Positions 1 to 64,000 of a stretch of 64,000 nt of DNA are shown here, piece after piece. Under the pieces are notes generated by a model that made no database searches, was not told the origin of the DNA, and saw nothing but the letters and a program-made list of their open reading frames with translations. The stretch comes from Pseudomonas tructae (GTDB lineage Bacteria > Pseudomonadota > Gammaproteobacteria > Pseudomonadales > Pseudomonadaceae), in contig NZ_CP035952.1 in the NCBI RefSeq assembly GCF_004214895.1, positions 3,110,501 through 3,174,500 on the forward strand. Reading direction: 5' to 3'. Positions within the stretch are counted from its first letter, which is position 1; each line of letters begins with the position of its first letter. The translations under genes and the position numbers were made by a program.

Positions 1-254
1 ATGGCACACAGATTTACGATCCAAATAAGAACCGTAAGACCCTTCAACGAACATGTAGTACGCATGTGATTCCTAACCTACAAAATCTCCTACCAACGAC
101 AGACACGCTATCTTAGTAAAAATAAGATCACAATGGCTTGTAACAAAACCTCATGAATTTCTGAATCGCTCACTTTTTCTGCACTGTTTTGGGGCGAGCT
201 TGCTATTCGCGTAAACCTCGTTAGGTGGAAAATGCATCTATCGAGGAGGTTTTT

Positions 255-401
255 ATGGTCAACAAACGTAGGACATTCGACGAAGGCTTCAAGCTGCAAG
301 TGGTGAAGATGATCACGGACCAGGGGCTAACCGTTCATCGAGTTCCAAGCCCGACTGAGAGAGAAAAATTCGAGAGTAGGGAGATGAACGTTCGGTTTTA
401 A
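255..401 (+). pseudogene. IS3-family transposase OrfA fragment
   Basis: A 48-codon frame starts with an ATG behind a good ribosome binding site (GAGGAGG at 243-249). Its first 26 or so residues (MVNKRRTFDEGFKLQVVKMI, then TDQGLTV) look like the N-terminus of an IS3-family OrfA, the helix-turn-helix part of the transposase. After about base 334 the similarity stops and the frame runs into unrelated sequence that belongs to a broken recombinase gene on the other strand. No OrfB and no right end are visible, so this is a dead remnant. The IS left end is probably just upstream but I could not define its inverted repeat. Confidence 0.72.
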
Positions 402-873
402 AGTCCTTAATATTTAGATAAATGCCGTTATCAAAACCGATGATTCCTCTATCCAGTGCCCAGCGATAAAGCGTGCGAAAGACGACTACGTACTCTCTTG
501 GACTGCTCCAACTGCAGAATGCGCTAATAATTTCGTCGGCTGCCCAAGTGAATTTCAAGGAAATGTCACTTTCTGAAATCCGATGGAGCATCCTGGCGGC
601 CCTATATGCAGTTGAAGGGGAGTATTTTTCTAACATGTAGACCATAAATGCTTTGGCTATTTCGAAAAACTCCGAGCTCAACTTTAGACTAGGCCAATCA
701 ATACTCATTCCCATGCCGCCGCCGTACCACGTCCAGACGTTCAATCGGGTATCGACATACCTTGGCTGGTCATTAGTGCGAGTTCGAATCGCAACCAGAG
801 CCGGACCCTCGAACACGTAGGCCGAGAGAGAGGAGGAGGGTGATGCCTGTTCGTGATCGGCTGATTTAGTCAC
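313..873 (-). pseudogene. Tyrosine recombinase, N-terminal part, truncated by IS debris
   Basis: This frame of 186 codons begins MTKSADHEQA and resembles the N-terminal and core-binding (SAM-like) part of a phage-type integrase, notably the stretch EYVVVFRTLYRWALDRGIIG around residue 128. The catalytic half with the R-H-R-Y residues is absent: at about base 335 the frame meets the IS3 OrfA remnant and ends soon after. It lies 11 bases behind another recombinase end on the same strand, the arrangement of tandem recombinases (RIT-like sets). Non-functional as it stands. The family call rests on general resemblance, so it is moderate. Confidence 0.55.
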
Positions 874-884
874 GACGAGCCTCC

Positions 885-1292
885 TTAACTGTCAAGCCGG
901 CCCCACGCTGCCGAGGCACGCTGCGCATTATGGCGGTTGGCTGACTCGGCTAGATAACGACTTGCATAACGACGTGGCATCGCCGAAGTCTCAGCCCAAC
1001 CGCAGACTCGCCGGAGTTCGTCCGTGGCGCGCTCCAGGTCGTGCCCACGCTGCTCGACCAGGTAAGCCAAGAAGCGGTCGGCAAAAGTGTGGCGAAAGTC
1101 ATGCGCAGAAAAAGTAGTCAACAACCCCGGATGTGCCAGTTCAATGGTCAGAAACAGCCTATCTAGGACGTTAGACAATGCGCGAATCGACAGCGGGCGG
1201 CCTCTGTCAGAGATGAACAGATAGCGGTACGGCAATTTCGTCGGTTTGCCGTCACGTAGAGGGCGCCGTTTGCTCTGGATATAGTGCTCAAT
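885..1292 (-). pseudogene. Tyrosine recombinase, C-terminal catalytic fragment
   Basis: The reading frame carries the tail of a tyrosine recombinase: HDFRHTFADRFL (the HxxR box), then RRVCGWAETSAMPRRYAS, which holds the second conserved His/Trp position and the catalytic Tyr. A TTG at 1235 could start translation, but the same frame stays integrase-like further upstream (EIEHYIQSKRRPLRDGK), so the true 5' part is missing. At about 1290 the sequence changes abruptly into a sensor-kinase gene on the opposite strand. This marks a deletion or recombination junction. It probably belonged to the same set of tandem recombinases as the fragment downstream. Confidence 0.7.
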
Positions 1293-1751
1293 TTCAGTGT
1301 AACCCTGCCACTCTCTGAAAAAAGCCTGAACGAACAGGATGAGGACGAGCAGGGCGAGCCCCAGGGTCGCTTGAAGGGGCTGAAGGTGTTGCTGGTCGAC
1401 GACTCCCCCGAGGTCCTCGACGTAATGCGCATGCTACTGGAAATGGAGGACGCCCTGGTCAAGAGCTATAGCGATCCGACGCAGGCGCTGGAAAAATCCC
1501 TTCAAGAGCGATTCGACGTCATCCTGACGGATATCGGAATGCCCGTCATGAATGGCCATGAACTGATCAGCTCCCTGCGCCAGGGCAAGGTGCACAAATA
1601 CACCCCGGCGATCGCCTTGAGTGGTTATGGCGTGAATTCGGATCCACATAAAGGCAACGACATGCAGTTCGATAGGCATCTGATGAAGCCTGTGCAGTAC
1701 GACGAGCTGGTTGGCACAATCGAGGCGCTGTGCAAGGATGTATTGTCCTAA
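1293..1751 (+). pseudogene. Hybrid sensor histidine kinase, C-terminal receiver domain only
   Basis: The frame opens with FSVTLPLSEK, the last strand of a histidine-kinase ATPase domain, then a linker, then a complete receiver domain. The receiver has the acidic pair (VDDS), the phospho-acceptor Asp in ILTDIGMP, the Ser in ALSGYG and the Lys in LMKPV. The sensor, dimerisation and ATPase parts are missing because the recombinase fragment abuts at about 1290. A GTG at 1284 could allow translation of a 155-residue free-standing receiver, so residual function cannot be excluded. The domain style matches the large CheB/CheR/PAS hybrid kinases of Pseudomonas. Confidence 0.72.
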
Positions 1752-1900
1752 GCAGGCCGCCTTGCTTTACACCATGGGCGAGGCGAGCGCGGCGGCGGAG
1801 TCGGGACGAATATAGCCAGTGCAAATCCAGGCTTTCTTGGCATCGACGGAAATGACAGGCTATTATTCCTTGCCTGGCAGTGAACCCGCGCGGGTGGCTT

Positions 1901-2365
1901 TCAAGCTGCGTGCTGATCGCCCTTGAGAATTTTTTTCTGTGTCTGCATGGTGTTGCCCATTTCTTCGAGGATCAATTTGCCGAGCAGCTTTCTGGCGGTT
2001 GGGAACAGCTCGTTTTCCTCTTCCTCGATATGATGTTCGAGGAGCTCCTTCATCACTTTCACCCGGCCGGCGAACTCCGTAGTACCGGTTTCGGTATGCA
2101 GCAGATCGGGCAGCACTAGCGAATCGACGGTACGGTGTTCTTCCTTGGCTTCATAGTACATTTTCGCTTCTTCCTTGCCACCGGCCTGTTTGATGGCCGG
2201 ATAGAGTATCTCTTCCTCCAGTGCCGTGTGGATCTGTAACTCCTGCTCGATGCGCTGCAGCAGTTCGGCCCGCTTCTTCACGGCGCGCTCGGTGGTGGCG
2301 GACAGTTCCTCCAGCAGTTTCTTTACCACCCTGTGGTCTTGGAGCAGCAGGTCGATAGCATTCAT
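1901..2365 (-). CDS. Hemerythrin-domain (HHE) protein
   Basis: A 154-residue all-helical protein with the repeated HHE pattern of hemerythrin-like cation-binding domains: LLQDHRVVKKLLEEL near the start, IHTALEEEILYPA, EEHRTVDSLV, and LLEHHIEEEENELFP. The His and Glu residues in these motifs bind a diiron centre. In bacteria such proteins are linked to oxygen, nitric oxide or iron stress. The start MNAIDLLLQDH sits immediately before the first motif as in the family. The gene stands alone, tail-to-tail with the kinase fragment and divergent from the Rho_N gene. The exact role is unknown. Confidence 0.9.
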   Translation of the reverse strand: MNAIDLLLQDHRVVKKLLEELSATTERAVKKRAELLQRIEQELQIHTALEEEILYPAIKQAGGKEEAKMYYEAKEEHRTVDSLVLPDLLHTETGTTEFAGRVKVMKELLEHHIEEEENELFPTARKLLGKLILEEMGNTMQTQKKILKGDQHAA

Positions 2366-2558
2366 GGCGATACCTAATTGAAGGCAGTTAATGGTTCGAT
2401 TTCCTTAACATGGAGTCGCCCGTCGCCCGAAGGGTTCAATGGCGACGATGGACGGATCCACCCACAAGGCGCCAGTTTGACCATTGGTCCAGTCAATCGC
2501 ACTTTTACGATCAAATGGGTTTCAACCGTTCAACAAACACCCTTCAGGAGTGAACGCG

Positions 2559-2939
2559 ATGGCCCGCGGAGACAAAGATAAATACACCGAAAAACAGAAG
2601 CGTAAGGCCGAGCACATCGAGCAAAATTATGAGAACAAGGGGGTTTCCAAGGACGAAGCCGAGTCTCGCGCCTGGGCTACTGTCAACAAGCAGTCAGGCG
2701 GTGGCGACAAGCCGGGTGGGTCGGGCAGCAAGACTCCTTCGAACGAGAAGAAGACGGCACGTTCAGATTCGGCCAAGCGCGCCGTGAAAACGCGTCAGGG
2801 CCATTCGCGCGCTTCAAGCTCGTCACTGGCAACGCAAACCAAGCAAAGCCTGTTGAAAGAAGCGCGAAGCAAGAATATCAAAGGCCGCTCCAGCATGACC
2901 AAGGCACAACTGATTGAGGCGCTGGGCAAAAGAGGGTAA
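2559..2939 (+). CDS. Small basic protein with C-terminal Rho_N (SAP-like) domain
   Basis: The ATG at 2559 (MARGDKDKYTEKQKRK) is chosen because AGGAG lies at 2546-2550; an earlier in-frame start at 2484 has no such site. The 126-residue product is very rich in Lys, Ser, Gly and Glu. Residues 1-45 resemble the short domain often annotated 'plasmid stabilisation protein', a low-complexity linker follows, and the C-terminal 35 residues (LLKEARSKNIKGRSSMTKAQLIEAL) fit the Rho termination factor N-terminal fold, which binds nucleic acid. Such genes are common in Pseudomonas stress islands. A nucleic-acid-binding stress protein is likely but unproven. Confidence 0.82.
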   Translation: MARGDKDKYTEKQKRKAEHIEQNYENKGVSKDEAESRAWATVNKQSGGGDKPGGSGSKTPSNEKKTARSDSAKRAVKTRQGHSRASSSSLATQTKQSLLKEARSKNIKGRSSMTKAQLIEALGKRG

Positions 2940-3040
2940 GTCAGCGGTGCGTTCTTCCCTTTCTACGCGCTGCCCTGTGGCTCGACAACGGACACCGGCT
3001 TTCCGGTTCCGGTAGTAGAGGAGGCAGCATCTTGAGCCCG

Positions 3041-3117
3041 ATGAAAGAGCGTCATTCAACAGTAATTTGCCAACAGGCGGGAAAGCTACTGTTCGTGCGC
3101 AAAGAGAAGCCCGAATG
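3041..3117 (+). pseudogene. NUDIX hydrolase, N-terminal fragment
   Basis: The 25 residues from ATG 3041 (MKERHSTVICQQAGKLLFVR then KEKPE) match the first strand of a NUDIX hydrolase and closely resemble the start of the intact NUDIX gene at 12837 minus (ELHSTVICTQGGRILFVRKEAPE). The similarity ends at about 3117, exactly where the stop codon of the oppositely oriented iron-permease gene begins, and the NUDIX box is absent. The frame continues only as antisense of that gene. The nucleotide match to the intact gene is partial, so it is an old homologue rather than a fresh duplicate. Confidence 0.6.
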
Positions 3118-3118
3118 C

Positions 3119-3589
3119 TTATGGTTTTTTCGTTTCCTCATTTGGGCACGGCGCAGGCATGGATGGGATAGGATCGTCGATAATCAGTTTTTTAGTAATC
3201 AATGCATCGCCACCTTCTTCTGCCACGGTGGGTTCCTGATATTGCGCTTCCCCGAGGATGCGATATTTTTTGCGCAGCACGTGCAGGTCTTTGGTATCGA
3301 GGTCCTCTAAGCAGAGAGCCACATTCTTGGCGTCCTTGGTAGCCCTGATTAATTCATCGAGCTTAAGGTGCAATATGTCGTTGTCACGATTTTGCGTATT
3401 TTGAATAAGAAATACCATTAGGAATGTGATGATGGTTGTGGAGGTATTGATGATTAACTGCCAGGTATCGTTATAATGAAAGTATGGCCCCGTTATCGCC
3501 CATGCGACAATCAAGCCTAGCGCAACCAGGAATGTTTTTGAACTGCCCGCTCTGTTGGAAAGTGCTTGGCAAAATTTGGAGAATTTCAT
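3119..3589 (-). CDS. Low-affinity iron permease family membrane protein
   Basis: A 156-residue protein with two predicted membrane segments near the N-terminus (LVALGLIVAWAITGPYF and LIINTSTTIITFLMVFLIQN), followed by the stretch NTQNRDNDILHLKLDELIRA and a cytoplasmic Glu/Asp-rich tail. This is the bacterial version of the PF04120 'low affinity iron permease' family. Despite the name, iron transport has been tested only for fungal relatives; the bacterial ones are uncharacterised. Single gene; the tail beyond residue 120 is probably unstructured. Confidence 0.82.
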   Translation of the reverse strand: MKFSKFCQALSNRAGSSKTFLVALGLIVAWAITGPYFHYNDTWQLIINTSTTIITFLMVFLIQNTQNRDNDILHLKLDELIRATKDAKNVALCLEDLDTKDLHVLRKKYRILGEAQYQEPTVAEEGGDALITKKLIIDDPIPSMPAPCPNEETKKP

Positions 3590-3665
3590 TTGTCGGTCTC
3601 CGGCTCAGGCAGCGGTGGAAAGACAACGCTCCGGCCACTGAAATGGCCCATTTATTTTCAAGGGC

Positions 3666-3919
3666 TCAGTTGCAGGGAGATTCAAAAAACTCACTACTAT
3701 TGATCAGTTTTAAATGTTTGATTGCCTCTGTAAATCGTTGTTCTGCTTTGCCTTTGAGCGTTTGGTATTCAATGAATATTTCAGCGTCTAATGAGTCAGT
3801 GTCGAGCAACGTGTAGGCGTCAAGTAGTATTTGATGTGCTTGTTCAAATAACCGCTGGTTCTGTATAAGGGCAAATTCTTTGCAGGCCTTTTTTTGTAAG
3901 GGGGCGGGTTGCGTATCAT
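3666..3919 (-). pseudogene. Small protein gene with a frameshift in an A-run
   Basis: A frame ending at 3666 encodes a coherent helical sequence (ACKEFALIQNQRLFEQAHQI ... FTEAIKHLKLINSSEFFES) but has no start codon. Moving one frame over at a run of seven A (3886-3892 region, read on the minus strand) reaches ATG 3919, with AAAGGTG about 10 bases upstream, giving MIRNPPPYKK followed by KACKEFAL. One extra A would give an intact protein of about 84 residues. So this is either a recently broken gene, a sequence error, or slippage on the A-run. Function unknown. Confidence 0.5.
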
Positions 3920-4163
3920 GCTACGTCACCTTTTTCAAGTGGCACTGAAATATTTGACTGCCGACACGCGGGTCGAGTGCTAGCAGGAAGTCATCAAAGA
4001 TATGATCTTTTGGGAAGTGTTATTGGCTGATTGCTTCGGATTATTCGATGCTTTTCAGTGGGTGGTCGGGGAACGCTCAAAAAGTTGAACCCTGTGCAAA
4101 GGGTGTTGCCCACCCTATATCAAATAGGCGCGTCCACCGCATATCCCGCACAGGATGCCTGCC

Positions 4164-4667
4164 ATGAACCCAGACTCCGTTGATGCTGTGTTGGAATACC
4201 TCAAGACGCACAAGCTGACATTGACCACGGCTGAGTCGTGTACGGCAGGTCGAATGGCTGCCATGCTGTCGGAAAAGTCCGGTACAGGTGAGGTGTTTGA
4301 AAGCGGCTATGTGGTGTACTCGCCGGCGGCGAAGCAGCGCATTCTGGGTGTGCAGGCGCTTACCATCGAAGCCTTTGGGCTGACGAGTGAAGAGGTGGCG
4401 CGAGAAATGGCACTCGGCGCCTTGAGCGACAGTCCGGTCAAGGTTTGCATTGCCACTACCGGTGTCGCCGGCCCAGCTGCAGAAGACGATATTCCACCGG
4501 GTACCGTGTGCTTCGCCTGGGCGTTCGCCGACCGACCAATCGCTGTGTTTACCCATACTCGTCGCTTTTGCGGTGATCGCCAGGCCGTTATCCAACAGGC
4601 TGCGCTCTACGGCCTGGAGCAGCTTGCGCAATGTCATCAGTGCTGGCTGCGGGGTGAACGGGGCTGA
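4164..4667 (+). CDS. pncC: CinA-family nicotinamide-nucleotide amidohydrolase
   Basis: The 167-residue product is the stand-alone C-terminal CinA domain, which deamidates nicotinamide mononucleotide to the acid form in pyridine-nucleotide recycling. The family motif LTTAESCTAG (active-site Ser) is near residue 27, and the later ATTGVAGP and PPGTVCFAWA motifs are present. I prefer ATG 4164 because AGGA lies eight bases before it; ATG 4155 has no good site. The length fits the short PncC form. It is first in a tight three-gene set with a membrane-anchored protein and a DUF421 protein. It may be a second copy beside a core pncC. Confidence 0.87.
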   Translation: MNPDSVDAVLEYLKTHKLTLTTAESCTAGRMAAMLSEKSGTGEVFESGYVVYSPAAKQRILGVQALTIEAFGLTSEEVAREMALGALSDSPVKVCIATTGVAGPAAEDDIPPGTVCFAWAFADRPIAVFTHTRRFCGDRQAVIQQAALYGLEQLAQCHQCWLRGERG

Positions 4668-4680
4668 AGGAGGGATTGGC

Positions 4681-5190
4681 ATGTCACCCGCAGACGAACA
4701 ACCTGCACGCCAGCATCCTGTCCAGGAGGACATGCGCTCGCAGTGTCGCGTTTGGCGTTTTGAGCGAATCGGCTGGTATGTGTTGCTGGGGATTGTCGTG
4801 CTCACGCTGGCGGGATTGTTTGGTAACGGTCCGCTCAGTCAGCGCAGTGCTGGCAGCATGGATGGGCGAATCACCTGCGAGTACCAGGCATTCACGCGAT
4901 CAGGGTCGACGAGCTCGATGCTCATCCGTGCTCAGGGTGAGCCGAACAGCCAGGTTGCGTTGCTGCTCGAGGGTTCATTGTTTCGTGATCTGAATATCGA
5001 GTCACTGCAGCCTCAGCCTTTTTTGTCCCTGTCTCATGGCCCGACGTTTCTTCTGCACCTGGGCACAGATAAGGAAGGTATCGCGACGCTGCATGTCCTC
5101 TTGGCCAATGACGGCGTCGGCTCCTACGATGGCCGTGTGTCGCTGGCTTCGGGAAGCATCGTTCGTCTATCCACCTTCGTCTATCCGTAG
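4681..5190 (+). CDS. Membrane-anchored hypothetical protein
   Basis: ATG 4681 follows GGAGGG by six bases and lies 13 bases after the CinA gene. The 169-residue product has an N-terminal cytoplasmic stretch, one membrane segment (IGWYVLLGIVVLTLAGLFG, residues about 29-47) and a periplasmic domain rich in beta-strand pattern (VALLLEGSLFRDLNIESLQP; TLHVLLANDGVGSYDGRVSL). I do not recognise a family. The spacing on both sides suggests co-translation with the CinA-type enzyme and the DUF421 membrane protein, a trio often seen among Pseudomonas stress genes. Confidence 0.8.
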   Translation: MSPADEQPARQHPVQEDMRSQCRVWRFERIGWYVLLGIVVLTLAGLFGNGPLSQRSAGSMDGRITCEYQAFTRSGSTSSMLIRAQGEPNSQVALLLEGSLFRDLNIESLQPQPFLSLSHGPTFLLHLGTDKEGIATLHVLLANDGVGSYDGRVSLASGSIVRLSTFVYP

Positions 5191-5199
5191 GAGTTGGCC

Positions 5200-5649
5200 A
5201 TGGATTCCGTCCTGCGCGCTGTGGCTATCTACGTTACGTTAATGGTGCTTTTCCGAATCGCCGGGCGGCGGTCACTTTCCGACCTGACCACCTTTGATTT
5301 TGTGCTCTTACTCATCATTGGCGAGGCCACCCAGCAAGCCCTGCTTGGAGAAGACTTTTCCTTCACCAATGCCGTGCTGGTGATCGCCACCCTGATCGTT
5401 CTTGATGTCGGCCTGTCTTTGGCCAAACTGAACTCGCCCAAGGTCGCCCGTTTTCTCGATGGCCACGCCACGGTCGTCGTCGAGAACGGCAAGTTCCTGC
5501 ACTGGCGAATGCGTCACTGCCGCTTGACCGAGGACGACATCCTCGAGGCGGCCCGTGCCAATCAGGGAGTAGAAGACGTCACGCAGATCAAATATGCGCT
5601 TGTCGAGCGCAATGGCAAGATTTCCATCATTTGCCAGGATTCCCCCTAG
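5200..5649 (+). CDS. DUF421 (YetF-like) membrane protein
   Basis: ATG 5200 sits behind AGGAG at 5189-5193. The 149-residue product has three membrane helices (VAIYVTLMVLFRIAGRRSL; FDFVLLLIIGEATQQALL; AVLVIATLIVLDVGLSL) and then a small cytoplasmic domain. The marks of DUF421/YetF proteins are RIAGRRSLSDLTTFDFV and the C-terminal LTEDDILEAARANQGVEDV and YALVERNGKISI. The family has been linked to spore and stress physiology in Bacillus, but its biochemical role is unknown. Last gene of a three-gene operon. Confidence 0.9.
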   Translation: MDSVLRAVAIYVTLMVLFRIAGRRSLSDLTTFDFVLLLIIGEATQQALLGEDFSFTNAVLVIATLIVLDVGLSLAKLNSPKVARFLDGHATVVVENGKFLHWRMRHCRLTEDDILEAARANQGVEDVTQIKYALVERNGKISIICQDSP

Positions 5650-5709
5650 CTGCAGCCGTTCATCTGCCCGCAAGCACCTTTCGACTGCAGACGCTTCGAA
5701 TCAATAAGT

Positions 5710-5724
5710 CCCGGAAAAACCGGG
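5710..5724 (+). other. Small GC hairpin in the 5' leader
   Basis: CCCGG and CCGGG flank a loop of five A, about 20 bases before the start of the next small gene. It could be a weak terminator of the preceding operon or a leader hairpin. There is no T-run behind it. Confidence 0.3.
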
Positions 5725-5742
5725 CCTGCTGGCGAGGTGAAT

Positions 5743-5961
5743 ATGTCCACTGACTCGAGCTTCCAAGATCAACCCTCATCCTCTGTTCCAACCCGGCCCG
5801 AACCAGGATCCGATGAGCCGACGCTGGATCCAGACGATCCCAACAAATACGACCCGTTGAAAAGCCCCGACAGCGACCGCCCGCAAGACTGGGACGATCC
5901 CGCTGAACGGGTTACCCCTGAGGCGGATGAGCAGACACCGCTTTCTGATGACAGACGGTGA
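5743..5961 (+). CDS. Small acidic hydrophilic protein (paralogue of the gene at 44614 minus)
   Basis: A 72-residue protein made almost only of Asp, Glu, Pro, Ser, Arg and Thr (for example DEPTLDPDDPNKYDPLKSPD), with no hydrophobic core, ending TPLSDDRR. The product encoded at 44399-44614 minus has the same composition, related Asp/Pro stretches and the end TPLSDERR, so the two are members of one family. Intrinsically disordered by appearance. ATG 5743 is preceded in frame by GTG 5737. A desiccation or osmotic stress role is a guess from composition and neighbours. Confidence 0.75.
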   Translation: MSTDSSFQDQPSSSVPTRPEPGSDEPTLDPDDPNKYDPLKSPDSDRPQDWDDPAERVTPEADEQTPLSDDRR

Positions 5962-5965
5962 AGCC

Positions 5966-5996
5966 ACGAGCCCGGCCGCCACGCTGGGCTTCTTTT
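5966..5996 (+). terminator. Probable rho-independent terminator
   Basis: AGCCC at 5969-5973 can pair with GGGCT at 5986-5990, followed by TCTTTT. It lies 8 bases after the stop of the small acidic gene. The stem is short, so confidence is moderate. Confidence 0.5.
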
Positions 5997-6089
5997 AACG
6001 GCCCCCATTCGTCCGCTACGCGGCACTCTGCGCATGCATGGCGCCTCTGAGCTTTAAGCGTGATTGTTCCGCGCAACAGGAGAACCAGC

Positions 6090-6395
6090 ATGGAAACTGA
6101 AAAACAAGCATCTGGTAATAAGCCGCAGCAGGGGATCGCCCGCACAGACAATCAAGCCGGTCATACCCCCGGCGCAGAGGAAACCCAGATCCCTCTCACG
6201 CCAGATGATGAGACACCTGTTGAGGAAGAACTCTCTGACGTAGAAGCCAACAATTCGGTATCACGCGAGCATCCTGCGCCAGGGAGTAGCAGCCACGTCG
6301 ATTCCCTGGGTGGCGCCGCACCGAGCAATGATCAGGCAGGCCTTGAAAAGGAGCCTCGCAACATGCCTGCAAGCGATCCTGAGGCAGGAGCCTAA
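6090..6395 (+). CDS. Hydrophilic hypothetical protein
   Basis: ATG 6090 has a purine-rich AGGAG about eight bases upstream. The 101-residue product (METEKQASGNKPQQGIARTD ...) is acidic, rich in Glu, Pro, Gly, Ser and Asn, with no membrane segment and no recognisable domain. It is probably disordered. It follows another small disordered-protein gene and precedes a DUF72 gene, a composition typical of Pseudomonas stress loci. Function unknown. Confidence 0.65.
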   Translation: METEKQASGNKPQQGIARTDNQAGHTPGAEETQIPLTPDDETPVEEELSDVEANNSVSREHPAPGSSSHVDSLGGAAPSNDQAGLEKEPRNMPASDPEAGA

Positions 6396-6553
6396 AATAT
6401 TTTCGCCTCCCAAGCCGAGTTGAGTGCGGCCACAAGGAAGGTACTCACCTATGAGGACATTCATCATGAAGAATTTATCATTGCGCACGGACGTGGCCGC
6501 CGCAGTACGTCTCGGCACAACGCCGATACCTCGCTGAACCGAGGGTTGTCAGA

Positions 6554-7267
6554 ATGATTCATCTCGGTTGCGCCGGCTGGAACTTGTCACGCCTTCACGC
6601 CGATGAGTTTTCCCCCTGTGGTAGCCAGTTACAGCGCTACGCGGCACACTTGAACGCGGTGGAGATCAACAGCACTTTCTACCGTTCTCACCGCCCTCAA
6701 ACCTATGCCCGTTGGGCTGCCTCGGTGCCTGGACAGTTTCGCTTTTCGGTCAAGGTGCCCAAGGTCATCACCCACGAACAGCGGCTCGACGCCTGCGAGG
6801 GATTGCTCGATAGATTTCTCGATGAATGCGCGCACTTGGGCGATCGTCTTGGTTGTCTCCTGCTGCAGTTGCCGCCGTCACTGGAGTACGACGCTGCGGT
6901 CGCTCATCGATTCTTTGCCTACCTGCGTGAGCGCTATGCAGGGTGGGTAACGGTCGAGCCGCGGCATAGGTCATGGTCAACGGCGCACGCGTTGCTCATC
7001 GATTTCCAGGTTGCTCAAGTAGCTGCCAGCCCGTCGCGCTTTGCCGCGGATGCTCAACCGGGAGGCTGGCCAGGGCTGGTGTACTGGCGTTTGCATGGGG
7101 AGCCGCAGATCTACCACAGCGCCTATGGCCGCGAGTACTTGCATGGCTTGGCCGCACGGTTGCAGACCAGCGCCGATTGCAATGTGCCGGTCTGGTGCAT
7201 CTTCGATAACACCGCTCGCGGCGCGGCGTTGGGTAATGCACTGGCGACCCTGGGTGAAATGCGCTGA
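6554..7267 (+). CDS. DUF72 family protein (YecE-like)
   Basis: The 237-residue product begins MIHLGCAGWNLSRLHADEFS and continues with LQRYAAHLNAVEINSTFYRS, the hallmark N-terminus of the DUF72 TIM-barrel family. Further family marks are RFSVKVPKVITH, LGCLLLQLPPSLEYD, VTVEPRHRSW, YWRLHGEPQIYHSAYG and VWCIFDNTARGAAL. It is slightly shorter than many family members but looks complete. The family's biochemical activity is not established. It stands between small stress-type genes and may be transcribed with the gene at 7339. Confidence 0.92.
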   Translation: MIHLGCAGWNLSRLHADEFSPCGSQLQRYAAHLNAVEINSTFYRSHRPQTYARWAASVPGQFRFSVKVPKVITHEQRLDACEGLLDRFLDECAHLGDRLGCLLLQLPPSLEYDAAVAHRFFAYLRERYAGWVTVEPRHRSWSTAHALLIDFQVAQVAASPSRFAADAQPGGWPGLVYWRLHGEPQIYHSAYGREYLHGLAARLQTSADCNVPVWCIFDNTARGAALGNALATLGEMR

Positions 7268-7338
7268 AGCAAACGGATTAAACTTTCCGCTGTGGCCGGG
7301 CTCTTCTGAATACAGCCCTCTGCTACGGAAGAACCCCC

Positions 7339-7563
7339 ATGAAGCATTCTCAAGCGAAACCCGCCGACAAGACCCCACGACCCATTTCTTCCGAGCAGGC
7401 GCAGCAGGGCAAGCCCGCACCTGATCCGGTGCTCGAGCAGCCGGACCCGGATACCGAGGCGGTGGACAAGGTGATCACCCCGACATCGATCAAGCAGCAG
7501 GAGGACCAGGCGCGCGCGATCGAGCGGCGTTTGCATGACGTCGACGAAAAAGCCCGTCGTTGA
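7339..7563 (+). CDS. Small charged hypothetical protein
   Basis: A 74-residue hydrophilic protein (MKHSQAKPADKTPRPISSEQ ... AIERRLHDVDEKARR). The first half is Pro/Lys/Gln-rich and looks disordered; the last 30 residues form a charged amphipathic helix. No domain is recognised. The gene ends 28 bases before the cytochrome bd genes, so it may be transcribed with them, but nothing in it suggests a role in the oxidase. Confidence 0.6.
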   Translation: MKHSQAKPADKTPRPISSEQAQQGKPAPDPVLEQPDPDTEAVDKVITPTSIKQQEDQARAIERRLHDVDEKARR

Positions 7564-7590
7564 AGGTAGGGATGCCGGCGAGCGAGTACC

Positions 7591-8967
7591 TTGACTGAAT
7601 ATGGCGATGCCGCCACGGCGCTGCTGGCTGCCCGGGCTCAATTCGCCATCACCATCAGTTTTCATATTGTCCTGGCGGCGTTCAGCATTGGCCTGGCGCA
7701 GTGGCTGATGGCCTTGGAAGCGCTGTGGCTGTGGCGCCGTCAGGCCGTGCTGATGACCCTGTATCGCTATTGGCTGAAGGTCTTCGCCTTGACCGTTGCG
7801 GTCGGCGCCGCTTCTGGTTTGATCATGGAATACCAGTTCGGGCTCAACTGGTCAGGGCTTTCGCTGGCAGCGGGCGAGATCATCGGCCCTTTGATGCTCT
7901 ACGAAGTGCTGGTGGCGTTTTTCCTGGAGGCAGGCTTTCTCGGGGTGATGCTGTTCGGCTTGAAAAAGGTCGGGCCCAGGCTGCATTTTTTCGCGACTTG
8001 TGCGGTGGCGGTGGGGGCGTTGTTCAGCGCGTTCTGGATCATCAGCGCCAACTCCTGGATGCACACGCCTGCCGGCTATGCCATCGATGGCCAGGGGCGC
8101 TTCGTGGCCCAGGACTGGTGGGCGATCGTGTTCAATCCATCGTTTCCTTATCGCCTTTCGCACATGCTCCTGGCAGCCTTGCTCGGCACTGCGACGCTGG
8201 TGGCGGGGGTAGGGGGCTGGCAATTGCTGCGCGTACCGGGCAACCCGCGCGCGTGGCTGCAGTATTCGATGGCACTGTGGGCTATCGCTGTATTGGCGCC
8301 GCTGCAGATCGTCGTCGGTGACTTGCATGGCCAGCACACGCTGCAGGTGCAGCCGATCAAAGTAGCAGCCATCGAAGGCTCGTGGCAGCGCCCGCCGCCG
8401 GGCGCAGGGGAGCCCTTGCGGCTATTCGCCGTGCCGGACATGGCACAACAGCGCAACCATCTTGAACTGGCCATCCCGCGTGTGGGGTCGTTGTACCTGA
8501 CCCACGACCTGAGCGGTACCATACCGGCCCTCAATGAATTTCCCGCGCAAGATTTGCCGCCGGTGCCGTTGGTGTTCTACGCCTTTCGCATCATGGTCGG
8601 CCTGGGCCTGGTGATGCTGGCGCAAGGTATCGCCGGCCTGGTGCTGCGTTGGCGTGGACGTTTGCTGCAGGCCCAGTGGTTGCAACGCGCAAGCCTGGTA
8701 CTGGCACCCGCGGGCTTCGTCGCCATGCTCAGTGGCTGGGTGGTGACCGAAGTGGGGCGTCAGCCCTTCACCGTTTACGGCCTGCTGCGCACGGCCGACA
8801 GCGCATCGCCGGTGGCGGCGCAAACGGTGATAGCCAGCACTGTGGGCATCCTGCTGTTCTATATGTTGATATTCAGCCTGGGGCTGTGGCTGCTGTTGCG
8901 ACTGTTGCGTGAACCGCCGGGGGAAGAAGAACGCGGCCCGCAGCCCGAACTTGGCGGGGGGCGCTAA
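7591..8967 (+). CDS. Cytochrome bd-type quinol oxidase subunit I (short Q-loop, CioA-like)
   Basis: A 458-residue polytopic membrane protein of the CydA/CioA family, which oxidises quinol and reduces oxygen to water. AARAQFAITISFHIVLA at the N-terminus carries the conserved haem-ligand His (residue 25). The family run GWVVTEVGRQPFTVYGLLRT lies near the C-terminus. The extramembrane loop around residues 245-330 (GDLHGQHTLQVQPIKVAAIE) is short, as in the cyanide-insensitive CIO type. The start is TTG; no in-frame ATG is suitable. Subunit II follows within a few bases. A house-keeping cioAB is probably elsewhere, making this a divergent second copy. Confidence 0.9.
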   Translation: MTEYGDAATALLAARAQFAITISFHIVLAAFSIGLAQWLMALEALWLWRRQAVLMTLYRYWLKVFALTVAVGAASGLIMEYQFGLNWSGLSLAAGEIIGPLMLYEVLVAFFLEAGFLGVMLFGLKKVGPRLHFFATCAVAVGALFSAFWIISANSWMHTPAGYAIDGQGRFVAQDWWAIVFNPSFPYRLSHMLLAALLGTATLVAGVGGWQLLRVPGNPRAWLQYSMALWAIAVLAPLQIVVGDLHGQHTLQVQPIKVAAIEGSWQRPPPGAGEPLRLFAVPDMAQQRNHLELAIPRVGSLYLTHDLSGTIPALNEFPAQDLPPVPLVFYAFRIMVGLGLVMLAQGIAGLVLRWRGRLLQAQWLQRASLVLAPAGFVAMLSGWVVTEVGRQPFTVYGLLRTADSASPVAAQTVIASTVGILLFYMLIFSLGLWLLLRLLREPPGEEERGPQPELGGGR

Positions 8968-8969
8968 GC

Positions 8970-9958
8970 ATGCTCGGCGTCGATTGGCTGACCTGCTTAG
9001 CGCCGCCGCGCTGGCGTTCTCGGTGCTGGTCTACGTGCTGCTGGACGGCACCGACCTAGGCGTCGGCCTGCTCATTGCGGGTCAACGGCGTGTCGAACAG
9101 CGGGAGATCATGGTGCGCACGCTCCTGCCGGTGTGGGATGCCAATGAGACCTGGCTGGTGCTCGGCGGCGGCGGGCTGCTGGCCCTGTTTCCCATGGCCT
9201 ACAGCATCTTGCTGCCAGCCCTCTACCTGCCTTTTTTGCTGATGTTCATGGCCTTGATCCTGCGCGCGGTCGGCCTTGAATTCCGCGAGCATGTGGTGAA
9301 CAAGGGCTTAGCGGATGCGGCGTTGCTGTTGGGCTCGCTCATCGCCACCCTGTGCCAGGGGGTGATTCTGGGCACGCTGATGCAAGGCGTGCCGCACAAC
9401 GATGGCCAGTACAGTGGCAATGGCCGGGAATGGCTGGCGCCGTTTCCTATGGCCTGTGCAGTGGCGCTGGTGGTGGGTTACGCGTGGCTGGGCGCCTGCT
9501 GGCTCTACTGGCGATGCGAAGGGGATTTGCAGCGACGGGCTAAACACCATGCCCAGATATTCTGCGCCTTGTCCATCCTGGCGCTGGGTGGGGTACTGGC
9601 CTTGACCCTGCAACTCGATGAGCGTTATTGGCAGCGCCTGACCCAGCCGTGGCTGCTGATTGCCACCGGGAGCCTGAGCGTGGCGCTGCTGGCGGGGTTC
9701 GCACGGTCTTGGCGCGCGGCGCGCCACTGGCAGCCGCTGAGTTGTGCACTGGGCATGATCGTCATGGCTTTCACGCTGATGCTGGTTGCGCTCTTTCCGC
9801 AGGTGATCCCGCCATCGCTGACGCTTGCGCAAGCGGCGGCTGCGCCCTCGACTCAGCTCTTCGTGCTGAGCGGCTTGGTGCTGCTGGTGCCGATCACGCT
9901 CGCTTACAACACCTGGGGATTCAAGGTGTTTTCAGGAAAGGTCGGCCCCCCAGGGTAA
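8970..9958 (+). pseudogene. Cytochrome bd-type oxidase subunit II, apparent 1-base deletion near the start
   Basis: From about base 8994 one frame encodes a complete CydB-type subunit: LLSAAALAFSVLVYVLLDGT, DLGVGLL, then WDANETWLVLGGGGLLALFP and eight or more membrane helices. The natural start, ATG 8970 (MLGVDWLT, typical of CydB), is in a different frame and stops after 29 codons. Restoring one C in the CC run at 8992-8993 would give MLGVDWLTLLSAAALAF and an intact protein of about 330 residues. Otherwise translation would need GTG 8909 inside the subunit I gene or TTG 8984 with no clear ribosome site. The frame is otherwise undamaged, so a sequence error or a very recent lesion is likely. 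Confidence 0.78.
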
Positions 9959-10001
9959 GGTGCGCCGGGTATTGTCAACGATGGCAACGACTTGTCCCTC
10001 A

Positions 10002-10433
10002 TTATTGAGTCTGCCAGGTGCCGTCGCTGCGTTCGCAATCACTGCGGGCTTGGCCCAGGTGCTCCATGTCGTAGTACCAGGTTATGACACGGGCATCGCT
10101 GGTCAGCGGTAGACGCTCCGGTGTGACGTCGCGTCCTGCGGATTTTGGGTTGCTCAAGGACTCTTGGGTAAGCGGCGCACTGCAAACGCCAATACTGCCG
10201 TCAGCGCATTTCAATACTTTGCGCTTTTCGGCGCTGACCATTTCTTTACTCTCGTTGCTGCAGGACCAGTCGATGGCATCAGCTGGCATGTTGCTGTAAC
10301 TGTAGCAAGTATGTCGTTCAATCGACTTTACAGCCTCGCTGGAGGAGCGGCTGACTACATCACAAGCATCGGCGAAGACCTCGCTGGTGACCAGGCTGCC
10401 GAGTATTAGTAAGAGAGAACACGTGGTACGCAT
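10002..10433 (-). CDS. Secreted Cys-containing hypothetical protein
   Basis: The start is set at 10433 (MRTTCSLLLILGSLVTSEVF), which gives a clean signal peptide ending near ADA; the longer frame upstream lacks such a beginning. The mature part of about 120 residues has several Cys (CDVVSR, RHTCYSYSN, WSCSNES, KCADGSIGVC, DCERSDG), suggesting disulphides in the periplasm. No family is recognised. Single gene, convergent with the oxidase genes. Confidence 0.7.
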   Translation of the reverse strand: MRTTCSLLLILGSLVTSEVFADACDVVSRSSSEAVKSIERHTCYSYSNMPADAIDWSCSNESKEMVSAEKRKVLKCADGSIGVCSAPLTQESLSNPKSAGRDVTPERLPLTSDARVITWYYDMEHLGQARSDCERSDGTWQTQ

Positions 10434-10614
10434 CAGACACCTACCCGAGCGGTGAGCCCTGCTATTCAGTTCTATTTTTGCTTCGGATACAACGGTCCAT
10501 TGGTCTGGAAATTGAGAAATGGATGTTTCATGCCTACGCCAACTCACAAAACCTGAGTAGCGCTACAGGGTAGAGTCTATCTTCTGGCCAAAGGTTTAAC
10601 TTTTCGAGTTTTAG

Positions 10615-10767
10615 GATCGGGGTCATTCCAAAACCGGAGCACCGGCAAAGGGGCAGGGCGAAGAAGAACGTGACAACGATGCACACCGACCAGATGGCAC
10701 GTCAGGAACTGTCCACGATTCGACCGCGCAAAAGACGGCCAGGGAAGAGGTGCACAAGAAGCGCTGA
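10615..10767 (+). CDS. Possible small hydrophilic protein lacking a visible start codon
   Basis: A 50-codon open stretch (DRGHSKTGAPAKGQGEEERD ... TVHDSTAQKTAREEVHKKR) ends at TGA 10765, directly at a good inverted repeat. Its composition is like the small hydrophilic stress proteins nearby, and the other five frames here make no sense. However an in-frame TAG at 10612 precedes it and there is no ATG, GTG or TTG at a usable place. It may be a decayed gene or one with an indel in its first codons. Confidence 0.35.
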   Translation, partial: DRGHSKTGAPAKGQGEEERDNDAHRPDGTSGTVHDSTAQKTAREEVHKKR

Positions 10768-10789
10768 GGCCCGAGTCGGCGAGCCTCAG
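10764..10789. terminator. Inverted repeat between convergent genes
   Basis: CTGAGGC at 10764-10770 pairs perfectly with GCCTCAG at 10783-10789. It overlaps the stop of the small frame on the plus strand and lies just after the stop of the SDR gene on the minus strand. There is no strong T-run on either side, so termination efficiency is uncertain. Confidence 0.5.
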
Positions 10790-10797
10790 CATTGCGC

Positions 10798-11655
10798 TCA
10801 GAGGATGGGTTTTCCTCCAGTTACGCCATAGCGAGAGCCGGAGATGTAGCTGGCTTCATCAGAACCGAGCAGAACGTAAATCGGAGCGACCTCAACCGGT
10901 TGTCCGGGCCGCCCCATTGGGTAGCCGGATCCGAATTTTTTGACGGCTTCATCGGGCATGGTAGCTGGGATCAGCGGTGTCCAGATCGGGCCGGGCGCCA
11001 CGCTGTTTACTCTTATTCCTTTTTTCCCCAGCAGTTGAGCGAGGCCTGCCGTGAAATTGGCAATGGCACCTTTGGTCGTCGCATAAGCCAGCAGAGTGGG
11101 CGATGGGTCATCGGAGTTCACCGAACTGGTGTTGATGATCGAACTGCCTTCGGGCATCGAGGCCAACGCCCGTTGGCAGATGCGGAAAATGGCGGTGATA
11201 TTGACGTCGAAGGTCATTACCCACTCGTCATCCGCGATCTCTTCGAGCGATTCATGGGCCATCTGGAACGCTGCATTGTTGACCAGGATGTCGATACGAC
11301 CGAACTTTTCAACGGTCTTATCGACGATGTCATAGCAATGCCGCTTCTCAGCCAAGTCACCAGGTAAAAGCAGACATTGTCGGCCTGCGGCTTCCACCCA
11401 GCGCGCGGTTTCCTGCGCATCTTCATGTTCATTGAGATAGGCAATGGCAACGTCTGCTCCCTCGCGGGCATAAGCAATGGCCACGGCACGCCCGATCCCG
11501 CTGTCGGCACCCGTAATCAGTGCGATCTTGCGCTCAAGCCGATTATGACCAACATAAGTTTCCTCGCCACAGTCAGGATAGGGCTCCATCTTGCGTTGGG
11601 AGCCTGGGACGCTTTGGGGTTGGGATGGGAAGGGAGGGGTAGGGTAGGTACGCAT
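10798..11655 (-). CDS. SDR-family oxidoreductase (YghA/YdaD type)
   Basis: ATG 11655 (MRTYPTPPFPSQPQSVPGSQ) has GGAGAG upstream and gives 285 residues, the usual size of the stress-induced YghA/YdaD (GSP39) subgroup with its Pro-rich N-terminal extension. The NAD(P)-binding motif is ITGADSGIGRAVA near residue 47; NNAA follows near 125; the catalytic Ser (NTSSVNS) and YATTK Tyr/Lys pair are present, then SVAPGPIWTPL. Cytoplasmic; substrate unknown. It lies 77 bases downstream of the PfpI-like gene on the same strand and is probably co-transcribed. Confidence 0.92.
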   Translation of the reverse strand: MRTYPTPPFPSQPQSVPGSQRKMEPYPDCGEETYVGHNRLERKIALITGADSGIGRAVAIAYAREGADVAIAYLNEHEDAQETARWVEAAGRQCLLLPGDLAEKRHCYDIVDKTVEKFGRIDILVNNAAFQMAHESLEEIADDEWVMTFDVNITAIFRICQRALASMPEGSSIINTSSVNSDDPSPTLLAYATTKGAIANFTAGLAQLLGKKGIRVNSVAPGPIWTPLIPATMPDEAVKKFGSGYPMGRPGQPVEVAPIYVLLGSDEASYISGSRYGVTGGKPIL

Positions 11656-11732
11656 GGTAGCTCTCCTGCAGTTGGGAAGGCTCATGTAGGTTTGACTCCG
11701 GGCCGGTAATACCCGACAAGGGGCCACCAGGC

Positions 11733-12272
11733 TCAACCCGTGAGCGCCCTGATCAACTGCTCATTGAAAGCAGGAATATCATCAGGCTGGCGACTGGTGA
11801 TCAGGTTGCCATCTACTACCACCTCTTCATCCACCCAATTTCCGCCGGCGTTGCGGATATCGTCCTGCAAGGTCTTGTAGCTGGTCATCCGCTTGCCCTT
11901 GGCCAAGCCACTCGACACCAGCAGCCAGGCGCCGTGACAGATTACTGCCAGCGGCTTGCCGGCTGCGTCATGGCTTTTGACCAGCTTTTGTGCGCCAGGG
12001 ATCAGTCGAATCGTGTCGGAGTTTTGCACGCCGCCGGGCAGTACCAAGGCATCGTAGAGATCGAAGTTGGCACTTTCGAAGGTTGCATCCACCGCAAATT
12101 CGTCGGCGGGTTTGTCATGATTCCAACCGCGCACCGTGCCATCTTTTGCACTCAGGATATCGACCACCGCGCCGCTCTGTTCCAGAGCCTCGCGAGGGCC
12201 GGTCAATTCCACCTGCTCAAAACCATCGGTAACCAGAAAGGCCACACGTTTACCATTCAATTGTGCACTCAT
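11733..12272 (-). CDS. DJ-1/PfpI family protein (YhbO-like)
   Basis: A 179-residue protein of the DJ-1/PfpI superfamily. It has the Glu-containing DGFEQVEL near residue 17, the ALVLPGG loop near 76 and the nucleophile elbow AVICHGAW with Cys112-His113. Members of the PfpI/YhbO branch are described as proteases or deglycases protecting against carbonyl and other stress; the precise activity is debated. It is upstream of the SDR gene and probably in one transcript with it, both being typical general-stress genes. Confidence 0.92.
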   Translation of the reverse strand: MSAQLNGKRVAFLVTDGFEQVELTGPREALEQSGAVVDILSAKDGTVRGWNHDKPADEFAVDATFESANFDLYDALVLPGGVQNSDTIRLIPGAQKLVKSHDAAGKPLAVICHGAWLLVSSGLAKGKRMTSYKTLQDDIRNAGGNWVDEEVVVDGNLITSRQPDDIPAFNEQLIRALTG

Positions 12273-12450
12273 CGCTTCATCTCCATTTATCCATAGGTCT
12301 GAACCAGAAGGCCCTCAGCAAGGAAGCAAAGTTCCGGCGCAATGCCTCAGCGGTTGATGCCTGCAAGGCTTACCGGTTAAGTAGCGTAAAGTTCAGCGCA
12401 ACCTGTTCAGCGGTGTATAACGTTTCGGCGCAGCTCGGGTGACGCGGGTT

Positions 12451-12837
12451 TCAATTTCGGTTTCTGAGAAAGCGCTCTGCGCGCGATATCAAATCGAGGT
12501 TATTCGGCTTTACGTTGACCAGTTCCAGTTCGCTGGGGGTAAACCAGCGGCATTCCACAATCTCATCGGACGGATGCGGCACTATCGTGGGCTCGACCGG
12601 CATCTGATAGAGATAGTGTTCTTCGGATTGGTAGACGTAGTGGCCGATGAATTTGGCGCTACTCAATTGCAGAGTGGTTTCTTCACTCAGCTCACGCCGG
12701 GCAGCCTCTAGGTGTTCCTCACCGGGCTCAATCTTTCCACCGGGAAGTGACCATTCGGGAGCCTCTTTACGCACGAACAGAATCCTCCCCCCTTGCGTGC
12801 AGATCACCGTTGAATGCAGCTCTTTCGACTCATTCAT
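12451..12837 (-). CDS. NUDIX hydrolase
   Basis: The 128-residue product from ATG 12837 (AGGAG eight bases upstream) carries the NUDIX box GGKIEPGEEHLEAARRELSEE starting near residue 34, which binds Mg2+ and hydrolyses nucleoside diphosphates linked to another group. The sequence start (MNESKELHSTVICTQGGRIL) resembles the fragment at 3041. The substrate cannot be told from sequence. Single gene between the PfpI-like gene and the antiporter. Confidence 0.92.
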   Translation of the reverse strand: MNESKELHSTVICTQGGRILFVRKEAPEWSLPGGKIEPGEEHLEAARRELSEETTLQLSSAKFIGHYVYQSEEHYLYQMPVEPTIVPHPSDEIVECRWFTPSELELVNVKPNNLDLISRAERFLRNRN

Positions 12838-12992
12838 GATTTTCTCCTCCACTTTCTACAAGTGGCCAGTGGACACGTGCGGAAGTTCAAACGGGGCGAC
12901 CACCAGAGCCCCCAAGTGGCCTCGACTGATGTAGCCAGAGCACAGCGCCAACACGGGATCGTGGCAGATACCCTAGAGGGTGCTCAGCGATA

Positions 12993-14366
12993 CTATTTTC
13001 GGTCAGGAACAGCGGCCTGGCTTCGCTGACCTGGCCTGGCGCGTTCGTAAAAGGTAAGGAGTGGTTGGGTACTTATCCCATGCAGTACGATGCTCAAGGC
13101 CACCACTGAAAGCGCAAAGCGACTGCTCTCCATCGCCATGCCTGGGGGCAAACCGTGGTTGAGTGAGTAGAAAAGGTAGTAGAAGCTCCCGATGCCCCGA
13201 ATGCCGAACCACCCCAAGAGGCTCTTCTGGTGCAGGTCCAGGCGACTGCGCGCTGTCACCAGCAGCACACCCAGCGGTCGGATCAGCACAAACAGCATCG
13301 CCGCCACGATCAGCGCTCGGCCGTCCCAGTAGTCCGCGAGCACCACGCCAAGAAGAGTTACCAGTAGCACCTCCATCGCTCGCTCCACCAGGTTGCCGAA
13401 GGCGAGCATGTCTCCGAGCATGATCCCAGCCGCCACCTGCGAATCCTCCAACCCATCGATATCGCCTTTCACTGCATGTTCGGGCGCGACATGTTGATGC
13501 CCGACCACGGGTTGTACCAGGTGCTCAGCAGGTTCATGTGTCACCGGGGTTGTGTGTACTTCCGCCTGGCGTAATCCTAGTCCGGCGGCGAACACGGCGA
13601 GGAAACCATAACCACCGATCAACGCGGCCACCACATAAGCCAGCGCGATGAGCGCTAGCGTGAGGTAATCGTTTGGTGAGACGGTGCTCTCGTTGTATCG
13701 GGTACGTAGGTAGAGGGTCAGCCAACCCAAACCTCTGCCCATCCAATACCCGCATATCAGGCCGGCTGGAACGGCCCAGAGCACATCGTGCAGCAGCCAG
13801 GCTGGCCACCATTGCTCATGCCCGCCTTCATGCTGCACCAGCAATAGGCCGAGAATCACAAACGCAAAGGCGACGCCATCATTGAGTCCGGCTTCTCCGG
13901 ACAGACTGAAGCGTACAGGATCCCTGTCCTGAGCATCACTGACCTGAACCAGGTTCGCTAGCACCGGATCTGTGGGAGCGAGTATCGCCCCAATCAACAC
14001 CGAAACACCCCAACCCATGCCCAGGCCGAAATGCAGAAGGAGGCTAACGCCAGCGATGCAGATCAACATGACCGGGCCGGCCAGGCCGAAGGCAATCCGC
14101 CAGCTCCGGCTACGCAAAGGCAGTCGCAACTTCAGCCCGCTGACAAAAAGGGAAAACAGCACAGCGACTTCGGTGAGGTGTTCCATCCAGCCCGAGGCCT
14201 GGGACAGATCAAGCCGCAGCAGGCCCAGGCCAGCGGGGCCCAGGGCAGCCCCTAACCCAAGACATACTACCGAGGTGGACACCGGCAGCCAGCGCAGGTA
14301 GGCGGAGGTCAAGGCCAGTAGCAGCAGGACAACACCCATTACAGCGACCCAGACAATGAAGTTCAT
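12993..14366 (-). CDS. CPA1-type Na+(K+)/H+ antiporter
   Basis: The 457-residue product from MNFIVWVAVMGVVLLLL has about 12 membrane helices. Family marks of NhaP-like antiporters are visible: the TEVAVLFSLFVSGLKL helix, GAILAPTDPVLANLVQV near residue 125 (the TDP ion-site region) and LSGEAGLNDGVAFAFV (the ND pair) near 155. A hydrophilic insertion around residues 275-330 (HTTPVTHEPAEHLVQPVV) precedes the last helices. Inner membrane; exchanges monovalent cations for protons, for pH or salt tolerance. I start at 14366 rather than 14423 because the membrane region then begins at once. Confidence 0.9.
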   Translation of the reverse strand: MNFIVWVAVMGVVLLLLALTSAYLRWLPVSTSVVCLGLGAALGPAGLGLLRLDLSQASGWMEHLTEVAVLFSLFVSGLKLRLPLRSRSWRIAFGLAGPVMLICIAGVSLLLHFGLGMGWGVSVLIGAILAPTDPVLANLVQVSDAQDRDPVRFSLSGEAGLNDGVAFAFVILGLLLVQHEGGHEQWWPAWLLHDVLWAVPAGLICGYWMGRGLGWLTLYLRTRYNESTVSPNDYLTLALIALAYVVAALIGGYGFLAVFAAGLGLRQAEVHTTPVTHEPAEHLVQPVVGHQHVAPEHAVKGDIDGLEDSQVAAGIMLGDMLAFGNLVERAMEVLLVTLLGVVLADYWDGRALIVAAMLFVLIRPLGVLLVTARSRLDLHQKSLLGWFGIRGIGSFYYLFYSLNHGLPPGMAMESSRFALSVVALSIVLHGISTQPLLTFYERARPGQRSQAAVPDRK

Positions 14367-14505
14367 GCCCTTCGCTCCGCAACTTCCGGCGTGTTTTCGT
14401 GTGTGGAGCGAGGACCGGAACATTACATCATGTGAGTAGCCGGTCGCCTTCGTGCCCTCCCTGAAAGGCGGAATTACACCTCGCTATGCTCCACCTCCAC
14501 AGGTT

Positions 14506-15009
14506 TCATTCCTTCTGTCCATGTTTGGCCTGAAGCTGCTTGGCCTGTTCAAGGTGATGCTCAAGCTTGGGCAAAGCCTCGCTGGCAAACGCTTTGAGGT
14601 CAGCATTGTCGGACGAATTGGCTTCCTTCTTGAAAAGTGCCACTGCCTTTTCATGGGCATCGACCTGGTTGTTGAGGTACGAGCGGTCAAAGGACTCTTC
14701 GCGCCATTCCAATATCACACTCTTGGCCTTGTCGATCATCGCGGCTTCATCTGGAACGGTGATGTCATGCTTGCGTGCGATATCCCCCAGCTCCTGGTTT
14801 GCGCGTGTGTGATCGGTGACCATTTGTTGAGCGAATGCTGTGATATCGGGATTCTTGCTCTTTTCCTTGGCCAGATTGCCTGCCACGACTTCGGCAATAC
14901 CTGCTTCGGTGGCGGAATTGACGAAGTCGGATGAAGTTGACGCCAGAGCATGGGTCGAAGCCAGGCCCAGTACGATGGAAAAACCGAATCGCTTGAGGAA
15001 TGGATACAT
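14506..15009 (-). CDS. DUF4142 periplasmic protein
   Basis: The start at 15009 gives MYPFLKRFGFSIVLGLASTH with a signal peptide ending near ALA, then a mature all-helical domain of the DUF4142 (ferritin-like fold) family. Typical marks are FVNSATEAGIAEVVAGNLAK, DITAFAQQMVTDHTRANQEL and SYLNNQVDAHEKAVALFKKE. It is exported to the periplasm and is usually seen with osmotic or envelope stress genes; no activity is established. The segment upstream of 15009 in the same frame is not signal-peptide-like and was left out. Confidence 0.9.
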   Translation of the reverse strand: MYPFLKRFGFSIVLGLASTHALASTSSDFVNSATEAGIAEVVAGNLAKEKSKNPDITAFAQQMVTDHTRANQELGDIARKHDITVPDEAAMIDKAKSVILEWREESFDRSYLNNQVDAHEKAVALFKKEANSSDNADLKAFASEALPKLEHHLEQAKQLQAKHGQKE

Positions 15010-15193
15010 AGCTCGCTCCAAGGAAGGGGACGCGACGACAGCGTCGTTAAAGAATGGGATCTTTTCGATTGGCAAAGGTTTAATTTTTTCGACATCCAGA
15101 ACAATGGAACGATGACTGCGTGACAAGGCTCAGACCTTCAAAGAGACTTCGAAGGTTGACCCTTAAAGCGCTGACAAATGAGGCGTACAAACG

Positions 15194-15451
15194 GTGAGCG
15201 GTGACGTAGTGGATACGCTGATTGACCTGGTGCAATGGCCTGCCATGCTGCTGACGGTTGCAGCGGCATGGTGTATTGGTTCGCGGCAGGCTGGACGCCG
15301 CCGGATTGGCTTCTGCTGTTTCATCAGCAGCAACGTGTTGTGGGTAATTTGGGGGTGGCATACGCAGGCATGGGCGCTGGTAGTGCTGCAGTTCTGCCTA
15401 TGCTTTATGAACCTGCGTGGATGGAAGAAGAATACGCCTTCAGAGGGCTGA
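15194..15451 (+). CDS. Small membrane protein
   Basis: An 85-residue protein (GTG start at 15194) with three short hydrophobic segments: LVQWPAMLLTVAAAWCIG, IGFCCFISSNVLWVIWGW and ALVVLQFCLCFMNLRGW, then KKN. The pattern of Trp-rich short helices and a terminal NLRG-x-KK is like small inner membrane proteins common in Pseudomonas. Its last 12 bases overlap the end of the ligase gene on the other strand, so the two genes converge. Function unknown. Confidence 0.78.
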   Translation: MSGDVVDTLIDLVQWPAMLLTVAAAWCIGSRQAGRRRIGFCCFISSNVLWVIWGWHTQAWALVVLQFCLCFMNLRGWKKNTPSEG

Positions 15452-16543
15452 CATTGCACTGTGCGTAAGTTGCTCGTCTATGACATCGCATAGAGCGCGT
15501 TCCTGAGTCAGGCCTCGCGCCAACGCGCGGTCGTAGGTTGCTAACTGCACATCGGCGCTCGTGCCTGAGGTGAGGATGTGCAGGGCGTGATCGATGTGGT
15601 CGGGCGCTACAGCGAACTGGGTCTGCAACTGGAGCAGCCAGGCCTGAGCCGACAATGGCGCGTGCGAAAGCGGATCGATGAAACGTCCGTCACGTCCGTG
15701 GCGCATTGCACGCCAGAGGTTTTCCTGAGTAACCCATTGCATCTCACGTGTGAGCTGAACGTCCTCCGAGCGGGTCTCAAGGCAGTGGGTAACCATTTGG
15801 TGAAATAAGAGCGCGATGCACAGCCCGTCTGCTAGCCGCGGGCAACCATCGGCGATGCGCAATTCTACGGTCGGGTAGCGCCGTGAAGGCCGGATAGCCC
15901 ACCAACAATCAAACTCTGGTCGAGCCCCTGTGCGTTGCAGCAAATCGAGATAGTGTTCGTAGTCAGTCCAGTCGAGCAGACGCTCAGGCAGGCCCATTCG
16001 CGGCCATTCGTTGCACAACACACGACGGTAGCTGCGATAGCCAGTTAACTGCCCCTCCCAGAAAGGAGATGAGGTACTGAGTACCAGCAAAAGCGGCAGC
16101 CACGGCAATAGCTGATTGATAAGCCGTATTCGGTCATAACCTGGCGCAACTCCCACATGGATGTGCAGGCCACACACCAGACTCTGCCGAGCAACCTGCT
16201 GGTAATCCTCGAAGAGCTGGTGGTAGTGCTCGCCTGGCGCTGGCTGCTGGGCTTGCCAATTGCCCGAGGGATGGCTGCCGGCAGCGTAGATGCCAAGGCC
16301 ATAAGTGGCCAAGCTCGATGACAGGCGTTGGCGAGCGCTACATACAAAGTCTTGCGCTTGCAGCCAATCGCCAAAGACCGGAGACGCCACTTCGATCTGG
16401 GACTTGTACATTTCCTGAGAAAAGTATTGTCCAAGCGCCTCATGGCAAGCGGTGAGGGCTCCGGCGGCAGGCTCAGCGACTACCCGCCGACTATCCAGAT
16501 CGACCAGCAGGAATTCCTCCTCAATTCCGAACCCCGGCTTCAT
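15440..16543 (-). CDS. YbdK-type carboxylate-amine ligase (GCS2 family)
   Basis: A 367-residue member of the glutamate-cysteine ligase GCS2 family. The start MKPGFGIEEEFLLVDLDSRR holds the conserved EEEF metal site; SQEMYKSQIEVASP, LVCGLHIHVGVAPG and CWWAIRPSRRYPTVELRIAD are further family marks. Such enzymes make an amide bond at the expense of ATP between a carboxylate (often Glu) and an amine; the actual substrates of YbdK homologues are unknown. It overlaps the methyltransferase gene by 4 bases (ATGA), and is the last gene of a tight operon with a diiron oxidase-like enzyme. Confidence 0.9.
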   Translation of the reverse strand: MKPGFGIEEEFLLVDLDSRRVVAEPAAGALTACHEALGQYFSQEMYKSQIEVASPVFGDWLQAQDFVCSARQRLSSSLATYGLGIYAAGSHPSGNWQAQQPAPGEHYHQLFEDYQQVARQSLVCGLHIHVGVAPGYDRIRLINQLLPWLPLLLVLSTSSPFWEGQLTGYRSYRRVLCNEWPRMGLPERLLDWTDYEHYLDLLQRTGARPEFDCWWAIRPSRRYPTVELRIADGCPRLADGLCIALLFHQMVTHCLETRSEDVQLTREMQWVTQENLWRAMRHGRDGRFIDPLSHAPLSAQAWLLQLQTQFAVAPDHIDHALHILTSGTSADVQLATYDRALARGLTQERALCDVIDEQLTHSAMSAL

Positions 16544-17493
16544 TTGCGGCGAGTCACGCTGAGCGAAACGGCAGCAATGCGCTCAACGTATTGATAACCG
16601 GGTTCGAGCAACTGCTCACCAAATACGTCTGGATCTACCTCTTGGTAACTCCAGACCCATTCTGAGGACTGCAGCAGGCTTTTGACCGCGTTATAGAACG
16701 GATCTTGGCCGTCCACTATTGCAGACCCTGAATAGAGAAGCAGGGTACCTCCCGCCGCCAAGCGCTCTAGGGACTCTTCCACTATACGCAGGGCTAAACC
16801 TTCTCCCAGCGTGCCGCCTCCATGACGATAAGTGCGCTCTCCCGCATCGAGCATGTAGGGTGGGTTGCAGACAATCAGATCGAAGGTGCCAGTGATGCCG
16901 TGCAGCACATCACTGTGTTCTATCGAGACATTGGCTAACTCCGCCAGAGCGACATTGATGGCGGTATAGCGCAGCGCCAGATCGTTGATGTCGACTGCCG
17001 TTACCTGGGCGTGACGACGCGCGGTGGCAATCAGGATGGCCCCGATTCCGGTACCGCAGCCTATCTCGATCGCGTGGTTTATTTCACCTGCGTCTCGCTG
17101 CAAATGTGCCTGGATCACGTGAGCAAAGCGATAGCTGTCAGGCCCAAAGAACACCGCGTCGTGCGAAAGGGTGGGGTATCCGGAATGGAGAAATAGCCAA
17201 TCGCCCAGCGTTGAAAAGCGCACGGTGCTACGCAACTGGCTGCCGTGCTTGTCGAGGATATTGGCCAGCCACATCTGTTTCAATTCGTCAGGTGAAAGGT
17301 TGCCAGGAAAAAATGACCGGTTCCAGCCGAACACATCGCGCAAGCTGTGGCTCTGGTTCGCTGGTGTTCGCTCAAGGTTGCGCTGTTGAGTGACTGGGGT
17401 TACACAGGTAAACGTGTATCCATCAGCAATCAAGCGCCGTCCTAACTGAAGGAGGGCGCTGTCGGCCTGGAGTTGTTCGGCTGTCAGTTCCAT
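16540..17493 (-). CDS. Class I SAM-dependent methyltransferase with NPPY motif
   Basis: A 317-residue protein. The N-terminal 110 residues form a partner domain; the methyltransferase domain follows with AIEIGCGTGIGAILIATARR (SAM site, near residue 141), VDINDLALRYTAINV, and DLIVCNPPYMLD near 208. NPPY is characteristic of enzymes methylating a planar nitrogen (HemK/PrmC, N6-adenine or N5-glutamine types). The start codon overlaps the diiron-enzyme gene by 10 bases and the end overlaps the ligase gene by 4, so the three are surely co-translated. The target (small molecule, protein or nucleic acid) is unknown. Confidence 0.88.
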   Translation of the reverse strand: MELTAEQLQADSALLQLGRRLIADGYTFTCVTPVTQQRNLERTPANQSHSLRDVFGWNRSFFPGNLSPDELKQMWLANILDKHGSQLRSTVRFSTLGDWLFLHSGYPTLSHDAVFFGPDSYRFAHVIQAHLQRDAGEINHAIEIGCGTGIGAILIATARRHAQVTAVDINDLALRYTAINVALAELANVSIEHSDVLHGITGTFDLIVCNPPYMLDAGERTYRHGGGTLGEGLALRIVEESLERLAAGGTLLLYSGSAIVDGQDPFYNAVKSLLQSSEWVWSYQEVDPDVFGEQLLEPGYQYVERIAAVSLSVTRRK

Positions 17494-18794
17494 TCATGAC
17501 CTCCACTCAACCCGGTCAGCCGACCATAGCGCCGGGTCGCCGCTAAACCGTCTGGCAGGGCGTGACGCGCACCTGCCATGTGAGCGAGCAGGACATCCAG
17601 TGCGACCTCCGATCCGAGATTTTCGTCGAGTTGTTCGAAGACGCTCTCCTGAACAGTTTTGTAGGCGCGACGAGTCGCACACCAATCACCTGCAATCCAG
17701 TCGTGAAGTAACTGCCTTTCATAAGGGCTGAATACCCCGAACATCAGCGCCGTGGGCCCTTCGACGAGTCGCCAGAAGCGGCTGTTGGCAGGATCCTGGC
17801 CACGTTTAATCCAGCCCTTGCGTTGCAGCGCGTTGAAGAGTTCGCCCATGCGACCTGGCTCCGCGAGCCATTGATTCACCGTGCGACCTTCGAGGCGGCA
17901 GTAGTCCGAATGCATGCGACTGCCAAAGTTGCGTTTACGCTCGAAGGATTCCAGCAGTTGGGTTTCAAGATCGAAGCCAGCAGCGATATCGGCGGCGCCC
18001 AAGCCCAGGTCATTGAGCCGATAACCCCTGCTCACACGACGATAGAAATCCCCCTGATCCTTGTCGGGCCATAGCTGATGGAGCGCTTGCACGGCCTTAC
18101 ACGCATGCCCGGTACTGGCGTTGTCGATGGTCACATGAAGTCGGAAGTAGTGTGGGTCAATCCCCAGTTCCTCCAGCTCGAATGCGGTCACCAGCAAGTG
18201 CAACGGCAACTGCTCGTAACCCAGGTTGTAGCCGATCACTTCCGGAAGAAAGGCGTCCACGTTGTAGCCTAATGCCAGTTGCAGTGCCCCCTGCAAATAG
18301 CGCTCTTGCGTCAAAGGGATGAGCTCATGGCAGCCGAGGGTGGAAAGCAATCGCTGGTAGATCAGCACATGATTGCAGGCTGGGTTACCGTCGCCGAGTT
18401 CTTCAAGGTATATGCGGATCAGCCCATGGTAACGGGCGTCCTCCCAATGGCGCAGTGTGCCGAACAACCAAGCGCCGTCAACGTTTTTGGTCGGGGCGAC
18501 ATGTTGGAGGAAATAGAGGGCGTGCGCGCGATTACTAAAATACTGTCGAGGAGCACCTTGGCGACGTTTTTCGAGGTAGCCGGCATACTGGTGGGCTACA
18601 TTGGCGGCGCGTTGCGCAGTCCAATCGGCAATTCTCGTTGGATCGTCAGGAAGCTCATTTTCCAAACTGTCGGCTTGGCCGAGTTGCGTTTCGAGCCAAG
18701 AAGCGCTGCCCGAGGTGTCACCACGAAGCAGCGCATCGTAGCGAGTTTTCATGTTTTCTTTTTGCATTGAGAGGACTACGTCAGCGGCGCTCAT
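17484..18794 (-). CDS. Haem-oxygenase-like diiron (iron-containing redox) enzyme
   Basis: ATG 18794 follows GAGG by about eight bases and gives 436 residues. The central part has the haem-oxygenase-like diiron oxidase pattern: YLEELGDGNPACNHVLIYQR, then LEELGIDPHYFRLHVTIDN and ASTGHACKAVQ, where Glu, His, Asp and His residues fit the metal ligands. Known members of this fold carry out oxidative C-C cleavage, N-oxygenation and similar chemistry on amino acids or fatty acids. The C-terminal 150 residues lie outside that core. It is translationally coupled to a lipoprotein upstream and a methyltransferase downstream, suggesting a small biosynthetic or detoxification pathway. Confidence 0.85.
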   Translation of the reverse strand: MSAADVVLSMQKENMKTRYDALLRGDTSGSASWLETQLGQADSLENELPDDPTRIADWTAQRAANVAHQYAGYLEKRRQGAPRQYFSNRAHALYFLQHVAPTKNVDGAWLFGTLRHWEDARYHGLIRIYLEELGDGNPACNHVLIYQRLLSTLGCHELIPLTQERYLQGALQLALGYNVDAFLPEVIGYNLGYEQLPLHLLVTAFELEELGIDPHYFRLHVTIDNASTGHACKAVQALHQLWPDKDQGDFYRRVSRGYRLNDLGLGAADIAAGFDLETQLLESFERKRNFGSRMHSDYCRLEGRTVNQWLAEPGRMGELFNALQRKGWIKRGQDPANSRFWRLVEGPTALMFGVFSPYERQLLHDWIAGDWCATRRAYKTVQESVFEQLDENLGSEVALDVLLAHMAGARHALPDGLAATRRYGRLTGLSGGHEWN

Positions 18795-18942
18795 TCGCTT
18801 TTTCCTCATCGGTGCTGGGCTGCTGCATTTGCAGCGAGGATTTGCTGCGGTCAGTCTCTTGGTCGATGTGCTTGGGTTCATCGAAGCAGCCCTGCAGGAG
18901 CAGGAAGCTCAAACACAGCAGGGAAGGGCGACCGAATTTCAT
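18781..18942 (-). CDS. Small lipoprotein
   Basis: A 53-residue protein from ATG 18942: MKFGRPSLLCLSFLLLQGCF, a lipoprotein signal with lipobox LLQGC (Cys at residue 19), then a short charged tail (DEPKHIDQETDRSKSSLQMQ ...). The longer start at 18969 would spoil the signal. Its stop lies 14 bases inside the next gene, so it is coupled to the diiron-enzyme gene. It may serve as an envelope anchor or be an unrelated stress lipoprotein. Confidence 0.72.
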   Translation of the reverse strand: MKFGRPSLLCLSFLLLQGCFDEPKHIDQETDRSKSSLQMQQPSTDEEKANERR

Positions 18943-19049
18943 AGGATTCACCTCTTGGCCATTTGGCAAGCATGCGCGATATAGATAGAGGCAATGGTTC
19001 GCTGGTTGAAGTTCAGACTGATCAACTCAGTGGGTTACAGGGTCCATCG

Positions 19050-19433
19050 ATCAACTACGCCAGAAAGTTGCATAAGTGGATGCTGGCTCTGCGTGAGCTT
19101 GTGCCCGAGGGCTCGACCATGGTCAAGGCACTGGATTACAGCTTGAAACGCTGGGTAGCACTGACGCGCTACCTGGATCACGGTGGCGTTCCCATCGACA
19201 ACAATGCCGTGGAGAACCAGATCAGGCCATGGGCGCTCGGTAGGTCGAACTGGCTCTTCGCCGGATCGCTACGCAGTGGTAAACGAGCCGCGGCGATCAT
19301 GAGCCTGATCCAATCGGCGCGTATGAATGGGCATGATCCGTATGCCTATCTCAGAGATGTGCTGACCCGGCTGCCAACGCAGCGAGCCAGTGAGATCGGG
19401 CAATTGCTACCCAATCAATGGATGCCGGCCTGA
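19050..19433 (+). pseudogene. IS66-family transposase (TnpC), C-terminal fragment
   Basis: Reading in frame from about 19050, the sequence MVKALDYSLKRWVALTRYLD, VPIDNNAVENQIRPWALGRS, NWLFAGSLRSGKRAAAIMSL, and DPYAYLRDVLTRLPTQRA is the C-terminal end of IS66-type transposases, including the last catalytic Glu region (VENQIRP). The first 350 or so residues and the tnpA/tnpB genes are missing; an in-frame Met at 18963 only adds unrelated residues. It is a remnant, marking the left edge of a mosaic region. Confidence 0.88.
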
Positions 19434-19440
19434 TGAATAA

Positions 19441-19476
19441 TGAATCGCCCCGAAGCAGAAGCTTAGGAGCGATTCA
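19441..19476. repeat. Inverted repeat after the transposase remnant
   Basis: TGAATCGC at 19441-19448 and GCGATTCA at 19469-19476 form a perfect 8-base inverted repeat 7 bases after the transposase stop. It may be part of an IS end or a terminator shared with the convergent acetyltransferase gene. Confidence 0.4.
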
Positions 19477-19487
19477 CGATTACAGCC

Positions 19488-19925
19488 CTAGCCGGGCAGA
19501 CTCAGGTGCAGCAAGGGGAAGGGGCGGCCCTCGCCATCCAGCGGAGAACGGCCTGTTTGAACAAACCCGTAATGTAAATAGAACCCTACCGCTTCGGGGT
19601 TCTGTTCATTCACATCAACACTCATCTGACTGCGCGAACTGCGGGAATGATCCAGCAGTGCGCGGCCAATCCCTTTCCCTCGCAGATCTGGTTCGATGAA
19701 GAGCATCTCTACGTGGTTTTCATTGAGCCCTATGAACCCTAGCGGGCAGTCCTCGGCATCTACCGCAACCCATAATTCAACAGCGGGTAGGTAAATATCG
19801 CGGAGCTGAGGAAGCAATGCCTCGATATCGGATTCTTGCAGGAAGTGATGTGTGGCGCGAACGGAGCGCAGCCAAATGTTGAGCAGTTGCGGATGGTCGG
19901 CGTTAATAGCCTGACGAATGATCAT
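19488..19925 (-). CDS. GNAT-family N-acetyltransferase (YjaB-like)
   Basis: From ATG 19925 (AAGGA 8 bases upstream) the 145-residue product MIIRQAINADHPQLLNIWLR shows the GNAT fold: IWLRSVRATHHFLQESDIEA, LGFIGLNENHVEMLFIEPDL, the acetyl-CoA loop RGKGIGRALL near residue 84, and NPEAVGFYLHYGFVQTGRS near the end. The motif set matches YjaB-type enzymes; substrate unknown. The same frame is open for more than 300 codons upstream without a stop, so a longer fused protein is possible; the site at 19925 favours the short form. Confidence 0.82.
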   Translation of the reverse strand: MIIRQAINADHPQLLNIWLRSVRATHHFLQESDIEALLPQLRDIYLPAVELWVAVDAEDCPLGFIGLNENHVEMLFIEPDLRGKGIGRALLDHSRSSRSQMSVDVNEQNPEAVGFYLHYGFVQTGRSPLDGEGRPFPLLHLSLPG

Positions 19926-20528
19926 AGAATCATCCTTTTCAATCATGGTGTCCATCTCGCCTGATATCGTTATCCCTCGGGAGCTCAAATGCTTCACAGC
20001 AGATAGAGTGAAAGGCTGCTGTGGCTCCTCCATTCGATACTGGTGGCGCTGCTTAAGTAGCTCACTTAACTGATGCGCGTCACTCAGCATCTGTTCTGAT
20101 AGGCCTCGGCGGTTACTTTGCCGAGCTGCGACTAGCACATTTGCCTGCATGGATTGAAGCCCAGGCAAGATAAAATCGCGCAGGATGAAGTAGAACTCCA
20201 GCTGCCGGTTCATTGCATCGTCAGCTGGCTTGCGCAGCCGCTTCAAGCTTTCAGCAGACGCGTCAGAATTGTTAGGAATGCACAGTGCCTTTTGGCTATC
20301 CCTGATGACCCCTTCAAAAAAATCAGTCATCTGATTGGCGATCAACCCTTGTCGATAATCCTCTCGCAAAAGGTCGAGCAGCACATCCAGCTGGTTAATT
20401 GCTGCAATATCAATCTTTAAACTGGCATGTTGCACCTGATGCTCCATTGCATTCAGTGTCCTTTCTACAGGAACGATGCAAAACTGCTGAAAAGTATATG
20501 AGAAGGCAAACGTCTCTTTGTCCAGCAT
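19926..20528 (-). other. In-frame open extension upstream of the acetyltransferase (helical hypothetical protein)
   Basis: The reading frame of the acetyltransferase stays open upstream, and from about 20447 or 20528 it reads as a plausible helical protein (HASLKIDIAAINQLDVLLDL, MTDFFEGVIRDSQKAL, RQLEFYFILRDFILPGLQSM). ATG 20447 has AAAGGA 12 bases before it; ATG 20528 is weaker. Beyond 20528 the frame is only antisense to the coiled-coil frame on the plus strand. It could be a domain fused to the acetyltransferase, or a separate gene whose stop has been lost. No family recognised. Confidence 0.4.
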
Positions 20529-21083
20529 TCCCAGGCAACCCTCATAGACCTGAATCAACTGATCATTCAGAATCTGGAACAGAAGCATGCACATGCTCGT
20601 GATGCCATGGAGCATTACCGAAGTGCGATCAAGGAGCAGCGCGAACAAGAAGAGCGTCGTCACGAGACACAGCTTCAGCAACTGCAGCACGAACTGCTGC
20701 AACTGCAGCAAACCCTCATGGTGCGCCAGGATGACCTCACGCGACTCATCCGTGACAACGAACGTTTGCTGGGGGAGGCGCGCCAGCACAGCAAGCTGGC
20801 TTATCAGAACCAAGACGCGTTGAAGCGTCTCGAGGGAGACCTTGGCTTGGCGAACATGACTGCTGCCCGGGCCGAAGGCGCAAAAGAAATGCTTCAAGAG
20901 CAGTTGTCGAGTGCCAAGAAAGAGGCCGAGGATGCCAAGGCAGAAGCCTCCCAGCTAAGATCGACCTCCGAAAAGCTCAGCCAACAGCTCGCAGAAGCCA
21001 TGGAATCCTTGGCGCTTGCCAAGAGCGCCGCACCTGCTGGTGACGCGCCGAGGAATGATGCATCACCAGCTACAGGCTCGTAG
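20502..21083 (+). pseudogene. Headless KfrA-like coiled-coil protein fragment
   Basis: From a TGA at 20499 the frame is open and encodes QNLEQKHAHARDAMEHYRSA followed by a long heptad-rich, Gln/Glu/Lys/Arg-rich coiled coil (LQQLQHELLQLQQTLMVRQD; EDAKAEASQLRSTSEKLSQQ) and an Ala/Pro-rich end. This resembles the C-terminal coiled coil of KfrA-type DNA-binding proteins, but the N-terminal helix-turn-helix is missing. ATG 20607 (MEHYRSAIKEQREQ) could still give a 158-residue coiled-coil protein, though the frame is coherent before it, which suggests 5' loss rather than a natural start. Confidence 0.55.
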
Positions 21084-21171
21084 ATATACGCAGCTCTTCA
21101 TAGCGCTGCCTGGTGTCCGTTTGAGTAATGGAGCAGCAGGGAAAAACGTAGGTCTGTTTTGGTTTGACCGC

Positions 21172-21187
21172 CTCGCCTGACGGCGAG
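21172..21187. other. GC-rich hairpin
   Basis: CTCGCC at 21172-21177 and GGCGAG at 21182-21187 form a hairpin with a 4-base loop between the coiled-coil frame and the gene at 21247. No T-run follows, so it is at best a weak terminator or part of a leader. Confidence 0.3.
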
Positions 21188-21246
21188 AAGCTTCATCACC
21201 TCGTTCCAACCGGGATCGAGACCGGTCTATAACCCTGGAGCAGTAA

Positions 21247-21726
21247 ATGACCCCGCTACGACGCCTCTGCCTTCGGCTTACCGCAATCCCCTCTACGAAC
21301 GAGGCGCTGATCGCTGCCGCAGTCTGTCCCATGCTTTTTGCTGTGTGCTGCCGGAGTACGCCTCAACTGGCTGAATATTTGAATGGGCTGGGACTGCACG
21401 TCACCATGTGGATGCTTTTCCTACAGGGGCTCGGGGTATACATCTTCCTGCTGGGCAAACATCAAACACTGGGGGGCTGGTACCGCAATCGTCATGCCGA
21501 TCAGATTGAGCGGCATCGCCAGTTGACGGCGACCCACCAGTGCATGATCGTCGCCGGCTTGGCGGACACCCCAGAATTTCATCAGGTGGCATCAGAAAGA
21601 GAATTCCTTCGAGTCCGGCTAGGACACTTCCTTGAGCCCCTCGTCTTTTACCACAAGCTTGGCAAGCTGGGACGAGTCATGAAGCAGATTCACAGGCTGC
21701 TCGAGAGGATCGGCGGTAAGTCATGA
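21247..21726 (+). CDS. Hypothetical protein with one or two membrane segments
   Basis: ATG 21247 has GGAG eight bases upstream. The 159-residue product has a weakly hydrophobic N-terminal region (ALIAAAVCPMLFAVCC), one clear membrane segment (VTMWMLFLQGLGVYIFLLG, about residues 57-75) and a basic cytoplasmic half (GGWYRNRHADQIERHRQLTA ... KLGRVMKQIHRLLERIGGKS). No family is recognised. The gene is flanked by non-coding DNA and sits in the mosaic region after the IS66 remnant. Confidence 0.6.
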   Translation: MTPLRRLCLRLTAIPSTNEALIAAAVCPMLFAVCCRSTPQLAEYLNGLGLHVTMWMLFLQGLGVYIFLLGKHQTLGGWYRNRHADQIERHRQLTATHQCMIVAGLADTPEFHQVASEREFLRVRLGHFLEPLVFYHKLGKLGRVMKQIHRLLERIGGKS

Positions 21727-22019
21727 GCCTTGGCACCAATGAATCACAATCACTAGGCCAAAGCCAAGCTCAGCAGACACGCTGACTCCAGGCGTACGAG
21801 TACCTGCAAATCGCCACCGCAGGTGCCCTCCATTCAATTTTTTCCGAGTGTAAGGTTGTATTTGCCAGCAAAGAGAAGGTGGCGGCAAAGCCGCCAAAGA
21901 AGGACGACCCTCTCCTGCACCCGTATCAATGCAACTTGTTTCATTACAGGATCCAAGACAAGAGCAGGGCAAAAACAGGAACAGGTAGCACCTAAGTTTC
22001 CGTTTCAGCACTGGCTCAC

Positions 22020-22045
22020 GCGGAGGCCCCAGACCTCCGCTTTTT
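22020..22045 (+). terminator. Rho-independent terminator
   Basis: GCGGAGG at 22020-22026 and CCTCCGC at 22034-22040 form a perfect 7-pair stem with a 7-base loop, followed by TTTTTC. It points to the plus strand but is about 300 bases after the nearest gene end, so an unseen short transcript may end here. Confidence 0.75.
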
Positions 22046-22120
22046 CTTTGCTCTCAAATATAAAAACTCCGTCTCGCTTGAAGTTTTTCAAGGGGGGAGG
22101 GGGTACACATATTTGATAAA

Positions 22121-22136
22121 TGTGATGCGCGTCACG
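22121..22136. promoter_or_regulatory. CRP/Vfr-like binding site
   Basis: TGTGATGCGCGTCACG matches the CRP consensus TGTGA-N6-TCACA at nine of ten positions. It lies 150 bases before the start of the gene at 22288. One site of this quality can occur by chance; the match is suggestive only. Confidence 0.4.
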
Positions 22137-22287
22137 TTTTAGGCCAGGTCAGACGGGCTCCGTAGGACGCAGACCTAGCCTGCGCGATGGCCGTGGAGTC
22201 GTGGTAAGCGTTTGATGTCGGTTTTTGCACAGGAGGGGGTTGAGTCTCGCCAGGTGGCCACCATATTGACACTGCCCACCAACGGGT

Positions 22288-22662
22288 ATGATGAGTTCTG
22301 CAACCATGCCAAAGCTCTTGAAAAGCGATCTGCGGTACGAGTACAGCTGGAAGGCCACGGAAGGTGACAATCCGCATCTGATCCATGAGGATGCGAAGCA
22401 CCTGAGCCGTAAGGAGGGCTACGAGATGCTTACCTTCCTGAACAACCTAGGCCTGTCGTCTGACAAAATGAAAGTCGAGTATGGGGAAGGATCCGACTTG
22501 TCGAAGGATAACCGCCTGTACGTCGAGTGGATGCTCAAAGAGCATTTCAAGTCGACGTCCCCTGGGCGTGGCAAGGTAACGGAATGGCTCAATGCCAACT
22601 GGAGGGAGCTGAAGAAATCCTTCACCGCCCTGAAGCCTGAACTGAAAACTACCAAAGCCTGA
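22288..22662 (+). CDS. Hypothetical protein
   Basis: A 124-residue hydrophilic protein (MMSSATMPKLLKSDLRYEYS ... LYVEWMLKEHFKSTSPGRGK ... LKKSFTALKPELKTTKA). Mixed alpha/beta composition with a basic C-terminal tail and no membrane segment. Starts at 22288, 22291 or 22306 are all possible; none has a strong ribosome site. I do not recognise the family. It is an orphan gene at the edge of a cluster of uncharacterised nuclease-like proteins. Confidence 0.6.
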   Translation: MMSSATMPKLLKSDLRYEYSWKATEGDNPHLIHEDAKHLSRKEGYEMLTFLNNLGLSSDKMKVEYGEGSDLSKDNRLYVEWMLKEHFKSTSPGRGKVTEWLNANWRELKKSFTALKPELKTTKA

Positions 22663-22670
22663 TCGAGGCA

Positions 22671-22702
22671 GGAGGGCCCTGTGAGTAGCAGAAGGGCTCT
22701 CC
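22671..22702 (+). terminator. Probable terminator
   Basis: GGAGGGCCC at 22671-22679 pairs with GGGCTCTCC at 22694-22702 (one G-T pair), just 8 bases after the stop of the hypothetical gene. Only a short T-stretch follows. Confidence 0.5.
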
Positions 22703-22798
22703 GTTTGGATTGGCCATGTTGAGCTAGAGCACGCCAACCGGAATGCCTAGCTTTCAGCGTTCAAACGCACCCGAATTGCCGAGCGCCAAGCTGCTCTC

Positions 22799-24205
22799 TC
22801 AGTCGCTGCGACCCGGTTTTCTACGCTCCCATTCCTCATCACTCACAACGTTGGCGATCGTAGTCATCGAGGAGTAGACGTGAAACTCAGGGAGATGGCT
22901 CACAATCTGGTCATCCTCAAAGTAGTGGTGTGCGATCGACGGGAAGAGGCCCTCCGGCACTGGGTATAGGGCATTGGGGTTATGGAACATATTCATGCCT
23001 TCGGCCCAGGTTTCCCCGCAACTTTCGTTGACCTCATAAGCGAACATTTTAGGCATCGACGCGTTGGGGTCATGGTCGTGATAGGTGCCCATACGGAACA
23101 GCATGACGTGGTCGTCTCCAAAGCCCGCTTGCTTTCCCATCCGGTTGAACTTGGATATGGTGCCGCTTGCCGAGAACATGATTGCACTGATGTTCTCTGC
23201 GCCTTCCTGGAAGAAGAAGCCGGACGGAATTTCCTTGCTGCCTAGGATGTGCTTATCGATTTTCTGCGGGGTGATGATGAGTTTCCCTGACTCGTCATAA
23301 TGATGGTCATGATGCACACCGTAGAGGTAGTTGATCAGGGCTGTGGACGTCCAAAGCATCGACTGATTTTCGTGGAAATCCGCGATGGCTATTACCAGGG
23401 GCTTGCCAGCTACGTGCTCAAGCTCCCAATACTTCTTCTGCAGCTTGGAGAAAAGCGGGCTCCCGAACCTGATGGGCATTTCATCCCGTGTCTTTTCATT
23501 AATTTGCTCCGGTGTCATCTCAGGGATCTTGTCGAAGTCGAGCTCCGAAATTTGGCCCTTGCGCCCAACGATGGTTGCCTCGATCGCGACGGTGTGTCCG
23601 TATTTTTGAACGATGAAATCCGGTGCATAGTGGTCGCGGTCGAAGAATAGCCCTTCCTCCACGAGGTAGGCGTTCAGGTAGAGCTCCCACACCCTGGCAT
23701 CAAAGCCTGTGGTCTGGAATTGTTCGATGAAATTGCCGTCGATATCCACATAGTGAGGCATCATCTCCCGAATGATGCCCCTTGCCGCTGTATGGGAAGG
23801 TTGAGATGACAGGAGTCGAAAATAGGGGTGAAGCTTTTCTTCTGCTTTGATCGGGGTGAAGAGATCCATCACTTCACCGGTTTCATCGGCTTGTTCGAAA
23901 ACCGTCTGACCGCTCAGTGTCACAGCCGTAATGCCATCTACAAGCCAGCCCTGAGCTTGTTGAGGCGTTTGCATCGAAACCTTTTGGTCGAAGCAGCGAT
24001 AGCGGCCAACGGCATCTCTCCCAAGCAAGATAGCTGTGAAATCCTTGTCGAAGAAATCAATCAGAAGCACGCCTAGGACAGTTTCGTCCTCATTGGAGAA
24101 CCACCCAATTTCCCTGGTGAAAAGCTCAGTCATCGGGCTACGAGACTGCCCGATGAGGGCCGAAAAGCGCTTCAAGTCCATTTTCTTGATTACTACACTC
24201 GTCAT
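22799..24205 (-). CDS. Large uncharacterised protein with restriction-endonuclease-like segment
   Basis: ATG 24205 (MTSVVIKKMDLKRFSALIGQ, GGAG upstream) gives 468 residues. The middle part, VWELYLNAYLVEEGLFFDRD, HYAPDFIVQKYGHTVAIEAT, resembles the core of PD-(D/E)XK nuclease-fold proteins: an aromatic ELYL helix, then the PD strand, then an E-A-T strand in place of ExK. Homologues are, as I recall, annotated only as 'glycosaminoglycan attachment site', which has no functional meaning. The C-terminal half has a compact His/Asp-rich section (YGVHHDHHYDES). Soluble. A DNA-acting or defence role is inferred from the fold signature and from two more nuclease-fold genes nearby. Confidence 0.7.
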   Translation of the reverse strand: MTSVVIKKMDLKRFSALIGQSRSPMTELFTREIGWFSNEDETVLGVLLIDFFDKDFTAILLGRDAVGRYRCFDQKVSMQTPQQAQGWLVDGITAVTLSGQTVFEQADETGEVMDLFTPIKAEEKLHPYFRLLSSQPSHTAARGIIREMMPHYVDIDGNFIEQFQTTGFDARVWELYLNAYLVEEGLFFDRDHYAPDFIVQKYGHTVAIEATIVGRKGQISELDFDKIPEMTPEQINEKTRDEMPIRFGSPLFSKLQKKYWELEHVAGKPLVIAIADFHENQSMLWTSTALINYLYGVHHDHHYDESGKLIITPQKIDKHILGSKEIPSGFFFQEGAENISAIMFSASGTISKFNRMGKQAGFGDDHVMLFRMGTYHDHDPNASMPKMFAYEVNESCGETWAEGMNMFHNPNALYPVPEGLFPSIAHHYFEDDQIVSHLPEFHVYSSMTTIANVVSDEEWERRKPGRSD

Positions 24206-24308
24206 ACGCTTCTCCACGTTAAGTGATGCGAAACCGTTTGCAGGATGAGTAGGATCACCTGGCGGCGCCAAGGAAAGGTAGCTCTGGGGAGGAGTACAGT
24301 GACAATCA

Positions 24309-24476
24309 TCAGCCTTCAGGCGACGGGTCTGATTCTCGCATGGCCTCCAAGAGCGCCTGCAGTCCATCTAGCAGCCGCTGATCCTCACGGGGGTCGCCTG
24401 TGTCCGGGCGGAACGTCAGGCAATGCCGCATCAGGGCATCGAAATCATTGCGGTTGAGGTCAAACTCAATAAACAT
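24309..24476 (-). CDS. Small acidic hypothetical protein
   Basis: A 55-residue protein, MFIEFDLNRNDFDALMRHCL then TFRPDTGDPREDQRLLDGLQ and ALLEAMRESDPSPEG, from ATG 24476 behind a clear GGAGGG. It is acidic and helical, with no recognised domain. It is 103 bases upstream of the large nuclease-like gene on the same strand and probably shares its transcript. Its strong ribosome site and good codon use argue for a real gene. Confidence 0.65.
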   Translation of the reverse strand: MFIEFDLNRNDFDALMRHCLTFRPDTGDPREDQRLLDGLQALLEAMRESDPSPEG

Positions 24477-24584
24477 CTAAACCCTCCAGGTTTACGCTTC
24501 AGTCGTCGCCAGTATAAACGAGCGCCCGCAGCGACCTGATGCCAGACCCGAACCTCGCGCACGACCATTAGGGAAGGACAGTAT

Positions 24585-24923
24585 TTGGACACTAGCTTGG
24601 AAACGGCTGTGTGGGCACGGGCTTCTGAGCACTACGGTTCTGACTTGGAACGCATCCTGGATTCAGCAATCTCGAGCTACAAGCGAGCTCCTGGCCTTGA
24701 GCCCCCATCGCGGCTGTATGCAAAAGACATTGGCGCCACGGGGCTGGAGGCGCTGTCAGGGCCTTGCTTCGAAGCCGGGCCGGCCGCTTTCACGTGCTCA
24801 ACCCTAGTATTGAAATACGACACTCCCTGCGATTACATCTGGTTCACAGCTTGTGTCGCCGCCTTCTCGATGATGGCCAAGCTTCAGAGGAAATGTGCGA
24901 TCAATACTTTGCCATCGACTTAG
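24585..24923 (+). CDS. Hypothetical protein, doubtful
   Basis: A 112-codon frame with TTG start at 24585 (AAGGA about ten bases upstream): DTSLETAVWARASEHYGSDL, ERILDSAISSYKRAPG, and a moderately hydrophobic C-terminal part (DYIWFTACVAAFSMMAKLQR). No family recognised. Divergent from the small acidic gene. Plausible codon use, but the evidence is only an open frame with a fair start site. Confidence 0.45.
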   Translation: MDTSLETAVWARASEHYGSDLERILDSAISSYKRAPGLEPPSRLYAKDIGATGLEALSGPCFEAGPAAFTCSTLVLKYDTPCDYIWFTACVAAFSMMAKLQRKCAINTLPST

Positions 24924-25091
24924 GGCTGTAGCTTGGGGCGCGCACCATCCGATACCCACCGTTGCTGGCCATTGCGCTGAAATCCGTGGGTACTGAGACA
25001 GCTGTGATGCTGATGCGAAGACTGCGGCACTACTGCTCGAAGATCCACTGCCCACGTCATTGAGCTTGTGCAGTGCAACCAGGAGTTAAGC

Positions 25092-25922
25092 TTGGATATC
25101 CCCGTTCCGTTCAACCTCGTCGTCAAGGCTGCAGACTGGATTTGGCAGAGGGTCACCAAGGCCTTGCTGTACAAAACCTACGCTGCGTCACATGAAAAAT
25201 GGGCTATTCGCCACCGGCTAGGAGCGCGATGGGATCCGCTAGGGAATCACTTGGAGTACTCAGTACGCCTAGCACTGCCCACAGACCCTAAGCCACGGAT
25301 CTCACGCCTGGCGCTGCGCTCGACCGGAGAGAGGCTCGCTAAGGTTGACTTGTATTTTGAGGCGATCGGCGCAGGCATCCGCTATCAGGAAAAAGTATCG
25401 GTATGCGATGTAGACGCTCGTCCCATCGTATGGAACCTCACAAATATCCCTGTACAGGCATTTGTGGGCGGTGAGGAATATGACATTGCATTCTCGGTAG
25501 AGGAGATCCAGCTGCGGCAGTGTGTGATCCAGCAATCAACCGGCGCGGAGTTACCTGCCCTGGATTCCGTACAGTCCTACATGACCCAGGGCTGGCTTTT
25601 GAATGATCAGTGGAGATTCCGCTGGGGAAAACGCTGGAATTGCAATGCGATCAAATTTGCCAAAAGTGAGATCGCGCTTTACTGGCGATTCAGGTTCGGC
25701 CTACCTGAGTACCGCGTTTACAGTCCATTCGCTTACTCAAAACGGAAATTCAGCGCCCGCCCGACACTGCAGGTGCTGGGTCGGTTAATGGCGCTGCCAA
25801 CCCTTGTGAGGGCTCAATACTGGCTAGCCATTTGGTCTGGTCTGTGGGTGATGGACGATGATGACAGGCTTTGCTTCCGGTGGCGTGACAACAAGGTAGA
25901 GAGCGAGCCCCAGGACGGTTGA
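25092..25922 (+). CDS. Uncharacterised protein, possibly membrane-associated
   Basis: I start at TTG 25092, which lies seven bases after AGGAG; the product has 276 residues (LDIPVPFNLVVKAADWIWQR). It contains many Trp, Arg and Tyr, a beta-rich central part (NHLEYSVRLALPTDPKPRIS; LRSTGERLAKVDLYFEAIGA) and a C-terminal section with a possible membrane-associated helix (ALPTLVRAQYWLAIWSGLWV). No family recognised. It precedes the nuclease-fold gene at 26028 by 105 bases on the same strand and may belong with it. Confidence 0.65.
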   Translation: MDIPVPFNLVVKAADWIWQRVTKALLYKTYAASHEKWAIRHRLGARWDPLGNHLEYSVRLALPTDPKPRISRLALRSTGERLAKVDLYFEAIGAGIRYQEKVSVCDVDARPIVWNLTNIPVQAFVGGEEYDIAFSVEEIQLRQCVIQQSTGAELPALDSVQSYMTQGWLLNDQWRFRWGKRWNCNAIKFAKSEIALYWRFRFGLPEYRVYSPFAYSKRKFSARPTLQVLGRLMALPTLVRAQYWLAIWSGLWVMDDDDRLCFRWRDNKVESEPQDG

Positions 25923-26027
25923 TTCTGCACTTGAAACACGCTGCTCGGCCTCAGCAATCAACTACTTCGGCAAAAAAATGCCGGCGCCTGGCCAGACAAT
26001 CGTCTGCTGATTGCGATGGAGAACGTG

Positions 26028-27053
26028 ATGAAAAACCCGGTTGCTGCTCGAAAACAGTTAGAGGTGACGGTCAGCAACCCGTTCATCCCTCCTGCGGCAT
26101 ATCGCAGGGAGTTGGCTCTCGTATTGGAATGTATTGGAGAGCACCTGACCCAGCGTGAATTTGAGGCACTGGTGTACAAAAAGCTTCGCCTTGAGGACTC
26201 AGCGCCGGCAGAACCCCAGTATCTCCAAGCGGCGGTCGAACTCACTGTATGTACGCACTACGCCCTGAATTTCCCCAGCGACTTCGTTTATGAAGACAAG
26301 GTGGTACCACCTCGTGATGTGGACTGCTCCTTCCGAAGCGAAGGCTACAAATTCAACGTTGAGGTGAAATGTGCCGACTACACGACCAAGCAAGAAATCG
26401 ATTCAGGCAGCCAATTCATCATCCGGGCCATAGGGCGGATGCCGGATTACAACGACACAGTCGCTCAGCTTCAAGAGACCTTTGCCAGTGGTGGTAACAG
26501 TTTGACGAAAGGGCTTCACATGGACAACAAGCTGAAGGACTACCTGTGTGATGCCCATGAAAAGTTCCCGGATGAAACAGACCTCAGCCAGTACAACGTT
26601 CTCGTCGTCGGCTGCGATGATGCGTGGGATATGCAGCAGTGGGAAGGCTACCTGACCGGACAGCAGGGCATGTTCACCGAGGATTCTTTTGTAGACCCTG
26701 CGCGCTATGGCAACGTCGATCTGGTCGTCCTGACCAACCTGTACCATCGACATAAATCGGTCACGGACAAAGACAAGCTCGAGGGGCATTGGACGTTTGC
26801 CAACGCCTTTTCCCTTCTCTATGAAAACCCTAAATCGAACAAGCCCAGGTCGATGTTGTACGCCTTTTCAAGGACGCTGCGTTTTTACAACAATGAGGTG
26901 ATCGGACATAAGCTGCAGGGCGATGCTCCCGACTTTATGAAGGAGCGCCTGGCGATTTCCCATTACGTCGCTGAGGTGCTTTGGCCACAAGGTCACTACG
27001 CCTTCCAGCCCAAATCACGTAAACCACCGCAAGAGGCTAACGGGCCAAGCTGA
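26028..27053 (+). CDS. Uncharacterised protein with PD-(D/E)XK-like nuclease core
   Basis: ATG 26028 follows GGAGAACGTG; an ATG four codons earlier (26016) is less well placed. The 341-residue product has, near residues 83-112, PPRDVDCSFRSEGYKFNVEV then KCADY: an Asp followed about 15 residues later by E-V-K on a strand, the layout of the catalytic core of restriction-endonuclease-fold enzymes. A helical N-terminus and a C-terminal domain of about 200 residues (YNVLVVGCDDAWDMQQWEGY ...) flank it. No exact family recognised. It is followed 123 bases later by another nuclease-fold protein. A DNA-cleaving defence role is a reasonable inference, not shown. Confidence 0.7.
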   Translation: MKNPVAARKQLEVTVSNPFIPPAAYRRELALVLECIGEHLTQREFEALVYKKLRLEDSAPAEPQYLQAAVELTVCTHYALNFPSDFVYEDKVVPPRDVDCSFRSEGYKFNVEVKCADYTTKQEIDSGSQFIIRAIGRMPDYNDTVAQLQETFASGGNSLTKGLHMDNKLKDYLCDAHEKFPDETDLSQYNVLVVGCDDAWDMQQWEGYLTGQQGMFTEDSFVDPARYGNVDLVVLTNLYHRHKSVTDKDKLEGHWTFANAFSLLYENPKSNKPRSMLYAFSRTLRFYNNEVIGHKLQGDAPDFMKERLAISHYVAEVLWPQGHYAFQPKSRKPPQEANGPS

Positions 27054-27176
27054 GCGGCTTGGTCAAATGCTCTGCTAGCCAGCAGCATGTTGGCATTAAT
27101 GTCCTGAGTCTGTTGAAACCGAGTCTACGAATGGTCAGCATCGCAGCGAAAATTGCGATGCTGATGGAGGAAAGCC

Positions 27177-28556
27177 GTGCGCACCTTGGAATACGCTCAG
27201 CCTACTGAACACATGAAGCTGACGGACGTTATGGATCTGGACAGCGCCGCACCTATCGAGATCGCCAGCTTCCTGAGCCGCGAATTGTCCTTGGTCATAC
27301 AGGATAGGGCGGAGCTTGCGTCACGTTTCGTACTGGATCGAGACAAGCCCTGGTTAGTTTGTCAGCTCTGCGGCGCCGCTCTTTTACTGGTGCGCACGCA
27401 CCATCGTTTTTTCCATTTCCGCCATCACCCGACCATCGAAGGCCTCATCAAATGCGATATCTCTACCAGAGGTGAGCTCAGCCCAGCCCAGATCACAGCG
27501 ATCAAGTACAACGCGCAAAAGGAGAGCGCGGCGCACCTGCGGCTAAAGGGGATCATTCGCGACAGCTTGGTTGCAGACAGATCGTGCGGCGATCCTCAAG
27601 TAGAGAAAGTTTGGAAAGGCCAAGCGGTCGCCGAACGTGCCACCTGGCGCAAGCCAGACGTCCAAGTGGTGAGGGGCAATGACCGTATCGCCTTCGAAGT
27701 ACAGTTATCCACGACGTTCCTTACGGAGATCGTCGGTCGACGCGAGTTCTATAGGGCCAACGGCGGATCGATGATCTGGGTATTCGAGAATTTCGACCCT
27801 AGTGCAACCAGAACGGCGGAGGAGGACATATTCTTCCTGAACAATCTGAACGTCTTCATCGTCAATGATCGGACGCTGGCGCTGTCCAGGTCTGCTGGCC
27901 GCATGGCGTTTGATTGCTGGTACGCCGTGCCTCAGTTGGTCGGCCGCACCATTGTGAACGAATGGAGGAGGGCTGACGTTTATCTGGACGAGCTGACGTT
28001 TAGCTTCCGGAAGCAGATCGTGTTCTATAACGACTATCAGGCGCAGAGAGAAGCACTGGAGGCATCGGTCAACAGTGACGTGCTACGCCGCGATTTTCAT
28101 GCGTTCTGGATGGAGTTCAGCAGGCAGGACACTCCAGAGTCCCGGGAACGCTGGCTCGATTTGCGCGAGCGCATGGCAAATGTATTTCCCGCTATCAAGC
28201 TTCCCAACTTCCATTGGTCAGACCCTTTTCAAGGGGCCGTTTCCATTATGCTAAGTGCGCGATACGGACGGCCGATAGGATACCGATTCGAGCGCCTGCT
28301 CAATGTCTGCAACCAGGCTTTCGACTCCTACAAACCATTCCTGCTTCAGTTCGGTTGGACACTGGAACTCTTTGAGCAAAATGAGCTGTTGATCGAACAA
28401 GACAAGAAGGGTACCTGGGCGAAGCGACGTGCAATCATCCGCGCCGCGCTCAGAGAGCGGGATGACGCCTATCGGCCCGATCGACAATACAACCATTTAT
28501 TTGCATTCCTGGTACCTGAGCTCAAGGAACGACTAATCAACATGCGCGAGTGGTGA
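27177..28556 (+). CDS. CoiA/DUF6035-like protein with zinc-site and nuclease-fold motifs
   Basis: GTG 27177 lies behind GGAGG. The 459-residue product has an N-terminal possible metal site (VCQLCGAALLLVRTHHRFFH then FRHHP, residues about 61-84) and then HLRLKGIIRDSLV, RKPDVQVVRGNDRIAFEVQL, STTFLTEIVGRREFYRANGG: the PDV ... FEVQ strand pair and following helix seen in CoiA-like and DUF6035 PD-(D/E)XK proteins. Known relatives in this broad group act with transformation or as restriction-like proteins. The C-terminal 230 residues are helical and unassigned. Same strand and style as the gene before it. Confidence 0.75.
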   Translation: MRTLEYAQPTEHMKLTDVMDLDSAAPIEIASFLSRELSLVIQDRAELASRFVLDRDKPWLVCQLCGAALLLVRTHHRFFHFRHHPTIEGLIKCDISTRGELSPAQITAIKYNAQKESAAHLRLKGIIRDSLVADRSCGDPQVEKVWKGQAVAERATWRKPDVQVVRGNDRIAFEVQLSTTFLTEIVGRREFYRANGGSMIWVFENFDPSATRTAEEDIFFLNNLNVFIVNDRTLALSRSAGRMAFDCWYAVPQLVGRTIVNEWRRADVYLDELTFSFRKQIVFYNDYQAQREALEASVNSDVLRRDFHAFWMEFSRQDTPESRERWLDLRERMANVFPAIKLPNFHWSDPFQGAVSIMLSARYGRPIGYRFERLLNVCNQAFDSYKPFLLQFGWTLELFEQNELLIEQDKKGTWAKRRAIIRAALRERDDAYRPDRQYNHLFAFLVPELKERLINMREW

Positions 28557-28615
28557 TCAATCCGGCGCAGCATCTCCAGCAAGCTGGCGCCGGCGATAGA
28601 GGAGCCGGTGGCTCT

Positions 28616-28761
28616 CTACTCAGCAGCAATGATTACTCCCTCGGCAAGGTGGAGGGCCTCAGGTAGTCGTTTCTGTGTCACCCTCATCAGCCCTGTTTCT
28701 GAGTAAGCCACGATATCGAAGGCAAGTGTGCATGCCTCTCCGATCAGGTACTCATGGCCTT
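28616..28761 (-). pseudogene. Possible remnant of a small gene
   Basis: The minus strand reads HEYLIGEACTLAFDIVAYSE, TGLMRVTQKRLPEALHLAEG, VIIAAE and stop, a coherent amphipathic sequence, but an in-frame TAA precedes it and no ATG exists. A GTG inside could start only a 33-residue peptide. It may be the 3' part of a lost gene. Confidence 0.35.
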
Positions 28762-28799
28762 AAGGCAGTCACAACATAGTTAGCGCGTAATTTAAATAC

Positions 28800-28860
28800 T
28801 GTAAACCTATTCCTTGCACTGTAAACCTCTCCGGTTTACTGGTTAAAAAGTAGGTTTACA
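28800..28860. repeat. TGTAAACCT repeats, two direct and one inverted
   Basis: TGTAAACCT occurs at 28800-28808 and 28820-28828, exactly 20 bases apart, and in inverted form (AGGTTTACA) at 28852-28860. The 20-base spacing places the direct copies on the same DNA face. This looks like an operator or iteron array for a DNA-binding protein, but no partner gene is adjacent. Confidence 0.55.
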
Positions 28861-28942
28861 AGCCATTATCAGCGGGGCAGGCACCAGGCCTTTTTCGGTT
28901 CTGGAGGTGCTTTCGGCCGGTATGCGGGCGCGAGCAACTATA

Positions 28943-28958
28943 CTGTATACAAATACAG
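28943..28958. promoter_or_regulatory. LexA (SOS) box
   Basis: CTGTATACAAATACAG fits the LexA consensus CTGTAT-N4-ATACAG perfectly. No SOS gene follows on either strand within 300 bases: the next plus-strand gene is a lipoprotein at 29257. It may control a short RNA or peptide, or be what remains of a lost SOS gene. Confidence 0.75.
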
Positions 28959-29093
28959 TTAATTGGTCGACACTGAAAAATGCTCATCTGAATATAGGTC
29001 GTTGATTTCTAGAGATTCTGGTAATTCGTGGCAAAGTCCGGTTTTAGGGTGCAGGTGACAGCTGTAAGCGCAATGACATAGCACCTGATTTAA

Positions 29094-29109
29094 CATAATA
29101 TACATTATG
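29094..29109. promoter_or_regulatory. CATAAT/ATTATG palindrome
   Basis: CATAATATACATTATG has perfect 6-base arms around ATAC. It lies about 150 bases before the DUF4019 lipoprotein gene and could be a repressor operator for it. The regulator is unknown. Confidence 0.4.
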
Positions 29110-29256
29110 CGTATCGCTGTATTGAATCGTCACACCCTTGGTAGGCCCGTTCTGAACCTGCGCAATCTCTTTCTCTTTTCCTCACCCACGACTGGCCATC
29201 GCTCCTGGTATTCGATTTAATCGTCCGCTGGATCCCCTCAACCCACGAGGCTTTGC

Positions 29257-29757
29257 ATGAAGCAATGTGTCACCGTATTCGCCAGCTTGCTGTTGCTGGC
29301 TGGCTGCGACATCTCGATCAACACCAACGCGCCCGACACCAGCACATCAACGGTAACGCTCTCCGAACCTGGCACTGTGCAACAGCAACGTCATATTGGC
29401 GAAAAAGCCCTGGAGTTCTTGCTGCTGCTCGATGCAGGCAGATCCGATTTGACCTGGCCTGAGGCCGGGTCGGCGCTCAAGGCCTCGACGACCGAGTCCA
29501 ATTGGGTCAAGGGGCTCAGCGGCCTGCGCATGGGCCTGGGCGAATTGAAGCAGCGTGAGCGTGCACTGATTTCGTTCACCAAGCAGTTGCCCAATGCGCC
29601 TGCGGGCCATTACGCCGCCATCCAGATTCAATCAACCTTTGCAAACATGACCGTCACTGAGGCGGTGCTTCTCGGTGAAGAAGATGAACAATGGCGTGTT
29701 GTTGGCTACAACGTCAGTAAAACCGTAGAGGTTGCGACCAAATTCAGCCTGTTTTAA
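29257..29757 (+). CDS. DUF4019-like lipoprotein
   Basis: ATG 29257 follows GAGG by six bases. The 166-residue product starts MKQCVTVFASLLLLAGCDIS, a lipoprotein signal with lipobox LLAGC, then a Thr/Ser-rich linker and a DUF4019-type domain: EKALEFLLLLDAGRSDLTWP, WVKGLSGLRMGLGELKQRER, YAAIQIQSTFANMTVTEAVL, EQWRVVGYNVS. Members are small periplasm-facing proteins of unknown role. First gene of core character after the mosaic region. Confidence 0.85.
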   Translation: MKQCVTVFASLLLLAGCDISINTNAPDTSTSTVTLSEPGTVQQQRHIGEKALEFLLLLDAGRSDLTWPEAGSALKASTTESNWVKGLSGLRMGLGELKQRERALISFTKQLPNAPAGHYAAIQIQSTFANMTVTEAVLLGEEDEQWRVVGYNVSKTVEVATKFSLF

Positions 29758-29852
29758 CGTGTCTGCTTCGATACACAGTCATTGAGTACGCTCAAATGAC
29801 TGCATTCGCTCAAACGACGCCCTCTTTTAGTTTGGAAACTATGCATTATTTG

Positions 29853-29888
29853 TATAACTCAACTAAATAACTATTTAGTTGAGTTATA
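29853..29888. repeat. 36-base perfect palindrome between convergent genes
   Basis: Two 17-base arms, 29853-29869 and 29872-29888, are exact reverse complements with only AC between them. The arms are 75-80 percent A+T (ATAACTCAACTAAATA and its complement). The position between the ends of the lipoprotein gene (plus) and the DUF2251 gene (minus) suggests a bidirectional terminator, but the low GC content and near-absent loop are unusual; a cruciform or an operator is also possible. Confidence 0.6.
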
Positions 29889-29898
29889 TTCGCTCCCC

Positions 29899-30303
29899 TC
29901 AGGCAAACAACTTCAGCACGTCATCCTTCCACTCATGCCCCTCCAGCGACCAGCCCTTGCCCACCGATGGCGGGAAACCGGAATGGCAATAGCCTTGCTT
30001 GCCGGCGAAATCAAACACGGCGTGAGGATGGTCATTGATCAGCAGCACCGCCTTGCTATGGTCCATGGACCAACCTATCTTCACCGTCGAGGGCTTTTCC
30101 CGATCGGATATTTCGTCAACGTTGTAGATATGCAGCGCATCCTGGATCGGGTTGTCATCAGCGCTGGTGTCCAGGGCATAAAAGTAGCCGGTTTCTTCAT
30201 CGTCCTCGAAAACCACAACGAATGGTCCCTCTTGCGCCGGTGCCTCGATGACGGTGGCACTTCCGACGTTGAGCTGTTGTTCTGCTGCAAGATAAATGGG
30301 CAT
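29899..30303 (-). CDS. DUF2251 family protein
   Basis: A 134-residue soluble protein (MPIYLAAEQQLNVGSATVIE). Family-like stretches are PFVVVFEDDEETGYFYALDT, IQDALHIYNVDEISDREKPS and VKIGWSMDHSKAVLLINDHP, as in DUF2251 proteins, whose function is unknown. The C-terminal FAGKQGYCHSGFPPS is also typical. Single gene on the minus strand before the DUF3592 membrane protein gene end. Confidence 0.85.
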   Translation of the reverse strand: MPIYLAAEQQLNVGSATVIEAPAQEGPFVVVFEDDEETGYFYALDTSADDNPIQDALHIYNVDEISDREKPSTVKIGWSMDHSKAVLLINDHPHAVFDFAGKQGYCHSGFPPSVGKGWSLEGHEWKDDVLKLFA

Positions 30304-30370
30304 GCGGACATCCTTGATTGAAGGCGCCGATGATGCCTAACCAAGCGTCTTGCCCGCAAGCTATGCAGCC

Positions 30371-30757
30371 TCAGAAGGTAAGCCAGGCGATGCTCCACAG
30401 CGCAGCAAACAGCAAAAACACGGCGGCAAAAATGAAACGGGTCCAGGTATCGGGAATCACGTTGTCTGCATCGGCTGGGTCGTAATACACCCCGACCACA
30501 TCGCCCCTCTCTACACCGGAAAACTCGCCGCTGAACGTCACCTTCTCGAAGTCGCCAGCAATGGTCGTGAATATCACTGTCGTGCCGTTGCTCTCGCCGA
30601 TATGCCCTCTGCTGCTTACGGTACCTGGCGAGGTACGGATGACATGGGCATCTGCATATTCCCCATTGAGCCTGAGATTGAAAAACCAGTAACCCTGGAC
30701 ATAGGCGCCAAAACCAAGGGTCAAGACCCCCACCAGCCAGATGAATTTCTTCCACAT
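30371..30757 (-). CDS. DUF3592-like membrane protein
   Basis: From ATG 30757 the 128-residue product has two membrane helices (FIWLVGVLTLGFGAYVQGYW at the start, FIFAAVFLLFAALWSIAWL at the end) enclosing an extracytoplasmic beta-rich domain with VIFTTIAGDFEKVTFSGEFS and GVERGDVVGVYYDPADADNV. This layout, including the YDP stretch, is typical of DUF3592. Function unknown. The earlier TTG at 30784 would only add nine residues. Confidence 0.8.
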   Translation of the reverse strand: MWKKFIWLVGVLTLGFGAYVQGYWFFNLRLNGEYADAHVIRTSPGTVSSRGHIGESNGTTVIFTTIAGDFEKVTFSGEFSGVERGDVVGVYYDPADADNVIPDTWTRFIFAAVFLLFAALWSIAWLTF

Positions 30758-30932
30758 AGTCGTCGACAAAAAAGTCCATATCAATATGCCATTAGCCCAT
30801 TTGTGCTAATCGACCCCCCTCCTCCCTGGCGCTATATTCCTTGCAACCCCAGTGTTCCCCAACGCCGCGATTATGCAACGTGAGGGATCGTTTTGCCGGT
30901 AAAAATCAGAACAACACCAAGGAAGATGCGCC

Positions 30933-31256
30933 ATGAAACTCAACCCTGCATTCAGCAAAATCACCCTGCTCAGCGCCCTGCTGGTAGCGCTCGCCGGCTG
31001 CCAGACCATGAAACCCAACGAGGACCGGCTCAAGTCTACTGCACAGACCACCATCGGTGAGCCGGTGACCAAGATTTCCAACGTGCGCAACGACAACAGC
31101 GCTACCTACTACATCGCCAGCACCGCGTCGGGTGATTACAACTGCGAACTGCCCAGCGGCGTGATGATCGGCATTGCCTCCATGGGCATGGGCATGAGCG
31201 CGCACTGCTACAACAAGAACAGCGGCCGGCCGCAGAACCCGCTGCAGCGCTATTGA
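30933..31256 (+). CDS. Small lipoprotein
   Basis: A 107-residue protein, MKLNPAFSKITLLSALLVAL with lipobox ALAGC (Cys at residue 23), then a mature part with two further Cys (NCELPSGVMIGIASMGMGMS and HCYNK) that could form a disulphide. Similar short envelope lipoproteins are common in Pseudomonas; no function is known. It ends 7 bases before the stop of the convergent hybrid-kinase gene. Confidence 0.82.
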   Translation: MKLNPAFSKITLLSALLVALAGCQTMKPNEDRLKSTAQTTIGEPVTKISNVRNDNSATYYIASTASGDYNCELPSGVMIGIASMGMGMSAHCYNKNSGRPQNPLQRY

Positions 31257-31263
31257 TCCTGAG

Positions 31264-32880
31264 CTAGGCCGAGGGCAGCGAGGCCTTGTGCATCTCGCGC
31301 AAGGCCGCGCGTAGCTCGGCCGGACGCACGGGTTTGGACAAAATCGCGATCTGGCGGTCGTGCAGGGCCGCCTGGATTTTCTGTACCTCGTGCCCGGTGA
31401 GGATCAGCGCCGGCACTGCCCTGCCCCGCTGGGCCCGCATCTGGTCGATGCACTCGATGCCGGTGGCGTGGTTGCCCAGGTCATAGTCGGCAATGATGAT
31501 ATCGCAGTCACTGACCAGCGCCTGGCCGCTGGACTCGGCCTGCACCTCACATCCCCAACGTTCAAGCAAGGCTTGGGTAGCCAGCAGGACGTTGCGGTCA
31601 TCTTCCACCAGGCACACTTTCAAACCGGTCAGCAGGCCAACCTGGCTGGCGTGCTCACGCTGTGCCTGTTGTGCGGGGGCGTTGACCCGAGCCAAACCCA
31701 GGAGGCTGACCGCTGTGCCCTGGCCGGGTCGCGAACGGATCGCCACGTCAATGTTCATCATCCGGCCCAGACGCCTGACAATCGAAAGCCCCAGGCCCAC
31801 GCCTTCGACGTCCTTGTCGCGCAGTTGGCGCACGCGGTAGAACTCCTCGAAGACTTTAGGCAGCTCATCGGCTGCAATGCCTCGGCCCTGGTCGTAGATG
31901 ACGATGGCCAACCCCTCACCGCGCCTGCGCACGGCAATCAGCACCGGCCGTTGCGCGGCGTATTTGAAGCAGTTGGACAGCAGGTTCTGGACCATGGTGG
32001 CAAGCAGCGCCGGGTCGACCCACACCCAGTGTTCACCGGGGTGCAGGCGCAGTTCCACCCCGGCCCAGCGCGCCGCTTCGGCGTTCTGGCGTACCTGATC
32101 GTGGAGGAACTCATCCAGTTTCACCCGCTGCAAGCGTGCTTGCAGGCGACCGTTGTCGAGGGTGTAAAGATCAAGAATGGAGCGAAACAATTGCGACACG
32201 TTGAGCAGCGAGCGGTCGATGTTGTCCACCAGTCGCCGCTCTTCATCGCCCAGGCGTGCTTCGCGCAGGCACGCGGTAAACAGGCCGATGGAGTGAATGG
32301 GCTGACGCAGGTCGTGACTGGCCTGGGCAAGAAAGCGCGATTTTTCCAGATTGGCAGCGGTGGCCTCTTCGGAGGCCTTGCGCGTACGTTCGAGCAACAG
32401 GTGGGCGTAGATGGGGATGACCGTGCTGGTGATCATCAGCATCAGCACCATGAACGGCTGCGCCTGCCAGTAAGGCGTCAGTTGGTAAACGGCCAGCAAC
32501 GCCAGCAACGCCAGTACGGTGGCGATCGCCAGGTAGCGCGAGCCGTAACGCATGCCGTTGCCCAGGTTGACCCAGACCATCACCGCATACAGCGGCAGCG
32601 CCGCCTCGCCGCCGACCACCAGGCCAAAGCAGGTGCCGGTGTAGTCCTGGACCATGCTGAAAACGCGCCGGGCCGGATACACCCCCGGCCAGCGCACGAT
32701 GACCTGGCGCAGGATGATCGACAGCAGCAGGAACAGGATGATGTAGATCACGATCGGCAGGTAGGTGTCGACCTGCTGCCCGGGCAGAAAGCCCAAAACG
32801 CCGATATAGACCACGGCGATGCAGGCGACAATGATGCGCAGGTTGGCCTGGTCGAGCTCGGTGTTTTTCTCGAACTTCAT
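31264..32880 (-). CDS. Hybrid sensor histidine kinase with receiver domain
   Basis: A 538-residue protein. Residues 15-160 form about six membrane helices in short-loop pairs; no periplasmic sensor domain is present. Then comes a HisKA domain with phosphorylatable His189 ([17 protein letters not shown]), an ATPase domain ([42 protein letters not shown]) and a receiver (CLVEDD at 424-428, Asp465 in IIADYDLG, Lys in LSKPVRP). It is divergent from the LuxR-type response regulator at 32995, its likely partner. Membrane-embedded sensing suggests a lipophilic, membrane-state or redox stimulus. Confidence 0.93.
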
Positions 32881-32994
32881 CGGAACATCCTTGTGCGGCA
32901 GTCGTCATATCCAGTACGCGCAACGGGCAGCGCCTGTACCCGGTGGTACAGTAGCATGCCTGCAAGCAACGCCAGGCCCAGGGAGGCACTCACC

Positions 32995-33609
32995 ATGGCA
33001 TGCCGGATCATCATCGCCGACGACCATCCATTGTTTCGCGAAGCGCTGGTACGTACCGTTCAGCGTTTGCTGCCCGACGCTCGCATCGAAGAAGCTGGCG
33101 ACATGGACAGCGTGCTGGGACTGGCTGGGGCTGGCGAGGCGCCGGATACCCTGATCCTCGACCTGCGTTTCCCTGGGCTTACCTGCATCACCCAATTGGT
33201 CGAGCTGCGTCAGCAACTGCAGCGCACCACCCTGATCGTGGTGTCGATGGTCGACGATGAAGCCTTGATCGGCGAGGTGATGGCCGCCGGTATCGACGGC
33301 TTCATCGGCAAGAACATCGCCCCGGAACAGATCGGCCAGGCCATCCTGGCCATTCGCGAAGGCGAAGTGCTGGTGCGCTTTGCTCCCTCCGGGCTGTTGC
33401 CGCTGGACACCAGCGCCGTGGCAACCACCCTGACCGCACGCCAGCAAGAGGTGTTGCGGCTGATTGCCCAGGGCAAGACCAACAAGGAAATCGCCCGCGC
33501 ACTGGACATCTCGCCGTTCACCGTACGCATCCATGTGTCGTCGTTGTTGCGCACGCTGAATGTGCCGTCGCGGGCGGCGGCAGCGGTGAAATACTCCGGC
33601 GTTGCCTGA
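32995..33609 (+). CDS. LuxR-type (NarL family) response regulator
   Basis: ATG 32995 (GGGAGG upstream) gives 204 residues. The receiver ([20 protein letters not shown], phospho-acceptor Asp in LILDLRFPG near residue 55, Ser and Lys in VVSMVD and FIGKN) is followed by a LuxR helix-turn-helix ([40 protein letters not shown]). It is divergent from the hybrid kinase 114 bases away and reads towards the GMC oxidoreductase gene 129 bases downstream, which it may regulate. DNA-binding transcription activator by family. Confidence 0.93.
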
Positions 33610-33738
33610 GGATCGAGGAGGCTCCCGGCCCCGACCAAGTGATCTTGAATTGCCACTTCGCTCTGCTAGCGTTAGCTGCGCAGCCGCAGCGCTGCACAAG
33701 GACGATAGACCCTCTGCCAACAATGATTGGAGGCAACA

Positions 33739-35505
33739 ATGAGTGCAGTCACCAGTTCGGCCAACTTCGGTCATGGCTACCCTACCCCCGGTCCGCAAAC
33801 ACCCAACGCCCAGAAGGTGCTGGACCATGTGTTTTTTCTCTCTGAATCCGCCTGGAAGCAGGTCCGTGAAGAGGAACAGTTCGACTTCATCATCATCGGC
33901 ACCGGCTTTTGCTCCCTGGCCTTTGCCGAGCGAATCCTGAGCAGTAACCCCAAGGCACGGATCCTGATGGTCGAACGCGGGCCGTTCTTTCTTCCCGAGC
34001 ACTTTCAGAACCTGCCAATTCCCTATCAGAAAACCCTCGGCGGTTTCTCCGAGACCTTTCCCTGGACGCTGTCCGCCCGAACCGCAAGCCAGCCACCGGG
34101 CAATATCGGTTGGCAGCACGGCATGGTGCCGTTCTTCGGCGGGCGCAGCATCATGTGGAGCGCCTGGTGCCCGCGCCCGACCAAGGATGAAATGGCCTTT
34201 TGGCCCGAACAGACCATCGCGGCCGCCGAGGCACGTTTTGAATCTGCCGAGCAACTGCTCAACGTGATCCCGGCAGACAAGATCGATACCCAGCTCGACC
34301 CACAAGTGCGCGCCCATGTCACCGAGCAGCGCCCGGTGTACGGCACCCTGCAGCTTGAACTGCAGAAAATGCTCGACCACAACATCGGCAAGATCGATTC
34401 GGCCACGCGCTGGCTGCCAGCACCCTTGGCCGCTGCTGCCGATCGTGCTGGCGGTGTGGACTTTGCCAAGTTCTCGACCCCGGCCTCGATCATGGAATTG
34501 GCCGGCAAGCAGGCCGACCTTGCCGCCACCGGCACTGGCAGCCCGCTGCGCATCATCACCGAGTGCATTGTCGAGCGCATCCACCAGCAGGATGGCACCG
34601 CTACCGCTTTGCAAACCTCGCGCGGGGTGATCAACATCGGCCACGCCAAGCTTGTTCTGGCCATGGGTACCCTGCCGCCGGCAACCTTGCTGATGAACTC
34701 CTTCCCGCAGGTCAAGCGGGCCGGCGATCGATTCACCGCGCACTTCATCACCTCGGTGGTGGCGCGAGTGCCACGCAAGGACTATCCGTTTGCCGGCAAA
34801 CTTGCCGAGCTGGAACTGGCAGCGATCTACCTGGCCGGCAAGAACAAACACAATGGCATGCAGTACCACGTACAGTTGTCGGTGCTCTCGGACCGGGAGC
34901 CTGCGAAAAATGCGCAGAAAGCCGCACGCTACATGCCTGACGTCGTGGCCACCGCTTCAATGGCGCAACTGGAGTCGTCCAAGGACTACCTGGTGTTTGT
35001 CTGCGCCGTGCTCGGCGAGCTCGATTTCCGCAACCCGGAAAACCACTTCCACCTCAACGAACAGGCCGACCCGACCACCAACGTCAACCTGCAGGTGCTG
35101 GCCAACGAAAACGACCGGCAAACCTGGGACACTATGGATGAGGGCACGTTCCAGATGATGGAACGGGTATTCGCCCCCGAGGGCAAGGTCGAGTACTGGC
35201 ATGGCGACCCCAACCTCGGCCATTGGACCAGCCAGCGGCCGGATGTTGCCGAACGCCGGGTAGCCGGGCTGGTGCACGAGGGGTCGACTTTGTGGATCGG
35301 TGACAAGGACGAAGGTGTGGTCGGCCTCGACTACCGTCCCCATGGGGTAGAGAACGTCTACGTCACCGGCGGCGCCTTGTGGCCTGCCAGTGGTTCGTGG
35401 AACCCGACCATGACCATGGTGGCCCTGGCCCAGGACCTGGCTGACCAGCAGTTGGACAGCGTCAACGCCCCCACCCCGCTCACCTCGGACCTGACCGAGG
35501 TCTGA
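33739..35505 (+). CDS. GMC-type flavin oxidoreductase
   Basis: ATG 33739 has GGAGG eight bases upstream. The 588-residue product has the FAD-binding motif DFIIIGTGFCSLAFAERILS at about 51, then ILMVERGPFFLP (the ribose-binding Glu), GGRSIMWSAWCPRPT, and the C-terminal YVTGGALWPASGSWNPTMTM, which contains the conserved GMC end with the active-site Asn and neighbouring residues. Likely oxidises an alcohol or sugar-type substrate with FAD; no signal peptide. It is downstream of the two-component pair and may be its target. Convergent with kup. Confidence 0.85.
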   Translation: MSAVTSSANFGHGYPTPGPQTPNAQKVLDHVFFLSESAWKQVREEEQFDFIIIGTGFCSLAFAERILSSNPKARILMVERGPFFLPEHFQNLPIPYQKTLGGFSETFPWTLSARTASQPPGNIGWQHGMVPFFGGRSIMWSAWCPRPTKDEMAFWPEQTIAAAEARFESAEQLLNVIPADKIDTQLDPQVRAHVTEQRPVYGTLQLELQKMLDHNIGKIDSATRWLPAPLAAAADRAGGVDFAKFSTPASIMELAGKQADLAATGTGSPLRIITECIVERIHQQDGTATALQTSRGVINIGHAKLVLAMGTLPPATLLMNSFPQVKRAGDRFTAHFITSVVARVPRKDYPFAGKLAELELAAIYLAGKNKHNGMQYHVQLSVLSDREPAKNAQKAARYMPDVVATASMAQLESSKDYLVFVCAVLGELDFRNPENHFHLNEQADPTTNVNLQVLANENDRQTWDTMDEGTFQMMERVFAPEGKVEYWHGDPNLGHWTSQRPDVAERRVAGLVHEGSTLWIGDKDEGVVGLDYRPHGVENVYVTGGALWPASGSWNPTMTMVALAQDLADQQLDSVNAPTPLTSDLTEV

Positions 35506-35543
35506 CCTGCCTGTAGGCTCGGCGGGGCATTGCACCGCCGCAC

Positions 35544-37445
35544 CTACATTTCGACCTGGGTACCCAGCTCGATTACCCGGTTCAACGGCAGGTTGAAGTA
35601 TTTGAGGTTGCTGTTGGCGTTCTTGAGCAAGAAGGCAAACAGCGCCTCACGCCAGCGTGCCATGCCAATACGCTTGGTGGGGATCACGGTTTCGCGGCTG
35701 AGGAAGTAGGTGGTGACCATGGGGCTGAAATCCAGCTCATCGAGGTGGCACAACTGCAGCGCCGCCGGCACGTCGGGCTCTTCGATAAAGCCGAAGTTGA
35801 GGTTGACCCGGTAGAAGCCTTCACCATAACTCTGCACTTCAAAGCGTTGCGCCGCCGGTACCCGCGGGCGGTCCTGGGCGACCACGGTGAGCAGCACCAC
35901 CCGCTCATGCAACACCTGGTTATGCAGCAAGTTGTGCAGTAAGGCGTGGGGCACCGCATCGGCGCGGGCGGTGAGGAACACCGCCGTACCGCGCACCCGA
36001 TACGGTGGCTGCGCGGCAATGCTGCTGATGAACAGCGGCAGCGGCAAGGCTGTTTCGTCCAGGCGCTCGACAATGATCTTGCGTCCGCGCTTCCAGGTGG
36101 TCATCAGGATGAACAAGGCGATGCCGGCGATCACCGGAAAGGCGCCGCCCTGGAAAATCTTCGGTGCGTTGGCGGCAAAGTACAGGCTGTCGACCAGCAA
36201 AAAGCCCAGCAGCAACGGCACCGCCAGCCAGCGCGGCGCTTTCCACAGCAGCAGGACCACGGCCGAAGCCAGCAAGGTGGTGATCAGCATGGTTCCGGTT
36301 ACCGCCACGCCGTAGGCCGCCGCCAGTGCGCCGGACGACTCGAAGCCGATCACCAGCAGCACCACGCCGACCATCAGCGCCCAGTTCACCGTACCGATGT
36401 AAATCTGCCCCTGTTCCTGGCTGGACGTGTGCTGGATGAACATGCGCGGCACATAGCCCAGCTGGATGGCCTGGCGTGTCAGCGAAAAAGCACCGGAGAT
36501 CACCGCCTGGGAGGCGATGATGGTCGCCAGGGTGGCCAGGGCGATCATCGGCAACAGCGCCCAGTCCGGGGCCAGCAGGTAGAACGGGTTGCGCACCGCC
36601 TCCGGGTTGCCGAGGATCAGCGCGCCCTGGCCGAAGTAATTGAGCACCAAGCCTGGCAGCACCAGCAGGATCCAGGCACGGGCAATGGGTTTGCGGCCGA
36701 AGTGGCCCATGTCGGCATACAGCGCCTCGGCGCCGGTCAGGGCCAGCACCACCGCACCCAGAATCGCCACGCCCATGCCGGGGTGGACAATAAAGAAGTT
36801 CACCGCCCAAGCCGGGTTCATCGCCAGCAACACTTCCGGGCGCTGGACGATGCCGTAGATGCCCAGTGCGCCCAGCACGCTGAACCACAAGACCATGACC
36901 GGCCCGAACAGGATGCCGATCCGCGCGGTGCCATGCTTCTGGATCAGAAACAGCGCCACCAGCACCACCACCGCCAAGGGCACGACCCAGTGGTTGATGC
37001 CGTCGAAGGCCAGTTGCAGGCCCTCTACTGCCGACAACACCGAAATCGCCGGGGTGATCATGCTGTCGCCATAGAACAGCGCAGCGCCGAACAGCCCGAG
37101 CAGCACCAGCACCTTGCTCAATCGTGGATAAGGCGCCGCAGCGCGCCGGGCCAGGGCGGTCAAGGCCATGATCCCGCCCTCGCCCTGGTTGTCGGCGCGC
37201 AACACGAATAATACGTACTTGATGGTCACCACCCAGATCAGCGACCAGAACACCAGTGACAGAATGCCGAGCACGCCGTCATGGTTGGCCTGCACGCCGT
37301 AATGGCCGGCAAAGACTTCCTTGAGGGTGTACAACGGGCTGGTGCCGATGTCGCCATAGACCACGCCGGCGGCGGCGATCAACAGGCTCAGTGACGAGGT
37401 TTTTACAGGGGAATGGGCGCTGGCTGAAGATGCGGCTTGGCTCAC
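35544..37445 (-). CDS. kup: Potassium transporter Kup
   Basis: A 633-residue member of the KUP/HAK family. The N-terminal [20 protein letters not shown] is the family signature; about 12 membrane helices follow (for example [40 protein letters not shown]), then a C-terminal cytoplasmic domain ([20 protein letters not shown] ... [20 protein letters not shown]). Low-affinity K+ uptake, probably with H+. Length is normal. Single gene, with a REP pair 100 bases before its start. Confidence 0.96.
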
Positions 37446-37544
37446 GGCAGGACGTCTCGAAGAAATGCGCGGGCAGTATCCCCGTCCGCGTAATGCGTCT
37501 GCGTAAAAAGTCCGTAAAATTTTCTTACATTTGTGCTGCCTTCG

Positions 37545-37595
37545 TCGCGGGGCAAGCCCGCTCCTACACTCTGTGGGAGCGGGCTTGCCCCGCGA
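37545..37595. repeat. Paired REP element
   Basis: Two inverted copies of the P. putida type REP (TCGCGGGGCAAGCCCGCTCC and its complement, 37545-37568 and 37572-37595) separated by 3 bases. Located between kup and the Dyp peroxidase gene end. Confidence 0.9.
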
Positions 37596-37600
37596 TTGAT

Positions 37601-38482
37601 CTACCGTGCGAGCACCGCGCTCAGGTCAAGTCCGCCTGCACCCAGCGGCGGGCACCAGTAATAGCCACCGGTGAGCGGCCGGCTGAAGCGGTACAGGGCG
37701 TCGACCACGCCGTCTTCCAGGCCGCTCATGCGCCGCAGTTGCACTTCGAAGGCATCGAAGGCGTGACCGAAGGCAAGAAACGCCAGGCCCGCGCCGCGCT
37801 CATCGGCCCAGGGCATCGAGCGCCGGACAATAAACGCCTCGGGGTCGAAACTTTCCTGGGCGGTGCGTTTGACGTGGGCCGATTCTGGCGCGTCGTCGAG
37901 TTCTTCGTTGTCAGCCTTGCGGCGGCCGATGATGTCGTCCTGCTCGGCCTGCGGCAACGCCTTGAAGCACTCCAGGTCATGGCGCCACAGCTGGAAGGCG
38001 GCAAAGCTCGAGCCGTTCAGCCCCGGCACGTCGCTGGAGAGGATCGCAGCTTCGATGGCGGCGTCTGCCACCGGGTTCTCGGTGCCATCTTCGTAGCCGG
38101 TCAGGTCATGGCCGGTCTTGTGGCGGAAGGCGTCGGTGGCTTCGGCCAGGCTGAAGGCGGGCGCCAGAAGTTTTTCCAGGGTCTGGCTGAGCAGCCACAG
38201 GTCACCACGGTCTTCACCGCGCAGCCACAGCCACAGATCGTGCTGGGTGCAGGGGTTGTCGACGGCCGCGGTCAGTTGCGGAAACCCGCGCAGGCCGTCG
38301 ACACTGCCCCCCAGGGCCGTCACCAGCGGCGCACCGAAGCCGGCCACCACAGCACTGCCATCAACCTGTTGCAGCAACGCATCGAGCACGACCGGCAGCG
38401 CGGCTGGCGAGTGCAAGGTGAAAAACAGGTGGCGGGCCTGGGCGGGAACGGGAGCTGCAAGAATGCCGGGCTGAAACTGCAT
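37601..38482 (-). CDS. Dyp-type haem peroxidase
   Basis: A 293-residue protein of the dye-decolourising peroxidase family. The distal-side motif GYEDGTENP has Asp132; the proximal haem-ligand His is His203 in ESAHVKRTA; and the conserved Arg lies in [29 protein letters not shown] and the C-terminal GGYYWCPPL are also typical. No signal peptide, so cytoplasmic (possibly encapsulated cargo; no encapsulin gene is near). Reduces peroxides with an aromatic donor. Single gene. Confidence 0.94.
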
Positions 38483-38556
38483 CGGGAGTCGGGTCCTGGG
38501 GTAAAAGCCGGGATGCTACTGTTTGTCCCGTATAAACCGCAAGGTATGTAATGAAA

Positions 38557-39303
38557 TCAACCCGGCCAGTAACAGACCAGCGCAGGCACGCCCAATACCG
38601 TCGCTGCCAATAGGCCAAAACGCTTCCAGCGTGCCCATGGCGCTTGCCAAACCCCCAGCGTTTGTAGCTCAGCTTTGAATTTCTCGGCCTTTTTATGATC
38701 ATTGCTCAGTTGAGGTGTCAGTAGCACTGCCCAGATAAGCAAAGTCACCAGCATAGTGCCGAAGGACACCCCAAAAAAGCTTACCTTGAGCCAATCGACC
38801 ACCAGTTTGCCTATATCGACCCAGAAATCGGTAAGCGCCATCGTCATCAACGTCAGAAGCACCAGCACCAGCGCGGCGTTCAGCGCCAGCCTGCGCGCGT
38901 TCATGCTCCTGACCCGGCCTGCACTGGAGGGTAGATAGCTGAGCCCTGTGACATGCAGCACATCATTGCCGACCTGCTGCGCGACAGTAAACTGCACGTC
39001 GCCTTTCTCACGCGTCCAGTACTGGCCTATCAGGTTCTTGAAAAAGAAAGGGAAGTTAAACGGGTGAAGGACGAACTCATCAACTGCCGCACCTGTAAAC
39101 ACGATAGCGCTAAGGGGTGTGCCTCCCCATGTAGTAATCCCACGATTCACACCCACGCTATACAGCCGGTGCTGAGTATTGACCTGAAACCGTCTGTTGT
39201 TGAACACCTGCAGCGGCTGGGACGAATAGTGGATAAGGCATTTCGGTTTTGTGCGTCGCACGGCGCAACTCCAGTACTGTGTCGAGTAATGGTAACTAGC
39301 CAC
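38557..39303 (-). CDS. Membrane protein of unknown family with soluble N-terminal domain
   Basis: The frame of 248 codons (GTG start at 39303) is coherent along its length: RFQVNTQHRLYSVGVNRGIT, WGGTPLSAIVFTGAAVDEFV and NLIGQYWTREKGDVQFTVAQ, followed by two membrane helices (LALNAALVLVLLTLMTMALT; VSFFGVSFGTMLVTLLIWAV) and a basic C-terminus. A shorter start at 38904 (MNARRLALNAALV) would give only the two-helix part. The lower GC of the N-terminal half suggests acquisition. I do not recognise the family; such proteins often accompany secretion-system effectors, but no such gene is adjacent. Confidence 0.6.
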   Translation of the reverse strand: MASYHYSTQYWSCAVRRTKPKCLIHYSSQPLQVFNNRRFQVNTQHRLYSVGVNRGITTWGGTPLSAIVFTGAAVDEFVLHPFNFPFFFKNLIGQYWTREKGDVQFTVAQQVGNDVLHVTGLSYLPSSAGRVRSMNARRLALNAALVLVLLTLMTMALTDFWVDIGKLVVDWLKVSFFGVSFGTMLVTLLIWAVLLTPQLSNDHKKAEKFKAELQTLGVWQAPWARWKRFGLLAATVLGVPALVCYWPG

Positions 39304-39419
39304 TACCCAGGTGCAAAACCAAAATTGCCGCTGTCCAGGCTCAAATGCGCTGTGCTACCGACGCAGGACGCTATCCTCGCCTACACTGCCGATCATCCTT
39401 TTGGCATGAGCTGACCGAT

Positions 39420-40316
39420 ATGACCGCATCCCCATTACTCAGTGCTTTCCTGCCCATCGCCCTGGGTTTCATCATGCTCGGTCTGGGTCTTACCCTGACC
39501 CTGGCCGATTTCGCCCGGGTGGTGAAGTTCCCAAGGCCGGTGCTGATCGGCCTGGCCTGCCAGATTCTGCTACTGCCATTTATCTGCTTTCTGATCGCCA
39601 AGGGCTTTGGCCTGGCGCCTGCGCTGGCGGTGGGCCTGATGCTGCTGGCTGCTTCGCCCGGCGGCACCACGGCCAACCTGTTCAGCCACCTGGCCCATGG
39701 TGACGTGGCCCTGAACGTGACCCTGACAGCGGTCAACTCGCTGATTGCGATCCTGACCATGCCGCTGCTGGTCAACCTGTCGCTGGCGCACTTCATGGCT
39801 GCCGACCAGGCTATCCCGTTGCAGTTCGCCAAGGTCTTGCAGGTGTTTGCCATCGTGCTGCTGCCGGTGGCGCTGGGCATGTTGATTCGCTACCTGGCAC
39901 CGGGGTTTGCCACGCGCATGGAGCGGCCGATGAAGATCATCGCGGCGCTGTTTCTGGTGTTCACCATCGTCCTGGCCATGGTCAAGGATTGGCAGACGGT
40001 CGTGGACTATGCCCCGGTGGTCGGCGGCGCGGCGCTATTGTTCAACCTGCTGAGCCTGGGCGTCGGCTACTGGCTGCCGCGGCTGTTGCGCATCCCCAAG
40101 CGTCAGGCGATTGCCATCGGCATGGAGATAGGCATTCACAACGGCACCTTGGCGATCGCCCTGGCCTTGAGCCCTACCCTGCTGAACAACTCGACCATGG
40201 CGATCCCGGCGGCGATCTACAGCCTGATCATGTTCTTCACGGCGGCGGGGTTTGGTTGGTGGGTAAGCCGTGACCGCGAACCTGTGGCCGTGAGCGTGGG
40301 CACGAGCAGCGACTAG
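39420..40316 (+). CDS. Bile acid:sodium symporter (BASS) family transporter
   Basis: A 298-residue membrane protein with about ten helices. Family marks: LGLTLTLADFARVVKFPRPV near residue 24, LLAASPGGTTANLFSHLAHG near 80, and MEIGIHNGTLAIALAL near 238, the last two being the Na+-site stretches of BASS proteins. Bacterial members import organic anions such as 2-keto acids or pantoate-like compounds with Na+; the substrate is open. It ends by overlapping 4 bases with the end of the AraC regulator gene on the opposite strand. Confidence 0.92.
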   Translation: MTASPLLSAFLPIALGFIMLGLGLTLTLADFARVVKFPRPVLIGLACQILLLPFICFLIAKGFGLAPALAVGLMLLAASPGGTTANLFSHLAHGDVALNVTLTAVNSLIAILTMPLLVNLSLAHFMAADQAIPLQFAKVLQVFAIVLLPVALGMLIRYLAPGFATRMERPMKIIAALFLVFTIVLAMVKDWQTVVDYAPVVGGAALLFNLLSLGVGYWLPRLLRIPKRQAIAIGMEIGIHNGTLAIALALSPTLLNNSTMAIPAAIYSLIMFFTAAGFGWWVSRDREPVAVSVGTSSD

Positions 40317-41110
40317 CTTGAACGCGCCAGGCCGCGAGGTGGCGCACCGTAGGTGCGGCGAAACAGGCGGCTGAAATGGGCCTGGTCGTAAAAGCCCAGG
40401 TCCAGGGCTATCGTGCTCAACGGCTGCCCGGCCAGTACCCGTGGCAAAGCACGTTCCAGGCGCAATTGGGTCAGCCACTGTTGCGGCGGCAATCCGCACT
40501 GGTTGCGAAAGCGGCGCAGCAACTGCCAGGGGCTGAGGTCGACGAAAGCGGCCATCTCTTCCAGGCTTGGCGGCTGGTCCAGGCGCGACTCCAGCCATTC
40601 ACGCAGCTGCCGCCAGCGTTGCGGGTCAAACCCCTGGCCGTGGTCGCTGACCGTCAGGGTCGAGCCGAGCCCGAACAGCAGCGCCAGGGTTTCCAATAGC
40701 TGGCTGTGGAATGCCAGCGGATCGCGTTGGCGATGCAGGCCATCCAGCTGCTGTTGCAACTGCGGATGACGCAGCTGTGCGGCATTGAGGTTAGGCAAGC
40801 CCTGGCGGCCGTCACTCAAATCGCGGCTGACTTCAGCCAGCCAGAGCGGGTCGAGGGTCAGGATGCGCATGCCGTATCCCTGCTCATCGGCGCTGGCACC
40901 GTCGTGTACCTGCTCCGGGGCCATCAGCAGGATGTCTCCGGGCCCTGCCAGTTGCCGCGTGCCGGCTGCGGCATAGCGCTGCTGACCGACGACCATCAGG
41001 CCGATGTGGTACTCCAGGTGAAAATGCCGGGGAAAGGCAAAGTGCTGGTAGCGGGCATCGATCAGGCGTACACCTGGATGCCCGGGGGCCTGATGGACGA
41101 CGCTATCCAA
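40313..41110 (-). CDS. AraC-family transcriptional regulator
   Basis: A 265-residue protein with an N-terminal cupin-type sensor domain (FPRHFHLEYHIGLMVVGQQR; GPGDILLMAPEQVHDG) and a C-terminal pair of helix-turn-helix motifs (LSPWQLLRRFRNQCGLPPQQ; STIALDLGFYDQAHFSRLFR), as usual for AraC regulators of amino acid or sugar genes. Start is a TTG directly after the stop of the dehydratase gene. It is the third gene in a dehydratase/RidA operon, which it probably controls, and may also act on the convergent BASS transporter. Confidence 0.92.
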   Translation of the reverse strand: MDSVVHQAPGHPGVRLIDARYQHFAFPRHFHLEYHIGLMVVGQQRYAAAGTRQLAGPGDILLMAPEQVHDGASADEQGYGMRILTLDPLWLAEVSRDLSDGRQGLPNLNAAQLRHPQLQQQLDGLHRQRDPLAFHSQLLETLALLFGLGSTLTVSDHGQGFDPQRWRQLREWLESRLDQPPSLEEMAAFVDLSPWQLLRRFRNQCGLPPQQWLTQLRLERALPRVLAGQPLSTIALDLGFYDQAHFSRLFRRTYGAPPRGLARSS

Positions 41111-42028
41111 CTAGCAGGCCGCCCGCCATTGGCGGATCTGGTCGAGGGTCGCGGTTACGCCGCCACATACGATGACCAGCACCTTCTGGTACTGCTTGAG
41201 CGCTGCCGTCGGCGCATAAGCCAGGGCTAAGGCTGCACCGCAGGCAGGCTCGACCAGGATACGCTGGTCCAGCAGGAACTGCTCGCAAGCATCCAGCGCC
41301 GCCTGATCACTGACCACATGGCTGTACACCGGCCTTGCCTGGCTCCACTGGAAAGCCCGTTGGCAGACTTGTTTGGCCGCAAGCGAGGTGGCCACGGTGT
41401 TGACCGTTTCCAGTGCGATCAGTTGCCGTTGCGCCATGGCCGCGGCCAGCGATGCGGCGCCGGCGGTCTCCACGGCAAATACGGGCACCTGGCCCCAGCC
41501 GTTGCGCGCCAGCCCCTCGCAGACACCAGACAGCAAACCACCGCCGCCCACCGCGACCACCACCGCATCCGGGCTGAAACCCTTGGCGGCGACTTCATCG
41601 ATCATGCTGGCATGGCCCTGCCACAGCAGCGGGTCGTCGAAGGGATGGATATAGGCGTCATCCTCGCCCAGCATCGACAGCGCCAGGGCATTGGCTTCAT
41701 GCCAGGCCTTGCCGTGCACGATCACCTCGGCGTGCTCCTGGCGGATCAGTTGTTTGGCCCGTTCGGTGGTTGTCTCTGGCACCACCACCGTCACCGCCAG
41801 GCCCAGGCAGCGCCCGGCATAGGCTACGGCAATACCGGCATTACCGCCCGAAGACGAGATGAACCGGCGCTTGCCCTGCTGGGCATAGGCCTGGCAGGCG
41901 GCGCCAATACCGCGCAACTTGAACGAACCGCTGGGCTGCAGCGCATCGAGCTTGAGCCAGATGTCCAGGCCACTGGCCAGGCTCAACGGGCGCGAGGCCA
42001 GCAGCGGGGTTTCGATGTGCAGGCTCAT
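41111..42028 (-). CDS. PLP-dependent serine/threonine dehydratase-like enzyme
   Basis: A 305-residue fold type II PLP enzyme. The PLP lysine is Lys37 in QPSGSFKLRG, SSSGGNAGIAVAYAG binds substrate, and the phosphate loop is VGGGGLLSG near residue 162. The C-terminal VIVCGGVTA is typical too. No regulatory ACT domain, so of the degradative type. Such enzymes turn Ser or Thr into enamine/imine intermediates and then keto acids plus ammonia. The gene overlaps by four bases with a RidA-family gene, whose product hydrolyses exactly these reactive enamines. Confidence 0.92.
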   Translation of the reverse strand: MSLHIETPLLASRPLSLASGLDIWLKLDALQPSGSFKLRGIGAACQAYAQQGKRRFISSSGGNAGIAVAYAGRCLGLAVTVVVPETTTERAKQLIRQEHAEVIVHGKAWHEANALALSMLGEDDAYIHPFDDPLLWQGHASMIDEVAAKGFSPDAVVVAVGGGGLLSGVCEGLARNGWGQVPVFAVETAGAASLAAAMAQRQLIALETVNTVATSLAAKQVCQRAFQWSQARPVYSHVVSDQAALDACEQFLLDQRILVEPACGAALALAYAPTAALKQYQKVLVIVCGGVTATLDQIRQWRAAC

Positions 42029-42501
42029 GAGGTTTCTCCACTGGTCAATTCAACGATCAGTTCTATTTCGACACAGGCACCCCGCGGGATCTGGCTGGCA
42101 CCGAAGGCGCTGCGCGCATGCTTGCCGCGCTCACCGAAGACCTCTTCGAGCAACTGCGAGCAGCCATTGGCGACCAGGTGCTGTTCGGTGTACTCACTGC
42201 TGCTGTTGACCAGGCACAGCAGCTTGACCACTTTATGGATGCGGTTCAAGTCGCCAGTGGCGGCGAGTAAGGTGGCGAGCAAGTCGAGGCCGACACTGCG
42301 CGCGGCGCTTTGCCCGGTGGCGGTGTCCAGTTCGCGGCCGAGCTGGCCGACCCAGGGGGCGCCTTCGTGCTTGGCGATATGCCCGGAAATGAACAACAGG
42401 TTGCCGCTCTGCACCCACGGCAGATAGGCGGCAGCCGGTGGGCTGGGTGGCGTGAGGGTGATGCCCAGTTGTTCGAGACGCTGATGAGGGGATACGGACA
42501 T
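42025..42501 (-). CDS. RidA/YjgF-family protein
   Basis: ATG 42501 (MSVSPHQRLEQLGITLTPPS) gives 158 residues, the length of the larger RidA subfamily (YjgH/TdcF-like long form). PWVQSGNLLFISGHIAKHEG, ARSVGLDLLATLLAATGDLN, VVKLLCLVNSSSEYTEQHLV and the end ARSAFGASQIPRGACVEIEL match the family, including the Arg that binds the substrate carboxylate. RidA enzymes deaminate 2-aminoacrylate and similar enamines. Its overlap with the dehydratase gene fits that role. Confidence 0.92.
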   Translation of the reverse strand: MSVSPHQRLEQLGITLTPPSPPAAAYLPWVQSGNLLFISGHIAKHEGAPWVGQLGRELDTATGQSAARSVGLDLLATLLAATGDLNRIHKVVKLLCLVNSSSEYTEQHLVANGCSQLLEEVFGERGKHARSAFGASQIPRGACVEIELIVELTSGETS

Positions 42502-42595
42502 GGCAGGTGGCCTTGAGGTGATAACCACGTCAGCCTAATGCCAGAGGGATGCTGGAATCTTGTATGAAATTGCGCGCAGGGCCTAGGCACTCCCG

Positions 42596-42620
42596 TGTGG
42601 GAGCGGGCTTGCCCCGCGAT
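42596..42620. repeat. Single REP element
   Basis: One REP copy (TGTGGGAGCGGGCTTGCCCC and following CGCGAT), without an inverted partner, between the RidA gene start and the hydroxylase gene end. Confidence 0.85.
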
Positions 42621-42640
42621 GGGCGTGGGTATCGACACAT

Positions 42641-43114
42641 TTAGCCGCGATTACGATTGCTTCGCACCCGCAGTTGCTGCTTCAACCTGCGCAGCGGCGG
42701 CGCATACAAAAAGCCGAACGACACATTGTTGTCCCGGCCCTTGATCGCGTGGTGAAGCCTATGGGCCTGGTACAGGCGCTTGAGGTAGCGGTTGCGCGGT
42801 CGTGGCCGCAGCGGCCAGTGGCGATGGACGATGCCGTCATGGACGATCACATAGATCACCCCGAACGCCGCCACCCCTGCCCCCACCCACTGCAACGGCG
42901 CATGCCCGGCGCGGCCCAGCACCACCAGGGCGAAGGCGATCAGGGCCAGGGCCAGCAGGTAGACGTCGTTGGTTTCCAGCGCGCCAAGCTGCGGCTCATG
43001 GTGTGAACGGTGCAGGAACCAGCCCCAGCCGTGCATGATGTAGCGATGCGCGAGGTAGCCGACGCCCTCCATGCCGATCAGGGTACAGAGAAATACCACA
43101 AGGTTGAGGATCAT
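42641..43114 (-). CDS. CrtZ-like beta-carotene hydroxylase / fatty acid hydroxylase family
   Basis: A 157-residue membrane protein from ATG 43114 with three to four helices and the His-box pattern of the hydroxylase superfamily: HRYIMHGWGWFLHRSHHEPQ (residues 23-42), HDGIVHRHWP and HRLHHAIKG. These His bind a diiron centre. The sequence is typical of CrtZ carotenoid hydroxylases, which add hydroxyl groups to beta-rings. No other carotenoid gene is in the window, so its natural substrate may differ. Upstream lies a remnant of a membrane fusion protein gene. Confidence 0.87.
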   Translation of the reverse strand: MILNLVVFLCTLIGMEGVGYLAHRYIMHGWGWFLHRSHHEPQLGALETNDVYLLALALIAFALVVLGRAGHAPLQWVGAGVAAFGVIYVIVHDGIVHRHWPLRPRPRNRYLKRLYQAHRLHHAIKGRDNNVSFGFLYAPPLRRLKQQLRVRSNRNRG

Positions 43115-43155
43115 GCGTTCGAGCTTCGCGTGGGGTGGCAGAATCGCTGCAAAGC

Positions 43156-43350
43156 CTACCACCTCGACCCTATTCGCGCACCGTCACCGTGGCCGTGGTA
43201 CCGGCACGCAGCCAGGGCATAACGCTCGGGGTCGATCTCCAGCAGCAGCTCGCCCTTGTCCACGTGCTGGTTGTCCGTCACCTTGAGGCTGACAATGCGC
43301 CCGCGGTAAAGCCGCTGAGCACGAAAGCATATCCGCAGCGGATGCAACAA
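43156..43350 (-). pseudogene. Membrane fusion (HlyD/EmrA-type) protein fragment
   Basis: The minus strand reads RGRIVSLKVTDNQHVDKGEL then LLEIDPERYALA, the lipoyl-like hairpin motif of HlyD/EmrA-type periplasmic adaptors, within an otherwise unrelated 64-codon frame. Everything before and after is missing. It is a remnant of an efflux gene, perhaps lost together with its transporter. Just upstream of crtZ-like gene. Confidence 0.7.
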
Positions 43351-43694
43351 TTGTCATGTTTTTACCCTTGACCCTGCGCTGATCGAGGGTTAGTTTCTCG
43401 CCCGCATTTTTGCATGCCTACACAGGAGTCCTGCATTGGACAGTAGCTCTGGTCGATTGCGACAGGTCCACACGGCGCGCTAGTTCAGCAGGTTCCCCTG
43501 CCACTGGCTCGCCGAACCCGGCGGTCAGTGGCGATTGGCATCCCTTGCGGATGACCATTCTTCATTTCCCCTCCCGCACACCTTGCACCTTCAACGGTGT
43601 TCAAGGCCCGTGGCCCTGCGCATTCTCTTTGTTCATGTACATCGCCCCATGGGCGATGACAACGCGGCGCGTTGCCGTGGAGTCGAGGTTTGCT
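43351..43694 (+). promoter_or_regulatory. Long structured leader before mgtC
   Basis: 344 bases with no gene lead to the MgtC start. Two strong hairpins are visible: 43501-43531 (CCACTG ... CAGTGG outer, CGCCG/CGGCG inner) and 43640-43658 (CATCGCCC, loop CAT, GGGCGATG). In enterobacteria mgtC is controlled by a long leader responding to Mg2+, ATP and proline; this one is a candidate for similar control but the details differ. The second hairpin ends 36 bases before the start codon. Confidence 0.5.
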
Positions 43695-44402
43695 ATGGAT
43701 TGGAAAGTATTTCTGCTGCGCGTCACTGTCGCGCTGGTACTTGGGGCGCTGATCGGCGCCGAACGTCAATTGCGTCAGCGCCTGACCGGCCTGCGCACCA
43801 ATGCCCTGGTCAGCACCGGCGCCTGCCTGTTTGTGCTGATGACCCAGGCGGTACCGGGCATGGCCGCCACCGATGCCTCGCGAATTGCCGCCTATGTGGT
43901 CTCGGGCATCGGTTTTCTGGGTGGTGGCGTGATCATGCGTGACGGCCTCAACGTGCGCGGCCTGAACACCGCCGCCACCCTCTGGTGCACCGCCGCCATT
44001 GGCGTGCTGTGCAGCCTCGGGCTATTGCTGGAAGCGGCCCTGGGCAGTTGCGTGGTGCTGTGCGCCAACATTCTGCTGCGCGACATTGCCCAGCGTCTGA
44101 ATCATCAGGACGTGCTGCCGGCCAATGAGGCCGAGCAGCGCTTCGAGGTGCGTATCACCTGCCGCGCCGAGGACGAGATCCAGGTGCGCAGCCTGATGCT
44201 GCACAGCTTCGGCAACGGCGGCCTGCGCCTGCAGTCGCTGCACAGTGAAGACCTGGCCAACCCGGCCAAGCTTGAGGTGCGCGCCGAGCTGCTGGGCAGC
44301 CCCGATGCGCCCACCCAGCTCGAACGCCTGGTCAGCCGGGTGAGCCTGGAGAAAGGCGTCAGCTCCGTGCGCTGGCAAGTGCAGGAGCTGAGCGCCGATT
44401 AG
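43695..44402 (+). CDS. mgtC: MgtC/SapB family protein
   Basis: A 235-residue protein from ATG 43695. The first 130 residues hold five membrane helices with the MgtC signature: VTVALVLGALIGAERQLRQR (starting near residue 10), LTGLRTNALVSTGACLFVLM, and YVVSGIGFLGGGVIMRDGLN, VRGLNTAATLWCTAAIGVLC. The C-terminal 90 residues form a small cytoplasmic domain (ACT-like, FEVRITCRAEDEIQVRSLML). MgtC inhibits the F1F0 ATP synthase and supports growth at low Mg2+ and in macrophages in other bacteria. Last bases overlap the end of the small acidic gene. Confidence 0.93.
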   Translation: MDWKVFLLRVTVALVLGALIGAERQLRQRLTGLRTNALVSTGACLFVLMTQAVPGMAATDASRIAAYVVSGIGFLGGGVIMRDGLNVRGLNTAATLWCTAAIGVLCSLGLLLEAALGSCVVLCANILLRDIAQRLNHQDVLPANEAEQRFEVRITCRAEDEIQVRSLMLHSFGNGGLRLQSLHSEDLANPAKLEVRAELLGSPDAPTQLERLVSRVSLEKGVSSVRWQVQELSAD

Positions 44403-44614
44403 CGCCGCTCGTCCGACAATGGGGTCGGTTGGTCGGGTTCGGGCAGACGGTCGTCCAGTTGCGGGTCATCGGGCACTCGCTCGATGTCCTGGGGGCGCTC
44501 GCTGCGCTGTGGCTCGTTGGGCACATTCGGGTCGCTGACCGGGTCGTGCTCACGCTGTGGATTGTTCAGGGGATCTTTCCAGAGGGGATCATCTTCGGGA
44601 CGTGGCTGGTTCAT
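44399..44614 (-). CDS. Small acidic hydrophilic protein (paralogue of the gene at 5743)
   Basis: A 71-residue Asp/Glu/Pro/Arg-rich protein, MNQPRPEDDPLWKDPLNNPQ ... QPTPLSDERR, with the same character and the same terminal motif as the 72-residue product at 5743 (TPLSDDRR). Apparently disordered. It converges with mgtC, the two stops overlapping by 4 bases. The family function is unknown. Confidence 0.72.
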   Translation of the reverse strand: MNQPRPEDDPLWKDPLNNPQREHDPVSDPNVPNEPQRSERPQDIERVPDDPQLDDRLPEPDQPTPLSDERR

Positions 44615-44805
44615 GATTACTACCTCGCAAGGGCGGTGCAAAAAACGCCCGCCGTACAGATTCGAGGCTTGGCCCTTGTCGGCAGTGCCGCCCAGGCGAT
44701 CAACGGCAAGCCCGGGAAAATATACTCAGTGGCAAGCAAAATCCGCTGCAGCACCTCGCTGCGCAAGGGGTATCGTGTAGCAAAATAATCAGCCAGAGGT
44801 GCACT

Positions 44806-45717
44806 GTGGCGTCCTATACCTTGCGGCAACTGAAGTACTTCGTCACCACCGTTGAGTGCGGCAGCGTCGCCGAGGCGTCGCGCAAGCTGTACATCGCTCA
44901 GCCGTCGATTTCCACCGCGATCAAGGGCCTGGAAGACAGTTTCGGCGTACAGCTGTTCATCCGCCATCACGCCCAGGGCGTGTCGCTGACACCCGGTGGC
45001 GCACGCTTCTACCGCAAGGCCCAGGAGCTGCTGCGCATGGCCCGCGAGTTCGAGCAGAACGCCCTGGCCGACAACGACGTGGTCTGTGGCCAGATCGACA
45101 TCGGCTGTTTCGAGACCGTTGCCCCACTCTACTTGCCGCGCCTGATCGCAGGCTTTCGCCAACGCTTCCCCGGGGTGGAGATCCGCCTGCAGGACGGTGA
45201 GCAGCAAGAACTGGTGCAGGGCCTGACCGGTGGGCGTTTCGACCTGGCGATCTTCTATGAGCACGATCTGGACAGCACCATCGAAACCGAAGCCTTGACC
45301 GCACCGCAGCGCCCCTATGCGTTGCTACCTGCCGGTCATCGCTTTGCCGGGCAGGCCCAGGTGTCGATTCGCGACCTGGCCCTGGAACCGATGATCCTGC
45401 TGGATGTGCAGCCGAGCCGGACCTATTTCGTGAGCATTTTCGAGGAGTTGCACCTGAGCCCGAACATCGTCTTCAGCTCGCCATCGATCGAGATGGTGCG
45501 CGGCATGGTGGGCCAGGGCTTTGGCTTTGCCCTGCTGGTGACTAAGCCCCATGGCAATTACAGCTATGACGGCCAGGAAGTGGTGTGCGTGGAGATTGCC
45601 GAGGACGTTACCGGTTCTGCACTGGTGGCTGGCTGGCTCAAGCGTGCGCAACTGACCAAACCTGCGCAGTTGTTTGTCGATTACTGCAAGGAGCAGTTTG
45701 CTGCCTGGTTGGCCTGA
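44806..45717 (+). CDS. LysR-family transcriptional regulator
   Basis: A 303-residue LTTR (GTG start). N-terminal helix-turn-helix: LRQLKYFVTTVECGSVAEAS then RKLYIAQPSISTAIKGLEDS; the remaining 220 residues form the effector-binding domain (GQIDIGCFETVAPLYLPRLI ...). It is convergent with the last gene of the minus-strand catabolic operon (SBP gene at 45793), from which a REP pair separates it, and is the natural candidate to regulate that operon. Confidence 0.92.
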   Translation: MASYTLRQLKYFVTTVECGSVAEASRKLYIAQPSISTAIKGLEDSFGVQLFIRHHAQGVSLTPGGARFYRKAQELLRMAREFEQNALADNDVVCGQIDIGCFETVAPLYLPRLIAGFRQRFPGVEIRLQDGEQQELVQGLTGGRFDLAIFYEHDLDSTIETEALTAPQRPYALLPAGHRFAGQAQVSIRDLALEPMILLDVQPSRTYFVSIFEELHLSPNIVFSSPSIEMVRGMVGQGFGFALLVTKPHGNYSYDGQEVVCVEIAEDVTGSALVAGWLKRAQLTKPAQLFVDYCKEQFAAWLA

Positions 45718-45722
45718 ATCGC

Positions 45723-45789
45723 ATCGCGGGGCAAGCCCGCTCCCACAGGCTTTGCATTGCCTCTATGGGAGCGGGCTTGCCCCGCGATG
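45723..45789. repeat. Paired REP element
   Basis: Two inverted REP copies (45723-45747 and about 45764-45788) with a 16-base spacer, between the convergent LysR and binding-protein genes. May serve as transcription terminator and mRNA stabiliser. Confidence 0.9.
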
Positions 45790-45792
45790 AGT

Positions 45793-46833
45793 TCAACGCG
45801 CAGCCCAGGCGTTAAAGCGCTGCTCCAGCTCCTCGCCATGGTCCACCCAGAACCCGGCATCCACCGCCCGGGCGCCGGCCAGGTTGCTTTGCGCCGTCGG
45901 CAATTGTTGCTGAACCGCGCTGGGCAACAGTTTCAACGCCTCGCGGTGCACCGGCCCGTAAGGGATCTGTTCGGAGAACACCTTCTGGGTCTGCGGCTGG
46001 CTGGCAAAGGCGATGAAGTCCTCGGCCAAGGCCTTGTTCGGTGTGCCCTTGACCACCGCCCAGTATTCCGGGTCGTACAGGCTTTGCGGCCAGACGATGC
46101 TCAGCTTCATACCCTCCTTCTGCGCCGAGGCGATCCGGCCGTTGTAGGCCGCGCTCATGACCACGTCACCGGCAACCAGCCACTGCGCCGGTTGCGCGCC
46201 GGCTTCCCACCACTGGATGTTGCCCTTGATCTGGTCCAGCTTGGCAAAGGCGCGGGTTACCCCTTCAGGTGTGCCAAGCACGTCATACAGCTGATCGGGC
46301 TTGACCCCGTCGGCCAGCAAGGCAATTTCCAGGGTGTATTTGGCACCCTTGCGCAAGCCACGCTTGCCGGGAAAGTCGGCGACGTTCCAGAAGTCCGCCC
46401 AGGAGTTCGGCGCTTTGGCCAGCTTGCCCTGGTCATAGGCCATGACCATCGACCAGACATAGGTGGCCACCCCGCATTCACTCAAGGTGCCCGGCACGAA
46501 CTGCGCCGGGTCGCCGAAGCGTGCCGGGTCCAGCCGTTCGAACAGGCCTTCGTCACAGCCGCGCAGCAATTCCGGGCTTTCGACTTCGACCACGTCCCAA
46601 CTGGTATGGCCGACGTCGACCATGGCCTTTATTTTCGACAGCTCACCGTTGTACTCGCCGGCAACCACGCGTCCTGCGCCGCTGGCATTGAAGGGTTGGA
46701 AGTAGGCCTTGTCCTGGGCCTGCTTGGTGGCACCGCCAAAGGAGATGACGGTGAGGTTCTGCGGCGCAGCCGATACGGCGCTGCACAGCACAACCAAGGC
46801 AAAGGGAACACAGCAACGCAAGGATCTGGACAT
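45793..46833 (-). CDS. Polyamine-type ABC transporter substrate-binding protein
   Basis: A 346-residue periplasmic protein: signal peptide SLRCCVPFALVVLCSAVSAA, then NLTVISFGGATKQAQDKAYF, a PotD/PotF-like start. Later stretches such as TYVWSMVMAYDQGKLAKAPN, KYTLEIALLADGVKPDQLYD and SAAYNGRIASAQKEGMKLSI are typical of spermidine/putrescine-class binding proteins. No membrane or ATPase gene of an ABC transporter is nearby; it may use another locus or assist the APC permease. Last gene of the amine-catabolism operon. Confidence 0.92.
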   Translation of the reverse strand: MSRSLRCCVPFALVVLCSAVSAAPQNLTVISFGGATKQAQDKAYFQPFNASGAGRVVAGEYNGELSKIKAMVDVGHTSWDVVEVESPELLRGCDEGLFERLDPARFGDPAQFVPGTLSECGVATYVWSMVMAYDQGKLAKAPNSWADFWNVADFPGKRGLRKGAKYTLEIALLADGVKPDQLYDVLGTPEGVTRAFAKLDQIKGNIQWWEAGAQPAQWLVAGDVVMSAAYNGRIASAQKEGMKLSIVWPQSLYDPEYWAVVKGTPNKALAEDFIAFASQPQTQKVFSEQIPYGPVHREALKLLPSAVQQQLPTAQSNLAGARAVDAGFWVDHGEELEQRFNAWAAR

Positions 46834-46887
46834 GAAGCGGTTCCTCTAATAGGCCGGCACGCCCGCGCGCGCCGGCCGCTTGTGGGC

Positions 46888-48270
46888 TTACAGGCGACCG
46901 AATTCGCGGGCGGTACGGTCTACGGCGGTACGGGTCTTGTCGACCAGTTCATCGATGTCGGCGTGGCTGGCCACCAGGGCCGGGGCCATGATCATCCGGC
47001 CCAGGGTCGAGCGAATGATCAGGCCTTCTTCAAATCCAATGGTGCGGCAACGCCAGGCCATGTCGTTCTCGTTGGCAAAGCGCTTGCGGCTGGCCTTGTC
47101 TTCGGCGAACTGCAAGGCGGCAACCAGGCCTGTGCCCTGCACCTCACCGATCAACGGGTGGTTGCCGAACACCTCGCGCAGGCAGCGCTGCAGGTAGGGG
47201 CCGGTCTCGTGCTTGACCCGGCTGACGATGCCTTCGTCGCGCAGGGCCTTGAGGTTGGCAATCGCCACCGCCGCCGCCATCGGGTGGCCAGAATAGGTCA
47301 GGCCATGGGCGAACACTCCGCCCTGCTCCACCAGCACCTGGGCCATGCGCTTGGACAGGATCAGGCCGCCCATGGGGATGTAGCCGCTGGTCAGGCCCTT
47401 GGCGATCGACAGGGTGTCGGGTTCGAAACCGAAGTGCTGGTGGGCGAACCATTCGCCGGTGCGGCCAAAGCCACCAATCACTTCATCGGCGCACAGCAGC
47501 ACATCATATTGACGGCAGATGCGCTGGATTTGCGGCCAGTAGCTTTCTGGCGGGAAGATCATGCCGCCGGCGCCCTGGAAGGGTTCGGCGACAAAGGCGG
47601 CGACGTTCTCGGCGCCCAGCTCAAGGATTTTCTCTTCCAGCTGGCGCGCCGCGCGCAGGCCGAACTCGGCCGGGGTCAGGTTGCCTTCGTGGGCGAACCA
47701 GTACGGCTCGTCGATGTGCGCAACGTCCGGGATCACCCCGCCCATGTCGTGCATGAACTTCATCCCGCCCAGCGCCGTGGCACCCAGGGTCGAGCCGTGG
47801 TAGCCGTTCCAGCGCCCGATCATGATCTTCTTCTGCGGCTTGCCGAGGATCTGCCAGTAGCGGCGCACGGTGCGGATCAGCACCTCGTTGGCTTCAGAGC
47901 CCGAATTGGTGTAGATCGCGTGGCTGTAGTGCGCCGGCAGCAGGCTGAACAGCAACTCCGACAGCTCGACCACCGCCGGGTGGGTGGTGTGGAAGAACAT
48001 GTTGTAGTACGGCAGTTGCTCAAGCTGCTGGCTGGCGGCCGCAGCCAGGTCCTTGCGGCCATAGCCCAGGTTGGTGCACCACAGCCCCGACATACCGTCC
48101 AGGTAGCGCTTGCCGTCGTTGTCCCACAGGGCCAGGCCTTCGCCACGCACGATCACCCGCGGGCCTTCGGCGTTCAGTGCTTTCTGGTCAAGGAAGGCAT
48201 GAATGTGGTGCGCAGCATCCGCTGCCTGGTAGTCGCCGGTGCTACGGACAGGTTTCTCTTGAGCGGTCAT
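46888..48270 (-). CDS. Class III (omega) aminotransferase
   Basis: A 460-residue PLP enzyme of the class III family, which uses omega-amines or beta-alanine-like substrates. Marks: GLALWDNDGKRYLDGMSGLW (active-site start), TNSGSEANEVLIRTVRRYW (PLP phosphate region), DVLLCADEVIGGFGRTGEWF (Asp contacting PLP nitrogen) and DTLSIAKGLTSGYIPMGG (PLP Lys). Close in style to polyamine:pyruvate aminotransferases (SpuC). It is coupled to the permease gene by an ATGA overlap, and to the binding-protein gene. Confidence 0.94.
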   Translation of the reverse strand: MTAQEKPVRSTGDYQAADAAHHIHAFLDQKALNAEGPRVIVRGEGLALWDNDGKRYLDGMSGLWCTNLGYGRKDLAAAASQQLEQLPYYNMFFHTTHPAVVELSELLFSLLPAHYSHAIYTNSGSEANEVLIRTVRRYWQILGKPQKKIMIGRWNGYHGSTLGATALGGMKFMHDMGGVIPDVAHIDEPYWFAHEGNLTPAEFGLRAARQLEEKILELGAENVAAFVAEPFQGAGGMIFPPESYWPQIQRICRQYDVLLCADEVIGGFGRTGEWFAHQHFGFEPDTLSIAKGLTSGYIPMGGLILSKRMAQVLVEQGGVFAHGLTYSGHPMAAAVAIANLKALRDEGIVSRVKHETGPYLQRCLREVFGNHPLIGEVQGTGLVAALQFAEDKASRKRFANENDMAWRCRTIGFEEGLIIRSTLGRMIMAPALVASHADIDELVDKTRTAVDRTAREFGRL

Positions 48271-49706
48271 TGCGAGTCTCCTTGCGGTTTTTTATCGTGT
48301 TGAGTGCCCAGCACGCTTGCCAGCGGCTCGGGCTTGAACAGCGGCTTGCCCATCACGCCCTTGATCCACAGCACGGCAATGATCGAGACGATCAGCAGCA
48401 CCAGGCCTGCGTAGGCAAAAATCGAAACGGTCATGTCGGGGCTGGGCGAGACGTTCCAGATCGCAAACAGCATGCCGGCGATGCCGAACAGCTGCGGCAA
48501 CGGGTAGAACGGTGTGCGGAACGGCCGCGCCACTTGCGGGTAACGCCGGCGCAGGGCAATGACGTTGACGTGGGTGATGATGTAGGCGAGCAACCAGGCC
48601 AGGGCCGCCGACAGCAACAGCTGGTTGATCGCGTCGGCATGGTCGTGCATCAGCAGCAATGGCAGGCCGGTAACGGCGGCGATGAACAGCACCGCCACCC
48701 AGGGCGCGCCGCTGCGCTTGCCCTGGCGTTTGAACACGCCGAACGCCTGGCCGTTGCGAGCCATGCCAAACAGCATGCGCGGGATCGCCGCCAGTGAGCT
48801 GTTGAGGGTGCTGCAGGTGGCGGTGATCGCCGCGGTGACCAGAAACACCTTGCCGGCCTCGCCGAACACCGTGGTGGCGAACAGGTAATGCGGCAGGCCG
48901 TTACTGGCCAGTTCCGCCTGGGGCACGGTGAGCAAGGCACCCAGAGCGTACAGGCTGATGATCACGAAGATGATGGTCAGGCCGAGCATCATCGAGCCCG
49001 GGATGTTGCGCTCCGGACGGCGAGTTTCCTCTACCAGCGGGCAGACGAACTCGGCGCCGACAAAGCCCCACACCGCCATTGCCGTCAGGGCGATCACGCC
49101 CAGGCCCATCGGGTTCCAGTGGGCGCTGTCGAACAGCGTCGGGTTGGGCGCGACGATGTCGCTGTTCATCGCACTCAAGCCCATCACCAGCAAGACCACG
49201 GTCATCACCACTGCCAGCACGGTTTGCAAGCGGGCGAAGATGTCGATGTTGAACAGGTTGAGCACGGTGAACAGCGCCAGCACCCCCAGGGCCACGGACA
49301 AGGGTGGCATGCTGTGCGGGTAGACCTTGTCGATGATGAACTCCATCAGCAACAGCTCGGCCGACAGCGCGAACATCGCCACCACGATGTAGCCGGAGAA
49401 GGTCGCCAAGATCGCCGGGAACTGGCCGATGGCAACTTCGGTGTAGCTGCTCAGGCTACCGGCCCGGGGGATCATCAGTGCCAGTTCCGAGAACGAACAG
49501 GCATAACTCAGGGCCAGCAGGTAGGCCAGGCCCAGCGGCACGATGAAGCCCAGGCCGGCAATGCCGACACCCTGCAGCATCAGCACCATCACGCCCTGGG
49601 ACACCACCAGGCCGATGGCCACGGCCAACAGTGCGGTGAGGCCGAGTTTCTTGCGACTTGCAGGTGGCGCCAGGGCGCCGGTTTGCACGCTTGCATTGCT
49701 GTTCAT
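48267..49706 (-). CDS. APC-family amino acid/amine permease
   Basis: A 479-residue protein with 12 membrane helices. Begins with a polar N-terminus (MNSNASVQTGALAPPASRKK) and then LGLTALLAVAIGLVVSQGVM, the APC-type first helix. ALTAMAVWGFVGAEFVCPLV is the conserved sixth-helix region with the FVGAE motif. Imports an amino acid or polyamine with H+ or Na+. It is between aldehyde dehydrogenase and aminotransferase genes and probably supplies the substrate of this operon. Confidence 0.92.
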   Translation of the reverse strand: MNSNASVQTGALAPPASRKKLGLTALLAVAIGLVVSQGVMVLMLQGVGIAGLGFIVPLGLAYLLALSYACSFSELALMIPRAGSLSSYTEVAIGQFPAILATFSGYIVVAMFALSAELLLMEFIIDKVYPHSMPPLSVALGVLALFTVLNLFNIDIFARLQTVLAVVMTVVLLVMGLSAMNSDIVAPNPTLFDSAHWNPMGLGVIALTAMAVWGFVGAEFVCPLVEETRRPERNIPGSMMLGLTIIFVIISLYALGALLTVPQAELASNGLPHYLFATTVFGEAGKVFLVTAAITATCSTLNSSLAAIPRMLFGMARNGQAFGVFKRQGKRSGAPWVAVLFIAAVTGLPLLLMHDHADAINQLLLSAALAWLLAYIITHVNVIALRRRYPQVARPFRTPFYPLPQLFGIAGMLFAIWNVSPSPDMTVSIFAYAGLVLLIVSIIAVLWIKGVMGKPLFKPEPLASVLGTQHDKKPQGDSQ

Positions 49707-49744
49707 CGGTTGCTCCGAATTGTTGTTATTGGAATGCCGGCCTC

Positions 49745-49769
49745 ATCGCGGGGCACGCCCGCTCCCACA
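49745..49769. repeat. Single REP element
   Basis: One REP copy with one change in the core (GCACGCCC instead of GCAAGCCC), in the 70-base gap between the permease start and the aldehyde dehydrogenase end, inside the operon. Confidence 0.78.
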
Positions 49770-49776
49770 GGGGCCC

Positions 49777-51270
49777 TCAGCCACGCAACTGAATCCAGGT
49801 CGTCTTCAACTGCGTGTACTTGTCGAACGAATGCAGCGACAGGTCGCGGCCAAAGCCGGACTGCTTGCCGCCACCAAAGGGCACGGTGACATCCAGGGCA
49901 TCGACGGTATTGACCGACACCGTTCCGGCATTCAGGCGTCGCGCGACACGGTGGGCGCGGTTGAGGTCGTCGGTCCACAGCGACGCTGCCAGGCCGTAGA
50001 TGTGATCGTTGGCCATGGCCACCGCCTGGTCTTCGTCATCGAACACACTGACCGCCAGCACCGGGCCGAACACTTCCTCACGGGCCAGGGTCATGGCGGC
50101 GGTGACACCCGTGAAAATCGTCGGTTCGATGAAGTTGCTCGAACCGTTGAACGTCAGCTGCCGTCCGCCACACACCCGTTGCGCGCCCTCGGCCTGGGCC
50201 TGCTCGATGTAGGCCATGATCCGCTGCGTCTGGCGGCTGTCGACAATGGCTCCGGCCCGGCTCGCCGGGTCCAGCGGATTGCCCGGCTGCCACTGGCGCG
50301 CCTTGTCGATCAGGCGCTCGATGAACGCATCGACAATCGAACGCTGCACCAGCAGCCGCGAGTTGGCCGAGCAGACTTCGCCCTGGTTGAAGAAGATCCC
50401 GAACGCGGCCTTCTCGGCTGCCAGGTCCAGGTCCTGGCAGTCGGCGAACACCAGGTTCGGGCTCTTGCCACCGCATTCGAGCCACACCTGCTTGAGGTTC
50501 GATTGCGCGGCGTACTGCATAAAATACTTGCCGACCTCGGTAGAGCCGGTGAACGCCAGGGCATCGACGTCCATGTGCAGGCCCAGGGCGCGACCGGCCT
50601 CCTCGCCCAGCCCCGGCACGACGTTGAGCACGCCCTTGGGAACTCCTGCTTCGATGGCCAGTTCTGCCAGGCGCAACGCCGAAAACGGCGACTGTTCGGC
50701 GGGCTTGAGCACCACGCTGTTACCGGCGGCCAAAGCCGGGGCCAGCTTCCAGGCGGCCATGTCCAGCGGGAAGTTCCACGGCACCACCGCAGCAATCACG
50801 CCCAGCGGCACGCGGGTGATGGTTGCCAGAACATTGCTGGCAGTCGGCGCCACCTGGTCATAGAGTTTGTCGAGGCTTTCGCCGTACCAGGCGAACACCT
50901 GGGCTGCGCCCGGCACGTCGATGTTCCAGGCATCCATCACCGGCTTGCCCATGCTCAGGGTATCGAGCAAGGCCAGCTCGTCACGGTGCTCGAGCATCAA
51001 CTGCGCCAGACGCAGCAGCACGGTTTTACGCGCGCCGGGCGCCATCTTCGCCCAGGGGCCTTGTTCAAAAGCGTGGCGAGCGCTGCGCACCGCCTGGTCA
51101 ACGTCGCTTTGGCCACAGGCGGCGACCTTGGCCAGCAACGTGCCGGTGGCCGGGTTGATCACCTCGAACCGCGCGCCGCTGGCGGCCTGACAGGCTTGGC
51201 CTTGGATAAATGCGCTGTCGATCAGGCGCAGCTGTTGCGCCAGGTTGCTCCACTCGTTGAAATCTTTCAC
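49777..51270 (-). CDS. Aldehyde dehydrogenase (PuuC/KauB type)
   Basis: A 497-residue NAD(P)-dependent aldehyde dehydrogenase. VPWNFPLDMAAWKLAPALAA is the cofactor/oxyanion region, TGSTEVGKYF the NAD loop, LECGGKSPN contains the general base Glu265 and FFNQGEVCSANSRL the nucleophile Cys300. Closest in style to enzymes oxidising gamma-aminobutyraldehyde or gamma-glutamyl aminoaldehyde. In this operon it would oxidise the aldehyde left by the aminotransferase or by the monooxygenase. Preceded by the deacylase gene, 16 bases apart. Confidence 0.95.
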   Translation of the reverse strand: MKDFNEWSNLAQQLRLIDSAFIQGQACQAASGARFEVINPATGTLLAKVAACGQSDVDQAVRSARHAFEQGPWAKMAPGARKTVLLRLAQLMLEHRDELALLDTLSMGKPVMDAWNIDVPGAAQVFAWYGESLDKLYDQVAPTASNVLATITRVPLGVIAAVVPWNFPLDMAAWKLAPALAAGNSVVLKPAEQSPFSALRLAELAIEAGVPKGVLNVVPGLGEEAGRALGLHMDVDALAFTGSTEVGKYFMQYAAQSNLKQVWLECGGKSPNLVFADCQDLDLAAEKAAFGIFFNQGEVCSANSRLLVQRSIVDAFIERLIDKARQWQPGNPLDPASRAGAIVDSRQTQRIMAYIEQAQAEGAQRVCGGRQLTFNGSSNFIEPTIFTGVTAAMTLAREEVFGPVLAVSVFDDEDQAVAMANDHIYGLAASLWTDDLNRAHRVARRLNAGTVSVNTVDALDVTVPFGGGKQSGFGRDLSLHSFDKYTQLKTTWIQLRG

Positions 51271-51286
51271 TGCAGACTCCTTGTTG

Positions 51287-52450
51287 TTATTCGTGGGTGC
51301 ACAGGTACTCGGCCAGGCGGTCCATCAGCCGGTCACAGGCCGCCATCTGCTCGACGCTGACAAATTCATCCGGCTTGTGGCCCTGGTCCATGCTGCCCGG
51401 CCCGCACACCACCGTCGGGATCCCGGCCTGGTCGAACAAGCCGCCTTCGGTGCCAAAGGCCACGGTGCTGAAGGCATCGCTGCCGCACAGTTGCGCGACC
51501 AGTTTTGCTGCGGCGCTTTCAGGTGCTGTGGCCAGGCCCGGGTAGGCTGAAATCGGTTCGAAGCGAATCGCTGTGTCGGCCTTTACCGCTTGCATGGCCG
51601 GCAGCAACGTTTGCTGCGCATAGGTATGCAGTTCGTCCACCACCGCCTGCGGCTCGAAGGCCGGCAAGGCGCGTACTTCAAAGTCGAAACGGCAAGCGGC
51701 CGGGACGATGTTCAGCGCCGTACCGCCATCAATCACGCCGACCTGCACGGTGGAGAACGCCGGGTCAAAGCGCGCATCCTGATGCTCCGGCGCGGCCAAA
51801 CGCTGACCGATCTCGCCCAGGCGGCCGATCAGCCGCGCCGCCTGCTCGATGGCGTTGACGCCATAGGGCGCATAGGCCGAATGGCACGGCGCACCCTGTA
51901 CGTGGCAACGCATCGCCAGTTTGCCCTTGTGGCCAAGCACCGGTTTGAGCTCGGTGGGCTCGCCAATCAGACACAGTGCCGGCTGTGGGATGCGCTGGGG
52001 CAGCACCTCCAGCAGGCTGCGCACGCCCAGGCAGCCGACTTCCTCGTCATAAGAGAACGCCAGGTGCACCGGCCGGCGCAGGGGGCTTGCGACAAACAGC
52101 GGTACCGCCGCCAGCACCGAGGCCAGGTAGCCTTTCATGTCGGCAGCGCCGCGGCCGTACAGCCTGCCGTCGCGCTCGGTGAGGCTGAACGGCTCCAGTG
52201 TCCACGGCTGACCGTCCACCGGCACCACATCGGTGTGGCCCGACAACACCACCCCGCCCGCCACCGCCGGGCCAATGCTGGCCAGCAGGTTGGCCTTGCT
52301 GCGCTCTGCGTTGTAGATCAGCGCGCAGCTCACCCCCAGGCCGTGCAGGTAGTCGCGGACGAACTCGATCAAGGCCAGGTTCGAATCGCGACTGACCGTG
52401 GCAAAGCCGATCAGCTTGGCCAGTAACGCCCGGCTGCGCAGTTCACTCAT
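51287..52450 (-). CDS. ArgE-type M20 deacylase (acetylornithine deacetylase family)
   Basis: ATG 52450 (MSELRSRALLAKLIGFATVS) gives 387 residues, the normal length for ArgE. The metal site residues are visible in VLSGHTDVVPVDG (His, Asp), YGRGAADMKGYLASVLAAVP (bridging Asp) and SYDEEVGCLG (base Glu plus metal Glu); the C-terminal VCGPGSMDQGHKPDEF has the final His. Because the arginine pathway gene is normally elsewhere, this copy most likely deacylates a catabolic N-acyl substrate. It overlaps the DUF1028 gene by 8 bases. Confidence 0.93.
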   Translation of the reverse strand: MSELRSRALLAKLIGFATVSRDSNLALIEFVRDYLHGLGVSCALIYNAERSKANLLASIGPAVAGGVVLSGHTDVVPVDGQPWTLEPFSLTERDGRLYGRGAADMKGYLASVLAAVPLFVASPLRRPVHLAFSYDEEVGCLGVRSLLEVLPQRIPQPALCLIGEPTELKPVLGHKGKLAMRCHVQGAPCHSAYAPYGVNAIEQAARLIGRLGEIGQRLAAPEHQDARFDPAFSTVQVGVIDGGTALNIVPAACRFDFEVRALPAFEPQAVVDELHTYAQQTLLPAMQAVKADTAIRFEPISAYPGLATAPESAAAKLVAQLCGSDAFSTVAFGTEGGLFDQAGIPTVVCGPGSMDQGHKPDEFVSVEQMAACDRLMDRLAEYLCTHE

Positions 52451-53117
52451 CGCCCGGCACTCCGTAGCTGGGCGCAAGCGTCGGGTTGAGGGCGCGGGTC
52501 AGGTAGTCCTGCAACTGCGGCTGGTAAGCGCTCCAGAGTTTGCTCAGCTCGCCGATGGGGTTCTCCTCGGCCCAGTCCACACGCAGGTCAACGATCGGCC
52601 AGACCAGTTCGCCGACCACCGACAGTGCTGCCGAGTGCACCGCCCCGGCTTCGCCGCCAGCGTCCTGGCCGGCCTGCAAGGCGCTTAACAAACGTGCGGC
52701 CAGGCAGCCTTCACTGTTCTGGAAGGCCTCGACCATGCGCTCGATCACCGCGCTGTTGGCCAACAGGTTGCCCGCTGCCACGCATTGTTCACCGGCTACC
52801 GCGTTGTGGATGCCCAGCGCGTGATTACCGCTGAACAGCGCCGTGCGCCCTTGGGCATCGATGACAGCCACCTGGCGATACTGGCTGTAGCCGTTGCGCG
52901 TCAGGGCGCGGTCCAACGCCTGGTGCGGTGCCAGGCCCTGCTCCAGACCGTCGAGAATCTGCGGGCCAAGGGCCGGCAAGGTGATGTTCTGGCTCGACAC
53001 CGCGCCCACGCCGGTGCGCAGCCACGGGCAGCGCGCGCCGACGGCAATGCTCGAGGAGCTGATGGCAATGCCCAACTGGCCGGTTTCGGCGCAGCGGCCA
53101 ACGATGGAAAAGGTCAT
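52443..53117 (-). CDS. DUF1028 family protein
   Basis: A 224-residue soluble protein starting MTFSIVGRCAETGQLGIAIS and continuing SSIAVGARCPWLRTGVGAVS, then GPQILDGLEQGLAPHQALDR and RTALFSGNHALGIHNAVAGE: the DUF1028 family (Ntn-hydrolase-like fold). Biochemical roles are poorly known; genes are often next to amino acid or opine catabolism genes and RidA. It lies between the RidA and ArgE-type genes, suggesting it hydrolyses an amide or related bond in the same pathway. Confidence 0.92.
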   Translation of the reverse strand: MTFSIVGRCAETGQLGIAISSSSIAVGARCPWLRTGVGAVSSQNITLPALGPQILDGLEQGLAPHQALDRALTRNGYSQYRQVAVIDAQGRTALFSGNHALGIHNAVAGEQCVAAGNLLANSAVIERMVEAFQNSEGCLAARLLSALQAGQDAGGEAGAVHSAALSVVGELVWPIVDLRVDWAEENPIGELSKLWSAYQPQLQDYLTRALNPTLAPSYGVPGDE

Positions 53118-53127
53118 GGCAGGCTCC

Positions 53128-53538
53128 TTATTCGGGGATGACCGCGATCACGTCGATTTCCATCAGCCACTGTGGCTGGCCGAGGGCGCTGACCACCAGG
53201 CCCGTGGAGATCGGGAACACGCCTTTGAGCCACTTGCCGACTTCCTGGTAGACCGGCTCGCGGTAGCGCGGGTCGATCAGGTAGGTGGTGGTCTTGACGA
53301 TATGGCTGAGGTCGCTGCCGGCCTCTTCCAGCAGTTGCTTGACGTTGCGCATGGCTTGTTCGGCCTGGGCCCTTGGATCACCGAGACCAACCAGCTGGCC
53401 GTTGAAGTCGGTGCCCACCTGCCCCCTGACGTACACGGTGTTGCCGGCACGTACCGCCTGGCACAAATCGTTGTCCAGGGTCTGGTTGGGGTAGGTGTCT
53501 TTGGTGTTGAACATGCGGATACGGGTATGAGTAGGCAT
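53128..53538 (-). CDS. RidA/YjgF-family protein (second copy)
   Basis: The start at 53538 (MPTHTRIRMFNTKDTYPNQT) overlaps the stop of the monooxygenase gene by one base. The 136-residue product shows AVRAGNTVYVRGQVGTDFNG, RAQAEQAMRNVKQLLEEAGS and DPRYREPVYQEVGKWL, family features of RidA/RutC, which act on reactive enamine, imine or amino-acrylate intermediates. Pairing with an N-containing-substrate monooxygenase recalls the RutC type of role. Distinct from the long RidA at 42025. Confidence 0.93.
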   Translation of the reverse strand: MPTHTRIRMFNTKDTYPNQTLDNDLCQAVRAGNTVYVRGQVGTDFNGQLVGLGDPRAQAEQAMRNVKQLLEEAGSDLSHIVKTTTYLIDPRYREPVYQEVGKWLKGVFPISTGLVVSALGQPQWLMEIDVIAVIPE

Positions 53539-54842
53539 CAACGGGCTCCCATGAGGCTGACAGGTTGGCGTTCGGCTTGGCGCTGCGACGCGTCGCGGTA
53601 ATCGAAGTAGCTGCGCTGTTTGACGATGTGTTCGGCGATGTGCCGGGCGTCGTGCCACACGCCCCAGATAAAGGCCGAGCCGCGCCGCGACAACCAGGGC
53701 AGGCCAACGAAGTAGATGCCCGGCTCGCTGGACACGCCGCGCTGGTGGCGGGGCTTGCCGTTATCCTTGAAGGCGTCGACCTGCAGCCAGCTGTAGTCCA
53801 CCGAGTAGCCGGTGGCCCAGATGATGGTGCTGACGCCGGCCTTGGCCAGGTCGAGTTCGAGAATCGGCTGGCTCAGGCACGGCGGGTCGGGCAGCATCAC
53901 CCGTGCTTCGGGTTCTTGCGGCAAGTCCAGGCCGTTACGGGCGATGTAGGCGTCGGCGGCGTCGAGCAACGCCAGGTAGTTTTCGTCACCGCGGGCGATG
54001 TTCTCGGCCAGGTTGGCCTCGAAACGCACCACCCCGTTGTCAAAGCTCTTGGTCAGGCCGACCAGGGTCATGCCCTGCTGCGCCAGCTTGCGAAAATCTA
54101 CGGTATGGCCACCGCGGGCGCCGCTGACGGCAATGGTCACGTGCTCCTTGCCCGGCTGCATGGCCTCGGCGTCCCACTCGCCGAGCACTCCCAGCCACCA
54201 GCAAAAGTCGCGGTTGCGGTAGGCCCGCGGCGGGCGGTCGTGGGCACCGACCGAGAGGTACACCTGCTTGCCGGCGCGCTGCAGTTCATCGGCGATCTGC
54301 ACACCGGAGGAGCCGGCGCCGACCACCAGCACCGCGCCTTCGGGCAGTTGCTGCGGGTTGCGGTAAGCGGCGGAGTGCATCTGCAGCACGCGCGGATCTT
54401 GCGGGGCAATCGGCGGAATCACCGGGCGCTGGAACGGGCCGGTGGCGACCACCACCTGGCGAGCCTCGATTACACCGTCGCTGGTGTGCACGGTGAAGCC
54501 CGGGCGATCACTGTTGCGCAGCACCTGGGTGACTTCGACGCCGGTGCGGATCGGCGCATTGAACTTGCGGGCATAGGCTTCGAAGTAGTCGGCCACCTGC
54601 TCCTTGGCGGCGAAGGCGTCCGGGTCCAGGCCTTCGAACTCCAGGCCCGGGAAGCGGTCGTGCCAGGCCGGGCCGTTGGCCACCAGCGAATCCCAGCGGC
54701 CAGTGCGCCAGGCTTCGGCAATACGGTTGCGCTCCAGCACCAGGTGCGGCACGCCCAGGCGGCTCAGGTGCTCACTCATGGCTACACCGGCTTGGCCGGC
54801 GCCCACTACCAGCGTATCGATCTTGGTTTTATTGATTGTCAT
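53538..54842 (-). CDS. Flavin-containing monooxygenase (FMO/BVMO-type)
   Basis: A 434-residue protein, first gene of the operon. FAD site: DTLVVGAGQAGVAMSEHLSR near residue 9; NADPH site: VLVVGAGSSGVQIADELQRA near 170; also ATGPFQRPVIPPI and STIIWATGYSVDYSWL, which is the ATGY motif of FMO-type enzymes. Likely oxygenates an amine nitrogen or a carbonyl of the imported substrate using NADPH and O2. Its stop overlaps the RidA start by one base, so the two are tightly coupled. Confidence 0.93.
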   Translation of the reverse strand: MTINKTKIDTLVVGAGQAGVAMSEHLSRLGVPHLVLERNRIAEAWRTGRWDSLVANGPAWHDRFPGLEFEGLDPDAFAAKEQVADYFEAYARKFNAPIRTGVEVTQVLRNSDRPGFTVHTSDGVIEARQVVVATGPFQRPVIPPIAPQDPRVLQMHSAAYRNPQQLPEGAVLVVGAGSSGVQIADELQRAGKQVYLSVGAHDRPPRAYRNRDFCWWLGVLGEWDAEAMQPGKEHVTIAVSGARGGHTVDFRKLAQQGMTLVGLTKSFDNGVVRFEANLAENIARGDENYLALLDAADAYIARNGLDLPQEPEARVMLPDPPCLSQPILELDLAKAGVSTIIWATGYSVDYSWLQVDAFKDNGKPRHQRGVSSEPGIYFVGLPWLSRRGSAFIWGVWHDARHIAEHIVKQRSYFDYRDASQRQAERQPVSLMGAR

Positions 54843-54980
54843 GTCTGCGCCCTACTGAGTTGTCCCACGCAGGTGGCCGTGGGAGGGAGTAGGTCGCATT
54901 CTGGGAGCAGGCGGGAAAACGCGAAATTATGATTTTTGTAGTTGCTAGAGAGTAAAAAACTGGGGGGCTGTTGCGGCCCT

Positions 54981-55030
54981 ATCGCGGGGCAAGCCCGCTC
55001 CTACACATTTGGGTAGGAGCGGGCTTATCG
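54981..55030. repeat. Paired REP element, second half degenerate
   Basis: A full REP (ATCGCGGGGCAAGCCCGCTC) followed by an inverted copy that has lost part of its core (GTAGGAGCGGGCTTATCG). Located between the monooxygenase start and the stop of the HlyD-family gene. Confidence 0.85.
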
Positions 55031-56218
55031 TCAATACAACCGCGCCTTGACCAGCGGCCGGATCAGGTAGTTGAGTACGGTGCGCTTGCCACTGAGGATA
55101 TCCACCTCGGCGACCATGCCGGGGATGATCGGCAATACTTCATCGCCGCGCTTGAGCACGCTGCCATCGGTCTTGATCAGCACCTGGTAGTACGACTCCT
55201 TGCCGCGCGGGGTGTCTTCTTCGATGGTATCGGCGCTGATCTGTTCCAGGGTGCCCTTGAGGTCGCCATAGATGGAGAAGTCATAGGCAGTGATCTTGAC
55301 CTTGGCCGGCATGCCCGGCACCAGGAAGGCCACGTCACGGGGCTTGATCCGGGCCTCGACCAGCAAGCGCTCCTCCACTGGAATCACTTCCATGATCGCC
55401 TCGCCCGGCTGGATCACCCCGCCACGGGTGTTGATCAGCACGGTATTGACCCGCCCGCGCACCGGCGAAAGGATTTCGGTACGGCGCAGCTGATCCTGGC
55501 GCTGCTTGATGATCGGCTCCAGGGCGCTGAGGTCGGCCTTGCGTTGCGAGCGTTCGGTGTAGGCGTCCTGGAAGTAGGTGTTTTTCAGCTCCGTGAGCTT
55601 GCCGTTGAGGGTGGCGATGTCCTGGCTGAGCTTGAGCGCCTCCATCTGGCTCACCGCGCGCTTGGCCACCAACGGCCGCACCAGGTCGAGCTGGCTCTGG
55701 GCCAGGCGGATCTGCGCCTGGATCGAGCGGGTGTTTTCCACCAGCTTGTCGCGTCGCGACTTGAACAGCTCGCGCTCGGAGCGTGCCAGCGGGCTGTCGG
55801 CATCGACGTCGGCGGCAAAATCGATATGCGCCTTGCCGAGCACTTCGGCATCCAGGCGGGCAATCGCTGCGCGCAAGCCGTCAGCCTGGTTGGTCGATTC
55901 CTGGACCGTGGTCAGAAACCGCGTTTCATCCAGGCGGAGCAACGGTTGGCCGACCTCGACCAGGTCACCCTCCTTGACCAGCAGGTGGTCAAGGATACCG
56001 CCCTCCAGGCTCTGGATTTTCTGGATGCGGCTGTAGGGCACCACCCGGCCATCGCCACGGGTGACCTCGTCTAGTTCGGCCCAGGCCGCCCAGGCGATAG
56101 CAATCAGGATGCAAGCCAGCAACAGCCACAACAGCGGCCGGTAGACCGGGTGAGTGACCGCCAGCAGCGGGTCGGCCAGTTCGCGGCGCAGTCTGGCCGC
56201 CTTGCGTTCAGAGCCCAT
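55031..56218 (-). CDS. Type I secretion periplasmic adaptor (HlyD family, LapC-like)
   Basis: ATG 56218 (MGSERKAARLRRELADPLLA) gives 395 residues. One membrane helix (LLWLLLACILIAIAWAAWAE, residues about 30-50), then GDGRVVPYSRIQKIQSLEGG, long coiled-coil hairpin (about residues 95-235) and the beta-barrel part (RGRVNTVLINTRGGVIQPGE, SYYQVLIKTDGSVL, PGMVAEVDILSGKRTVLNYL). Bridges the ABC exporter and the outer-membrane TolC-type channel. Overlaps the ABC gene by 11 bases. Probably exports the adhesin encoded upstream; corresponds by order to the gene after the ABC gene in the lapF region. Confidence 0.92.
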   Translation of the reverse strand: MGSERKAARLRRELADPLLAVTHPVYRPLLWLLLACILIAIAWAAWAELDEVTRGDGRVVPYSRIQKIQSLEGGILDHLLVKEGDLVEVGQPLLRLDETRFLTTVQESTNQADGLRAAIARLDAEVLGKAHIDFAADVDADSPLARSERELFKSRRDKLVENTRSIQAQIRLAQSQLDLVRPLVAKRAVSQMEALKLSQDIATLNGKLTELKNTYFQDAYTERSQRKADLSALEPIIKQRQDQLRRTEILSPVRGRVNTVLINTRGGVIQPGEAIMEVIPVEERLLVEARIKPRDVAFLVPGMPAKVKITAYDFSIYGDLKGTLEQISADTIEEDTPRGKESYYQVLIKTDGSVLKRGDEVLPIIPGMVAEVDILSGKRTVLNYLIRPLVKARLY

Positions 56219-58379
56219 TTGCACCTCCTGCGGCCTGCGGGGCCTGCACCTGGCTGCCCTGCACCACCTGCTCCAGTGGGCCATCCATGATCACCCTACC
56301 CTGGCGCAGGACCACCGCGCGATCGACCAGGGCGAGCATGCTCTTCTTGTGGGTGGTGATGACCAGCGTGCGTTTGCCCAGCCATTGCTGCAGGTAGTCG
56401 ACCACCTGTTTTTCGCTGGTCTGGTCGAAGGCTGCGGTGGGCTCATCCAGCAACAGGATCGGTGGGTCCTGCAGCAGCACCCGGGCCAGGCCCACGGCCT
56501 GGCGTTGCCCGCCGGACAGGCTGGCGTTGCCCAGGATCGGCAGGTCAAGGCCCAGCGAATGGCCGCGCACGAATGCCCCCAGGCCAACCCCATCGAGGGT
56601 TTCCAACAGTTCATCGTCGCTCAGGGCAGCGTTCTCCAGATTGAGGTTGTCACGCAGGCTGCCCTGGAACAGCGCCACTTCCTGGGGCAGGTAGCCAATG
56701 CCGCGCTGGCGGTCGGCCGGGTCGATCTGGCTGAGGCTGACATCATCGAGCAGCAGGCGCCCGGACTGGGCATCGAGCAAGCCACTGAGCAAACGCAACA
56801 AGCTCGACTTGCCCGCACCGTTGCCACCGAGCAACGCCACGCGCTCGCCGGCCTGAATGTTCAAAGCCTGGATATCCACCACTGGCGGGCCATCACCGAG
56901 GCTAAGGCGCACACCTTCAAGGCGATAGTGCCCACGCAGTTGCGGCTTGTGCACGAAGCGTTTGCCCTTGGGCCGTTCCTGTTCGGCGGCCATCAACTGG
57001 TCGAGGCCTTCCATGGCCACCTTGGTGTGCTGCCAGCGGCCGAGAATACCTGCAGCCTGGGACAGCGGCGCAATTGCCCGCGAGGCAAGAATCGAGCAAG
57101 CCACCAGGGCACCGACGGTCATGGCACCGTCGCTGATGCGATAGACGCCGAACACCACCACACCGACGTAGCACAGCTGCTGGACGATGCTCGAGGCATA
57201 GCTCAGGGTCGAGGCCAGGGCGTGGGTTTTCATGGCCGTGCTCGACAGCTCGCCGGTCAGGCTTTCCCATTGCTGCAGGCAACGGCCTTCAGCGCGGCTG
57301 GCCTTGACCGTTTCCAGGTGTTCGAAGGCTTCCAGCAGCACGCCGTTCTTCATTGCCCCTTCGCGCAGGTTCTGCCGCGACAGCCGGCCGAGCAGGCGCT
57401 GAGTCAGCAGCCCCGGCAACACCATCAGCACGCAAGCGACAATCGGCACCCAGACCACCTGGCCGCCGATCATGGCGATGATCAGCAAGAAAACCACCAC
57501 GAACGGCAGGTCGCTGATCAGCGCGGCGCTGGATGAGGTAAAGAATTCGCGGACCGACTCGAATTCGCGCACCTGGGTGCTGAATGCCCCCATCGACGCA
57601 GGCTTGGCGGCGATCCGCGTGCTCAGCACGCGCGCGAACAGCAGGCTGGACAGTTGCAGGTCAAGGCGCTTGCCCAGCACGTTGAGCAAGTGCCCGCGCA
57701 TGATCCGCAGCACACCGTCCAGGACAATCGCCAAGGCCACGCCACCGGCCAGAATCCACAAGGTGTCGAAGGCGGCATTGGGCACCACCCGGTCATACAC
57801 CTGCATGGCGAACAACGCTGAGGCGATGGCCAGGACGTTGGCCATCAGAGCTGCGGCAGCCACTTCGGCATAGGAGCGCCAGAGCTTTTTCAGCGGGCCG
57901 AAGAACCAGTGCTCGGGCACCACCGAGGCGTAGTCCCCTACCCGCTCGTCCGGCCGGAAACGGCATTTGGCGAACACCGCCGTGCCGCTGTACAGCGCCG
58001 CCAGTTCGCTCAGCGCCAGGCACTCGACGCCGCCATCGCTTTGCGGCACCAGGACCTGGGCTTGTTCATTTTCGAGCTTGACCAGCACCAGGCTGCGCCC
58101 GTCCGTGAGCAACAGCAGCGCCGGCAGCAGGTAGTTGTCCATCTGTGCCAAGGGCAACTGATCGACCCGTGCAGTTATATCGGCGCGGCGCAACGCTCGC
58201 GCGACCAGGCGCAACGGCAGCCGCCCGTGCTCCAGCGCCAAGCCATCGACCAGCTCGGCATCGCCCAGCGGGCGGCCCAGTTGGCGGCACAATAACAGCA
58301 GGCCCTGGCGCAACGGATCGTTGCCCGGCTCGTGATTGAGCGCCACGACCTTGCCGGCAATCCTGTTCTCAGCTTCCAT
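56208..58379 (-). CDS. Type I secretion ABC transporter (LapB-like)
   Basis: A 723-residue fusion of a degenerate C39-like N-terminal domain (RQGLLLLCRQLGRPLGDAEL ..., no catalytic Cys seen), a six-helix ABC membrane domain and an ATPase. Walker A GGNGAGKSSLLRL, signature LSGGQRQAVGLAR, Walker B ILLLDEPTAAFD, and a switch His in VITTHKKSML are all intact. The C39-like domain without cysteine is typical of exporters of RTX adhesins. Overlaps the TolC-family gene by 11 bases. Confidence 0.94.
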   Translation of the reverse strand: MEAENRIAGKVVALNHEPGNDPLRQGLLLLCRQLGRPLGDAELVDGLALEHGRLPLRLVARALRRADITARVDQLPLAQMDNYLLPALLLLTDGRSLVLVKLENEQAQVLVPQSDGGVECLALSELAALYSGTAVFAKCRFRPDERVGDYASVVPEHWFFGPLKKLWRSYAEVAAAALMANVLAIASALFAMQVYDRVVPNAAFDTLWILAGGVALAIVLDGVLRIMRGHLLNVLGKRLDLQLSSLLFARVLSTRIAAKPASMGAFSTQVREFESVREFFTSSSAALISDLPFVVVFLLIIAMIGGQVVWVPIVACVLMVLPGLLTQRLLGRLSRQNLREGAMKNGVLLEAFEHLETVKASRAEGRCLQQWESLTGELSSTAMKTHALASTLSYASSIVQQLCYVGVVVFGVYRISDGAMTVGALVACSILASRAIAPLSQAAGILGRWQHTKVAMEGLDQLMAAEQERPKGKRFVHKPQLRGHYRLEGVRLSLGDGPPVVDIQALNIQAGERVALLGGNGAGKSSLLRLLSGLLDAQSGRLLLDDVSLSQIDPADRQRGIGYLPQEVALFQGSLRDNLNLENAALSDDELLETLDGVGLGAFVRGHSLGLDLPILGNASLSGGQRQAVGLARVLLQDPPILLLDEPTAAFDQTSEKQVVDYLQQWLGKRTLVITTHKKSMLALVDRAVVLRQGRVIMDGPLEQVVQGSQVQAPQAAGGANGL

Positions 58380-59646
58380 TCAACCGATTCTCCACCAGTG
58401 GGCCCAACAAGCCGACCTGAGCGGCCGCCCGGTATTCAATGCGCTTGCGTTCGATGTGCAGGTTGATCAATTGACGCTCGGCCTCGAAGCGTTCGCGCTG
58501 CACGCTAAGCAGGTCGATCACGTCACGCCGGCCCACTTCGAACTGCTCGCGGTACAGCTCGCTGACCTGCGCCGACTCCGTCACTTGCACCTGCAAGGCT
58601 TGCTCCCGCCAACCCAGGGTTTCGCCATTGTCGAACAGGGTTTGCAGTTGCCGGCGGATATCGCGCTGCATGGCGTCGGCGCTGAAGCGCGCCGACTCCA
58701 GGCGTTGCTGGGCAGCCGTCGGGCGGCGGAAGTTGGACAAGCCCTGGAAGGTGTCCATGCGTAAACGCAAGGCCACCACCGAGTCGCTTTCCGGGTGCCC
58801 GCCGACTTCCCGGCGCAGCGCTGTAGCCTCGATGTTCAGTTGCGGCAGCAACGCCGACTTGGCCTCGCGGACCTGGGCTTCGGCGACGTTGGCGTCCTCC
58901 AGGGCCTTGCGCTGCAAGGGCGCGTCGTGAATCACCCGGGTCAGGTCACTGTTGGCCAGGTAGCGTTTGAGCGACATCGGTTCGGGGTCGTTCAACGTAT
59001 CCGGCTCCTGGCCGACCAGAATCAGGTACTGGTTGCGCGCGTCCTGCAGGTTGCCCTTCTCCAGTGCCAGCTGTTCCTGGGCCCGCGCCAGTTCGAGATT
59101 GGCACGGTCCAGTTCACTGCGATCGGCATAACCATCGCCACCGCGGTCTTGGGTCATCTGGCGGATACCGCCCAGGCGCTGCAGGTGCGTGCGCACCGCC
59201 TCGACCCGGCGTTCGGCCGCCAGCACGTCGAGGTAGGTCTCGACGATATCCAGCGCCGCATCGTCGCGGGCCACCAGCACCGCCTCCGACAGCTTGCGCT
59301 GGTTGGCGCTGGCACTGTCGACCTTGCTGTTGACCCGGCCCCAGTCGTAGAGCATCTGCGACGCGGTGAGGTCATAGACCACCTCGCCAAAATCAAACTC
59401 CTGGGGCCCGCCGGACATCGACAGCGAGGGGTAATAGCCGCCCTTGGCAATCTCCACTTCTGTGCCGGCGCGATCGGCTTCGGCCATCGCCGAACGCACC
59501 TCGGGGTGAATGGCCAGCCCGGCCCGGACCGCCTGGTCCAGTGGCATGGCTGGCGTAACCATCGGCAGACCCAGCACAAGTAACCCCAAGGCTACTTGCG
59601 CGTGCTGCCGTCCCTTGCGCGCATACTGCTGGCGCGCCGTCATCAA
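58369..59646 (-). CDS. TolC-family outer membrane channel (LapE/AggA-like)
   Basis: A 425-residue protein with a signal peptide (VALGLLVLGLPMVTPAMP) and two repeats of coiled-coil/TolC pattern (for example AVRAGLAIHPEVRSAMAEAD, DAALDIVETYLDVLAAERRV, LERANLELARAQEQLALEKG-like stretch, REQFEVGRRDVIDLLSVQRE). It forms the outer-membrane channel of the type I apparatus. Starts 4 bases inside the adhesin gene end, so the whole transport set is coupled to the adhesin. Confidence 0.93.
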   Translation of the reverse strand: MMTARQQYARKGRQHAQVALGLLVLGLPMVTPAMPLDQAVRAGLAIHPEVRSAMAEADRAGTEVEIAKGGYYPSLSMSGGPQEFDFGEVVYDLTASQMLYDWGRVNSKVDSASANQRKLSEAVLVARDDAALDIVETYLDVLAAERRVEAVRTHLQRLGGIRQMTQDRGGDGYADRSELDRANLELARAQEQLALEKGNLQDARNQYLILVGQEPDTLNDPEPMSLKRYLANSDLTRVIHDAPLQRKALEDANVAEAQVREAKSALLPQLNIEATALRREVGGHPESDSVVALRLRMDTFQGLSNFRRPTAAQQRLESARFSADAMQRDIRRQLQTLFDNGETLGWREQALQVQVTESAQVSELYREQFEVGRRDVIDLLSVQRERFEAERQLINLHIERKRIEYRAAAQVGLLGPLVENRLNGS

Positions 59647-62600
59647 ACCACGACCTGGACCGTGTTTTCCTCAACCAGCAGCGTGTTGACGCCAAATGCG
59701 TAGACGTCATACACCAGGCCGTTGATCGTCTGCGTGGTACCCGTGTTGAGCGCACCCACCACATTCAATGTGTCGTTGCTTTCGCCGGTGATCTGCAAGG
59801 TGTTGTTGGCATCGGTGATCAGCCCCACTTCTGCGGCGGTAAGGGTCAGTACGCTGCCCGCATCGCCTTTGCCCAGGTCGACCCGTTCAATGTTGCTGAG
59901 GGTGCCGACGCCGACGGCGTTGTAGTCCAGGTCGATGCCATTGGCCAGCAACAGCGTGTCGAAGCCTGCCCCGCCATCGATGCTGACGAAGTTGGTCGCG
60001 GTAATCTGGATGGTGTCGTTGCCATTGCCCGCCGCCACATGATCGCCAGCGCCGACGTTGAAGATCAGGTCGCTACCGTCGCCGCCGTTCAGGTGCTCGG
60101 CGCTGCCGTTGACAGCGGACATCACATCATCGCCCGCAGTGCCGTTGACATTGATCTGGCCGATGATCGACGACAAGCCGTTGGGCAGCAGGGTGATGCC
60201 ATAGGCCGCGCTGTCGTTGCCCTGGCTGTCGGTGGCGATAACGTTGAAGGAGATCTGTGAGCCCAGGTTGAGGATGTCGGTAATGTTCAGCCCCAGTTGG
60301 GTGAGGATGGTCGGGCTCAGCAGGTTCAGGGCAAAGTGCCCGCTACCGTCGGCGAGAATCGGCAACAACTGCACGTCCAGTGCCGGGGTGATGACGCGAA
60401 TCAACAGGCTCGAGCCCACCTCGGTGTTGCCGCTAAAGCCAAAGCGCGGGTTCAGCGGGTTGAGGCTGACGTCCACGGCAAAACCGCCGATGGTCACGGG
60501 CTGCTCGATGTTGGTCCCTATCGCAATGCTCGCAACGCTGCTCGGGTTGCCGGCCGGGTCACGGCCCACCACCGAGACCTGGGCGCTGAGCAACTGGTCC
60601 CAACTGAAGTCGATGTCCAGGTCGGTCAGCAGGTTCAGCGACGCCAGTCCGCTGTTATCGGCCGTCACCGTTACCGTTCCGGTCACCCCGCCGACGGTGA
60701 GCGTCACCGTCAACTCGGTGCCAGGATCAGTGGAGATGGTCAGCAGGTTGCCCACCAGCGACAGCACCGGGGTCGCCGGTGGCACGGTGTCGATGGTGAA
60801 GGCCACCGGTGTCGAGGCGGTACCGCCATTGATGTCGGCGGTGATGGTCGAGGCGCCTTGGGGGAACGGCCCGCCCGACGGGTTGAGGGTCACGCTGACG
60901 GTGCCAGCGGTGATGTCGCCGGCAGTCAGGGTATGGCTGGCCTGCACCTGGTAGCCGTTCTGCCCGGCAAAGTTGACGGTGATCACCTGGCCGACCTGCA
61001 GGGTCGGCCGTACCGTGACGCTGACCTGGATACCGTTGGCAATTTCGGCAGCGTTGATCCAGGTGTCGGCCGCTTCCGCCACGCTCAGGGTCGGTGGCGC
61101 CAGGTCCGGCGCGGTGACGCTGCTCGGGCCGCTGAGGTTGCCCGCGGCATCCACCGCCACTGCAGACACCGGCTGACCGGCAATCAGCGGCGGTGCCAGG
61201 GGCAAGCTGAAGTTGCCGCTGCCATTGACGTTGACTGTGATCGGGTTGGCGCTGTCGCCGTTGATCACGATACGTACCTGGCTGTTGGCTTCAGCGGTAC
61301 CGCTGAGCAAGGCACCATCGGCGCTGATGTTCAGCACGGGCGCCGGCGGGGCCACGCTGTCGACCGTGGTACTGGCCGGAGGGCTGTCGTTGCCGGCGGC
61401 GTCTTCGGCCACCGCGTTGACCACGGTGCCGTTGGCCAACGGGCTGCCCGGGGTGAAGCTCCAGTTGCCACTGCCATTGGCTGTGGTCTGGCCAATCGGG
61501 TTGCCGCTGCCATCGGTAAGGGTGATCTTCGCGCCAATTTCGGCGGTGCCGCTGATCACCGCGCCATTGCTGGCGTTGATGACTGGCGCGGCGGGTGCCT
61601 GCGAATCCACCGTGGTGCTGCCCGGGCCACTGTTGTTGCCGGCAAGGTCCTGGGCCACGGCATTGACCACGGTGCCGTTGGGCAACGGGCTTGCCGGGGT
61701 GAAGCTCCAGTTGCCACTGCCATCGGCATTGACCTGGCCAATCGGGTTGCCGCTGCCATCGGTAAGGGTAACCTTGGCGCCCGCTTCGGCGGTGCCGGCA
61801 AGTACGCTGCCGTTAGTCGGGTTCACTACCGGTGCGGCAGGTGGCATCGCGTCCACCGTGGCGGTGGTTGGCGCACTGGTATTGCCAGCGGCGTCCTTGG
61901 CCACGGCGGTGAACACCTGGCCATGGGGCAATGAGCCAACACCCGGGAGGAAGCTCCAGTTACCGCTACCGTCGGCAGTCACCTCCCCTATCGGGTTGCC
62001 GCTGCTGTACTTGAGGATGATGGTGGCGCCCGCTTCCGCCGTACCAGTGACAAGCGTACCGTTGACCGGGTTGATCACCGGCGCGGCCGGGGCCACCGAG
62101 TCGACGGTGGTGCTGATCGGCCCGCTGGTATTGCCGGCGGCGTCCCTGGCCACGGCATTGACCACGGTGCCGTTGGCCAGTGGTGCTCCTGGGGTGAAGC
62201 TCCAGACCCCGCTGCCATTGGCCGTGGTTTCACCAATCGGGTTGCCACTGCCGTCGGTGAGGATGACTTTCGCACCGATCTCGGCGGTGCCGGTAATCAC
62301 TACGCCAGTGCTGGCGTTGATGAACGGCACTGATGGCGCCAAGGCATCCACCGTGGTGCTGACTGGCCCGCTGGTGTTGCCGGCGGCGTCCTTGGCCACG
62401 GCATTGACCACGGTGCCATTGGGTAGTGGGCTGCCCGGGGTGAAGCTCCACTGGCCGCTGCCATTGGCAGTGGTCTGGCCAATCGGGTTGCCGCCACCAT
62501 CGGTGAGGATGATGGTCGCCCCGGCCTCGGCGCTGCCACTGAGTTCGGCGCCATTGCTGGCGGCTATCACGGGTGCGCCCGGGGCGACGCCATCGATGGT

Positions 62601-64000
62601 GGCAACCGCTGCGGCGCTGTCGGTGCCTGTGGGATTGCGCGCAATGACCGTGACCACGGTGCCGTCCGGCAACGGCATGCCCAGGCTGAAACTCCAGTTG
62701 CCGCTGCCATCGACCGTTACCTGGCCAATCGGGGTGCCATTGCTTAGGGCCAGGATGATGGTATTGCCGGCATCCGCCGTACCGCTGAGGATTGTGCCGT
62801 TGCTGGGATCGACGTGAGGAATCGACGGCAGCGAAGTATCGATGGTGGTGGAACCTGGCGCGCCGGTGTTGCCTGCCGCGTCAGTGGCGGTGACATTGAC
62901 CACGCTGCCGTTGGGCAACTGTGCACCCGGACTGAAGCTCCAGTTGCCGCCGGCGTCGGCCTGGACCTGGCCAATCGGGTTGCCGCTGCCATCTTTGAGA
63001 GTGACCGTGCTGTTGGCCTCGGCGATGCCATTGAGGGTGTTGCCGTTGCTCGGGTTGACCACCGGCGCCGCTGGCGGCAGGGCATCTACGGTGGCGCTGG
63101 CGGGCGGGCCACTGTTACCGGCCGGGTCCTGGGCCACGGCATTGACCACGGTGCCGTTGGGCAACGGGTTGGTGGGCGTGATCGTCCAGTTGCCGCTGCC
63201 ATCGGCAATGGCTTCGCCGATCGGGCTGCCGCCGCTATCGGTCAGCATCACTTTGGCCCCGGCCTCGGCGGTGCCGCTGACGGTTGCGCCATTGCTCGGG
63301 CTGATCACCGGTGCGCCCGGGGCGACGCTGTCGACTGTGGTTGCCGCCTGTGGCCCGGTGTTGCCGGTCGGGTCGGTGGCCTTGGCAATCACCACGGTAC
63401 CATTGGGCAGCGGGCTTGCCGGGGTGAAGCTCCAGTTGCCGCTGCCATCGGCAGTGACCTGGCCAATGGGGTTGCCGCCGCTGCCGGTCAGGGTCACGGT
63501 AGCACCGGCTTCAGCGCTGCCGCTGATGACGGCGCCATTGCTCGGATTGATGATCGGTGCCGCCGGTGCCGAACTGTCGACGGTCACTGTGGCAGGTGCG
63601 CTGCTGTTGCCAGCGGCATCCTTGCTGAGCACATTGACCACGGTGCCATTGGCGATCGGTGAAGCGGGCGTATAGCTCCAGTTGCCACTGCCATTGGCAG
63701 TGACCTCGGCAATCGGGTTACCACTGCCGTCAGTGAGGATCACCTTGCTGTTGGCTTCGGCCATACCGCTCAGGGTGCTGCCGTTGCTCAGGTTGACGGT
63801 GGGTGCAGGCGGGGCGACAGCGTCGACGATAGCGCTGGCCGGGGCGCTGGTGTTGCCGGCCGGATCCGTGGCGGTGACATTGACCACCGTGCCGTTGGGC
63901 AACGGGCTGGCGGGAGTGAACGTCCAGTTGCCGCTACCATCGGCGGTGACCTGGCCAATCGGGTTGCCGCTGCCATCGGTGAGGATCACCTTGGCCGCGG
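59643..64000 (-). CDS. Giant repetitive adhesin (LapF-like), C-terminal part; runs off the window
   Basis: The frame enters from beyond 64000 and covers about 1450 residues. It holds about eleven consecutive Ig-like (BIg) repeats of 82 residues, each resembling LTDGSGNPIGQVTADGSGNW, SFTPASPLPNGTVVNAVAKD and AAGNTSGPASTTVDSVAPAA, then divergent Ig-like domains, and a C-terminal region with RTX-like glycine/Asp turns (EHLNGGDGSDLIFNVGAGDH, VAAGNGNDTI) and a type I secretion tail ending LLVEENTVQVVV. This matches surface adhesins such as LapF: long rod of repeats, RTX domain, C-terminal signal. The N-terminal retention part is not in view. Followed at once by TolC-family, ABC and HlyD-family genes. 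Confidence 0.9.
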   Translation of the reverse strand, partial: AAKVILTDGSGNPIGQVTADGSGNWTFTPASPLPNGTVVNVTATDPAGNTSAPASAIVDAVAPPAPTVNLSNGSTLSGMAEANSKVILTDGSGNPIAEVTANGSGNWSYTPASPIANGTVVNVLSKDAAGNSSAPATVTVDSSAPAAPIINPSNGAVISGSAEAGATVTLTGSGGNPIGQVTADGSGNWSFTPASPLPNGTVVIAKATDPTGNTGPQAATTVDSVAPGAPVISPSNGATVSGTAEAGAKVMLTDSGGSPIGEAIADGSGNWTITPTNPLPNGTVVNAVAQDPAGNSGPPASATVDALPPAAPVVNPSNGNTLNGIAEANSTVTLKDGSGNPIGQVQADAGGNWSFSPGAQLPNGSVVNVTATDAAGNTGAPGSTTIDTSLPSIPHVDPSNGTILSGTADAGNTIILALSNGTPIGQVTVDGSGNWSFSLGMPLPDGTVVTVIARNPTGTDSAAAVATIDGVAPGAPVIAASNGAELSGSAEAGATIILTDGGGNPIGQTTANGSGQWSFTPGSPLPNGTVVNAVAKDAAGNTSGPVSTTVDALAPSVPFINASTGVVITGTAEIGAKVILTDGSGNPIGETTANGSGVWSFTPGAPLANGTVVNAVARDAAGNTSGPISTTVDSVAPAAPVINPVNGTLVTGTAEAGATIILKYSSGNPIGEVTADGSGNWSFLPGVGSLPHGQVFTAVAKDAAGNTSAPTTATVDAMPPAAPVVNPTNGSVLAGTAEAGAKVTLTDGSGNPIGQVNADGSGNWSFTPASPLPNGTVVNAVAQDLAGNNSGPGSTTVDSQAPAAPVINASNGAVISGTAEIGAKITLTDGSGNPIGQTTANGSGNWSFTPGSPLANGTVVNAVAEDAAGNDSPPASTTVDSVAPPAPVLNISADGALLSGTAEANSQVRIVINGDSANPITVNVNGSGNFSLPLAPPLIAGQPVSAVAVDAAGNLSGPSSVTAPDLAPPTLSVAEAADTWINAAEIANGIQVSVTVRPTLQVGQVITVNFAGQNGYQVQASHTLTAGDITAGTVSVTLNPSGGPFPQGASTITADINGGTASTPVAFTIDTVPPATPVLSLVGNLLTISTDPGTELTVTLTVGGVTGTVTVTADNSGLASLNLLTDLDIDFSWDQLLSAQVSVVGRDPAGNPSSVASIAIGTNIEQPVTIGGFAVDVSLNPLNPRFGFSGNTEVGSSLLIRVITPALDVQLLPILADGSGHFALNLLSPTILTQLGLNITDILNLGSQISFNVIATDSQGNDSAAYGITLLPNGLSSIIGQINVNGTAGDDVMSAVNGSAEHLNGGDGSDLIFNVGAGDHVAAGNGNDTIQITATNFVSIDGGAGFDTLLLANGIDLDYNAVGVGTLSNIERVDLGKGDAGSVLTLTAAEVGLITDANNTLQITGESNDTLNVVGALNTGTTQTINGLVYDVYAFGVNTLLVEENTVQVVV
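60970..64000 (-). repeat. Tandem 246-base coding repeats in the adhesin gene
   Basis: The element GGGTTGCCGCTGCC (complement of the G-S-G-N-P codons) returns about every 246 bases, giving 82-residue repeats; one copy has an extra codon. Identity between neighbouring copies is high, so slippage and copy-number change are expected. Confidence 0.9.

Follow-up and report, generated by a model that had tools for sequence, protein, structure and literature searches.

DtpC, a haem-oxygenase-like diiron protein (HDO) of Acinetobacter baumannii, was described in 2026 as a desiccation and oxidative-stress factor (PMC13232832). According to the text of that paper available to us, dtpC is co-transcribed with katE, survival of drying needs DtpC redundantly with KatE, and the substitutions E143A, H153A and H232A each abolish DtpC function. 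Survival of dtpC mutants during drying is improved by an iron chelator, and the authors are undecided between iron sequestration, radical scavenging and small-molecule biosynthesis; by their account, no other HDO had previously been tied to oxidative stress or desiccation tolerance (PMC13232832). We found no metabolite proven for DtpC in the literature, as far as its accessible text extends. The HDOs characterised so far mostly use amino or fatty acids as substrates; among them, SznF N-oxygenates N-methyl-arginine, and CADD is a self-sacrificing enzyme (PMC13108848). Pseudomonas has a described HDO system in the mangotoxin proteins MboABCD, which likewise join an HDO to amino acid ligases. Unlike the operon considered here, that system has ATP-grasp ligases, the redox partner MboB and a toxin as its product, and the word methyltransferase is absent from the available text of the mangotoxin paper (PMC13185094).

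Here we analyse an operon within a 64,000-nucleotide stretch of the Pseudomonas tructae genome (the window; contig NZ_CP035952.1), which is 5.69 Mb in size and assembled as a single contig. As judged from comparative sequence analysis, this operon is probably the pseudomonad form of a DtpC-type stress locus and would encode a short biosynthetic pathway.

Results

Frame listing and translation confirmed four overlapping open reading frames on the minus strand of the window, between positions 15440 and 18942. The sequence-only reading from which we started had proposed these four genes, with overlaps of 14, 10 and 4 bases; with stop codons counted, the successive overlaps along the operon are 15, 10 and 4, so that the last two values stand and the first is corrected. 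The predicted features are as follows.

18780..18942, minus strand: small lipoprotein, first gene of the operon (53 aa; from frame and translation)
17484..18794, minus strand: DtpC-like haem-oxygenase-like diiron protein, the HDO (436 aa; PF14518)
16540..17493, minus strand: class I methyltransferase (MT) with an NPPY motif (317 aa; PF05175; fold like AerE and gentamicin N-methyltransferase)
15440..16543, minus strand: YbdK/GCS2-type carboxylate-amine ligase (367 aa; PF04107)
19009..19014, minus strand: putative GAACTT element, 66 bases ahead of the lipoprotein start codon
14506..15126, minus strand: DUF4142 protein, a neighbour of the stress type (PF13628, 144.2 bits)
10798..12272, minus strand: SDR and DJ-1/PfpI genes, neighbours in the same stress-type surroundings (Pfam matches)

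The HDO was assigned an ATG start preceded by GAGG, which gives a protein of 436 aa; an alternative frame of 465 aa begins at 18881, and the database entry for the same genome has 436 aa. Downstream of the operon, genes for DUF4142, Na/H exchanger, NUDIX, DJ-1/PfpI and SDR proteins follow on the same strand, and the remnant of an IS66 transposase lies upstream.

By sequence comparison, the HDO is almost certainly a homologue of DtpC. We located dtpC by tblastn of a plasmid collection, which includes chromosome-sized A. baumannii records, and the HDO matched such records with 38% identity over 90% of the query; in the alignment with the protein of one of them (locus L206), identity is 37%. The open reading frame at this locus, when started from the ATG at 8872, places E143, H153 and H232 at exactly the published numbers and ends 54 bp ahead of a catalase gene, matching the gene order given in the accessible description of dtpC (PMC13232832). 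Residues E132, H142 and H220 of the HDO align with these three essential residues. A 16S-type pattern for Acinetobacter was found in none of the 194 genomes of our order sample; the taxonomy places Acinetobacter in the Moraxellales.

The surroundings of the two genes are alike in part. KGG, SDR and CinA-type genes lie near dtpC-katE at L206, as they do near some of the Pseudomonas loci; however, dtpC is followed by katE, whereas the HDO gene of the window is followed by the MT gene, and no catalase adjoins the HDO in the window. The one A. baumannii record searched contained no full-length MT homologue (the best match, at 57.7 bits, covered part of the profile) and gave no ligase match, the latter in a search that was run without a positive control. 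Because DtpC protects A. baumannii although this record has no full-length MT, the MT seems to be unneeded for DtpC function as such, and a DtpC can probably act in the absence of both MT and ligase, in which case it would yield a simpler product or work by another protective mechanism.

The HDO scored 93.7 bits against PF14518 (Haem_oxygenas_2; cut-off 28.9), and its AF2 model, with a pLDDT of 89.3, adopts the haem-oxygenase helical fold. The candidate metal ligands E132, H142, E185, H220, D224 and H230 are invariant in an alignment of 39 rows, comprising 31 from the best 80 GTDB loci, 7 database proteins and the window. The pathway idea was to fall if these ligands were missing or if the genes were not conserved together in other Pseudomonas; by the alignments and by the genome comparison below, it survives both checks. 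(The row for locus L205 was left out, owing to a stop codon in the translated stretch, and the locus is still counted.) The nearest solved folds are N-oxygenases, namely RohS (azomycin), HrmI (lysine) and SznF (streptozotocin), at an identity of 12-15%. Foldseek alone gave no match in the PDB with an E-value up to 0.001, and a PDB sequence search with the single HDO query gave none up to E 1; when an HDO profile was used instead, two MarR-like matches were obtained at profile positions of about 301-360 (E 0.13 and 0.23), together with RohS at E 1.3. Compared with RohS, HrmI and SznF, the HDO has about 145 additional residues at its C terminus, the region to which the MarR-like matches point. 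SznF carries a cupin domain at its C terminus, for which no counterpart was found in the HDO: a Pfam search for a cupin domain gave no match up to E 0.1, and in the model helices make up most of residues 306-427. The last candidate ligands are spaced D224-x5-H230, unlike those of SznF, for which we take the spacing to be H-x3-D-x2-H. On the basis of the model, we place the likelihood that the HDO step would be an N-oxygenation a little short of even. The fold ranking is the sole support for that assignment, and a common fold does not establish function.

The MT matched PF05175 with 59.5 bits (cut-off 23). Its model aligns with AerE, the aeronamide N-methyltransferase, over 300 residues (model residues 7-317) and with gentamicin N-methyltransferase (GenN, as we understand it) over 268 residues (6-317), the second being nearly as close as the first. 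The likeness to these natural-product N-methyltransferases thus spans the whole length, N-terminal domain included, at 17-19% identity. Residues G145/G147/G149, presumably the SAM motif, and N210-P-P-Y213, which we take to be the NPPY-type catalytic motif, are invariant in an alignment of 32 rows (26 from the best 80 GTDB loci, 5 database proteins and the window; the row for locus L162 was left out, again owing to a stop codon in the translated stretch, with the locus still counted). Going by PDB titles, AerE binds a peptide, so likeness to AerE is no proof that the MT acts on a small molecule, and HemK/PrmC, which are also among its close folds, likewise act on peptide or protein. A housekeeping glutamine methyltransferase was rejected as the identity of the MT, since its NCBIfam scores fall far under the cut-offs for both the L3 glutamine methyltransferase (55.8 bits vs 229.7) and the release-factor glutamine methyltransferase (67.2 bits vs 199.1). 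Phage defence was also rejected: PADLOC assigned eight general methyltransferase-type models to the MT, the best being mads_2 at 72 bits over part of the model, and gave no match for the HDO or the ligase.

The ligase scored 201.3 bits against PF04107 (cut-off 21) and passes two curated models, NF010039 (401.6 vs 371) and TIGR02050 (321.6 vs 176.4), which place it in the YbdK family; amide-forming activity is predicted on this basis. YbdK itself (1r8g) is its relative in the PDB, and FGIEEE and many further residues are invariant in an alignment of 14 rows. Although the operon ligase and the YbdK (1r8g)/NF010039 ligases belong to the same family, we found no description in the open-licence literature of a YbdK ligase with a genomic tie to an HDO and an N-methyltransferase.

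To establish which of these genes travel together, we compared 149 genomes of the genus, the window's own included. Strong HDO matches occur in 92 of them, and a full-length MT is encoded by precisely those 92, directly downstream of the HDO in every case (gaps between match ends of -6 to 339 bases); the remaining 57 genomes have only partial and weak MT matches. Two genomes with weak HDO matches (G079 and G083; E about 1e-8) were kept out of the 92, which would be 94 with them. The ligase is present in 45 of the 149 genomes, all 45 being HDO-positive, and is missing from 47 of the 92 (Fisher p 1.7e-12 for ligase vs HDO presence, phylogeny not corrected for). Its position varies: 28 ligase genes lie downstream of the MT, 9 are flipped beside the HDO-MT pair (8 divergent upstream of the HDO, 1 convergent behind the MT), and the remaining 8 are unlinked. 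As measured by these sequence matches, the association of HDO, MT and ligase exceeds chance.

Beyond the genus sample, we surveyed named GTDB genomes for the best 80 HDO loci. In 75 of these the HDO has an MT nearby, three of them with changed orientation (Pusillimonas L141 and L204, and L162 from a MAG labelled Abditibacterium). The other five, in which no MT was found near the HDO, are P. saudimassiliensis and four Massilia/Oxalobacteraceae loci, of which L157 is on a contig only 6995 bases long. Outside the genus, a further 12 HDO loci were compared; 8 have the MT close by and 4 do not. Distances between HDOs and between MTs correlate across the 75 loci (Mantel r 0.85, common ancestry not removed). 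HDO matches were obtained in 10 of 194 genomes of the order sample, 8 of 369 of the class sample and 21 of 398 of the phylum sample, counts that include weak matches and some members of the genus or family; by this measure the HDO is sparse beyond the family.

The first gene of the operon has a lipobox-like LLLQGC, judged by eye, and searches with the protein against Pfam and NCBIfam gave nothing up to E 0.1. A motif search found GCF...SKPSLQMQ upstream of the HDO at 15 of the best 80 GTDB loci and at 4 of 52 other loci, so distributed that the predicted lipoprotein is a clade-specific, lineage-restricted addition. The operon is thus an HDO-MT core that a ligase often accompanies, plus a clade-specific lipoprotein. 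Of the idea that all four genes would be conserved together in Pseudomonas, the HDO-MT part holds in all 92 HDO-positive genomes of the genus sample and the ligase part, unlinked copies included, in 45 of these, whereas a fixed four-gene set is contradicted.

Ahead of the lipoprotein gene, CTGAACTTC at 19008-19016 holds GAACTT, presumably the AlgU-type -35 consensus, and is common to loci L196, L137 and L180; one occurrence of CTGAACTTC per 64 kb is not unusual. The wider pattern GAACTT-N15-18-TC occurs upstream at 8 of the 119 loci that were left after dereplication; random windows gave 1.6 on average, and the largest of 200 draws was also 8. As a promoter element, GAACTT is weakly suggestive among the relatives of the window and not clearly above random.

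The genomic neighbourhood was examined within 6 kb of the HDO at 106 loci, obtained by dereplication of 132 loci with repeated contigs. We considered eight families that we take to be stress-type, whose counts among the 106 loci were SDR 20, Zn-alcohol dehydrogenase 17, Ku 16, LigD 15, hemerythrin 11, DUF4142 10, Mn-catalase 10 and CinA 10. At least one of the eight is found at 72 loci and none at 34; among the 10 loci used as controls, which surround distant relatives, 1 has any. The eight families were picked after the neighbourhoods had been viewed and the control comprises only 10 loci, so the enrichment is descriptive. Ku has a single match in the 5.69-Mb host genome, so that chance alone would put it within 6 kb in about 0.3% of cases. 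KGG repeats occur upstream of the HDO at 10 of the best 80 GTDB loci. Some recurrent neighbours look transporter-like by eye (permease-like near 11 and MFS-like near 7 of the 132 loci), and inspection by eye of the 45 neighbour families listed revealed no NRPS or PKS. Open reading frame picking in this set misses MT genes (it finds 80 of 106), and MT counts were taken from the other comparisons.

Discussion

The relation of the HDO to DtpC, together with the frequent stress-type neighbours, moves the likely role of this operon from secondary metabolism to stress protection, which we consider fairly probable as the role of the pathway. That the HDO, MT and ligase act in one common small-molecule pathway is slightly favoured. 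Oxidation, methylation and amide formation on a small molecule, as first proposed for these genes, is still the best reading and has been strengthened by the folds of the HDO and the MT; an amino acid or glutamate derivative as the substrate is a guess.

In the pathway that we propose, the diiron site of the HDO would activate O2 and oxidise an amino-acid-like substrate at a nitrogen or at a carbon next to it. A methyl group would be placed on a nitrogen of this molecule by the MT, in a step that either precedes or follows the oxidation; methylation ahead of the HDO step has a precedent, since SznF acts on N-methyl-arginine. Where it is present, the YbdK-type ligase might couple the carboxylate or amine of the molecule to a second unit. 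The product could be a small iron chelator or a quencher of radicals or peroxide, shielding cells from oxidative damage as they dry or in stationary phase, and the lipoprotein may serve as an accessory envelope factor. An N-hydroxylated product that chelates iron or quenches radicals would fit the benefit that dtpC mutants draw from an iron chelator. Taken to its full extent, this reading is of an N-oxygenated, N-methylated and often amide-capped stress molecule of Pseudomonas, with a core made by DtpC-type HDOs generally and with the molecule itself protecting the cell; in that complete form we put it forward only tentatively.

The strongest competing explanation is that the HDO protects alone, either by binding free iron or through slow turnover of peroxide or superoxide at its diiron site, and that the MT and ligase have other tasks and share only its stress regulon. 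Consistent with this idea, DtpC protects A. baumannii, where the searched record has neither a full-length MT nor a ligase match, no MT lies near the HDO at the Massilia/Oxalobacteraceae loci, and iron sequestration and scavenging of reactive oxygen species are among the options of the DtpC authors, as far as their available text goes (PMC13232832). Yet an MT adjoins the HDO in all 92 genus genomes that have one, with the other 57 giving only partial and weak MT matches, the HDO-MT pair is kept despite changes of orientation, and characterised HDOs mostly use amino or fatty acids (PMC13108848). We regard protection by the HDO alone as unlikely.

Less probable again is that the operon makes a secondary metabolite, be it a toxin, a signal or an antimetabolite, much as the Pseudomonas clusters for mangotoxin, azomycin and fluopsin C do. 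The closest folds are indeed those of natural-product HDOs and methyltransferases, some recurrent neighbours look by eye like transporters, and the biosynthesis of mangotoxin relies on an HDO together with amino acid ligases (PMC13185094); but the pair is wide in the genus (92 of 149 genomes) and its neighbourhoods are of the stress type, the listed neighbour families include no NRPS or PKS recognisable by eye, and the homologue DtpC acts in stress survival (PMC13232832).

Very improbable, in our estimation, is a protein-modifying module in which the MT methylates a protein Gln or Asn, perhaps in the HDO, with the HDO modified or self-sacrificing as in CADD (PMC13108848). The peptide or protein substrates of AerE and HemK/PrmC would suit this explanation, as would the public records that call some MT relatives 'L3 glutamine methyltransferase', whereas gentamicin N-methyltransferase, almost as near in fold, uses an aminoglycoside, the NCBIfam scores lie far under the L3 and release-factor cut-offs, and the partnership with the ligase is left unexplained. 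Ergothioneine synthesis likewise combines a GCS2 ligase with an iron enzyme and a methyltransferase; an ergothioneine-like pathway was nevertheless discarded, because in this operon the iron enzyme belongs to the HDOs and the MT to the NPPY type.

The earlier statement that no described pathway has this set of genes agrees with our survey of the open-licence literature, in which we saw no title or abstract that describes it. The combination of genes and its link to stress appear to be new, with parts that are of known kinds. Among the mechanisms left open for DtpC, the coupling of HDO, MT and ligase suggests that the small-molecule option is the one to favour, and a DtpC homologue tied to an N-methyltransferase and often to a ligase allows that option to be put to the test in bacteria of soil and plants, where the product should depend on the other two genes. 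If the proposed pathway is real, its product would be a new protectant that bears on the persistence of bacteria on dry surfaces and leaves, and the HDOs, which are known chiefly for their part in making natural products, would gain a role in stress.

The C-terminal part of HDO and other HDO-type matches

The haem-oxygenase-like diiron protein of the operon (HDO) ends in a C-terminal part whose profile matches were MarR-like and weak, with no others, and in which the HDO alignment shows W328, F340, MFGV and DWI to be conserved.
Window 17484-17924, minus strand: HDO C-terminal part (residues 291-436).

A second HDO copy is encoded at L117 (8123-9601), a locus in the same genome as locus L116. 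Because this copy has N, Q and S at the equivalents of the candidate metal ligands E132, H142 and H230, it probably lacks the diiron site. Three further PF14518 matches lie in the window's own genome (G000:C1, 2431490-2431972, 4470483-4470968 and 462458-462916). Distant HDO relatives occur at loci L071-L075 and L121-L125, with open frames of approximately 710-820 amino acids in most; L071, L074, L121 and L124 each contain two HDO-matching stretches, one of which extends into the C-terminal part of the HDO.

Naming of the methyltransferase and the upstream edge of the operon

Public records name P0131, P0143, P0158 and other relatives of the operon's methyltransferase "50S ribosomal protein L3 glutamine methyltransferase," a name that the family score of the window's protein does not support.

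Immediately upstream of the operon lies a transposase remnant, and in a blastn comparison of the window with the related locus L196, similarity ends at the lipoprotein start codon.
Window 18963-19433: IS66 transposase, C-terminal remnant.
Elsewhere in the window, a 522-amino acid open frame (22799-24367) had no Pfam match.

DtpC-like genes on Acinetobacter plasmids

A tblastn search of the plasmid collection showed that Acinetobacter plasmids carry DtpC-like genes. Acinetobacter accounts for 14 of the 30 matching records; three of these 14 are chromosome-sized A. baumannii records. Among the plasmid loci is L207 (NZ_CP083948.1, 1550-7278), where genes for a catalase, a DUF421 protein and trehalose-6-phosphate synthase are found near the DtpC-like gene.
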